A DNA stretch of 26,757 nucleotides from IMG/VR virus record IMGVR_UViG_3300050010_000163, positions 1-26,757 of that record; one strand, written 5' to 3'. Each line of letters opens with the position of its first letter. Positions within the stretch are counted from its first letter, which is position 1. Positions 1-26,757 of the stretch are shown here, piece by piece. The notes beneath the pieces were generated by a model. The model had not been told where the DNA came from and did not search any database. It was given only the letters and a program-made list of their open reading frames with translations. The position numbers and the translations under genes are program-made. The DNA comes from a virus.

Positions 1-2
1 CG

Positions 3-284
3 CCGGCCATGTCCGCCGTGGCGCCCTTTGTCGGCGGCGTAGCGGCCACCGTGGCGCTTCCCGGCGGGGGTGGCCCAACGGTCCTGGTTGGGAACAACGG
101 GCCGTCTGGGGCCTTCGTGTTGCTCGCTACGACGGCATTGTTGGCGGCGGCGGTAAGCGGCAGCAATGGAACGTTCGTGCCGGTGAATGGGCAGGTCGCG
201 CTCGCTGTGGGTTCGAATTCATACATCGGGGCGATTGGCGCGGGCGGCGGGATGGCCTGTTTATACCTTACACAGGGGTCGTAA
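3..284 (+). CDS. Small Ala/Gly/Val-rich protein, probably 5'-truncated
   Basis: The frame is open to the left edge of the window. An ATG exists at position 9, but only eight bases precede it and they contain no ribosome binding site, so the visible part is probably the C-terminal end of a longer gene. The ~91 visible residues are rich in Ala, Gly and Val, with alternating small and hydrophobic residues, which suggests a beta-rich virion protein. It ends one base before the next gene's ATG at 286, so the two are probably co-transcribed. Its place ahead of the head genes fits a minor head or decoration protein, but I recognise no family and assign no function. Confidence 0.55.
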   Translation, partial: PAMSAVAPFVGGVAATVALPGGGGPTVLVGNNGPSGAFVLLATTALLAAAVSGSNGTFVPVNGQVALAVGSNSYIGAIGAGGGMACLYLTQGS

Positions 285-285
285 C

Positions 286-1731
286 ATGGCGTTCCTCACC
301 GAATCGGAATGCCGCAAGGCTGCGCGTGACGGTGGCTACGGCGAGCCCACGATGGGCGCGAAGCAAGCGACCGCCGGGTATCGCGTCCATGGCTTGCACG
401 GGATGAAGACGCCGGGCTTGGCTGGCAGCTATTGGACGAAGGCGGAAGCGATGCGCGCGGCACAGCAGGCGGCGAACGAAGAAGGCGAGTCAATCACCAT
501 CTCGACGCCCGGCAAAGCGCCATGGATAACGGTTCAACCTCGCGGGGCGAATGATGCGAACGGCGAGGAATTCAGGAGCGTGGCGCAGCGAGTAGTGAAC
601 GCGGAGAACGACTTCATTGAAGTGCTGATGAACCTCGGTGGGATCTCTCACGCGGACGCGGCCAAGGCGATGGGCACGATGCTACGCCTGAAGGTCGCCA
701 AACTGGACCCCGGCATCGGCAGGATCAATGTGAAGAACGGCGCATACCTGGACCGGGACGTTATTCGGCGTGCGGTAACGGGCGATGCTCTCCCAGGAGG
801 ATTTATGACCACACAAACGGAAACGTGCGACCGGGCGACTCGGCTCCATGCGGCGCTGGATTGCGTGATGGACCGCATGATGGCGAAAGCGACGCGACGT
901 GCGCAGGCGAAGGACGGGGAGATGTACAAGCTCTATTCGGCTCCCCTGCGCAGGCATCTGGAAGTGCGCGCGCCGATGCTGGAAGGATCAAGCGAAGACA
1001 TCAACGATTTGAAATCCACAAACTCTTGGAAAACCACGCCGTCAGTGATTACCAATGAGAGCGGAAAGATTCTCGAATCCAACCACATCGGTGATGCTGC
1101 CACGGGCGCATCCGACCGCGCCACCCGCCTGCACCGTGCTCTGGACTGCATCATGGACAGGATGGGGCACGCGACCGATGCCGGCGGCTACGAGCTTGGC
1201 TGCGGCAACCCATCCATCCTGAAGAAGATCGCGTCCACTGGACGCAAGGTGACCAGCGAGTCGCTGCCGGAGATCAAGTCGATCCTGCGGAAGGTGTCCG
1301 CCGACTATCCGGATCTCACTTGGTGGGCGATGGAATCGGGCGGCGGGCAGGTCGTGGCGAAAGCGGCAGACGGGAAGGCCAAGGACGCGCACGAGTCTGT
1401 TGAAGGTGTCGAGTTCACGCTTGGCAACGGCGGCGTAGTGCTCTGGTCTTCGGACTGGGACAAACTCGGCGAATGGGCGCGCGCGAAAAAGAACGGTTTC
1501 AGCACTCGAAGCGGGGGATCTGGAACCTACGGGCACACCGACATCATCTATTCTGGCGGCGCGCGCGACGGATTGACGGCAGAGGACGCCGGCTTCCTGC
1601 GCAGCCTGCTCGAAGGCGCCACCGGATTGGCGCGCGCGGGCATCGGCGCCATGTCCCCGACGAATGATCGCGCTGGCCGTCTTCATCGCGCTCTCGACTG
1701 CGTGCTCGACCGCAATCTCGCCAGACAGTAG
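286..1731 (+). CDS. Unrecognised head-region protein with three copies of a D-RA-RLH-ALDC motif
   Basis: This 481-residue protein has no family I recognise. I chose ATG 286 because it directly follows the upstream stop and has a GGGG-type ribosome site; the frame extends further upstream to an ATG at 187 that lacks support. A motif of the form DRAtRLHrALDCvMDR occurs three times, at about residues 181, 276 and 460 (the last at the C-terminus), and separates the protein into modules. The segment from about 305 to 455 looks like a compact folded domain (LTWWAMESGGG, VVLWSSDWDKLGEWA). A strong ribosome site and in-frame ATG at 805 could give a shorter second product starting just before the first motif copy. 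It sits directly upstream of the prohead protease, so it may be a minor capsid or internal head protein; that role is inferred from position. Confidence 0.7.
   Translation: MAFLTESECRKAARDGGYGEPTMGAKQATAGYRVHGLHGMKTPGLAGSYWTKAEAMRAAQQAANEEGESITISTPGKAPWITVQPRGANDANGEEFRSVAQRVVNAENDFIEVLMNLGGISHADAAKAMGTMLRLKVAKLDPGIGRINVKNGAYLDRDVIRRAVTGDALPGGFMTTQTETCDRATRLHAALDCVMDRMMAKATRRAQAKDGEMYKLYSAPLRRHLEVRAPMLEGSSEDINDLKSTNSWKTTPSVITNESGKILESNHIGDAATGASDRATRLHRALDCIMDRMGHATDAGGYELGCGNPSILKKIASTGRKVTSESLPEIKSILRKVSADYPDLTWWAMESGGGQVVAKAADGKAKDAHESVEGVEFTLGNGGVVLWSSDWDKLGEWARAKKNGFSTRSGGSGTYGHTDIIYSGGARDGLTAEDAGFLRSLLEGATGLARAGIGAMSPTNDRAGRLHRALDCVLDRNLARQ
795..807 (+). promoter_or_regulatory. Internal ribosome binding site and in-frame start
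   Basis: A perfect AGGAGG (795-800) lies four bases before an in-frame ATG (805) at codon 174 of the 481-residue gene. Starting here would give a 308-residue protein beginning MTTQTETCDRATRLHAALDC, which carries all three motif copies without the N-terminal domain. The spacing is slightly short but within the functional range. This could be real dual initiation or a chance match in GC-rich coding DNA. Confidence 0.45.
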
Positions 1732-1774
1732 ATCGTTCACCGCACCGCATCACCACTTCAAAGGGCCATAGCCT

Positions 1775-3307
1775 ATGTCTCAGAACTTTCTCTTAGCGAA
1801 GGACGGGCGCATCTCCGACAACATCGGGGAGACGCCCGAAGGCTTCGTGATTTGTCGGCGCTGCGTACTCGGAAGATCAGGGCATCAAACCTACAACGTC
1901 GGTGAACTTCCACAGGAGGAAGCCGCCGATCTTGGAGTGGATCTCAGCGACCCGCACGCGACGGTGGATGTGTACCGACCGCCCGAAGAGGTTTTCAAAG
2001 AATCCACGCTGGCATCGGGGAATGGAAAGCCATTTGTTTGGAATCATCCGGCTGGCGAGCAGTTCGTCGATCCATCCAACGTGGCTGACCTGGAATACGG
2101 CCACGTGCAGAATCTGGAACAGGGTGACGAGCCGCTGGAGTCCGGAGACTGGCCGATCTTTGGCGACATCGTCATCAAGCGAGAGCCGATGATTTCGCGC
2201 GTCAAGGCAGGCGAACGGCCTTCACTTTCACTCGGTTACGCGTACAAACTCTTCCGAACAGGGAACCAACTGGAGCAGCACGAGATTGCCATCAACCATT
2301 TGGCGGCGGTCCCGGTAGCAAGGGCCGGCCCTGAGGCGAAGATTGGAGACGCCGCACCGGCAGTTGCGGAGCCCGTCCCAACACCACCAGAATCTGCACC
2401 ACCAACAGTTTCCGATCCCACGCCAGCGGTAGAAGCATCGCGGGCAACGGATCAGAAGGCCGGGGGCGAGGCCGCTTTACCGGCGAAAGCACAATCCAAC
2501 AAGGAGCATAGAAAGATGGACTTCAAGCACATTTTTGGGAGGGGGATGCTCGCGCTCGCAAGAGACGAGAAGACCACACCCGAGGAAATGGCAGAGGCGG
2601 CCAAGGCCATGCCCGAGGACGAACCCAAGGGCAAGGACGAAACGCCTCCCGCCGAACCGAAACCGAAGTTTGAACCGAAACCGAAAGCGGAGCCGGAACC
2701 CGAACCCGCGGTTGCCGACAGGCGCCGGGCCAAGGACGCCGTAGCGGACGCTCACAGGGCCAAGATGCACGCGGCTCTGGACCGGATGCTGGCGGGCAAG
2801 GACATCGAACCGAAGCCGGAAGGCGCCGTCAAACCCGAACCCGTCATGGCCGAAGACGTGGATCTCGACGAACTCCGCGAACTGCTCTCCGAATTCTTCC
2901 AGGAAGAGGAGCAGGAACCGGAGCACCAGGAAGGCGCAGAGGGCGAGCAGGTTGTTGCGGATCGCCGGGCAGTGGCGGCAGACGGCAGCTTCATCGAGCC
3001 GGGGTCAGCAGGTGGCAGGGGTGGCAGCGACGAAGCCCGCGCCATCCTGGACGCGCTGCGGCCCCATGTGGCGCGTAGCGGGGACGCTGCGGTACGTCGG
3101 GCATTCAACGGCCAACTGGCGCGCTACAGCCGAAGCGGTAAACCGGGCAAGGGCAGCTACGCGGGATTCGCCGCTGGCGCCGGCGCGCGGGCCGCGGATA
3201 TCGCGCCCAACGCACAGACGGCGCAACAGGAGCGCGATGCCAAGCTCCAGCGCTACTACGACGCCCGGCTCAAGGGCGTTGCATTCACTGAGGAGGTGAC
3301 AAAGTAA
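1775..3307 (+). CDS. Prohead protease (DUF2213) fused to scaffolding protein
   Basis: This 510-residue protein has a DUF2213-type N-terminal domain over about residues 1-185. Visible family marks include GHQTYNVGEL, KPFVWNHP with a candidate catalytic His91, DWPIFGDIVIK, GERPSLSLGYAYK with a candidate catalytic Ser, and INHLAAVPVARAGPEA. DUF2213 proteins sit directly before capsid genes in many phages and act as head maturation proteases. From about residue 195 the chain becomes low-complexity, with Pro/Glu/Lys runs and a highly acidic helical stretch (DLDELRELLSEFFQEEEQE), as expected for a scaffold. A motif resembling the upstream protein's repeat (ADAHRAKMHAALDRMLAG) lies near residue 324. 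An internal start at 2516 can produce the scaffold part alone. Stop and next start are almost adjacent (3307/3309), so translation is likely coupled. Confidence 0.85.
   Translation: MSQNFLLAKDGRISDNIGETPEGFVICRRCVLGRSGHQTYNVGELPQEEAADLGVDLSDPHATVDVYRPPEEVFKESTLASGNGKPFVWNHPAGEQFVDPSNVADLEYGHVQNLEQGDEPLESGDWPIFGDIVIKREPMISRVKAGERPSLSLGYAYKLFRTGNQLEQHEIAINHLAAVPVARAGPEAKIGDAAPAVAEPVPTPPESAPPTVSDPTPAVEASRATDQKAGGEAALPAKAQSNKEHRKMDFKHIFGRGMLALARDEKTTPEEMAEAAKAMPEDEPKGKDETPPAEPKPKFEPKPKAEPEPEPAVADRRRAKDAVADAHRAKMHAALDRMLAGKDIEPKPEGAVKPEPVMAEDVDLDELRELLSEFFQEEEQEPEHQEGAEGEQVVADRRAVAADGSFIEPGSAGGRGGSDEARAILDALRPHVARSGDAAVRRAFNGQLARYSRSGKPGKGSYAGFAAGAGARAADIAPNAQTAQQERDAKLQRYYDARLKGVAFTEEVTK
2516..3307 (+). 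CDS. Nested scaffolding protein from an internal in-frame start
   Basis: Codon 248 of the protease gene is ATG (2516), preceded by AAGGAG at 2501-2506 with nine bases of spacing. This is one of the better ribosome sites in the window. Translation from here gives a 263-residue protein beginning MDFKHIFGRGMLALARDEKT, made entirely of the acidic, Pro/Lys/Glu-rich helical region with no protease domain. This is the same logic as lambda C/Nu3, where the protease gene contains an in-frame scaffold gene. The start lies just after the Ala/Pro/Thr linker that ends the DUF2213 domain, exactly where a domain boundary is expected. Function is inferred from layout and composition. Confidence 0.7.
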   Translation: MDFKHIFGRGMLALARDEKTTPEEMAEAAKAMPEDEPKGKDETPPAEPKPKFEPKPKAEPEPEPAVADRRRAKDAVADAHRAKMHAALDRMLAGKDIEPKPEGAVKPEPVMAEDVDLDELRELLSEFFQEEEQEPEHQEGAEGEQVVADRRAVAADGSFIEPGSAGGRGGSDEARAILDALRPHVARSGDAAVRRAFNGQLARYSRSGKPGKGSYAGFAAGAGARAADIAPNAQTAQQERDAKLQRYYDARLKGVAFTEEVTK

Positions 3308-3308
3308 C

Positions 3309-4097
3309 ATGCCAGCATACAGCTTTGGCCAGGTCATTCCCGTTACGGGCACTGGCATTGGCTTTCCCGGCTCCGTAACGCGGCAGGACGGATTGCGCAT
3401 CTCGAAGGCGCGCAACGTCAATTCGGCCTGCACGCTCAACCTCAACTTCGGCGACACCACGGTGGTGATCCCCGACTCGACCGGCGGGACATGGCGCTCC
3501 GTCGCGGACTACATCGCCGCGGGCGTTGCCAACATCGGCAACGTGCTGGCGAATTGGGCCGGCATCGCGCTCCGCGAAGTCAAAACCAATCTGACCTACC
3601 CTGTGGGTGTGGTTCCCGGCTCGCAGTTCCAGACCGGCTACTACGCGCCCGGCATGATCGGTGAGGTTGTGGAAGGCGGCTCCGTGGCTGTGCTGGTTCG
3701 CGCTGGCACTCCGCAGGCGAATGGCGCGGCCTATCTCCGCGTCGTGTCGAACGTCGCCGTCAGCACCGTCATCGGCGGCATCGAAGCCGCTGCGGATGTG
3801 GCTGCGACCACCACAGTGACGGCCAGCGCGGCATCGCCGACGTTGACCGTGGCCAGCGGAAGCGGCATCGCAGTTGGCCAGATCGTTACGGCCTGGGGCA
3901 TCCCATCCGGGGCGTATGTCACTGTTGTTTCCGGGACCACGATCACCATCAACGTGAACACGCAGGTTGCGCTCGCGGCTGGCACGCCGATCACGTTCGC
4001 CAACACGCTCCAGATTCCCTCTGCCGTGTTCCAGACCGGCGTCATGGACAGCAACAACGTGGCCGAACTCACGCTGATGCGGAGGCAGGCCGCCTAA
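3309..4097 (+). CDS. Capsid decoration/cement-like protein with inserted beta domain
   Basis: This 262-residue protein starts 11 bases after a strong GAGGAGGT site (3290-3297). It lies between the protease-scaffold and the major capsid gene, the usual place for a decoration or cement protein. The N-terminal part (FPGSVTRQDGLRISKARNV, GDTTVVIPDSTGGTWRSVAD) and the stretch MIGEVVEGGSVAVLVRAGT resemble Gp24-like structural cement and DUF2190-type proteins, though I cannot confirm the family. Residues of about 170-235 form a small Gly/Thr/Val-rich beta module (SGSGIAVGQIVTAWGIPSGA, TTITIN) that also appears in the DUF4054 connector downstream. It is followed by a return to the core fold (LQIPSAVFQTGVMDSNNVAE). 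The protein probably binds the outer face of the mature capsid. Confidence 0.65.
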   Translation: MPAYSFGQVIPVTGTGIGFPGSVTRQDGLRISKARNVNSACTLNLNFGDTTVVIPDSTGGTWRSVADYIAAGVANIGNVLANWAGIALREVKTNLTYPVGVVPGSQFQTGYYAPGMIGEVVEGGSVAVLVRAGTPQANGAAYLRVVSNVAVSTVIGGIEAAADVAATTTVTASAASPTLTVASGSGIAVGQIVTAWGIPSGAYVTVVSGTTITINVNTQVALAAGTPITFANTLQIPSAVFQTGVMDSNNVAELTLMRRQAA

Positions 4098-4130
4098 GCG
4101 CGCGCCAGAAAGGGAATAAGGACAAACACC

Positions 4131-5174
4131 ATGTATAAACCCATTCGTTTCGGCTCCGGCCATCGCGCTTTCGACGGATACCCCGCCCACGCATTCGATG
4201 CGGTCGGCGCCGGTAGCTTCGCTTTCATGCAGTCCCAACTCGAATTGATCGACACCAAGATCGTCGAGCCGCTGCAATCCATCACGCACCCACGCGACAT
4301 CAAAGTGAAAATCGGCGGAGGTTTTCCCGAGTTCATCACGATGTTCGCGACCAACTACGCCTCGCCTGGCGTGAACGCCCTGGGTATCCAGGGGACTAGC
4401 AATACCGAGGTTCCCATCGTCCATGCCGACATCCAGAAGGGCGTCGTGCAGGTTCACAAGTGGTCGCACGGGATTTCGATCACCTACCTGGACCTGAAGG
4501 CGATCGAAACGGCCAAGGCCAGCGGGATGCCGCCCCCGGTCTCCCTCCAGGAGATGTACGAGAAGGGACTGCTCACCATCTGGAACAAGGCGCTGGATTA
4601 TGATACGTACTTCGGGTTCAACGGGCTCCCCGGCCTGATCAACAACCCGAGCGTGCCCGAAATCGTCCTACCCAACGGTGCCAGCGGCTATCCGCAGTGG
4701 TCCAAGAAGACGCCGACCGAGTGGCTGAACGATGTGAACCTGATGTGCAACACCATCATGGCGAACAGCGGCTACGACGCGGCGCAGGCCATGCCCAACC
4801 ACCTGCTGCTTCCCTACACGCAGTTCGCTCTGCTCACCAACCCGATGACCGTCGGCGGCGTGGGTTGGGAGTCCGCGAAGAAGTACATCGAGACCAACTG
4901 CGTGGCGACGGCGGCCGGTTCCCCGCTAAAGATCGACCAGCTTCCGAATTCGTGGATTTCGGGTCAGGGCGCCGGCTCTCCGGCTACCGACCGCGCGGTC
5001 TGCTATCGGAACGACGAAGATTGCCTGTACCTGGGCGTGCCCACGGTAATGACGAAGGGCATGACCGTGCCCACCACCCGCAATGGCGGCTCCTACGAGG
5101 CGATCTACTACGGCTCCATGAGCCAGGTCGTCTATCGCCGGACCACCACGCAAGTCTACGCAGACGGAATTTAG
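4131..5174 (+). CDS. Major capsid protein (DUF2184-type)
   Basis: This 347-residue protein is preceded by AAGGA at 4118-4122. Its length, position after a DUF2213 protease, and content fit the DUF2184 family of HK97-fold major capsid proteins. Visible features are a long N-terminal region with FMQSQLELIDTKIVEPLQ, the stretch EVPIVHADIQKGVVQVHKWS, a central helix with DYDTYFGFNGLPGLINNP, and AMPNHLLLPYTQFALLTNPM near the middle. The C-terminal end MSQVVYRRTTTQVYADGI is a typical late beta strand of this fold. It is expected to be the most abundant virion protein. The gene has its own ribosome site and a 33-nt gap from the preceding gene, consistent with high expression. Confidence 0.85.
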   Translation: MYKPIRFGSGHRAFDGYPAHAFDAVGAGSFAFMQSQLELIDTKIVEPLQSITHPRDIKVKIGGGFPEFITMFATNYASPGVNALGIQGTSNTEVPIVHADIQKGVVQVHKWSHGISITYLDLKAIETAKASGMPPPVSLQEMYEKGLLTIWNKALDYDTYFGFNGLPGLINNPSVPEIVLPNGASGYPQWSKKTPTEWLNDVNLMCNTIMANSGYDAAQAMPNHLLLPYTQFALLTNPMTVGGVGWESAKKYIETNCVATAAGSPLKIDQLPNSWISGQGAGSPATDRAVCYRNDEDCLYLGVPTVMTKGMTVPTTRNGGSYEAIYYGSMSQVVYRRTTTQVYADGI

Positions 5175-5223
5175 GCCGTCAGCCACCAAGCAATCGAGAT
5201 TTAGTACAAGTTCAAGGAGCGTT

Positions 5224-5787
5224 ATGCAACTGATCGTTCGTAAAACTAAGTCGTTCATCTTGAACGGCCATGACACTCTCACCGTGAATCCGGGATCTGA
5301 GCCGCTTCAGGTCCCGGATTGGGTGCGGGAGACGGGCACGTTCAAGCTCGCAGAGCAAGACGGCAGTATCACAGAGGTCGGGCCGAAGCCGGAGCCGGGA
5401 ATCTACATCCCCACGAAGGCCGAGGTTATCGCGGCGGGTTACACGCCGGAAGCGGCAGACAGGATCATCGCGGAGCAGCCGAAGCCGGAGCCGGGAATCT
5501 ACATCCCCAGTAAGGCCGAGTTGATCGCGGCGGGCTACATGCCGGATGCTGCCGACAGTATCATTGCGTATCAGCACGAATTGAAAGACCGCTTGGCAGG
5601 CAAGCCTCCGGCCAGCAAGGTTCAGGATAACCCGCCCGTTCCTCCGGTCCCGCAGACGGTGGCAACGGGAGCAACAGAGAAGCCCGCAGGCGCAACGGAT
5701 GACGAGTCCGAGGCGTCCGGCAAGGGTGGTTGGTCGGCCGCACGTCGGGCCGCGCAAGAAGCGAAGAAGGCTGGCGTGGCAGCGTAG
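5224..5787 (+). CDS. Small head-region protein with a 32-residue tandem duplication
   Basis: This 187-residue protein starts after AAGGAG (about 5214-5219). The N-terminal 50 residues (MQLIVRKTKSFILNGHDTLT, PDWVRETGTFKLAEQDG) resemble the short FluMu-like N-terminal proteins often found after capsid genes in Mu- and Bcep-like phages. The middle has two adjacent copies of a 32-residue unit containing PKPEPGIYIPxKAExIAAGY. The C-terminus is a disordered Pro/Ala/Lys-rich tail with a basic end (WSAARRAAQEAKKAG). It could be a head-tail joining or head-completion component. The exact role is unknown. Confidence 0.7.
   Translation: MQLIVRKTKSFILNGHDTLTVNPGSEPLQVPDWVRETGTFKLAEQDGSITEVGPKPEPGIYIPTKAEVIAAGYTPEAADRIIAEQPKPEPGIYIPSKAELIAAGYMPDAADSIIAYQHELKDRLAGKPPASKVQDNPPVPPVPQTVATGATEKPAGATDDESEASGKGGWSAARRAAQEAKKAGVAA
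5383..5574 (+). repeat. 96-bp tandem duplication, two copies, in frame
   Basis: Copies run 5383-5478 and 5479-5574. Both begin CCGAAGCCGGAGCCGGGAAT and stay nearly identical for about 30 bases, then drift to roughly 75-80% identity. Each encodes 32 residues ending IIAEQ or IIAYQ. This is a recent unequal duplication inside the gene at 5224. Confidence 0.9.
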
Positions 5788-5799
5788 TTCAACAACTCC

Positions 5800-6522
5800 A
5801 TGTTTCCCGACTACAACGGTTGGTTAGCAACGACCTGGGGATTTGGCGATGAGGGATGCCTTATCGCCTTCTCCGGGGCCAGCAATATCGTCATCGGTAC
5901 CAATCCGCCGTACTGCGTCGGGGACTTCGTCAGTTTCTACCCGAAGTTCGCCGGCGGGGCCAAGCCGACTCCCATCCCAGGCGCCGTACTCACAATGGGC
6001 AGCGCGGTGGTGGCGGCGACAACGGCGGGGCTAACAGCGGGGCAGGTACTCTGGGGACCTGGCGTGCCGTCGAAGGCCACCATCCTCTCGGTGGATTCGG
6101 ATTCGCAGCTCACTATGTCAGCCGCGGCGACGGCGTCGGGGACGGTGACCATTACCGCGCTCGACATCTCGCAGTTCATTGTCCCTGTGCCAGTCATCAA
6201 CGCCTTTATCGCAGTAGCGTCGGCATCGCTCTTTCAAGCGCGATGGCAAGAGATGTGGCAGATCGGAATTGGTTGGTACGTCGCGCATTTTTTGACACTT
6301 TGGCTGCGTTCCGATGGCGACGTGTACAACACGCCGGGGCAGGCGGCGCGCGCGGGGCTCACTCGCGGCATCCTGGTGTCGGCATCTGCCGGTCCGGCGA
6401 GCAAGAGCATCAAGACGGCCACGGAAGGCATGGAAGAATGGGGCCAGTGGCAGTTGACGGAATATGGCTGCCAATTTTTGACGTTCGCGAAGTCACTCGG
6501 CGGCCCCAGCCTGGTGTGGTAG
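5800..6522 (+). CDS. Head-tail connector, DUF4054 family, with inserted beta domain
   Basis: This 240-residue protein has the DUF4054 pattern split in two. The early part is DFVSFYPKFAGG. Then, after an insertion, come the family helices VPVPVINAFIAVASASLFQA, RWQEMWQIGIGWYVAHFLTL and the characteristic end WGQWQLTEYGCQFLTFAKS. The insertion, at about residues 58-125 (SAVVAATTAGLTAGQVLWGP onward), is a Thr/Ala/Val-rich beta module matching the one in the decoration protein. DUF4054 proteins act between portal and neck, like HK97 gp6-type connectors. The last 30 bases overlap the end of the antisense HNH gene, and the C-terminus (GGPSLVW) falls in one of two direct repeats flanking that gene, so it may have been rewritten by the insertion. 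Confidence 0.75.
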   Translation: MFPDYNGWLATTWGFGDEGCLIAFSGASNIVIGTNPPYCVGDFVSFYPKFAGGAKPTPIPGAVLTMGSAVVAATTAGLTAGQVLWGPGVPSKATILSVDSDSQLTMSAAATASGTVTITALDISQFIVPVPVINAFIAVASASLFQARWQEMWQIGIGWYVAHFLTLWLRSDGDVYNTPGQAARAGLTRGILVSASAGPASKSIKTATEGMEEWGQWQLTEYGCQFLTFAKSLGGPSLVW

Positions 6523-7146
6523 GTGTTTCCAGATCTTGCGGTTTCCGATCTTGCGGATTGTGGTGTGATCAACGCCAAATCGCTCAGCCAAGGCAATAGC
6601 AGGAACCACGTTCCATAGCCGTCTGATGTCCAATACCTGCGATTCCGCCAACTTATGCAGATTGCACCTCTCGCCAGATGCGTAATTCGGTGGGCCGGAA
6701 AGCCAACGCCGCCCACGGTTGATCATATCCTGCATGTTTTGTTGTTGCGTTCCGGGGTAAAGATGGCGCGCGTTGTAACAGGGCGGATTGTCGCAGGAGT
6801 GAAGCACATACTTGTCGTTTGGAATTGGGCCGTTGGCGAGCACATACGCCGCATGATGACAATACATGCGAACGCCATCAGCGATCTCATTAGTTGCACG
6901 CAACTCGGAGGGGACGGACACTTGACCATATCCATATCCACATCGAGCATACGGCCACTCCATGCATTCATCCGAAGTGCCATGTGCCGCAATAGATTCC
7001 AGGAAGAATCTGTACCGTTTGCTTGGATGATGTTCCTGACGCCATTGCATGTAGCAGGTCGAGCTGCAAAAGCGAGCATTGATGCGACGGGGATCACAGT
7101 TAACGAATGGCGCTCCGCACTTGATACAATGAAGGCCAGAAAGCAT
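6493..7146 (-). CDS. HNH homing endonuclease, antisense in the late operon
   Basis: This 217-residue protein is read from ATG 7146, chosen because a perfect AGGAGG (7160-7155 on the minus strand) lies eight bases upstream; a longer frame to 7197 has no such site. The N-terminus is a zinc-ribbon-like C7xxC10...C27xxxC31. The core is a typical HNH module: YCHHAAYVLANGPIPNDKYV, then LHSCDNPPCYNARHLYPGT and QQNMQDMINRGRR, giving His97/His98, Asn120, His128 and paired cysteines. The C-terminus has a helix-turn-helix (ALAERFGVDHTTIRKIGNRK) probably used in DNA recognition. It is the only complete minus-strand gene in the structural region, lies between two genes that are normally neighbours, and is flanked by direct repeats. 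It is best read as a selfish free-standing element. Confidence 0.9.
   Translation of the reverse strand: MLSGLHCIKCGAPFVNCDPRRINARFCSSTCYMQWRQEHHPSKRYRFFLESIAAHGTSDECMEWPYARCGYGYGQVSVPSELRATNEIADGVRMYCHHAAYVLANGPIPNDKYVLHSCDNPPCYNARHLYPGTQQQNMQDMINRGRRWLSGPPNYASGERCNLHKLAESQVLDIRRLWNVVPAIALAERFGVDHTTIRKIGNRKIWKHLPHQAGAAE
6502..6530. repeat. Left copy of split direct repeat flanking the HNH gene
   Basis: GGCCCCAGC (6502-6510) and GGTGTTTCC (6522-6530) are separated here by 11 bases. At the other side of the HNH gene the same two 9-mers are directly joined (7176-7193). The left copy lies at the end of the DUF4054 gene, and the 11 intervening bases provide its last two codons and stop. Confidence 0.6.
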
Positions 7147-7175
7147 CTTCGAGTCCTCCTGGAACTCAGGATGTT

Positions 7176-7193
7176 GGCCCCAGCGGTGTTTCC
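7176..7193. repeat. Right copy of the direct repeat flanking the HNH gene
   Basis: GGCCCCAGCGGTGTTTCC is uninterrupted here. Its GGC codon phase relative to the gp10-like gene at 7236 is the same as the phase of the left copy in the DUF4054 gene. This may mark the pre-insertion junction. Confidence 0.55.
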
Positions 7194-7212
7194 GCACTGC
7201 GGGGCCTTTTCT
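7176..7212 (+). terminator. Terminator-like hairpin (or 5' hairpin of the HNH transcript)
   Basis: GGCCCC-A-GCGGTG pairs with CACTGC-GGGGCC around the loop TTTCCG, giving about 12 base pairs with one bulge and one G-U pair, followed by TTTTCT on the + strand. This is the form of an intrinsic terminator for + strand transcription. Because it lies inside the late operon it would need read-through or antitermination. Read on the minus strand it has no T-tract but would sit at the 5' end of the HNH mRNA. Confidence 0.55.
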
Positions 7213-7242
7213 ATTGTACCCCAGTCGGGTGCGATGTGTCCG
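7213..7242 (-). promoter_or_regulatory. Candidate promoter for the HNH gene
   Basis: On the minus strand, TACAAT (7218-7213) matches a -10 box at five of six positions. CGGACA (7242-7237) is a weak -35 with an 18-base spacer. Predicted initiation near 7206 would place the hairpin at the very 5' end of the message, followed by the AGGAGG at 7160. Sigma-70-like consensus is assumed for an unknown host. Confidence 0.35.
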
Positions 7243-7742
7243 TAACCGTTACCCGCAGCGGTCCAGGCATTGCGTGTCTAGCGAAGGCGCTGGAGCGGAT
7301 CAAGCGCAGCGACGTGCTGGTTGGCATTCCAGCCAATAAAGCATCACGCAGCGGAAAAGGCAAAGGGAGCGCGATTAATTCAGCAGAACTCGCTTTTATC
7401 CATTCAAAAGGCTCGCCGCTCCAAGGCATCCCAGCGCGTCCATTCTTGGAGCCCAGTATCGAGGCGAATAAGCAGATCATCACGCCGCATCTGGAAGCGG
7501 CGGCGCGCGCAGTGATGGATCAAGATCCAGAACGGGCGGAACGAGAGTTGAAGTTGGCCGGCACTGTGGCAGCCAATTCGGCAAAGAAATGGTTCACCGA
7601 TCCGCGCAATAACTGGGCACCGAACGCGCCATCAACGATCAGGCGGAAGGGGTCTTCCAAGCCGCTAATCGACACCGGTCAACTTCGACGCAGCATAGTC
7701 GCGGTGGTACGCGAGAACGGCAAGGAAACCGATGCCACTTGA
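7236..7742 (+). CDS. HK97 gp10-like tail/neck completion protein
   Basis: This 168-residue protein starts with GTG at 7236; an overlapping ATG at 7234 reads into a stop after three codons. The family pattern is clear: an early LAKALERIKRSDVLVGIPAN, then ELAFIHSKGSPLQGIPARPF followed by LEPSIEAN, a central charged helix, and the late WAPNAPSTIRRKGSSKPLID with TGQLRRSI. Proteins of this type close the neck or tail end and help joining. It overlaps the next gene by 11 bases, so translation is coupled. In related phages it follows the DUF4054 gene directly; here the HNH gene separates them. Confidence 0.8.
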   Translation: MSVTVTRSGPGIACLAKALERIKRSDVLVGIPANKASRSGKGKGSAINSAELAFIHSKGSPLQGIPARPFLEPSIEANKQIITPHLEAAARAVMDQDPERAERELKLAGTVAANSAKKWFTDPRNNWAPNAPSTIRRKGSSKPLIDTGQLRRSIVAVVRENGKETDAT

Positions 7743-8115
7743 CCTCTCAGACGTAGCTCTCGATTCCGATCTCGGTGAATCCGTTGGCTCCAATAACGCA
7801 GGCTTAGCGATCATCAGAACCCGTGGGGCGTTCGGCGCCGGCGGTTGGATTCCGGACCCGCCGCAGACCATCCCAGCCTTCGGGACGCTGACTGTCGCGG
7901 GCGACAAAGCATTGCGGCAGTTCCCGGAGGGCGACAGGGTGGAAGGTTCGATCCTGTTCATTACGACGCAGCCTCTCCACGTGACCAGCGAAGCGGGAAG
8001 CGCGATCTCGGACAAGATCCTGTGGCATGGGGTGCTGTACAAGGTGCAGGCAGTCGGGACATGGTCCGACAACGGATTTTTCGCAGGTCTGCTCGTGCGA
8101 ATGCCGGGGAATTGA
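7732..8115 (+). CDS. Small head-tail connector or tail-completion protein
   Basis: This 127-residue protein starts inside the end of the previous gene, with AAGGA (7721-7725) six bases upstream. Visible features are a Gly-rich segment (FGAGGWIPDPPQTIPAFGTL) and a beta-rich C-terminal half (DKILWHGVLYKVQAVGTWSD). It lies between the gp10-like and neck terminator genes, where contractile-tailed phages encode a small stopper or joining protein. I do not recognise a named family, so the role is inferred from position. Confidence 0.65.
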   Translation: MPLDLSDVALDSDLGESVGSNNAGLAIIRTRGAFGAGGWIPDPPQTIPAFGTLTVAGDKALRQFPEGDRVEGSILFITTQPLHVTSEAGSAISDKILWHGVLYKVQAVGTWSDNGFFAGLLVRMPGN

Positions 8116-8462
8116 TGGGGCAAGTTAGCAGCACGCTCCGCCGCATCGAAGGCGGATTTGCCCACTGGTGTCCGGCGTGCGAAGAGATGCATCGCCTGCC
8201 GGACGGGTGGACGTTCGATGGAAATCTCGAAGCGCCAACGTTCACGCCGAGTTTCAAGCACGATGGTCTCCAGCGAGTGTTCGTCGATGGGCATTGGACT
8301 GGCGAGTGGAAGCGCGACGCGAGCGGGAATACAATCCCATTCTGCTGCCACTACATCCTGACGGCAGGCGTACTCAACTTTTGCGGCGACTGCACCCATG
8401 CACTCGCTGGCCAAGCGGTTCCATTACCTAAACTACCTGACGGCCTTACGGACGATGACTGA
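8115..8462 (+). CDS. DUF6527 family zinc-binding protein
   Basis: This 115-residue protein uses the ATG overlapping the previous stop by one base (TGATG). The DUF6527 pattern is visible: FAHWCPACEEMHRLPDGWTF, GNLEAPTFTPSF, then PFCCHYILTAGVLNFCGDCT followed by HALAGQAVPLP. Cysteines 19, 22, 77, 78, 90 and 93, with His79 and His95, suggest one or two zinc sites. Small proteins of this family are common in phage structural operons and are sometimes wrongly labelled ammonia monooxygenase. Their function is unknown. It is probably expressed with the neck genes. Confidence 0.8.
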   Translation: MGQVSSTLRRIEGGFAHWCPACEEMHRLPDGWTFDGNLEAPTFTPSFKHDGLQRVFVDGHWTGEWKRDASGNTIPFCCHYILTAGVLNFCGDCTHALAGQAVPLPKLPDGLTDDD

Positions 8463-8464
8463 CG

Positions 8465-9091
8465 ATGCCAAGCACCACGTACACCTTCGCCAACGGACTC
8501 GCGTTCACGTCGTCGGCCAACAACCCGGAGAGCATGGCGAAGTTGTTCCAGGGCATCTTCATGGCAGTCTTCGGGTTTCAGCCGAATGATCAGGCGGGCT
8601 TCACCGCAGTGCGGGTGGATTGGCAACAGGAAGGCCAGCCAGTCGGCGGCATCAACACGGACACCTGCTATATCGGGTTCACGCCGGAGAACGATCCGTA
8701 CAGCCAGGTACGGGATTCAGTGCTCTCTCCGAACGATGACGTGAGCGTGGGCAGCCAGATCGGATACACGCAGGTCTGGAAACTGCACGCCACGCTGTAT
8801 GGTCCCCACTGCATGGCGCGTGCCGCGTTGCTCGTTTCGTGCATCGCCGGAGGGCCGGGGCTCGACTGGGTGCATGACGCACTGGCGGAGCAGAGCATCT
8901 ACGCCATCGCGGAGTGGGACGTTCCGCAGTTCGTGCCGGAGAACAAGGATGGTCAGTGGTGGCGCCGGTCCGATGTGGAACTGAAATTCAACGAGCTGGT
9001 GACCGGGACATTAGTAGCGCCCACCGTGGCCGGCGTGGTAGTCGAACTCATAACCGACACCGGAGTGTCGCAAGAAATCACGATCCAGTAA
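8465..9091 (+). CDS. Neck terminator protein (LIC_12616/gp12-like)
   Basis: This 208-residue protein begins two bases after the DUF6527 stop. Order and content fit the phage neck terminator family that precedes DUF3383 sheath genes: SMAKLFQGIFMAVFGFQPND, GFTAVRVDWQQEGQP, then the central VGSQIGYTQVWKLHATLYGP with HCMARAALL, and the late AIAEWDVPQFVPENKDGQWW followed by RRSDVELKFNELV. The repeated aromatic and beta-rich pattern suggests a ring protein closing the top of the tail and contacting the tube and sheath. The gene ends 30 bases before the sheath gene. Confidence 0.75.
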   Translation: MPSTTYTFANGLAFTSSANNPESMAKLFQGIFMAVFGFQPNDQAGFTAVRVDWQQEGQPVGGINTDTCYIGFTPENDPYSQVRDSVLSPNDDVSVGSQIGYTQVWKLHATLYGPHCMARAALLVSCIAGGPGLDWVHDALAEQSIYAIAEWDVPQFVPENKDGQWWRRSDVELKFNELVTGTLVAPTVAGVVVELITDTGVSQEITIQ

Positions 9092-9121
9092 AACGGATCA
9101 ACCTAAAGGACAAGCAAAGCT

Positions 9122-10570
9122 ATGCAGCCAGTAACGTCTCTTCCGTTATCGGACATTCTTAACGTGACCGTCGTGGTTTCTCCGGCGGCATCTCCGGGGC
9201 CGGCCTTCAATCAAGGCCTCATCGTCGGCTCCAGCGCGGTTATCCCATCCGTGGGTGCAAATAACCGTGTTCAGCAATTCACCTCGCTTACTGCGATGTC
9301 CACCGCCGGCTTCGCGCCCACCGCAGCGGAATATCTCGCGGCCGAACCGTACTTCGGGCAGAGTCCCGCGCCGTCATATTTGTGGATCGGGCGGCAGGAC
9401 TTGACGGCGCTCGAATCCGTCACAATCGGCAGCGGCGGGACCAACTACGAACCAGGCGATATCCTCACCGTCGTCCAGTCCGGCGGGTCGTTCGGACAGG
9501 TCAAAGTGACGACCGTAAGCTCTGGCGGTGGCGTCGCGACGGGTGCTGCTATCATCCCTGGCTCCCAGGGAACCGGCTACGCCGTTGCCAACGGCCTGAA
9601 TACCACCGGGGGGTCCGGCTCCGGCTGCACTGTGAACATCACAGCCGTGGGCGAAACGCCGCTGCAAGCGGTTACTGCTTGCCGCAACGCCAGCCCCATC
9701 TGGTACGCGTGTATGTTCGTTGGCACGGCATCTGTAGCCGGCATCGACGCCGACTTGGCAGCGATCTCTGCATTCATTGAGGGTGCATTGCCGCCTTCAC
9801 TCCACCTCTTGACCACCGGGGAAGCCGCGGTGTTGAACGGGACGGTCGGGAACCTGCTGGCCACGCTTCAGGCCGCCAAGTACCGGCGCACGTTCTCGAT
9901 GTACTCCACCACGCAGTCGGGAGCATTCCCGAACAACGTGTACGCCAGTGCGGCCCCGATGGGGTTGCTCATGGGTGCGAACACCGGCACACCGGGATCG
10001 TACTACCCGCTCATGTTCAAGCCCATCGCGGGAGTTGGCTACGAGCCACTGACGCAGACGCAAGTGACCGCCATCTGCGGAGCCGTGGATCGCTCCACAG
10101 TCGGGTTGAATGGGAACTGCTACCTCAACTACCAGAACGGCGCCTATGCATGGATTCAGATGGGCATCATGGCGGCCGGCGTCTTCGTGGACGAGGTTAT
10201 CAACCTGGACGTGCTCGCGTCCAACATCCAAATCAACGGGGTCGCGCTGTTGACCAGCCTTCCCAGTATTCCGCTCTCGGATCTCGGCATGACGCAAATG
10301 AAGAACGTCTTCGCAACGGCGTGCCAGCAGTCGCAGAGCGTCGGCTTTGTGGCGCAGTCCGGCGTCTGGACCGGCCAGCAGATCGGTTCTGGAAACGCTG
10401 GGATCTATCCGGGGCAGGCGTTGCCGCAGGGGTTCGCCATCTACTCGAACCCGGTGAGCCAGATGTCCCAGGCGCAGCGGGCCGCGCGCATCCTTCCGCC
10501 AGTGACGGTGGCGGTCATTGAGGCGGGCACGGGCAATTCGTTGACTGTGACTGTCAACGTCCAGCGGTAG
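9122..10570 (+). CDS. Tail sheath protein (DUF3383)
   Basis: This 482-residue protein is preceded by AAGGA (9106-9110). The start LPLSDILNVTVVVSPAASPG and GLIVGSSAVIP, the segment EYLAAEPYFGQSPAPSYLWI, the central FSMYSTTQSGAFPNNVYASA and the C-terminal PVTVAVIEAGTGNSLTVTVN fit DUF3383 contractile sheath proteins. An insertion of about 80 residues (roughly 97-177; GSGGTNYEPGDILTVVQSGG through GSGSGCTVNITAVGETP) interrupts the N-terminal domain. It resembles a common Gly-rich beta module (GxxYxxGDxLTV) found in many phage surface proteins and probably projects outward from the sheath. Confidence 0.88.
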   Translation: MQPVTSLPLSDILNVTVVVSPAASPGPAFNQGLIVGSSAVIPSVGANNRVQQFTSLTAMSTAGFAPTAAEYLAAEPYFGQSPAPSYLWIGRQDLTALESVTIGSGGTNYEPGDILTVVQSGGSFGQVKVTTVSSGGGVATGAAIIPGSQGTGYAVANGLNTTGGSGSGCTVNITAVGETPLQAVTACRNASPIWYACMFVGTASVAGIDADLAAISAFIEGALPPSLHLLTTGEAAVLNGTVGNLLATLQAAKYRRTFSMYSTTQSGAFPNNVYASAAPMGLLMGANTGTPGSYYPLMFKPIAGVGYEPLTQTQVTAICGAVDRSTVGLNGNCYLNYQNGAYAWIQMGIMAAGVFVDEVINLDVLASNIQINGVALLTSLPSIPLSDLGMTQMKNVFATACQQSQSVGFVAQSGVWTGQQIGSGNAGIYPGQALPQGFAIYSNPVSQMSQAQRAARILPPVTVAVIEAGTGNSLTVTVNVQR

Positions 10571-10595
10571 GCCAAGGATAAAAAGGAGAAACGAA

Positions 10596-11057
10596 ATGCC
10601 GAACAACGTTCTTGGAACCTACAGCGGAAAAGACGTGAACCTTGCGATGAATGCCGCATTCGTCGGCCCGATTGTGGCCGCCGGAATCGCCGGCAATGGC
10701 CTGGCTCGCATCCAGGTCCGCATGACTGAAACGCGGTCGCACGTGGAAGTCGGGATGGACGGCTCGGTGATTCCGAGCGCCATCCCTGGCAACCAAGGGG
10801 AAGTCGAGATGCAGGTGTGGCAGACGAGCACACTGCACCAACAGCTGCTGGCATGGTACAACGCCTGCCAGGCGGCCATGGACGCTGGCGACGTGTCCCA
10901 GTGGTTCGGGTCGAGCATCCTGATCCTCAGCGTTACCGACGGATCATCGCACACCTGCACCGGTGTGGCACCGACGAAAGTGCCAGACAAGGCGTACGAC
11001 AAACAGGCAGAGAAGATCACGTGGGTCCTCCTTGCCTGTAATATTCAGAATCAGTAG
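10596..11057 (+). CDS. Tail tube protein (DUF3277)
   Basis: This 153-residue protein has AAGGAG about eight bases before its ATG. DUF3277 marks are the start NNVLGTYSGKDVNLAMNAAF, the SVIPSAIPGNQGEVEMQVWQ stretch, and the late SHTCTGVAPTKVPDKAYDKQ with AEKITWVLLACNI. Length and position right after the sheath are as expected. It should polymerise as hexameric rings inside the sheath. A hairpin follows the stop codon and may reduce downstream transcription so that sheath and tube are made in excess. Confidence 0.87.
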   Translation: MPNNVLGTYSGKDVNLAMNAAFVGPIVAAGIAGNGLARIQVRMTETRSHVEVGMDGSVIPSAIPGNQGEVEMQVWQTSTLHQQLLAWYNACQAAMDAGDVSQWFGSSILILSVTDGSSHTCTGVAPTKVPDKAYDKQAEKITWVLLACNIQNQ

Positions 11058-11063
11058 TTCGGG

Positions 11064-11103
11064 CCGCCGCATGGTCCGGTGATCGTGCGGCGGTGCTTTC
11101 TTG
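11064..11103 (+). terminator. Possible intrinsic terminator after the tube gene
   Basis: CCGCCGCA (11064-11071) and TGCGGCGG (11086-11093) form a perfect 8-bp stem with a 14-base loop, followed by TGCTTTCTTG. The T-tract is interrupted, so termination would be partial. It sits in the 74-bp gap between the tube gene and the next gene, the longest unoccupied gap in the tail region. Confidence 0.5.
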
Positions 11104-11131
11104 TAGTCGAGCTTAGTGAAAGGAAAGAAGT

Positions 11132-11494
11132 ATGCCTCATCAGGACGCAGGTTGGCGCCTCTCGCTTCCGCAGTACCAGTGCCACAAGGTAGTAGGCGCG
11201 CTGCATATCCGCTCCATTGAATTAGCCAGAATCCCGCTCGGGGACGATGAAGTCGATGTGAGCGATTTGCGCGGCGCTATCATCATCCCGGCAGAGTCGG
11301 GATTCCCTCCATTCCGGGTCTCACCGGAATTTCTGCGCAAGCATCGGCCGCAAGTAGGCGGCCTGTTCGTTGTCTACGACGATGGCTGGAAGTCTTTCAT
11401 CCCAGAGAAGGACTTCAAAAGAGACTACGATCCGCTTGTGACCACCAACGTGGTCAACTGCTCCGGCAGTGGCGGTTCGGGAGAAAGGATCTGA
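11132..11494 (+). CDS. Conserved small tail-region protein, unknown function
   Basis: This 120-residue protein has AAAGGAAAG ahead of its start. It contains YQCHKVVGALHIRSIELARI, GAIIIPAESGFPPFRVSPEF and HRPQVGGLFVVYDDGWKSFI. I recall similar small proteins between tube and chaperone genes in Burkholderia- and Bcep-type phages, without known function. It ends two bases before the chaperone gene, so it is in the same transcriptional unit. Confidence 0.65.
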   Translation: MPHQDAGWRLSLPQYQCHKVVGALHIRSIELARIPLGDDEVDVSDLRGAIIIPAESGFPPFRVSPEFLRKHRPQVGGLFVVYDDGWKSFIPEKDFKRDYDPLVTTNVVNCSGSGGSGERI

Positions 11495-11496
11495 CC

Positions 11497-11856
11497 ATGG
11501 CCATCGAACGCTTCAAGGACATCACCATCAACGGGCGCGACTTCCAAGTCGGCCTGGTCACGGCTCACGTCGGCAATTGGATCGTGCTCCAACTGGCCGG
11601 CGGCAAAGCCTCCGACTTCGACACCTTCACCAAAATCCAAAACTTCCTCATGTCAGTCTGCTCGGCGTATGTCGAGAAGAATGGGGAGAGGTTCGCCCTC
11701 AAACTGTTCAGCGACGGGAAGTGGCTTGTGCCGGATCTCGAATACGATCTGGACACGGTGAACGCCATCTACACGGAGGCTCTGGCTTTCAACTTCGACC
11801 CTTTTTTCGAGAAGCTAACGAAAGAGCCGGCGCAGACTTCGGAGACGCAGACTTAG
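11497..11856 (+). CDS. Tail assembly chaperone, short (zero-frame) form
   Basis: This 119-residue protein lies in the position of lambda gpG, after the tube gene and before the tape measure. It contains RFKDITINGRDFQVGLVTAH, KIQNFLMSVCSAYVEKNGER and LDTVNAIYTEALAFNFDPFF. The C-terminal part overlaps a second frame that is open to 12059. A slippery CCCTTTTTTC lies near its end, so a fraction of ribosomes should continue into that frame. It is probably required to keep the tape measure soluble and to start tube assembly. Confidence 0.75.
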   Translation: MAIERFKDITINGRDFQVGLVTAHVGNWIVLQLAGGKASDFDTFTKIQNFLMSVCSAYVEKNGERFALKLFSDGKWLVPDLEYDLDTVNAIYTEALAFNFDPFFEKLTKEPAQTSETQT

Positions 11857-12059
11857 GCTATGAGCCGGTCGGGCTGCCGGACGACATCCCAGGTTACGTG
11901 TTTCGCCCAGTCATGGCGGGATTCTGGCGCCAGCATGAAACCTGGGATGGGACATACTCCTTCCACGATTTGATCCAAATGACTCGGGTGCTAAACGTGC
12001 GAGACGAGAATCAGCGGCGGGCGAATAAAGCGGCGGAAGAAGCGCGGAATCGGCAGTAA
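11497..12059 (+). CDS. Tail assembly chaperone, -1 frameshift extended form (G-T type)
   Basis: A -1 shift at 11799-11805 joins the first 102 residues of the chaperone to an open frame running from 11802 to the stop at 12059, giving a 187-residue fusion. The second part contains GYEPVGLPDDIPGYVFRPVM, FWRQHETWDGTYSFHDLIQM and a charged helical end (RRANKAAEEARNRQ). This frame has no ATG near its beginning (the first is at about 11913, inside conserved sequence), so frameshifting is the simplest way to express it. The same gene arrangement is known in lambda (G/GT) and many long-tailed phages. The coordinates span both frames; the shift removes one base step at about 11802. Confidence 0.75.
11799..11808 (+). 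promoter_or_regulatory. Programmed -1 ribosomal frameshift site
   Basis: The zero-frame codons are CCT TTT TTC after GAC. C-CCT-TTT fits the X-XXY-YYZ slippery rule, and the overlapping T-TTT-TTC fits it as well, so the run CCCTTTTTTC offers two slip positions. A shift here enters the frame that stops at 12059 and extends the chaperone into its long form. I did not identify a convincing downstream pseudoknot by eye. Confidence 0.75.
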
Positions 12060-12070
12060 AGACAACCATC

Positions 12071-14389
12071 ATGGAGAACGTGATCGAGTCCTACTTGGTG
12101 CGCCTGGGTTTCCAGTCGGATATCCCTTCGTTCAGCAAGTTCCAGCAGATGATGGAGGCTGCCGAGCGCAGTGTGACCCAGCATTCCAGCGGCATCGTCA
12201 AGCACATGCTGGGGATGCAGGGCGCTGTTATCGGTGCGTTCGTATCCGTCACCGGGGCCGTTGTCACCATGATGGACAAGGTGGCGATGGCAGATCAGGG
12301 CTATCGCCTCATGGGTGAACGGCTCCTGATGACGACAGAGCAGGCGCGCAAGATGAGCATGGTGACAAGTGCTCTAGGCGCCACCATGGCGGAGATCGTC
12401 TGGGACCCGGAATTATCCGCCCGCGCCCGCGTGATGGCAGCGGACATCGACCGGATGACGGCGGGCTTGGGGCCTGGGTTCGAGGGGAGCATGAAGGGCA
12501 TCCGCGACATACGGATGGAGTTCTCGCGGTTGGAAGTGGGCATGAAGTTTCTGGGGATGGGATTCGTTTCGGATCTATTCACGAAGCTGTTTCCGAACAA
12601 GGACATGCTCGGAACCATCACCACCTGGGTTACGAAGTTCGAGGACAAGATCCCAGAGCTTGCGGATAAACTCTCCACCTATGCCGTGCCGATCCTGAAG
12701 GAGACGTGGACCATCTTCAAAGGTTTGGGCAAGGTCGTCAAAGAAGGGGCCATCGCGTTCCAGAACATCATTGGCGTATTCACCGGGGACCACGCCATCG
12801 AAGGGACGGCGCTCAACTTCGACACGATGGCGAAGTCTGTCGAGCACGTCGAGCACGCCATCGAGAAGATGCTCAACGGTTTCCTCAATGCGGAGAAAAC
12901 GCTTGCCCATGCGTCGGTATCCATGTCGCTGCTCTTGCACGGGGATCTACATGGCGCCGGTGCGGAAATGCAGCAGGCGCTTCATGCTCCGCAGGTGGAC
13001 GAGAACGGCAAACCGATCATCGATCCGGAGACAGGCGAGCAGAAAACCCAAAGCGGATGGGTAAGCGGCTTGGAGTTGGCCGGCTTCGGAGCGCTGGGGA
13101 TAAACATGGCTGGCGGGGTGCTGAAGGCTGGCGGGCGGTTCCTGAAAGTGCCCCTTGCCGTCGCCAAATCCCCATTCAAGTTTGCAAAGTGGATTAAGGG
13201 ATTGGGTGGTGAGGTTGCGGGAGCCGAAGGCACTGAAGTTGCCGCTGGTGCAGCGGCGGGGGCTGGCGAGGCAGTGGCGGGCGAGGCAGTGGCGGGCGGC
13301 GCAGTGGCAGCGGGCGCAGAGGCGGGCGGTACGGGCCTGCTGGGCTTCCTTGGGCCAGTTGGCTGGGCGGCAATAGCGGCAATTGGCACAAATTGGGCAG
13401 CCAGATCTATTTTCCCAAAGTTCAAGAAGTGGGAAGATGCCACGGCTTCGAAGGCGTGGCATGGTGTCTTTGGCGGCGGAACGGCAACCACCGAGAATGT
13501 TTCGAATGGACAGGCAGTGGGTGCGGATAGCGATCAAGGAAGCGTGCTAACATTGGATCGCTTTGCGGATGTTTACTTTGTTCCGTTTGTCAAGCTATTC
13601 GAGTATTTTGCAACTCAGTTTGATCAATTCTCATCGCGGTTTATGGTGACTCCGGAAACGCCATCAGGAATCGGCGCAGCGGCGCAGGTTCAGTTTGCCG
13701 CTAAAGCCCCAAAATATGCAGAAGGCGCTGAAATTACAGATTCCGGCATGGCGATGATTCACAAAGGTGAGATTATAATGCCGGGAGCGACTAATGCGCC
13801 GCCATCTGGTCTCGGCTCACTGGTGGATAAGATAGCTACGGTGATCGCGCAGGTGGAATCAGGGGGGGATCCAAATGCGGTCAGTTTCCGGCACAACAAT
13901 CCAGGCAATTTAAGATCCTGGGGTGATCTTCCAGTGGTTGGTGGCTATGTCCAATTTCCTACTATGGAAGCTGGCATAGCGGCAGAGAAGCATCAGATCG
14001 AAAAGAATATTGGTCGCGGGCTCACATTAAAGGAGTTCTTCGCTGGGAAGAAAGGCATATATGGTGGATGGGCACCAACGAATGACAAAAACGATCCAGG
14101 TGCGTATGCTGCGACTGTAGGCAAGCGCATCGGCGTTGCGCCAGATGTACCACTGAATAAGTTAGTCATGCCAACAGTTCCGGTAAACGCGAATGCGTGG
14201 ACGCCGAAGCCAGAACCGCGGATAACGCAGGTTCAGCATACCTCACACGTAAGCCTCGGTGGAATCTACATCACGCAACCAAACGCAGACGCGCAGCAAA
14301 TCCAACGGGCGGTAGCGAAGGGCGTGCGTGAGGGACTGCAAAGCCAGACGCAATTCGATCTGATCAACTTGCAGCCAGCGTGGGGATAA
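12071..14389 (+). CDS. Tape measure protein with C-terminal muralytic-type domain
   Basis: This 772-residue protein is the longest in the window and follows the chaperones, as tape measure proteins do. At the usual ~0.15 nm per residue it would span up to about 115 nm. The N-terminal half is helical (KFQQMMEAAERSVTQHSSGI; EHVEHAIEKMLNGFLNAEKT). Residues of about 390-460 are an Ala/Gly-rich hydrophobic stretch leading to GLLGFLGPVGWAAIAAIGTN, likely the membrane-interacting part used in DNA delivery. Near residue 607 comes RHNNPGNLRSWG, inside ESGGDPNAVSF...YVQFPTMEAGIAAEKH and YGGWAPTNDKNDPGAYAATV. This pattern belongs to lysozyme-like peptidoglycan-degrading domains of virion proteins. DNA from about 13480 to 14240 is visibly less GC-rich than its surroundings, suggesting the domain was acquired later. 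Confidence 0.85.
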   Translation: MENVIESYLVRLGFQSDIPSFSKFQQMMEAAERSVTQHSSGIVKHMLGMQGAVIGAFVSVTGAVVTMMDKVAMADQGYRLMGERLLMTTEQARKMSMVTSALGATMAEIVWDPELSARARVMAADIDRMTAGLGPGFEGSMKGIRDIRMEFSRLEVGMKFLGMGFVSDLFTKLFPNKDMLGTITTWVTKFEDKIPELADKLSTYAVPILKETWTIFKGLGKVVKEGAIAFQNIIGVFTGDHAIEGTALNFDTMAKSVEHVEHAIEKMLNGFLNAEKTLAHASVSMSLLLHGDLHGAGAEMQQALHAPQVDENGKPIIDPETGEQKTQSGWVSGLELAGFGALGINMAGGVLKAGGRFLKVPLAVAKSPFKFAKWIKGLGGEVAGAEGTEVAAGAAAGAGEAVAGEAVAGGAVAAGAEAGGTGLLGFLGPVGWAAIAAIGTNWAARSIFPKFKKWEDATASKAWHGVFGGGTATTENVSNGQAVGADSDQGSVLTLDRFADVYFVPFVKLFEYFATQFDQFSSRFMVTPETPSGIGAAAQVQFAAKAPKYAEGAEITDSGMAMIHKGEIIMPGATNAPPSGLGSLVDKIATVIAQVESGGDPNAVSFRHNNPGNLRSWGDLPVVGGYVQFPTMEAGIAAEKHQIEKNIGRGLTLKEFFAGKKGIYGGWAPTNDKNDPGAYAATVGKRIGVAPDVPLNKLVMPTVPVNANAWTPKPEPRITQVQHTSHVSLGGIYITQPNADAQQIQRAVAKGVREGLQSQTQFDLINLQPAWG

Positions 14390-15147
14390 TGGCAGTCTAC
14401 TGGCAGATATTCTATTCGGCTCAGGCGAAAGCAACGCTGGCTGGCGATTACGCCATGGTCCCAGGAAACTCCGGCCCGTGGCGGCCTCCGCAGTGGAGCG
14501 CCGGACAGGCATCATTCACGTTGCTGCCGATACAATCGGCCGGGTATCAGGGAACCGGGACACAACAAGCGTTCGTCTTCGACGGCACGCTGCGCGCGGA
14601 GCACGAGCAGCAGACCGTTGTGACACTGAACCCAGTGCAAACCGGGGCTGCCATCACAGACCATGCCTACGTGATGCCCGCTCGGTTGACTGTCGAGATC
14701 GCCATGAGCGATGCGATGCAGTCCTACACCATAGGGCAATGGAGTAGCGGGCCAACAAGGAGTATCTCGGCATACCAGACGCTCAAGGCGCTCCAACTGG
14801 CAAACACGCCGGTATCCCTTGCGACCAAACTGGCGTCTTACTCGTTGATGATGATCACGGATTGCCGGGCAGAGGAAACGAAGGACACCAAATACGCGCT
14901 CAAGGCCACGGTGACGTTCACCGAGATATTCACTGGAACTGTCCTTCAGGTGCAGCCAACACAGGCCATCGCGGCGTCGCTGCAAGATTCACAGACGGCT
15001 CAATCCCAAGGCCAGCCACTCTTGCCGGGGATCGATTCTTATGTGGTGGAGCCTGGCATTACAGCGCCAGTACCTTGGGCTGGCAACTTCAGCAGCATTC
15101 CGTACTACGGGGGCACGTTCCCAGGAATGGGAAGTCGTATTCCTTAA
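14389..15147 (+). CDS. Dit-like baseplate protein
   Basis: This 252-residue protein starts at the ATG that overlaps the tape measure stop by one base (TAATG); a GTG three codons earlier is possible. The central region matches the N-terminal Dit-like domain of contractile-tailed phages: LRAEHEQQTVVTLNPVQTGA, AITDHAYVMPARLTVEIAMS, SAYQTLKALQLANTPVSLAT and YALKATVTFTEIF. The C-terminal 50 residues are Pro/Gly-rich and probably flexible. Proteins of this kind form the ring connecting the tube to the hub. Plug, hub and spike genes follow in the expected order. Confidence 0.75.
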   Translation: MAVYWQIFYSAQAKATLAGDYAMVPGNSGPWRPPQWSAGQASFTLLPIQSAGYQGTGTQQAFVFDGTLRAEHEQQTVVTLNPVQTGAAITDHAYVMPARLTVEIAMSDAMQSYTIGQWSSGPTRSISAYQTLKALQLANTPVSLATKLASYSLMMITDCRAEETKDTKYALKATVTFTEIFTGTVLQVQPTQAIAASLQDSQTAQSQGQPLLPGIDSYVVEPGITAPVPWAGNFSSIPYYGGTFPGMGSRIP

Positions 15148-15489
15148 ATGGCATTCATTGTCCCACTCACGGCAATTCCCAACACCAATCAACTGTTCAC
15201 TGTGACTATCCAGATCAACGGTGGAGTTGTGACGCTAAGCCTGCGGCTTTGCTACAACGCCGTGGCGGGGTTCTGGACCATGGACATCGCCGATGCGTTA
15301 GGAAACCCGCTGGTAAGTTCCGTGCCGCTACTGACGGGGCAATGGCCGGCAGCAAACATCCTTGCGCCTTATGGGTATTTGGGGATTGGCGATGCTTTTG
15401 TGCTTGACTTGTCAGGGACGGGCGGCTGGCCGGACAATGCCAATCTTGGATCGCAATATCTCCTGCTTTGGGATTCCAACTCCAACTGA
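15148..15489 (+). CDS. Baseplate plug protein (DUF6983-type)
   Basis: This 113-residue beta-rich protein starts directly after the Dit-like stop. VTLSLRLCYNAVAGFWTMDI, then ADALGNPLVSSVPLLTG and the ending LGSQYLLLWDSNSN fit the small plug family encoded between Dit-like and hub genes. It probably fills or lines the centre of the baseplate. The next gene starts at the base after its stop. Confidence 0.7.
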   Translation: MAFIVPLTAIPNTNQLFTVTIQINGGVVTLSLRLCYNAVAGFWTMDIADALGNPLVSSVPLLTGQWPAANILAPYGYLGIGDAFVLDLSGTGGWPDNANLGSQYLLLWDSNSN

Positions 15490-16644
15490 ATGTCTACTTC
15501 GCCACAACCGTATCCGTACCCGTTCGGGCGACAATGGCAGATTTCCATCGCCACGCAGATATCGCCGCCCCCTGGATTTGTGGGTCCGGTCAGTCCGAAT
15601 GCGGATCCTGCGGGGCCGACGTATATAGTCAACAGCGCAGGCGCCACACCATTGCGCGTGACGTTCAATATTGACACCCAAGCGGTGGTGACGGCGTATT
15701 GGCTGGCAGAGATTTGCATTTACAACCTCAGCACGTCCACGGTGACAGGGATTACCGCGGGAGCGGGGTCGCCAGACATTGCAAGCCTCTGGTCAATGAA
15801 CAAGCCCATCGTGGCTGGGGATACGGTGAACGTAAGCGCCGGGTACGGTCCTTCGAGTGGATTGCTGTTCAATCCGAGTTCGAATTTGATCTACACGGGC
15901 AAGGTGTTCCAGCCAATATGGACTCGGGAAAATGTAACGGACTACAAACTCACACTGCGATGCGTTTCGCAATTGATGCAGGACGCACTGAACTCGGTGA
16001 ATGTCCCGATGGACGCTGGCCATACGGACGCTTCGACGATCAAAACCGTTTGCGAGAAAGCGGGGATACAGATTGACCCGACCAGCGATCAATCTGCGCT
16101 GGACCTTCTGGCACAGAAGACATATCCACGCGGAGAAGCACTCAGCGGAAAGCCTTTGACAATTATCGATCAGATTATCAGGGGGAACAGGCTTACGTCC
16201 TGGCTCGGGCCGAATGGCCTGTGTGTGCGATTATTCGATCCAAATAATCCGATAAAGGTGCCCGACTTCGCCTATGGTCCACCGAACCTTCCAGGAGACT
16301 ACGCGCCCGCCGGCGTGACGACGGGGAGCATCAAAAAAACCTTAATCGGGACTCCAGAGCAGACGCAGAATGGGATCAGGTTCCGTGTACTCCTTGACCC
16401 GACCATCAGTATAGGGGGCATCGTTCAACTTGCGCCGGGGGCGCTCCCGACGGCGTTCGCATACACGTATGAAAGCGACAGGCCAAACGTGCCGAACCAA
16501 CCGGGCGTCTATGTCGTACAGGGCCTCCGGCATTATGGGGATTCGCGTGGCAGGCAGGACGACTGGTACACAGAGATCACGGGCGTGACCATGAACTTCT
16601 TCGCCAGTTACTTTAACCCAAGCCAGGCGGGCGGGAACCGATGA
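15490..16644 (+). CDS. Baseplate hub protein (gp27/gp44-like)
   Basis: This 384-residue protein lies between plug and spike. It has an N-terminal beta domain (LRVTFNIDTQAVVTAYWLAE, ICIYNLSTSTV), then AGYGPSSGLLFNPSSNLIYT with GKVFQPIWTRENVTDYKLTL. The middle segment IKTVCEKAGIQIDP and the LTIIDQIIRGNRLTSWLGPN stretch are typical of hub proteins. The late part has the IGTPEQTQNGIRFRVLLDPT and PGVYVVQGLRHYGDSRGRQD motifs seen in hub/protease-type tail proteins. It overlaps the spike gene by four bases (ATGA). It should form the trimeric platform carrying the spike. Confidence 0.75.
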   Translation: MSTSPQPYPYPFGRQWQISIATQISPPPGFVGPVSPNADPAGPTYIVNSAGATPLRVTFNIDTQAVVTAYWLAEICIYNLSTSTVTGITAGAGSPDIASLWSMNKPIVAGDTVNVSAGYGPSSGLLFNPSSNLIYTGKVFQPIWTRENVTDYKLTLRCVSQLMQDALNSVNVPMDAGHTDASTIKTVCEKAGIQIDPTSDQSALDLLAQKTYPRGEALSGKPLTIIDQIIRGNRLTSWLGPNGLCVRLFDPNNPIKVPDFAYGPPNLPGDYAPAGVTTGSIKKTLIGTPEQTQNGIRFRVLLDPTISIGGIVQLAPGALPTAFAYTYESDRPNVPNQPGVYVVQGLRHYGDSRGRQDDWYTEITGVTMNFFASYFNPSQAGGNR

Positions 16645-17570
16645 CACCATCTAATCCTTTGAACCCAGGCATAAGCATCGAGCAGCGGGTAAACCCTTCG
16701 GTGGCTCGCGCCGATGCCATCATAGATAAGATTGCGCAGTCTTTGCGCGTGGCTTTGCCCGGCATTGTGCAGTCCTTCGATCCAGGTCCGCCAGCCACGG
16801 TGTCTGTTCTGGTAGCAACAGACGAATGGGTAACCGCTGGGCAGCAGTTTTGGCAAACGCAGCCAGGCTTCACCGGGCCAGCACCAAATCCCAACATACT
16901 CTCCATCAAGAGCGGGCCGGTGACGTTGCCACTCCTCCAGGACGTTCCGGTCGTCACGCTTGGCGGCGGGGGATGGACGCTCACATTCCCGATCCAGGTG
17001 GGCGACGAGTGCTTGGTGATTTTCACAGACACGCCGCTCGATGTTTGGCTACAAAATGGCGGGACGGGGAACGCTCCGATCAGCCAGCGGCGCCACAGCC
17101 TGTCCGACGCCGTGGCGATTGTCGGGTGGCGCTCGACGCCGCGGGGTCTGGCGAACTACTCGACCACGTCGGCGCAACTCCGCAACAACGACGGCAGCGT
17201 AGTCATCGACCTAACGACGGATCAGGCCACCATCACAGCGCCGAAGGTGGTAGTGAACACCACAGGGGATACAGACATCACAGCCGGCGGCGACGTGAAC
17301 GTGCAGTCCAGCGGGAAGACAAGCGTGCAGGCGGCAGGGGATGTGGACATCAAGAGCACGGGCGGGAACGTGAACGTCACCAGCGACACCGGCGATGTAA
17401 GTGTTGCCTGCGCAACGGGGACCGCGAGTATTTCGGCAAAGAACATTAGCCTGAGCGGGACCACCCAACTCGATCTTGAAGGCGCATTGGTAAAAATTGC
17501 TCTGCGCACGTTCCTGCTCCATACCCATACTGGCGGAACGATACTGGGACTAACAGGGCCCGTGGTATAG
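16641..17570 (+). CDS. Baseplate spike, Gp138-type membrane-puncturing protein
   Basis: This 309-residue protein has an N-terminal OB-like domain (LRVALPGIVQSFDPGPPATV, LPLLQDVPVVTLGGGGWTLT, then FPIQVGDECLVIFTDTPLDV and RRHSLSDAVAIVGWR), characteristic of Gp138 N-terminal spikes. From about residue 195 a regular beta repeat follows (DITAGGDVNVQSSGKTSVQA, AGDVDIKSTGGNVNVTSDTG), forming a trimeric intertwined beta-helix. Near the end is LLHTHTGG with His294 and His296; HxH at the tip of such spikes binds an iron ion that sharpens the needle. The protein would pierce the outer membrane during contraction, which implies a Gram-negative-type host. Confidence 0.85.
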   Translation: MTPSNPLNPGISIEQRVNPSVARADAIIDKIAQSLRVALPGIVQSFDPGPPATVSVLVATDEWVTAGQQFWQTQPGFTGPAPNPNILSIKSGPVTLPLLQDVPVVTLGGGGWTLTFPIQVGDECLVIFTDTPLDVWLQNGGTGNAPISQRRHSLSDAVAIVGWRSTPRGLANYSTTSAQLRNNDGSVVIDLTTDQATITAPKVVVNTTGDTDITAGGDVNVQSSGKTSVQAAGDVDIKSTGGNVNVTSDTGDVSVACATGTASISAKNISLSGTTQLDLEGALVKIALRTFLLHTHTGGTILGLTGPVV

Positions 17571-17579
17571 GAATAATTT

Positions 17580-18680
17580 ATGCGAGCCGCACTGATCTTA
17601 CTCTTCGTCTCATCCGGCATGGCTTTCGGGCAGTCGCCTACCATCTCCTGCGTCGGCACGCCTGGCAATACGACGGGCGTGTACCAGCAGCAGTGCAACG
17701 CCAGCACCGGGGCAACCTACGTGTGTGGTGCCAGATCCGGCTGCACTGTCGCGTCGGATTGGGGGATGTCAACGGCGCTGGATTTCAATACGCAGGTCAA
17801 GAATAGGACATCTGGAGGCGTGACCTACACCGCTCCCGGCGCAGGGGCCGTGCCGCGAACAGTGCAGGGCCATCTTTCCGACACGCCGTACGTAGCCGCC
17901 GACTATGCCGGGTCCGACCTCGGGGCGAAGATCAACGCGGCTTATGCGGCGCTCCCCTCAACTGGAGGGCATATCGCCGTATCGAAAGGAACCTACTCGT
18001 TTTCTACCCCCATCGTCCTCGGCACGGCGATGAAGCCCGCGTACCTCGATTGCGACCCGGCGACCACGATCATGACGTACACCGGGACGGGCGCGGCGAT
18101 CACCCTGGATTGGGGATGGCTGGACTCCAACGATCAACACGAGCACGGCGCGGGGATCATCGGCTGCTGGCTCAAGGGACCAGGAGGCACTTCGGTAGGT
18201 GTCGCCATGCAGGGACCGAACGGCGGAGTTATCCATCCGGTGCTCGACCGTATGAAGATCTGGGGTTTTGGTAAGGGCATCAACTTCTCGCTGGACGGCG
18301 GGGAGCCCAATACCTCTTTCTTTGCCACCATTCGAGACACCGGCATCGCGTACAACACCCTTGGCATCGAGATCAACACTTCGATAGAGGCGATTCACAT
18401 CATCACCTCTGACTTCTACGCCAACTCACAGGACATCCACATGTTTGGAACACCGATGGATGTGTATGCCTTTGGGTGTTCCTTCGATGGTCTGGACGGC
18501 AGCCTCACAAACCCATTCATCGAGATCGACCAAGGATATTTCTTTGACTACGGAAGTCATTACGAAAACTCCGGCAAAAAGTCCGCACACTTCATCGAAA
18601 ACAACGGCGGAATCTTTGTAAAAGTCGGAGTAAAACTTCGCCGCATATCCGTGTCGGGTGGAATAACATGCAGCGCTTAA
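17580..18680 (+). CDS. Beta-helix tailspike with N-terminal Sec signal peptide
   Basis: This 366-residue protein begins MRAALILLFVSSGMAFGQSP, a short basic start, hydrophobic core and likely cleavage after FG, which is unusual for a virion protein. From about residue 100 a pectate-lyase-like right-handed beta-helix is visible: DYAGSDLGAKINAAYAALPS, GGHIAVSKGTYSFSTPIVLG, then AAITLDWGWLDSNDQHEHGA and repeated I/V-x-x-N turns. Such folds serve as polysaccharide-degrading or -binding tailspikes. Catalytic acids cannot be assigned by eye. It sits between the spike and wedge genes, so it is part of the baseplate operon. The signal peptide suggests derivation from a secreted host enzyme, or export before assembly. 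Confidence 0.7.
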   Translation: MRAALILLFVSSGMAFGQSPTISCVGTPGNTTGVYQQQCNASTGATYVCGARSGCTVASDWGMSTALDFNTQVKNRTSGGVTYTAPGAGAVPRTVQGHLSDTPYVAADYAGSDLGAKINAAYAALPSTGGHIAVSKGTYSFSTPIVLGTAMKPAYLDCDPATTIMTYTGTGAAITLDWGWLDSNDQHEHGAGIIGCWLKGPGGTSVGVAMQGPNGGVIHPVLDRMKIWGFGKGINFSLDGGEPNTSFFATIRDTGIAYNTLGIEINTSIEAIHIITSDFYANSQDIHMFGTPMDVYAFGCSFDGLDGSLTNPFIEIDQGYFFDYGSHYENSGKKSAHFIENNGGIFVKVGVKLRRISVSGGITCSA

Positions 18681-18889
18681 CCATCACCGGGACGATTGAT
18701 GGCTACAACGCTGTCTTCGCGGTGAGTCCTGCCCCGACGTTCGTCAAGGTGTATCGCAACACGCTCTTGCAGGCGCCGAACCAGGACTACTCGCTTGGGA
18801 CGGCCGGCGCGTCCAGCCTGCCAGTCGAGTTTATGCCAACGTCCATCCCGCAACCGGGCGACGCGCTCGTGGCTGTAGGTGAGGTCTAA
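18668..18889 (+). CDS. Small beta-module protein, paralogue of the wedge N-terminus
   Basis: This 73-residue protein overlaps the tailspike end by 13 bases. It reads LTITGTIDGYNAVFAVSPAP, then VKVYRNTLLQAPNQDYSLGT and PQPGDALVAVGEV. This is a widespread phage surface module (T-G-x-I-[ND]-G-x-N-x-x-F ... L-x-x-N-x-x-L-Q ... D-Y ... P-x-x-G-D). The first 70 residues of the following gene have the same pattern. It is probably a small fibre or baseplate attachment protein, and the two genes arose by duplication or module exchange. The stop overlaps the next ATG by one base. Confidence 0.65.
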   Translation: MQRLTITGTIDGYNAVFAVSPAPTFVKVYRNTLLQAPNQDYSLGTAGASSLPVEFMPTSIPQPGDALVAVGEV

Positions 18890-19587
18890 TGTCCGTTTAC
18901 TTGGCGGTGTACGGCGCGATTAACGGGCAGAACACGGCATTCACGATGAGCGCATTGCCGGACCCGTCCTACTTGGAGCTTTACAAGAACGGGCAGTTGC
19001 AGCCGGGCGCGGATTATTCCTACATCCTGAACAGGATCAGTTGGCTGAATCCTTCCACGATTCCGAACGGTTCGGACTCGCTGATCGCGATCACCGATTG
19101 GGCAACACCGATCCCATCCAACCTGCCGGCCAATCCAAACCTTGGGACGGGTGGCGTCATCACCGTGCGCGCGCTAAGCGTGGACGGAGATCCGATGCGC
19201 GGCAATGGGCTGGCGAACTTCCTAGGGAACATTGATGCAGTGGGCCAGATCATCGCCACGCGGCTGAAGTTACTGGCGGGCGAAGTGTTCTGGAACGCGT
19301 CTGAAGGGACGCCGCTATTCCAAAGCCTGCTTGGGGTCTCCACCAACTCGCAAGCCGTGGCGCTGATCCTGCGCAACCGGATCTTGGGGACTCCGTACGT
19401 GACGGGGATCTCATCGCTGGTGGTCAAGTACGGACCAGCGGGCCGGACATTCGCGTTCTCAGCGGTGGTGCAGACGGCGTTCGGCGCGCTAACCGTGGGC
19501 AATGCGCCTTCCAGCCAGACGTTCGGCGGGGCCAACGGAACGTGGGGGACGGCGCAAGGAACATGGGGAGGCGTACAGCAATCATGA
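18889..19587 (+). CDS. Baseplate wedge protein (gp25/W-like) with N-terminal beta module
   Basis: This 232-residue protein is a fusion. Residues 1-70 (VYGAINGQNTAFTMSALPDP, YLELYKNGQLQPGADYSYIL) repeat the module of the preceding gene. Residues of about 105-205 fit the gp25/W-type wedge family: GNIDAVGQIIATRLKLLAGE, VFWNASEGTPLFQSLLGVST, then LILRNRILGTPYVTGISSLV and AFSAVVQTAFGALTV. This family includes T4 gp25 and P2 gpW and links the sheath to the baseplate. The C-terminal 25 residues are a Gly/Thr/Trp tail (TFGGANGTWGTAQGTWGGVQ). It precedes a fibre and the J-like gene, as in other contractile-tailed phages. Confidence 0.75.
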   Translation: MSVYLAVYGAINGQNTAFTMSALPDPSYLELYKNGQLQPGADYSYILNRISWLNPSTIPNGSDSLIAITDWATPIPSNLPANPNLGTGGVITVRALSVDGDPMRGNGLANFLGNIDAVGQIIATRLKLLAGEVFWNASEGTPLFQSLLGVSTNSQAVALILRNRILGTPYVTGISSLVVKYGPAGRTFAFSAVVQTAFGALTVGNAPSSQTFGGANGTWGTAQGTWGGVQQS

Positions 19588-20732
19588 AACTCCGAATCAT
19601 TCTGATATCGATCGTTCTCGCCGCGGCCGCCTGGGGACAGGCGTGCAAGGGGACGCCCGATCCGCGAACGTGGAGCGGAACATGGGCTGGCGGGACGACG
19701 TTCGCTTCATGCAACGTGGTGTTCTACGCGCCAAACTCTTCGGCCTACGTGAGTCTGCAAGGCGGGAACCTGGGCAACGAGCCCGACACGTCGCCTACTT
19801 GGTGGACGCTGCTCTACGGCTCGCCGGTGTTTTTACAAAGCACCACACCGCTTCAAGGATCTCAGATTGCGCTCGATTACAATTTTGCCTATGCGCTGAA
19901 TGCGCAGCCAGCCTCCGTTCCGTACACCGGGGCCACGGGGAACGTTAACCTGGGGACGCACTCGCTGACGGCGCAGGCGCTGACGTTGGCACCTTCGTTT
20001 TTGATGTCCGTGGGTGCCGGCTCGACGGGAGGAAACTTCTTTTTGGGGAGCGGGGGACAGACCAACACGACCGGAACCTATAATGCAGGGGCTGGATTCG
20101 ATGCGCTCTTTTCGAATACCACCGGAGAATATAATTCAGCGACCGGGAGTTATTCGCTATATTCGAACACGAGCGGAGCATCCAACACAGCATCCGGGGC
20201 ACAGGCACTTTTCAATAATACGAGTGGTGGAGCTAATACCGGCCTTGGCCTGAATGCCCTTTTCTCTTCTACGACAGCCAACTTCAACACCAGCGTCGGG
20301 GGATACTCGCTCTATAACAACACCACGGGAGCATCCAATTCTGCTGTCGGCCATTTCTCGCTCTATAACAACACCACGTGCAGTTTCAACACGGGGATTG
20401 GGAGAAACGCGGGGCAGTTTCTTCGGGATGGTTCAACAATAAATCAAACACCAGCATCATCCGTGTATGTGGGCTATAACGTTGAGGCGTACGGCGCTGG
20501 AGACGCCAATGAAATAGTGATCGGAGCGAACGCAATCGGCCTCGGTAACAACACAGCACAGGTAGGTGATGCGTCCGTCACGACACTCGGCGTGGGCACG
20601 GTCTCATGGTCGCACGGGACCGGAGCCCCTGGCGGTACGTGTGTGAACGGAAGCATCTACACCGCGACGAACGGGACAACGACGGGACTACTTTGGGTCT
20701 GTGGGTCCAGCACATGGCAGTCAATTAAATAA
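19584..20732 (+). CDS. Repeat fibre protein with Sec signal peptide and 17-residue repeats
   Basis: This 382-residue protein starts at ATG 19584, overlapping the wedge stop by four bases. The first residues, MKLRIILISIVLAAAAWGQA, form a clear signal peptide with probable cleavage after WG. The N-terminal part has aromatic-rich segments (DTSPTWWTLLYGSPVFLQST). From about residue 161, seven 17-residue repeats follow (N-T-[TS]-G-x-x-N-[TS]-x-x-G-x-x-[AS]-L-[FY]-[SN]), resembling the beta-roll head repeats of trimeric adhesins such as YadA. The C-terminus (VNGSIYTATNGTTTGLLWVC) is a small tip domain. It is likely a trimeric host-binding fibre. The export signal is unusual for a phage protein and suggests a secreted-protein ancestor. 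Confidence 0.7.
   Translation: MKLRIILISIVLAAAAWGQACKGTPDPRTWSGTWAGGTTFASCNVVFYAPNSSAYVSLQGGNLGNEPDTSPTWWTLLYGSPVFLQSTTPLQGSQIALDYNFAYALNAQPASVPYTGATGNVNLGTHSLTAQALTLAPSFLMSVGAGSTGGNFFLGSGGQTNTTGTYNAGAGFDALFSNTTGEYNSATGSYSLYSNTSGASNTASGAQALFNNTSGGANTGLGLNALFSSTTANFNTSVGGYSLYNNTTGASNSAVGHFSLYNNTTCSFNTGIGRNAGQFLRDGSTINQTPASSVYVGYNVEAYGAGDANEIVIGANAIGLGNNTAQVGDASVTTLGVGTVSWSHGTGAPGGTCVNGSIYTATNGTTTGLLWVCGSSTWQSIK
20064..20415 (+). repeat. 51-bp tandem repeats encoding the fibre's 17-residue units
   Basis: Seven units (the last partial) of about 51 bp lie within the fibre gene. Neighbouring units can be nearly identical; for example CTCGCTCTATAACAACACCA occurs twice exactly one unit apart. This gives a substrate for slippage and length variation of the fibre. 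Confidence 0.8.
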
Positions 20733-20744
20733 AGCGAGGCCAAT

Positions 20745-22151
20745 ATGGCGTACCAGCCCCCTTCGATTGGATCAGACGGATTCAGCATACCCTCCTATCA
20801 GGCCATCCTCGCGTGGCTCGATCAGAACTACACTTCAATTTTCGGCGCCAGCGTTTACTTGGGGAGCGACAGCAGCGACCAGCAGGACATAGCGATCAGA
20901 TCGCTCCAGGCAGCCAATACGAACCAAGCGCTCCAGGCGATCTACCTCAGCTTCAATCCACTGACCGCCATCGGTGCATCCTTGGACCTGATCGGCATGT
21001 TGATCGGAACACGCCGGGATGCAGCCACCAATTCGACTGTGGTTGTCACACTGACAGGGAATCCAGGAACGGTAATCACGAGCGGAGTGGTTAGCGACAC
21101 AAACGGAAATTACTGGAACCTTGGATCGCCAGCCACCATCGGCGGCGGGGGGACAGTGAACGTCATCGCGACCGCGCAGAACGTCGGGGCAATCACGGTC
21201 AACATCGGGGCGGTGACCACCATCGTGACGCCGACGGCCGGTTGGACATCGGTTACGAACAGCGCAGCGGGCGTCCCTGGCGTTCCGGTGGAAGCCGACT
21301 CCCATTACCGGGCACGGCTCCTGATATCGCAGTCCCAGCCGTCCCTGGCGCTCAGAACAGGCACAGCATCGAAGGTGGCCGGCGTCTCGGGCGTGACGCG
21401 ATCTATCGTCTACGAGAACCAGTACGGGAATACGACCAGTTACGGTGTCTGTAACACGGCGAACGTGGATAGCGCGAGCCCGCCGAACGATAACGTCATC
21501 ATCCTGGAGACCGGGTATCCTTTCGATGCCACGATGGTTGGTAAAACCGCAGTCATCGGCGTAACGTCCTACACGATTGCCAGTTATGTTTCGCCAACCG
21601 AACTCATATTGACCACGCCGCCGGGGACGCAGACCGGCGTGCCCTTCTACATCGGGGACGGCATCGCGCTTGGTCCGAAGAACTCGATCACATGCGTGGT
21701 GGAAGGCGGCGCCGCGGTTGCCATTGCACTGGCCATCTACACGAATAAGTGCCCAGGCTGCTTGACGAATGGGACGACCAGCACCACGGTGACGGACACG
21801 AACAATCCAACCGTAGCGATGGTGATTTCCTTCGACGTGCTGGCCTACCTGCCCATTTACGTGTCGCTGAATGTCCATCCGCTCCAGGGCTTCACCAGCG
21901 CGACCCAGGCCGCCATCATCGCCAACATCGTGGCGTATCTGAACAGCCTAGGCATCGGGCATAGCGTGGTCTGGAGCGAGCTGTTCGGCGCGGCCGTAAT
22001 GGCGAACCCGAATCCGGCCGCGCCGCTGTTCTCTATCCATGCGCTGACGTTGGGTGTGGCTCCGGGGCCTGCTGGCACGGCAGATGTGCCCGTTTCGTAT
22101 AATGTGGCTTCGTCGGGGATCACCGCTGACGTAATAGTGGAGCTGGTATAA
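20745..22151 (+). CDS. Baseplate J-like protein with inserted domain
   Basis: This 468-residue protein has an N-terminal region typical of J/gp47-like baseplate proteins (SIPSYQAILAWLDQNYTSIF, then YLSFNPLTAIGASLDLIGML with IGTRRDAATNS). The beta-rich middle includes AAGVPGVPVEADSHYRARLL and LRTGTASKVAGVSGVTRSIV, which matches the conserved E-s-D-x-x-y-R-x-R segment of the family. A segment of about 75 residues (NDNVIILETGYPFDATMVGK to PFYIGDGIALG) appears inserted before GPKNSITCVVEGGAAVAIAL. The C-terminal helices (SATQAAIIANIVAYLNSLGI, then VVWSELFGAAV) are also typical. It forms the inner wedge ring with the gp25-like and DUF2612 proteins. Confidence 0.85.
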   Translation: MAYQPPSIGSDGFSIPSYQAILAWLDQNYTSIFGASVYLGSDSSDQQDIAIRSLQAANTNQALQAIYLSFNPLTAIGASLDLIGMLIGTRRDAATNSTVVVTLTGNPGTVITSGVVSDTNGNYWNLGSPATIGGGGTVNVIATAQNVGAITVNIGAVTTIVTPTAGWTSVTNSAAGVPGVPVEADSHYRARLLISQSQPSLALRTGTASKVAGVSGVTRSIVYENQYGNTTSYGVCNTANVDSASPPNDNVIILETGYPFDATMVGKTAVIGVTSYTIASYVSPTELILTTPPGTQTGVPFYIGDGIALGPKNSITCVVEGGAAVAIALAIYTNKCPGCLTNGTTSTTVTDTNNPTVAMVISFDVLAYLPIYVSLNVHPLQGFTSATQAAIIANIVAYLNSLGIGHSVVWSELFGAAVMANPNPAAPLFSIHALTLGVAPGPAGTADVPVSYNVASSGITADVIVELV

Positions 22152-22154
22152 GCG

Positions 22155-22298
22155 ATGCCTGATTTCTGTTTTACGCTGACGGCCAAACCGGAACTGGTGG
22201 AATCCAAGGACGGGAATACTGATTTTGTGGCGCTCACACTATTGGTGAATGACGAAGAGATCGAAACTTCGATTGTACTGGTGGACGATTTGCTATGA
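22155..22298 (+). CDS. 47-residue protein of unknown function
   Basis: This short frame starts three bases after the J-like stop and overlaps the next start by four bases (ATGA), a spacing that supports real translation. It encodes MPDFCFTLTAKPELVESKDG then NTDFVALTLLVNDEEIETSI and VLVDDLL, an acidic, probably single-sheet protein. I recognise no family. Its place between J-like and DUF2612 genes suggests a small baseplate accessory. Confidence 0.6.
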   Translation: MPDFCFTLTAKPELVESKDGNTDFVALTLLVNDEEIETSIVLVDDLL

Positions 22299-22891
22299 GC
22301 CCACAACCCGCAAACTACTACCTGTCCCTGCTGCCATCGCAATATCGCGGGGAGCCCGCGATGACGGCATGGCTCACAGCGAACTTGCAGCTCTACCAGG
22401 ACGTGCTGGCGTGCGCCATTTCGTTTCCGCGAGCGTTCTCAATCACCGATGCAGTGGGTCCGCAGCTCGACGTGCTTGGCTCAATCATCGGCCAGCCGCG
22501 GCAAGTAGGATTTCAGCCGACGCCGGTTGGCTCGCCACCTGAAGCGGTGAGCCCGGTCCTGGACGATCCAACGTATCGGCTCTTGCTCCAGGCCACCATC
22601 TTGCAGAACCACTGGGACGGAACCATCCCAGGCGTTCTGGCTATCTGGAAGGCGCTGTTCCCTGGCGGGACAATGATCTTCACCGACAACCAGGATATGA
22701 CGGTGTCGATCTACGTGGCTGGGGCGTTCACGTCGCAACTCGTGATCGACCTCGTAATTCACGGGCTTATGCTCCCGAGGCCAGAGGGCGTTAATTTCAT
22801 CTTTACTTTTGCGGAACTCCCGATGCTTGGGTTCGACTCCGACTCTGCGTTTATCGCCGGTCTAGATCTCGGCAAGTTTGTCGCCAGGTAA
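22295..22891 (+). CDS. Baseplate/tail protein, DUF2612 family (gpI/gp48-like)
   Basis: This 198-residue protein contains the family signature: NYYLSLLPSQYRGEPAMTAW, AVGPQLDVLGSIIGQPRQVG, then SPVLDDPTYRLLLQATILQN with HWDGTIPGVLAIWKALFPGG and FTDNQDMTVSIYVAG. DUF2612 proteins follow J-like genes and connect the baseplate to tail fibres. The C-terminus (LGFDSDSAFIAGLDLGKFVA) is the usual short tail. The next gene is a fibre, as expected. Confidence 0.85.
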   Translation: MSPQPANYYLSLLPSQYRGEPAMTAWLTANLQLYQDVLACAISFPRAFSITDAVGPQLDVLGSIIGQPRQVGFQPTPVGSPPEAVSPVLDDPTYRLLLQATILQNHWDGTIPGVLAIWKALFPGGTMIFTDNQDMTVSIYVAGAFTSQLVIDLVIHGLMLPRPEGVNFIFTFAELPMLGFDSDSAFIAGLDLGKFVAR

Positions 22892-22902
22892 CAGGAAAAA
22901 AT

Positions 22903-23778
22903 ATGTCAACCAACTTTCTTCCGTTCAATATCGGATTGGCGAATGCCGAGTCGGATGCCACGTATTCGACCGATCCGCTTCGCACGGGTGGCGCTGTAAC
23001 GGATGGCGTACTGCCCTCTCCGTTCACCAACAAGGCATGGTATCAGTGGTCGATTTTCGTTGCGGCCATGGCCCAATCTCTCGCCAACAAGGGATACGTC
23101 GTCTCTGACGCCGATTTCTCCAATCTGGTCGCGGTCCTGTCCAACATCAGGACGCTTGCCGACGTGTCCGGCGGCATCCAGACCGTCACGTACTCCTCGT
23201 CCGTCCTTTTTAACGCCGCCTCATACAACTCGTTCGATCTGACGCTGACGGGCAACGTCGCATCCTCGAACATCACTGGGCAGGCCGCCGGCCAAACGCT
23301 GTTGTTCATCATCGCGCAGGATGGGACCGGGGGCCGGACGTTCGCCTGGCCGTCGTCGCTCACCAATCCGGGGGCGATCTGCTCGCTGGCCAACAGCATC
23401 ACCATCCAAATGTTCATCGTGCGGCCGAGCGGCGCCATTGTGCCAATCACACAGGCGCTCTGGATTAGCGGGTCCGGTTTGATTGTTCAGCTTCCAGCAG
23501 TGGTCTCTATTAGTTCCAGCGGAAACGTCGCCGGCACGGCACAGGAGATCGTCGAACTCGTGGACTCATCCGGCGGGGCAATCACGCGGACGCTTTTCTC
23601 TGCGGTTGGTCGGGCGGGATTCAAGGTCAACATCAAGAAAACCGATGCGAGCCAGAACGCCGTGACCATCGCTGGGTATTCCGGCCAAACCATTGATAGG
23701 CAGGCCAGCATCGCGGATTCTACGCAAGGCGCGTCGTACCAGATGGTCACCGACGGGGCCAATTGGTGGATTATCTAG
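22903..23778 (+). CDS. Tail fibre protein
   Basis: This 291-residue protein starts after AGGAAAA. The N-terminal part (NFLPFNIGLANAESDATYST, PLRTGGAV, PSPFTNKAWYQWSIFVAAMA and the DADFSNLVAVLSNIRTL segment) resembles the baseplate-attachment domain of fibres that follow DUF2612 genes. The remainder is a Ser/Thr/Val-rich beta region with two similar halves (QDGTGGRTFAWPSSL; KKTDASQNAVTIAGYSGQTI) and ends GASYQMVTDGANWWII, a motif common at the ends of phage fibres. Receptor specificity cannot be read from sequence. Confidence 0.75.
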   Translation: MSTNFLPFNIGLANAESDATYSTDPLRTGGAVTDGVLPSPFTNKAWYQWSIFVAAMAQSLANKGYVVSDADFSNLVAVLSNIRTLADVSGGIQTVTYSSSVLFNAASYNSFDLTLTGNVASSNITGQAAGQTLLFIIAQDGTGGRTFAWPSSLTNPGAICSLANSITIQMFIVRPSGAIVPITQALWISGSGLIVQLPAVVSISSSGNVAGTAQEIVELVDSSGGAITRTLFSAVGRAGFKVNIKKTDASQNAVTIAGYSGQTIDRQASIADSTQGASYQMVTDGANWWII

Positions 23779-23786
23779 GAGGAATT

Positions 23787-24521
23787 ATGAGCTATCAACC
23801 GGCGACCAACATCCAACGGCAGCAGATTTTCACCGGCAGCGGCACGTTCACGCCGAGTGCAGCACTTCTCCTTAATGGGGGATGGGTCGATGTCACAGTC
23901 GTCGGCGGCGGCGGCGGCGCTAGCGTGAACACCGGGTCCGGTATCACCATGGGTGGTGGTGGTGGCGGCGGCTCCGTGGTCCGGCAATCGATCTCCATCT
24001 CAGGCCCCACTACGGTAACCGTTGGCCCCGGTGGTGCTGGTGGGGCAGCCCCAGGGCCAAGCGCGGGGTCAACCGGGGGGACATCCTCCTTCGGATCGAT
24101 CTCGGCCACCGGCGGAAACGGCGGCACCAGCGGTGGTGGTGGCGGCAAATCTGGCGGTAGCACCTCAGCATCCGCTGGCGCAACCCCAGGGGGCGGAGGC
24201 GGCGCCGGTGGCGCAGCGCAGTTCAGCGGTGACGTGCTTGCAGCAGCCCTTGATCCAGACACGATATACCCCACCATGGCCAACGGCGGCCCTGGGCTTA
24301 ATGGCTATGGCGGCGGCGGCGGCGGCGTTATCGCATCTCCAGACAACGTTGGTGTGGTGGTGTACGGACTCGGATCCAACGGCGGCGGGAGCGGCGGGAA
24401 CTCATCTGGTGTCGTGAACGGCCAGGCCAATACCGGCGGCGGTGGCGGGGCTAGCGGGAACGATGCAGTGAACGGTGGGAATGGCGGCAGCGGCTACTGT
24501 GTGGTTTCGTGGGTAGAATGA
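23787..24521 (+). CDS. Glycine-rich tail fibre adhesin
   Basis: This 244-residue protein starts at ATG 23787, five bases after a perfect AGGAGG (23777-23782); an earlier in-frame ATG at 23763 lies inside the previous gene and has no such support. The N-terminus (QRQQIFTGSGTFTP) and the VDVTVVGGGGGASVNTGSGI stretch, repeated poly-Gly runs, and the end NGGNGGSGYCVVSWVE match Gly-rich phage adhesin domains. Such domains form a polyglycine-helix sandwich with variable loops at fibre tips. It probably determines receptor binding with the preceding fibre. Poly-Gly GGC/GGT tracts make the gene prone to slippage and recombination. Confidence 0.8.
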   Translation: MSYQPATNIQRQQIFTGSGTFTPSAALLLNGGWVDVTVVGGGGGASVNTGSGITMGGGGGGGSVVRQSISISGPTTVTVGPGGAGGAAPGPSAGSTGGTSSFGSISATGGNGGTSGGGGGKSGGSTSASAGATPGGGGGAGGAAQFSGDVLAAALDPDTIYPTMANGGPGLNGYGGGGGGVIASPDNVGVVVYGLGSNGGGSGGNSSGVVNGQANTGGGGGASGNDAVNGGNGGSGYCVVSWVE

Positions 24522-24524
24522 GAT

Positions 24525-25205
24525 ATGCCGTTCAAAGCCATGCCGGGAATCTATGAGATTTCCTGCTCCGCAACCGGGAAGCTGTACATCGGTTCAGCGA
24601 AAAACATCAAGGAGCGGTGGAAGATCCACAAGCAGAGGCTACGAGCCGGAGACCACCACTGCGGCCATCTGCAAAATGCCTGGAACAAATACGGAGAAAC
24701 CGCATTCACCTTTTCCATGCTTGAGATGGTTGCGGATGTGAAACAGCTTGTTCCGTATGAGCAGGCGTGCATAGATGAACTTTTAAGCACTGGCTTATTG
24801 TTCAATTCTGCGCATGTGGCTGGCAGTACGCTGGGCGTCAGGCCATCAGCGGAGACGCGCCGTAAAATGGCACTCATCCACAAAGGGAATAAATACAATC
24901 TTGGTCGCAAGGCATCCGAAGAGACACGCCGGATATTGAGCCTATCGCACATGGGGCGCGTTGGCCCATGGAAAGGCAAGAAGCGCTCCGAAGAATGGAA
25001 GCGCCAGATCAGCGAGAAGGCGAAGGCGCGCGTGTTCACCGAAGAGCATCGGCGCAAGATAAAGGAGGCGTTGGCTGGCCGCTACACTCACGGCGAGAAC
25101 CATCATTGGTTTGGCCGCAAACATTCTCCAGAAACCTTGGCAAAGATGAGCGCTGCACGTACGGCATGGCACGCCCGTAAAAAGGCTGAGGCTGTCGCGG
25201 TGTGA
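24525..25205 (+). CDS. GIY-YIG homing endonuclease with NUMOD3-type repeats
   Basis: This 226-residue protein has the GIY-YIG catalytic domain: PGIYEI (Gly8-Ile9-Tyr10), LYIGSA (Tyr21-Ile22-Gly23), catalytic Arg31 in ERWKIH, LQNAWNKYGETAFTFSMLEM and Glu79 in YEQACIDELL. The C-terminal half has several NUMOD3-like DNA-binding repeats (RPSAETRRKMALIHKG, KASEETRRILSLSHMG, KRSEEWKRQISEKA, HSPETLAKMSAARTAW). This arrangement is typical of free-standing segD/segE-like phage homing endonucleases. It follows the fibre genes and overlaps the glycosyltransferase start by four bases. It is the second homing endonuclease in the window. Confidence 0.9.
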   Translation: MPFKAMPGIYEISCSATGKLYIGSAKNIKERWKIHKQRLRAGDHHCGHLQNAWNKYGETAFTFSMLEMVADVKQLVPYEQACIDELLSTGLLFNSAHVAGSTLGVRPSAETRRKMALIHKGNKYNLGRKASEETRRILSLSHMGRVGPWKGKKRSEEWKRQISEKAKARVFTEEHRRKIKEALAGRYTHGENHHWFGRKHSPETLAKMSAARTAWHARKKAEAVAV

Positions 25206-25981
25206 TCGACCCCAGTCGCCTCATCAGTGCGATCATGCCCGCGCGCGGGAGTCCGGCTATGGCCGCTGCTGCCCTGGAGTGCTGGCGGCGGCAGACGTGG
25301 CTGGACGTGGAGTTGGTGATTGTGGACGATTCGGACGCGCCAGCATTCCCGGAGTGGGCCAGGAAAGCCAAAGAAATGGCCGCCGCTGGCGCACAGGCTG
25401 GCTGTGGCGCGTCGGCGGGAATCCAGCCGCCGAACGGTGCCACCAGCCTCACCGAAGGCAGCGTACGGTATTTCTGCCTTCCAGATAAGATCACTATTGG
25501 GGAAAAGCGGAATCTGGCATGTGCTTTGGCGTACGGCGAGTTCTGCGCCCACTTCGACAGCGACGACCACTCCGCCCCAGGCCGCCTAGCCGATCAAATG
25601 GAGCACATGCGCTCCGGCGTGTCCGTAGTGGGCTACCATTCAATGCTCTGGACGGACGGAGTGGGTTGGTGGCGGTACGATGGCCCGCTGTTCGACGGCG
25701 CCTACGGGGCTCTTGGAACATCGTTCCTGTACCGCAAATCCTGGTGGGAGACGCATCACTTCCCACGCGGGCCGGTCAATCGAGTGGACGCGGAGGATAA
25801 CCCGTTCGTGCAGGCCGCGATGAATGCTGGCGTATTCGTTGGGGTGCCGGCGCGGGAGATGATGGTGGCGCGGATACACCCGGACAATACCAGCCCAAAG
25901 TCAACGGGCGGAATGCGATGGCATCCGGTTCAAGATGCTTCCACATTGCAGCGATATCGGGCTATGCTAGGAGAATTATGA
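25202..25981 (+). CDS. Family 2-like glycosyltransferase
   Basis: This 259-residue protein starts with GTG overlapping the previous stop (GTGA). It has a GT-A fold pattern: ISAIMPARGSPAMAAAALEC, ELVIVDDSDAPAFP with Asp42-Asp43, GEKRNLACALAYGEFCAHFD and the metal-binding DSDD at residues 119-122. The later LGTSFLYRKSWWE and DAEDNPFVQAAMNAGVFVGV contain the usual acceptor-side acidic residues. An Ala/Gly-rich insertion of about 30 residues separates the two halves of the nucleotide-binding domain. It may modify host surface sugars, phage DNA or virion glycans; the target is unknown. The following gene was an epimerase, which supports a sugar pathway. Confidence 0.8.
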   Translation: MIDPSRLISAIMPARGSPAMAAAALECWRRQTWLDVELVIVDDSDAPAFPEWARKAKEMAAAGAQAGCGASAGIQPPNGATSLTEGSVRYFCLPDKITIGEKRNLACALAYGEFCAHFDSDDHSAPGRLADQMEHMRSGVSVVGYHSMLWTDGVGWWRYDGPLFDGAYGALGTSFLYRKSWWETHHFPRGPVNRVDAEDNPFVQAAMNAGVFVGVPAREMMVARIHPDNTSPKSTGGMRWHPVQDASTLQRYRAMLGEL

Positions 25982-26028
25982 ACATCCTCGTTACCGGCGG
26001 AAACGGATTCATCGGGCGCCACGTTTGA
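25978..26028 (+). pseudogene. Truncated NAD-dependent epimerase/dehydratase, first 16 codons
   Basis: MNILVTGGNGFIGRHV is the classic N-terminal Rossmann strand and glycine-rich loop (TGGNGFIG) of nucleotide-sugar epimerases and dehydratases, normally about 300 residues long. It has AGGAG (25969-25973) upstream and overlaps the glycosyltransferase stop by four bases, so it was the next gene of that operon. It ends in TGA at 26026-26028. That TGA is also the first three bases of the repeat array, so the coding sequence is lost exactly at the array boundary. Confidence 0.85.
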
Positions 26029-26450
26029 TGCTCTCGTCTACAATGGTTCACTCGGGCTTCATGGTACTCTCCTGCTATGTGGTTCACTCGGGCCTTTTGG
26101 TGCTCTCTAAGCAAATGGTTCACTTCGTCTCTCTTGGTGCTCTCATCATCACTGGTTCACTCGCCCCACTTGGTGCGCTCCGTGTGCATGGTTCACTTGG
26201 ACTGCCTGGTGCTCTCATCATCACTGGTTCACTCCTGATGCCTGGTACTCTCAGCACCCCTGGTTCACTCGCCGGTTTTGGTACTCTCATCCACGATGGT
26301 TCACTCGCCGCTTTTGGTACTCTCAAGATAACTGGTTCACTCCTGATGTCTGGTACTCTCTGAATCCCTGGTTCACTCTCCGCCGTTGGTGCTCTCCGGG
26401 CTTATGGTTCACTCGCTCTTCATGGTACTCTCGAATCCAATGGTTTATTT
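26026..26450. repeat. TIGR-like array: two alternating 10-nt repeats with 8-nt variable spacers
   Basis: Repeat A, TGGTTCACTC, occurs at 26044, 26080, 26116, 26153, 26189, 26225, 26261, 26297, 26333, 26369 and 26405. A degenerate copy, TGGTTTATTT, is at 26441. Repeat B, TGGTACTCTC or TGGTGCTCTC, occurs at 26062, 26098, 26135, 26171, 26207, 26243, 26279, 26315, 26351, 26387 and 26423. A degenerate TGATGCTCTC is at 26026. Every gap is exactly 8 bases except one of 9 (26126-26134), so the full period is 36. Gap sequences differ: after A, for example, gggcttca, gggccttt, gccccact, ggactgcc; after B, for example, ctgctatg, taagcaaa, cgtgtgca, agcacccc. This matches what I recall of TIGR arrays (edge repeat, spacer, loop repeat, spacer; ~36-nt guide RNAs) and not CRISPR. 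The minus-strand gene beside it suggests minus-strand transcription, where the repeats read GAGTGAACCA and GAGAGYACCA. Confidence 0.9.
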
Positions 26451-26757
26451 CATCGGCCAGTTTGGCGGGGCCAGCAGGTCCATGTGGCCCATGTGCTCAA
26501 TGACGTAAGGCAGTGCAGGCGGTTGGCCGGTCTCGGACTCCCAAGCCACCCATTGCCAATGAGCCAAGAACAGCTTGACCGTCCAGCGTTTCGCCCGTGC
26601 GTGGATATGGGCCGGGGGCAGGAAGCCTTTGGAGTAGTAGGAATACGCATCGGTGTCCTTGCCAATTTTGTACTTGTCGAGCTTGGCCGCCGCCTGGTCC
26701 GCGAGCGCGCCAGATTCGTTGCGCTTTTGTTCGTAGTCCTTGCGAATGAGGTAGAGT
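26445..26757 (-). CDS. C-terminal part of a candidate Tas-type (array partner) protein, cut by window edge
   Basis: On the minus strand an open frame enters from the right edge and ends in TAA at 26447-26445. It gives 103 residues beginning LYLIRKDYEQKRNESGALAD and containing QAAAKLDKYKIGKDTDAYSY, then YSKGFLPPAHIHARAKRWTV, KLFLAHWQWVAWESETGQPP and ALPYVIEHMGHMDLLAPPNW. Codon use and a charged-helix, aromatic-rich pattern look like a real folded domain, and no frame on the + strand is comparable. The stop codon lies inside the last degenerate array repeat, so gene and array directly adjoin. Tas proteins of TIGR systems carry a Nop5-like RNA-binding region; the helical G-x-x-P-x-x-x-x-x-x-A-R/K pattern is compatible with such a domain or with the C-terminus of an IS110-type transposase. 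The identification rests mainly on adjacency. Any nuclease domain would lie upstream, outside the window. Confidence 0.55.
   Translation of the reverse strand, partial: LYLIRKDYEQKRNESGALADQAAAKLDKYKIGKDTDAYSYYSKGFLPPAHIHARAKRWTVKLFLAHWQWVAWESETGQPPALPYVIEHMGHMDLLAPPNWPMK

What the first reader, a model, noticed from the sequence alone, without database searches (positions are those of the whole stretch)
26026..26450. Dual-repeat, dual-spacer array with a 36-nt period, consistent with a TIGR guide-RNA array
Two different 10-nt repeats alternate about 23 times at a spacing of exactly 18 nt (one 19-nt exception), each followed by an 8-nt variable segment. CRISPR, iteron, minisatellite and coding repeats do not have this layout. 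From memory, TIGR-Tas arrays have edge and loop repeats flanking two short spacers per ~36-nt tigRNA, and occur in phages. The array adjoins a candidate protein gene on the minus strand.
Basis: partly seen in the sequence, partly recalled or inferred. Interest (0 to 1): 0.97.

Follow-up and report, generated by a model that had tools for sequence, protein, structure and literature searches.

The report
Phage TIGR guide-RNA array with Tas protein
A phage, probably of soil Acidobacteriota, carries a TIGR-Tas system: a tandem array of dual-spacer guide RNAs next to the gene (cut off by the contig end) for the RNA-guided DNA-binding protein that uses them. It is a clear new member of a family described in 2025, whose natural targets are still unknown.

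Summary
At 26026-26450 two 10-nt repeats alternate 23 times (12 loop, 11 edge) at 18-nt steps, with one 19-nt step, plus a half-edge fused to a stop codon. The adjoining minus-strand frame (26445-26757, cut by the contig end) is the C-terminus of a Tas protein: NCBIfam TIGR_Tas_endo E=1.8e-10, PDB TasR 9mty E=3.7e-7. IMG/VR phages with the same repeats carry complete ~280-aa nuclease-free Tas (TasA) well over the family cutoff, and one models onto TasH/TasR cryo-EM structures. Arrays lie on the tas strand in 64 of 64 cases. Edge repeats keep a covarying internal pair (13 of 13 consensus sequences) that loop repeats lack, as published for TIGR. So this is a new member of a known kind, partly truncated: a sister phage has an intact epimerase gene where this array ends mid-unit.

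Two by-products matter more. (1) Across 72 loci, spacer halves are reused in register with different partners (17 identical same-type reuses, 0 cross-type), suggesting half-unit exchange. (2) A TasA prophage of Acidobacteriaceae KBS 96 has one guide matching 16/16 an excisionase-like gene of a second, satellite-like prophage in the same genome (chance ~0.02). No targets were found for the window's own spacers.

The parts
26445..26757 (-). tas gene, C-terminal 103 codons plus TAA stop; the N-terminal part (about 170-200 aa by comparison) lies beyond the contig end. Inferred TasA (Nop domain, no nuclease).
   Evidence: NF052498 TIGR_Tas_endo E=1.8e-10, profile 157-214/215; PDB 9mty TasR E=3.7e-7; 63% identical to Tas of a Solibacteraceae MAG (L106) and of phage L059; relatives have no N-terminal nuclease
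26441..26450 (-). 5'-degenerate first edge half-repeat (AAATAAACCA), overlapping the tas stop codon TAA
   Evidence: sequence; the same arrangement (stop codon TAG followed by CCA, then the first spacer) in KBS 96 locus L105
26026..26450 (-). TIGR dual-repeat array: edge GAGTGAACCA (11 full copies), loop GAGAGYACCA (12 copies), 8-nt spacers A and B
26405..26440 (-). first unit after the half-edge: spacer A TTGGATTC (26433-26440), loop (26423-26432), spacer B TGAAGAGC (26415-26422), edge (26405-26414)
26145..26152 (-). spacer A GTGATGAT, identical to the spacer A at 26217-26224 but paired with a different spacer B (half-unit reuse)
26217..26224 (-). spacer A GTGATGAT, second copy
26126..26134 (-). 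single 9-nt spacer (AGAGAGACG) that causes the one 19-nt step
26026..26035 (-). last loop repeat (GAGAGCATCA), at the junction with the broken epimerase gene; no terminal edge or terminator follows
25978..26028 (+). first 16 codons of an NAD-dependent epimerase gene (MNILVTGGNGFIGRHV*), cut by the array
   Evidence: intact in sister phage L246; identical in the window up to 26027

Best explanation
This is a TIGR-Tas locus of the nuclease-free TasA type in a contractile-tailed phage, probably of Acidobacteriota. The tas gene and array lie on the minus strand and are probably co-transcribed, because the array starts on the tas stop codon (inferred). The precursor would be cut inside each edge repeat into about 36-nt tigRNAs (half-edge, spacer A, loop, spacer B, half-edge). 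Each would be held by a TasA dimer through box C (CCA) and box D (GAG) motifs (inferred from solved homologues). [quoted passage not shown] It would thereby block transcription or replication of a rival mobile element (inferred, least certain). The copy in the window has an array cut short at its 3' end by recombination into a phage epimerase gene; whether it is active is unknown.
For: Array anatomy and statistics. Tas C-terminus by profile and by solved-structure sequence. Nineteen IMG/VR stretches with the same repeats, most with complete Tas ORFs at 170-224 bits against a cutoff of 100. There are 478 Tas relatives in IMG/VR, and most loci kept have GAxxGAxxCA-type 36-nt arrays beside tas. 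Array orientation equals tas orientation in 64 of 64 arrays; the edge internal pair at positions 4-7 is kept in 13 of 13 distinct edge consensus sequences through C-G, T-A and A-T, against 1 of 20 loop consensus sequences. In the window all 11 edge copies pair and none of 12 loop copies does. A relative's TasA model (pLDDT 79.6) has its 11 best PDB matches in TasH/TasR, then IS110. Mechanism: PMC12045711. Lead on role: the KBS 96 match.
Against: The tas gene is incomplete, so its N-terminus (TasA, TasH or TasR) and integrity are not seen, and the fragment alone scores 41 bits against a cutoff of 100. No promoter or terminator was recognised. The array lacks its 3' edge. No target was found for the window's spacers, and 956 spacer pairs gave no excess over shuffled pairs in 2.4 Mb of Tas-phage DNA. 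The role therefore rests on one suggestive match in another genome.
Confidence: 0.9

Rival explanations
1. It is a decaying TIGR locus: the array and tas fragment are a recombination remnant inserted in the epimerase gene and no longer function.
For: The array ends mid-unit at a junction with a broken epimerase gene that is intact in sister phage L246. The last loop repeat has lost its 3-8 pair. No terminal edge or terminator is present.
Against: All 11 edge copies and 11 of 12 loop copies keep their pairing positions, and the tas frame is open to its stop codon. A lost terminator need not silence upstream units.
Confidence: 0.2
2. The Tas is a nuclease form (TasH or TasR) rather than TasA, so targets would be cut.
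For: The N-terminus is beyond the contig end. The NCBIfam model is named endonuclease and the best PDB sequence match is TasR.
Against: The nearest relatives (L106, L109, L110, L059, L076) and the same-repeat phages have short N-termini without HNH or RuvC. Pfam finds only the IS110-type Transposase_20 match in L001 Tas.
Confidence: 0.07
3. The junction is an assembly or amplification chimera joining a TIGR phage to an unrelated phage.
For: Metagenomic contig. The sister phage sequence switches abruptly at 26027, close to the contig end.
Against: Only about 2 nt are shared at the junction, whereas assembly chimeras normally need long shared words (general knowledge). A real illegitimate recombination looks the same.
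Confidence: 0.2
4. It is a repeat-coding stretch, minisatellite, iteron set or CRISPR array.
For: A plus-strand frame (26025-26363) is open through part of the array.
Against: The 19-nt step breaks the frame; two different repeats alternate with variable 8-nt spacers; Rfam gives no match; and the Tas gene adjoins.
Confidence: 0.02

Closest known systems
TIGR-TasA systems (Faure et al. 2025, PMC12045711; e.g. FpTIGR)
   Same: Dual 10-nt repeats (published range 8-12 nt), two spacers per 36-nt unit, 5'-truncated first edge, array on the tas strand, solo-Nop Tas in relatives, phage location
   Different: Spacers of 8 nt (most published arrays have 9); 3' end of the array truncated; tas gene incomplete in the contig
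SpTIGR-TasH of Salicola phage CGphi29 (NC_020844)
   Same: 8-nt spacers, 36-nt period and closely similar repeats (edge AAGCGAGCCA, loop AAGACAACCA)
   Different: TasH carries an N-terminal HNH nuclease (published). The Salicola Tas is only a distant sequence relative: 59 bits to the TasA profile, and a weak match between the window fragment and TasH in the PDB (E=0.68)
TaTIGR-TasR (PDB 9mty)
   Same: C-terminal Nop sequence (E=3.7e-7) and the box C CCA motif at the 3' end of both repeats
   Different: RuvC nuclease domain, 9-nt spacers, box D UG rather than GAG
IS110/IS621 bridge-RNA recombinases
   Same: Share the Nop-like fold with Tas
   Different: DEDD transposase domain and a single bridge RNA, not an array

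Membership tests
TIGR-Tas (dual-repeat type) | two distinct alternating 8-12 nt repeats separated by about 9-nt spacers (8 nt in SpTIGR) | tested here: met
   10-nt repeats, 8-nt spacers, 23 full copies
TIGR-Tas (dual-repeat type) | adjacent gene for a Nop-domain Tas protein | tested here: met
   C-terminal fragment only: NF052498 E=1.8e-10, 9mty E=3.7e-7; complete Tas in same-repeat phages. The family's 100-bit cutoff is not reached by the truncated fragment itself (41 bits).
TIGR-Tas (dual-repeat type) | box C/box D motifs shared by edge and loop; edge has an extra internal pair that covaries | tested here: met
   GAG..CCA in both repeats; pair 4-7 in 11/11 edges and 0/12 loops of the window; 13/13 against 1/20 consensus sequences across loci with three pair types
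TIGR-Tas (dual-repeat type) | array begins with a 5'-truncated edge | tested here: met
   AAATAAACCA at 26441-26450 on the tas stop codon
TIGR-Tas (dual-repeat type) | array ends with a 3'-truncated edge and a terminator (described as typical) | tested here: not met
   ends mid-unit at the epimerase junction, no terminator-like site; relative L059 has both. Typical rather than obligatory, explained by truncation.
TIGR-Tas (dual-repeat type) | processing into 36-nt tigRNAs | not testable with these tools
   needs small-RNA sequencing
TIGR-Tas (dual-repeat type) | tandem-spacer DNA targeting, A and B on opposite strands | tested here: inconclusive
   no target for the window's spacers; one 16/16 match for a related array in KBS 96
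TasA subclass | no HNH or RuvC domain N-terminal to Nop | tested here: inconclusive
   N-terminus beyond the contig end; relatives lack nuclease domains
CRISPR-Cas | single 25-36 nt repeat with spacers of similar length | tested here: not met
   two 10-nt repeats, 8-nt spacers

The most novel reading that the evidence does not exclude
TasA-type TIGR systems of Acidobacteriota phages are anti-satellite or anti-prophage repressors: their guides bind regulatory genes of co-resident mobile elements (as in KBS 96), and the arrays diversify without an adaptation machinery by in-register exchange of single spacer halves between repeats.
Probability: 0.3. Interest if true: 0.8.

Novelty: new member of a known kind. 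Interest (0 to 1): 0.5.

Why it matters
TIGR-Tas is a recently described RNA-guided family whose biological role, natural targets and way of gaining spacers are stated as open questions by its discoverers (PMC12045711). The window itself adds one well-documented phage member and a sister-phage comparison of the site. The comparative work prompted by it gives two testable leads on those questions: half-unit reuse of spacers, and a perfect guide match to a co-resident satellite-like prophage in a sequenced isolate.

Tried and rejected
Nop Pfam family PF01798 in the window: no match; that model does not reach Tas. Single-protein searches for near relatives of the fragment in phages and IMG/VR: none. 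Target search of spacer pairs (A.rc(B), gaps 0-2) in loci and whole Tas-phage contigs, 956 pairs against 2.4 Mb: no excess over shuffled pairs or wrong geometries. One window unit scanned in IMG/VR: 25 matches against 18 for the wrong-geometry control, unrelated contexts, not significant. Rfam: nothing. PADLOC: nothing. Coding, CRISPR, iteron and minisatellite readings rejected (see rivals). One Halomonas NO4 spacer pair in its own genome: no match. First unit of KBS 96: no match. In a tree of the short C-terminal region the Salicola TasH falls next to the window fragment, but on a very long branch (distance 2.3 against 0.69 to the nearest TasA, support 0.65), so this is ignored.

Full report
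Observation. The array at 26026-26450 is real. Two 10-nt repeats alternate: 12 copies of TGGTRCTCTC type and 11 of TGGTTCACTC type, 22 steps, of which 21 are 18 nt and one is 19 nt. A degenerate copy follows at 26441-26450. Shuffled controls never reach the observed repeat counts, and 36-nt self-similarity is 62% in the array against at most 38% elsewhere in the window.

Neighbouring gene. The minus-strand frame 26445-26757 runs off the contig end. Its 103 residues match NCBIfam NF052498 TIGR_Tas_endo (E=1.8e-10, profile positions 157-214 of 215), PHROG 4285 'transposase' and the solved TasR 9mty (E=3.7e-7). The stop codon TAA lies inside the first, 5'-degenerate edge repeat (AAATAAACCA). KBS 96 locus L105 has the same arrangement, a TAG stop followed by CCA and the first spacer.

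Relatives. A pattern search for the repeats in IMG/VR found 19 stretches. Most carry complete Tas ORFs of about 280-310 aa beside long 18-nt-step arrays. All 28 phage records tested and the KBS 96 genome pass the Tas family cutoff (170-228 bits against 100). An alignment search found 478 Tas-coding stretches in IMG/VR and 15 in bacterial and archaeal genomes. The closest to the window fragment come from Solibacteraceae and Bryobacterales MAGs and from phages L059 and L076 (59-63% identity), so an Acidobacteriota host is likely (inference). None of the nearest relatives has an N-terminal nuclease, hence TasA (inference for the window). The AlphaFold model of L001 TasA (pLDDT 79.6) has its 11 best PDB matches in TasH/TasR complexes, followed by IS110 recombinases.

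RNA anatomy. In tas-oriented loci the array strand is always the tas strand (64 of 64). On that strand the window's repeats read GAGTGAACCA and GAGAGYACCA. Both end in CCA, the published box C, and both start with GAG, which occupies the box D position (inference). Position 3 pairs with position 8 in both. Position 4 pairs with position 7 only in the first, which makes it the edge repeat under the published rule. Across loci this edge pair is present in 13 of 13 distinct consensus sequences in three forms (C-G, T-A, A-T), while loop repeats have it in 1 of 20. In the window, 11 of 11 edges and 0 of 12 loops have it. The Salicola TasH array (AAGCGAGCCA / AAGACAACCA, 8-nt spacers) is built the same way.

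Mechanism. From the published work, tigRNAs of 36 nt are cut within edge repeats, are bound by a Tas dimer, and target DNA with spacer A on one strand and spacer B on the other. The 8-nt 3' overhangs made by TasR fix the target as A followed by the reverse complement of B. A nuclease-free TasA would bind and bend DNA without cutting. Transcription, processing and binding are not shown for this locus.

Site. Sister phage L246 (79-94% DNA identity over aligned parts of 17738-26027) has the same glycosyltransferase gene followed by an intact NAD-epimerase gene. At the start of the epimerase gene the window is identical to it until ...CACGTTTG (26027) and then enters the array in the middle of its last loop repeat. 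The array therefore lost its 3' end, including terminal edge and terminator, in a recombination that broke the epimerase gene; an assembly chimera is not excluded. L059 shows the intact form, with a truncated edge and a strong hairpin.

Spacer evolution. Among units from 72 loci, identical spacers recur within an array 17 times at the same position type (A with A, B with B) while the other half differs, and never across types. Allowing one mismatch the counts are 56 against 5. In label-swap permutations none of 500 reached the observed difference. The window shows it too: spacer A GTGATGAT occurs twice with different partners, and B pairs GACATCAG/GGCATCAG and AAAGCGGC/AAACCGGC are near-identical. 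The simplest reading is exchange of half-units through recombination in the edge and loop repeats (inference).

Targets. 956 spacer pairs show no excess of A.rc(B) matches in 2.4 Mb of Tas-phage DNA, so there is no sign that these phages target themselves or each other. Five units of the KBS 96 prophage array were searched in 121 Acidobacteriaceae genomes, and a sixth in its own genome. One gave an exact 16/16 gap-0 match, its only match, in its own genome at 6329962-6329977. That site is in an HTH_17/excisionase-like gene of a second integrated element of about 8 kb with integrase, XRE regulator, small terminase, capsid and protease genes. The chance of an exact gap-0 hit for six units is about 0.019 (0.056 if gaps 0-2 are counted). 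A second unit matches 14/16 about 0.9 kb away (chance about 0.022, or 0.065 with gaps 0-2). That second search was made after the first hit was seen. This is a lead for targeting of a rival prophage or satellite, not proof.

Verdict. A genuine TIGR-Tas locus, new member of a known kind. The window's own array has no identified target and may be partly degraded. The comparative by-products are the more interesting part.

Noticed in passing
window 25978-26035; L246:8789-9722: The TIGR array cuts an NAD-dependent epimerase gene that is intact in a sister phage; the junction lies within the last loop repeat.
   Followed up: yes
window 24525-25205: GIY-YIG/NUMOD3 homing-endonuclease gene between the tail genes and the glycosyltransferase, absent at the same place in sister phage L246 (window 24521 joins 25232 there).
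   Followed up: partly
L105 array and L265/L271 (G029:C1:6329962-6329977): Spacer pair TAAAAGCA/TTCGATTC of the KBS 96 prophage TIGR array matches 16/16, in the expected geometry, an excisionase-like gene of a second, about 8-kb satellite-like prophage in the same genome; another unit matches 14/16 about 0.9 kb away.
   Followed up: partly
arrays of 72 loci, e.g. L001, L052, L063, L081, L084, window: Spacer halves are reused within arrays in register (A with A, B with B) with different partners, far above the cross-type rate.
   Followed up: yes
L069:5754-7295; L008, L018, L010, L098, L099: Very long TIGR arrays (80 repeats, about 40 units, in L069), above the 5-15 units described as typical; several phages carry multiple arrays, some on both sides of tas.
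   Followed up: no
L110:8803 onward: A ParB-like gene directly follows tasA in a Bryobacterales MAG, resembling the tasParB operons mentioned in PMC12045711 (judged by eye from the sequence).
   Followed up: no
L113:5361-5769: A TIGR-like array with a 34-nt rather than 36-nt period next to a Tas relative in a Woesearchaeota MAG.
   Followed up: no

What the first reader, a model, noticed from the sequence alone, without database searches (positions are those of the whole stretch)
26445..26757. Partial minus-strand gene abutting the array: candidate Tas effector
A 103-residue C-terminal fragment with a helical, basic, aromatic-rich domain ends inside the last array repeat. Direct adjacency to a guide-type array makes it the likely effector. 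Whether it carries a nuclease domain (RuvC-like TasR, HNH-like TasH or neither) is decided by sequence beyond the window.
Basis: inference. Interest (0 to 1): 0.82.

Follow-up and report, generated by a model that had tools for sequence, protein, structure and literature searches.

The report
Phage TIGR array with TasA-type gene
A virus of bacteria carries a row of paired mini-guides next to the cut-off end of the gene for the protein that uses them, a recently discovered RNA-guided DNA-binding system, here most likely the kind that grips DNA without cutting it.

Summary
Window 26448-26756 (-) encodes the last 103 residues of a Tas protein; its stop codon lies inside the first repeat of a TIGR dual-repeat array, 24 repeats at 26026-26450 (-), unit = edge GAGTGAACCA + 8 nt + loop GAGAGYACCA + 8 nt = 36 nt. 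The repeats alone, used as a search pattern, fetched 10 phage contigs, and all 10 encode a homologue. The fragment matches the solved TasR (9MTY) at E 3.7e-7; a full-length relative folds like TasH/TasR (Z 20.4, 18.8) but starts after their nuclease domains. None of 84 complete relatives showed a nuclease domain, so the effector is most likely TasA (RNA-guided binding without cutting); residues beyond the window cannot be seen. New member of a known kind. Two extras: a sister phage has an intact epimerase gene exactly where this array begins, so the island is variable; and in one relative, a prophage of Acidobacteriaceae KBS 96, one of six guide pairs matches perfectly (16/16) the start of an excisionase-like gene in a second prophage-like element of the same host (about 0.06 exact hits expected by chance): a lead, not proof, to natural targets.

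The parts
26445..26757 (-). C-terminal 103 residues and stop codon of a TasA-type Tas protein (gene runs off the contig end; positions 169-270 of a 282-position family profile)
   Evidence: ORF; PHROG and PDB matches; profile positions and relatives
26026..26450 (-). TIGR dual-repeat array: 24 repeats, 11 complete edge-A-loop-B units counting the degenerate first edge repeat, plus a cut twelfth; 8-nt spacers (one of 9)
26441..26450 (-). degenerate first edge repeat AAATAAACCA (box C kept), overlaps the tas stop codon
   Evidence: in 15 of 41 distinct loci with arrays the first recognised repeat starts within 30 nt of the tas stop
26026..26035 (-). last repeat GAGAGCATCA at the junction with the broken epimerase gene; no edge repeat or terminator follows
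25978..26028 (+). first 16 codons of an NAD-dependent epimerase-like gene, cut at the array junction; intact in sister phage L102/L107

Best explanation
This is the 3' part of a phage TIGR-Tas locus of the nuclease-free TasA type: a gene for a Nop-like RNA-binding protein followed at once, on the same strand, by its guide array. Expected mechanism: the array is transcribed, TasA is needed for and holds 36-nt tigRNAs cut in the middle of the edge repeat, and a TasA dimer uses the two 8-nt spacers to pair with opposite strands of a 16-bp DNA site (top strand = spacer A followed by the reverse complement of spacer B, gap 0-2), opening and bending it without cutting. Shown here: gene, array, homology, fold of a relative, no nuclease in relatives. 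Inferred from published TasA/TasR/TasH work: RNA processing and pairing rule. Inferred and least sure (about 0.45): the job is to silence genes of rival mobile elements or of the host.
For: Array repeats alone fetch 11 stretches on 10 contigs; all 10 contigs encode a homologue (8 of 11 stretches; contigs of L012, L013 and L014). Fragment: phrog_4285 1.8e-12, TasR 9mty 3.7e-7 (9MTY is the TasR RNP). Profile of 56 relatives: TasR 1.4e-23, TasH 8.3e-14, IS621 2.0e-4. Full-length relative L031: all 11 Foldseek matches at E<=0.001 are TasH or TasR chains; VIA Z 20.4 to TasH and 18.8 to TasR, model residues 22 and 25 aligning to TasH 64 and TasR 111. Both repeats end CCA and share their start GAG; edge positions 4 and 7 form a standard pair in 566 of 631 distinct edge repeats (C-G 296, T-A 204, T-G 66), the loop mostly does not: the edge rule stated for TasR. 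Arrays lie on the tas strand in 41 of 70 distinct loci, on the other strand in 0. No nuclease domain seen in 84 complete relatives.
Against: Two thirds of this protein is outside the window; the 40-nt contig end has no exact match in the viral collection. The fragment model alone gives only weak fold matches (Foldseek TasH E 1.3; VIA Z 3.8, below an unrelated row at 4.2). Pfam's Nop family was not among the families hit in the relatives. The array lacks the truncated 3' edge repeat and terminator described as typical. Targets are not established: 0 of 453 units has an exact target in its own source and cross-contig matches equal re-paired controls.
Confidence: 0.82

Rival explanations
1. The effector is a nuclease-bearing Tas (TasR or TasH): an RuvC or HNH domain lies in the part beyond the window, and the system cuts DNA.
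For: The fragment's best solved match is TasR, 3.7e-7, against TasH 0.68; spacers of 8 nt are also those reported for the TasH of a Salicola phage (16 nt in all).
Against: Scores to nuclease-free relatives are far higher (134.7 bits, against 33.7 for TasR) and none of 84 complete ones shows such a domain. HNH_3 hits in L100 and L040 are below Pfam's cut-off and cover profile positions 2-27 of 46 at the C terminus only.
Confidence: 0.1
2. A decaying or chimeric locus: the junction at 26027/26028 is an assembly artefact or a deletion that cut the array's far end, and the locus may not be functional.
For: The array stops at a degenerate loop repeat joined to codon 16 of an epimerase gene that is intact in a sister phage, with 127 of 127 identical bases up to the join; no terminator on the array's strand.
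Against: 23 of 24 repeats are within one mismatch of consensus and the register is kept; the tas fragment is open and conserved. Loss of the far end would not touch the eleven complete units.
Confidence: 0.2
3. An IS110-family transposase next to an unrelated tandem repeat.
For: phrog_4285 is labelled transposase; relatives match Pfam Transposase_20 in 51 of 56.
Against: No IS110 catalytic-domain family appeared among the four families hit; the fold is closer to Tas (Z 20.4, 18.8) than to IS621 (13.4); repeats and homologue recur together in 10 of 10 contigs.
Confidence: 0.03

Closest known systems
TIGR-TasA systems (Faure et al. 2025, PMC12045711; named sections read)
   Same: solo Nop-like protein, dual alternating repeats, 36-nt period, array abutting the gene, tailed-phage genome, box C CCA shared by edge and loop, extra covarying edge pair
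   Different: 16 nt of spacer per unit where FpTIGR has 18; both repeats start GAG where TasR repeats start UG; the array's far end is joined to a broken gene without terminator
TIGR-TasR (9MTY) and TIGR-TasH (21KL, 9W04)
   Same: homologous C-terminal part and fold of the relatives; same array logic
   Different: relatives of this protein begin where TasR residue 111 and TasH residue 64 align, so lack their N-terminal nuclease parts
IS110-family recombinases (IS621, ISCro4)
   Same: shared RNA-binding domain fold (Z 13.4)
   Different: no IS110 catalytic domain found in relatives; a guide array instead of one bridge RNA

Membership tests
TIGR-Tas | array of two alternating 8-12-nt repeats with spacers of about 9 nt, 36-nt period | tested here: met
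   10-nt repeats, 8-nt spacers (one of 9), 24 repeats; shuffles at most 1
TIGR-Tas | adjacent Tas (Nop-domain) protein gene | tested here: met
   by homology to Tas proteins; a Nop family was not hit in Pfam
[quoted passage not shown] extra covarying pair in the edge only | tested here: met
   566 of 631 distinct edge repeats pair at positions 4-7; loop mostly A-A or A-G
TIGR-Tas | array ends with truncated edge repeat and terminator (described as typical, not as defining) | tested here: not met
   the array stops at a degenerate loop repeat fused to an epimerase gene
TIGR-Tas | array processed to 36-nt RNAs that guide DNA binding | not testable with these tools
   needs small-RNA sequencing of a pull-down
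TasA | no nuclease domain | tested here: inconclusive
   N terminus outside the window; 0 of 84 complete relatives shows one
IS110 transposase | N-terminal DEDD catalytic domain | tested here: inconclusive
   not hit in 56 relatives; this protein's N terminus is outside the window
CRISPR-Cas | one repeat of 25-36 nt, with cas genes | tested here: not met
   two alternating 10-nt repeats; no cas gene named among the ten window proteins scanned

The most novel reading that the evidence does not exclude
Phage TIGR-TasA is an RNA-guided silencer that one mobile element uses against rivals in the same cell. In the relative from Acidobacteriaceae KBS 96, the prophage's guide pair TAAAAGCA/TTCGATTC matches 16 of 16 bases, gap 0, near the start of an HTH_17 (excisionase-like) gene of a second, capsid-encoding integrated element, and another guide pair matches 14 of 16 about 0.9 kb away in that element. 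The array in this window would do the same job against unknown rivals.
Probability: 0.3. Interest if true: 0.85.

Novelty: new member of a known kind. Interest (0 to 1): 0.5.

Why it matters
What TIGR-TasA does in nature, and what its guides point at, is an open question, stated as such in the founding paper. This window adds a phage locus to a large nuclease-free family (417 loci in the viral collection), shows that the island can differ between close phages, and led to a named relative (KBS 96) in which a guide and a candidate target sit in one genome, so the question can be tested directly.

Tried and rejected
Single-sequence searches of the fragment found no relatives in viral contigs or phage records; Pfam gave only an insignificant DUF7373 hit. 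Extension of the contig by its last 40 bases: no match. Fold comparison of the fragment alone was uninformative. Rfam: no match in the window. No Nop5 or Prp31 chain was in the rows listed by Foldseek or VIA; that excludes nothing.

Targets. With arrays masked, 453 units from 43 sources (some duplicates, such as G022/G023/L045) had 0 exact own-source targets; at <=2 mismatches 21 against a null mean of 38.6. That deficit looked like avoidance of self, but a finer count without G023 and L045 (428 units) gave 20 against 35.9 at gaps 0-2 and a like deficit in a control arrangement (44 against 65.1 at gaps 3-8), and none at 3 mismatches, so I drop it. Other contigs: 2 exact hits, controls 0-2 (G009, G023 and L045 left out as near-duplicates). 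Host genomes: KBS 96, 1 of 6 units; Halomonas NO4, 1 of 4 units, gap 1, inside an MFS-transporter-like gene, which I take as chance because that word is GC-rich (0.094 of the 0.098 hits expected in that genome). Relatives of the candidate target gene in viral contigs: none.

HNH_3 hits in 2 of 56 relatives were traced to L100 and L040, sub-threshold and C-terminal.

Full report
What is there. The window is a virus record of 26,757 bases with head-maturation protease, major head, tail sheath, tape measure and baseplate genes, so a contractile-tailed phage. At its right end, on the minus strand, the last 103 residues of a gene run in from beyond the contig. The stop codon TAA at 26445-26447 lies inside a degenerate repeat, and from there an alternating array runs to 26026: GAGTGAACCA, 8 nt, GAGAGYACCA, 8 nt; 24 repeats, one spacer of 9 nt. 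Shuffles give at most 1 such repeat against 23.

What the protein is. The fragment aligns with the end (192-276 of 277) of PHROG 4285 and with 9mty_A at 3.7e-7; 9MTY is the TasR RNP of Faure et al.. A search by the array repeats alone gave 11 stretches on 10 contigs. Eight of the 11 stretches hold a homologue, and the contigs of the other three (L012, L013, L014) hold one too, so 10 of 10. In one search, 41 of 43 records matched PHROG 4285; the two without are the sister-phage contigs L107 and L108, fetched by a baseplate gene. A profile search of viral contigs found 417 relatives, of which 80 were kept, and of genome contigs 6, among them Acidobacteriaceae KBS 96, Halomonas sp. NO4 and two Bryobacterales bins. 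The closest by the fragment are L100, L031 and L099/L040, 59-64% identical over the alignment.

Which kind of Tas. Of 95 matching frames 84 were complete (with duplicates: 74 distinct sequences over all frames used). 73 of the 84 leave fewer than 20 residues before the profile even from the furthest upstream methionine. Eleven leave 20 or more; five of these, scanned with the extension, show no nuclease domain. Fifty-six relatives, scanned from the nearest methionine, hit only Transposase_20 (51), HNH_3 (2, sub-threshold and C-terminal), DUF7373 (2) and DUF3701 (1). The AlphaFold2 model of L031 (pLDDT 92.6) aligns to TasH from residue 64 (Z 20.4) and to TasR from residue 111 (Z 18.8); IS621 and ISCro4 have 13.4, the next unrelated row 8.3. 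So the relatives are TasA, and the window's protein most likely too.

How it would work. Faure et al. (sections read) showed for TasA, TasR and TasH that arrays are processed to 36-nt tigRNAs cut in the middle of the edge repeat, and for TasR and TasH that spacers A and B pair with opposite strands of adjacent DNA. From their 8-nt 3' overhangs, and the statement that cleavage is 5' to the nucleotide pairing with the fifth base after box C, I derive that the target's top strand reads spacer A, then the reverse complement of spacer B. In this family both repeats end in CCA and begin GAG; the edge repeat has a covarying pair between positions 4 and 7 (C-G 296, T-A 204, T-G 66, C-A 46, others 19; 631 distinct), which the loop mostly lacks. 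That is the edge rule described for TasR; a cut in the middle of the edge repeat would leave these two bases on the two ends of one tigRNA, free to pair (inference). Arrays of at least four such repeats lie on the tas strand in 41 of 70 distinct loci, on the other strand in none; 29 had none in the stretch held.

The junction. The glycosyltransferase-like gene next to the array (25202-25981) led to a sister phage, L102/L107. It is identical to the window for 127 of 127 bases up to 26027, 100% from about 25811 and less leftwards. Beyond 26027 L102 continues an epimerase-like frame of 331 codons in all, open at its contig end, whereas the window turns into the array. So the TIGR island is present in one and absent in another near relative at this spot, or the join is chimeric. 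The island's other edge is not in the window.

Arrays in general. Within arrays, of 3,566 pairs of units, 6 share spacer A but not B, 2 share B but not A, none shares across A and B; 0.05 expected for each. In the window GTGATGAT occurs twice as A, and two pairs of B spacers differ by one base. Spacers are thus reused, keeping their side.

Targets. No own-source or cross-contig enrichment. In the host of the KBS 96 prophage, one of six guide pairs matches exactly with gap 0 at 6,329,962-6,329,977 (the other five none; backwards controls 0 in all). About 0.06 exact hits were expected over the six by a Markov model of 4-letter words from 140 kb of that genome. The site lies near the start of an HTH_17 protein (1.3e-6), by an HTH_3 regulator, an integrase, a prohead protease (1.8e-26) and a capsid gene (3.5e-35); the TIGR prophage itself lies near 0.136 Mb of the same scaffold. 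A second guide pair matches 14 of 16 at 6,329,052 in the same element. Halomonas NO4: 1 of 4 guide pairs, in a transporter gene, 0.098 expected. Together 2 hits of 10 against 0.16 expected: a lead found after the fact, not proof.

Literature. Searches (listings seen) found one primary TIGR-Tas paper and reviews; passages of one review were seen. The founding paper says genuine targets are difficult to identify. I found no report of natural targets in those searches; the papers behind the 2026 TasH structures did not turn up in the library.

Verdict. A real TIGR-Tas locus, most likely TasA, in a phage: new member of a known kind.

Noticed in passing
window 25978-26028 and L102 3729-4721: Epimerase-like gene cut after 16 codons exactly where the array begins; continued in the sister phage, which has no array there.
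   Followed up: partly
window 24525-25205: GIY-YIG homing endonuclease gene between the tail-fibre-like gene and the glycosyltransferase-like gene; in the sister phage L102 these two genes adjoin directly without it.
   Followed up: partly
L209 (1-3016) and L210/L211, KBS 96 scaffold about 6.322-6.332 Mb: About 10-kb integrated element with integrase, regulators, prohead protease and capsid: a small prophage or capsid-encoding satellite; carries the candidate TIGR target.
   Followed up: partly
L008 (3408-7157) and L015 (8610-12522): Two phages with nearly the same tas gene have very long arrays (86 and 88 repeats) that share only 10 of 39 and 30 parsed units: fast array turnover.
   Followed up: partly
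arrays of 43 sources: Spacers reused within an array keep their A or B side; none crosses sides.
   Followed up: no
L058 (5843-5962), L061 (2715-2834), L062 (1623-1742): Variant arrays with repeats like AGTGAACCCA and AGAGCACCCA, outside the main repeat type.
   Followed up: no
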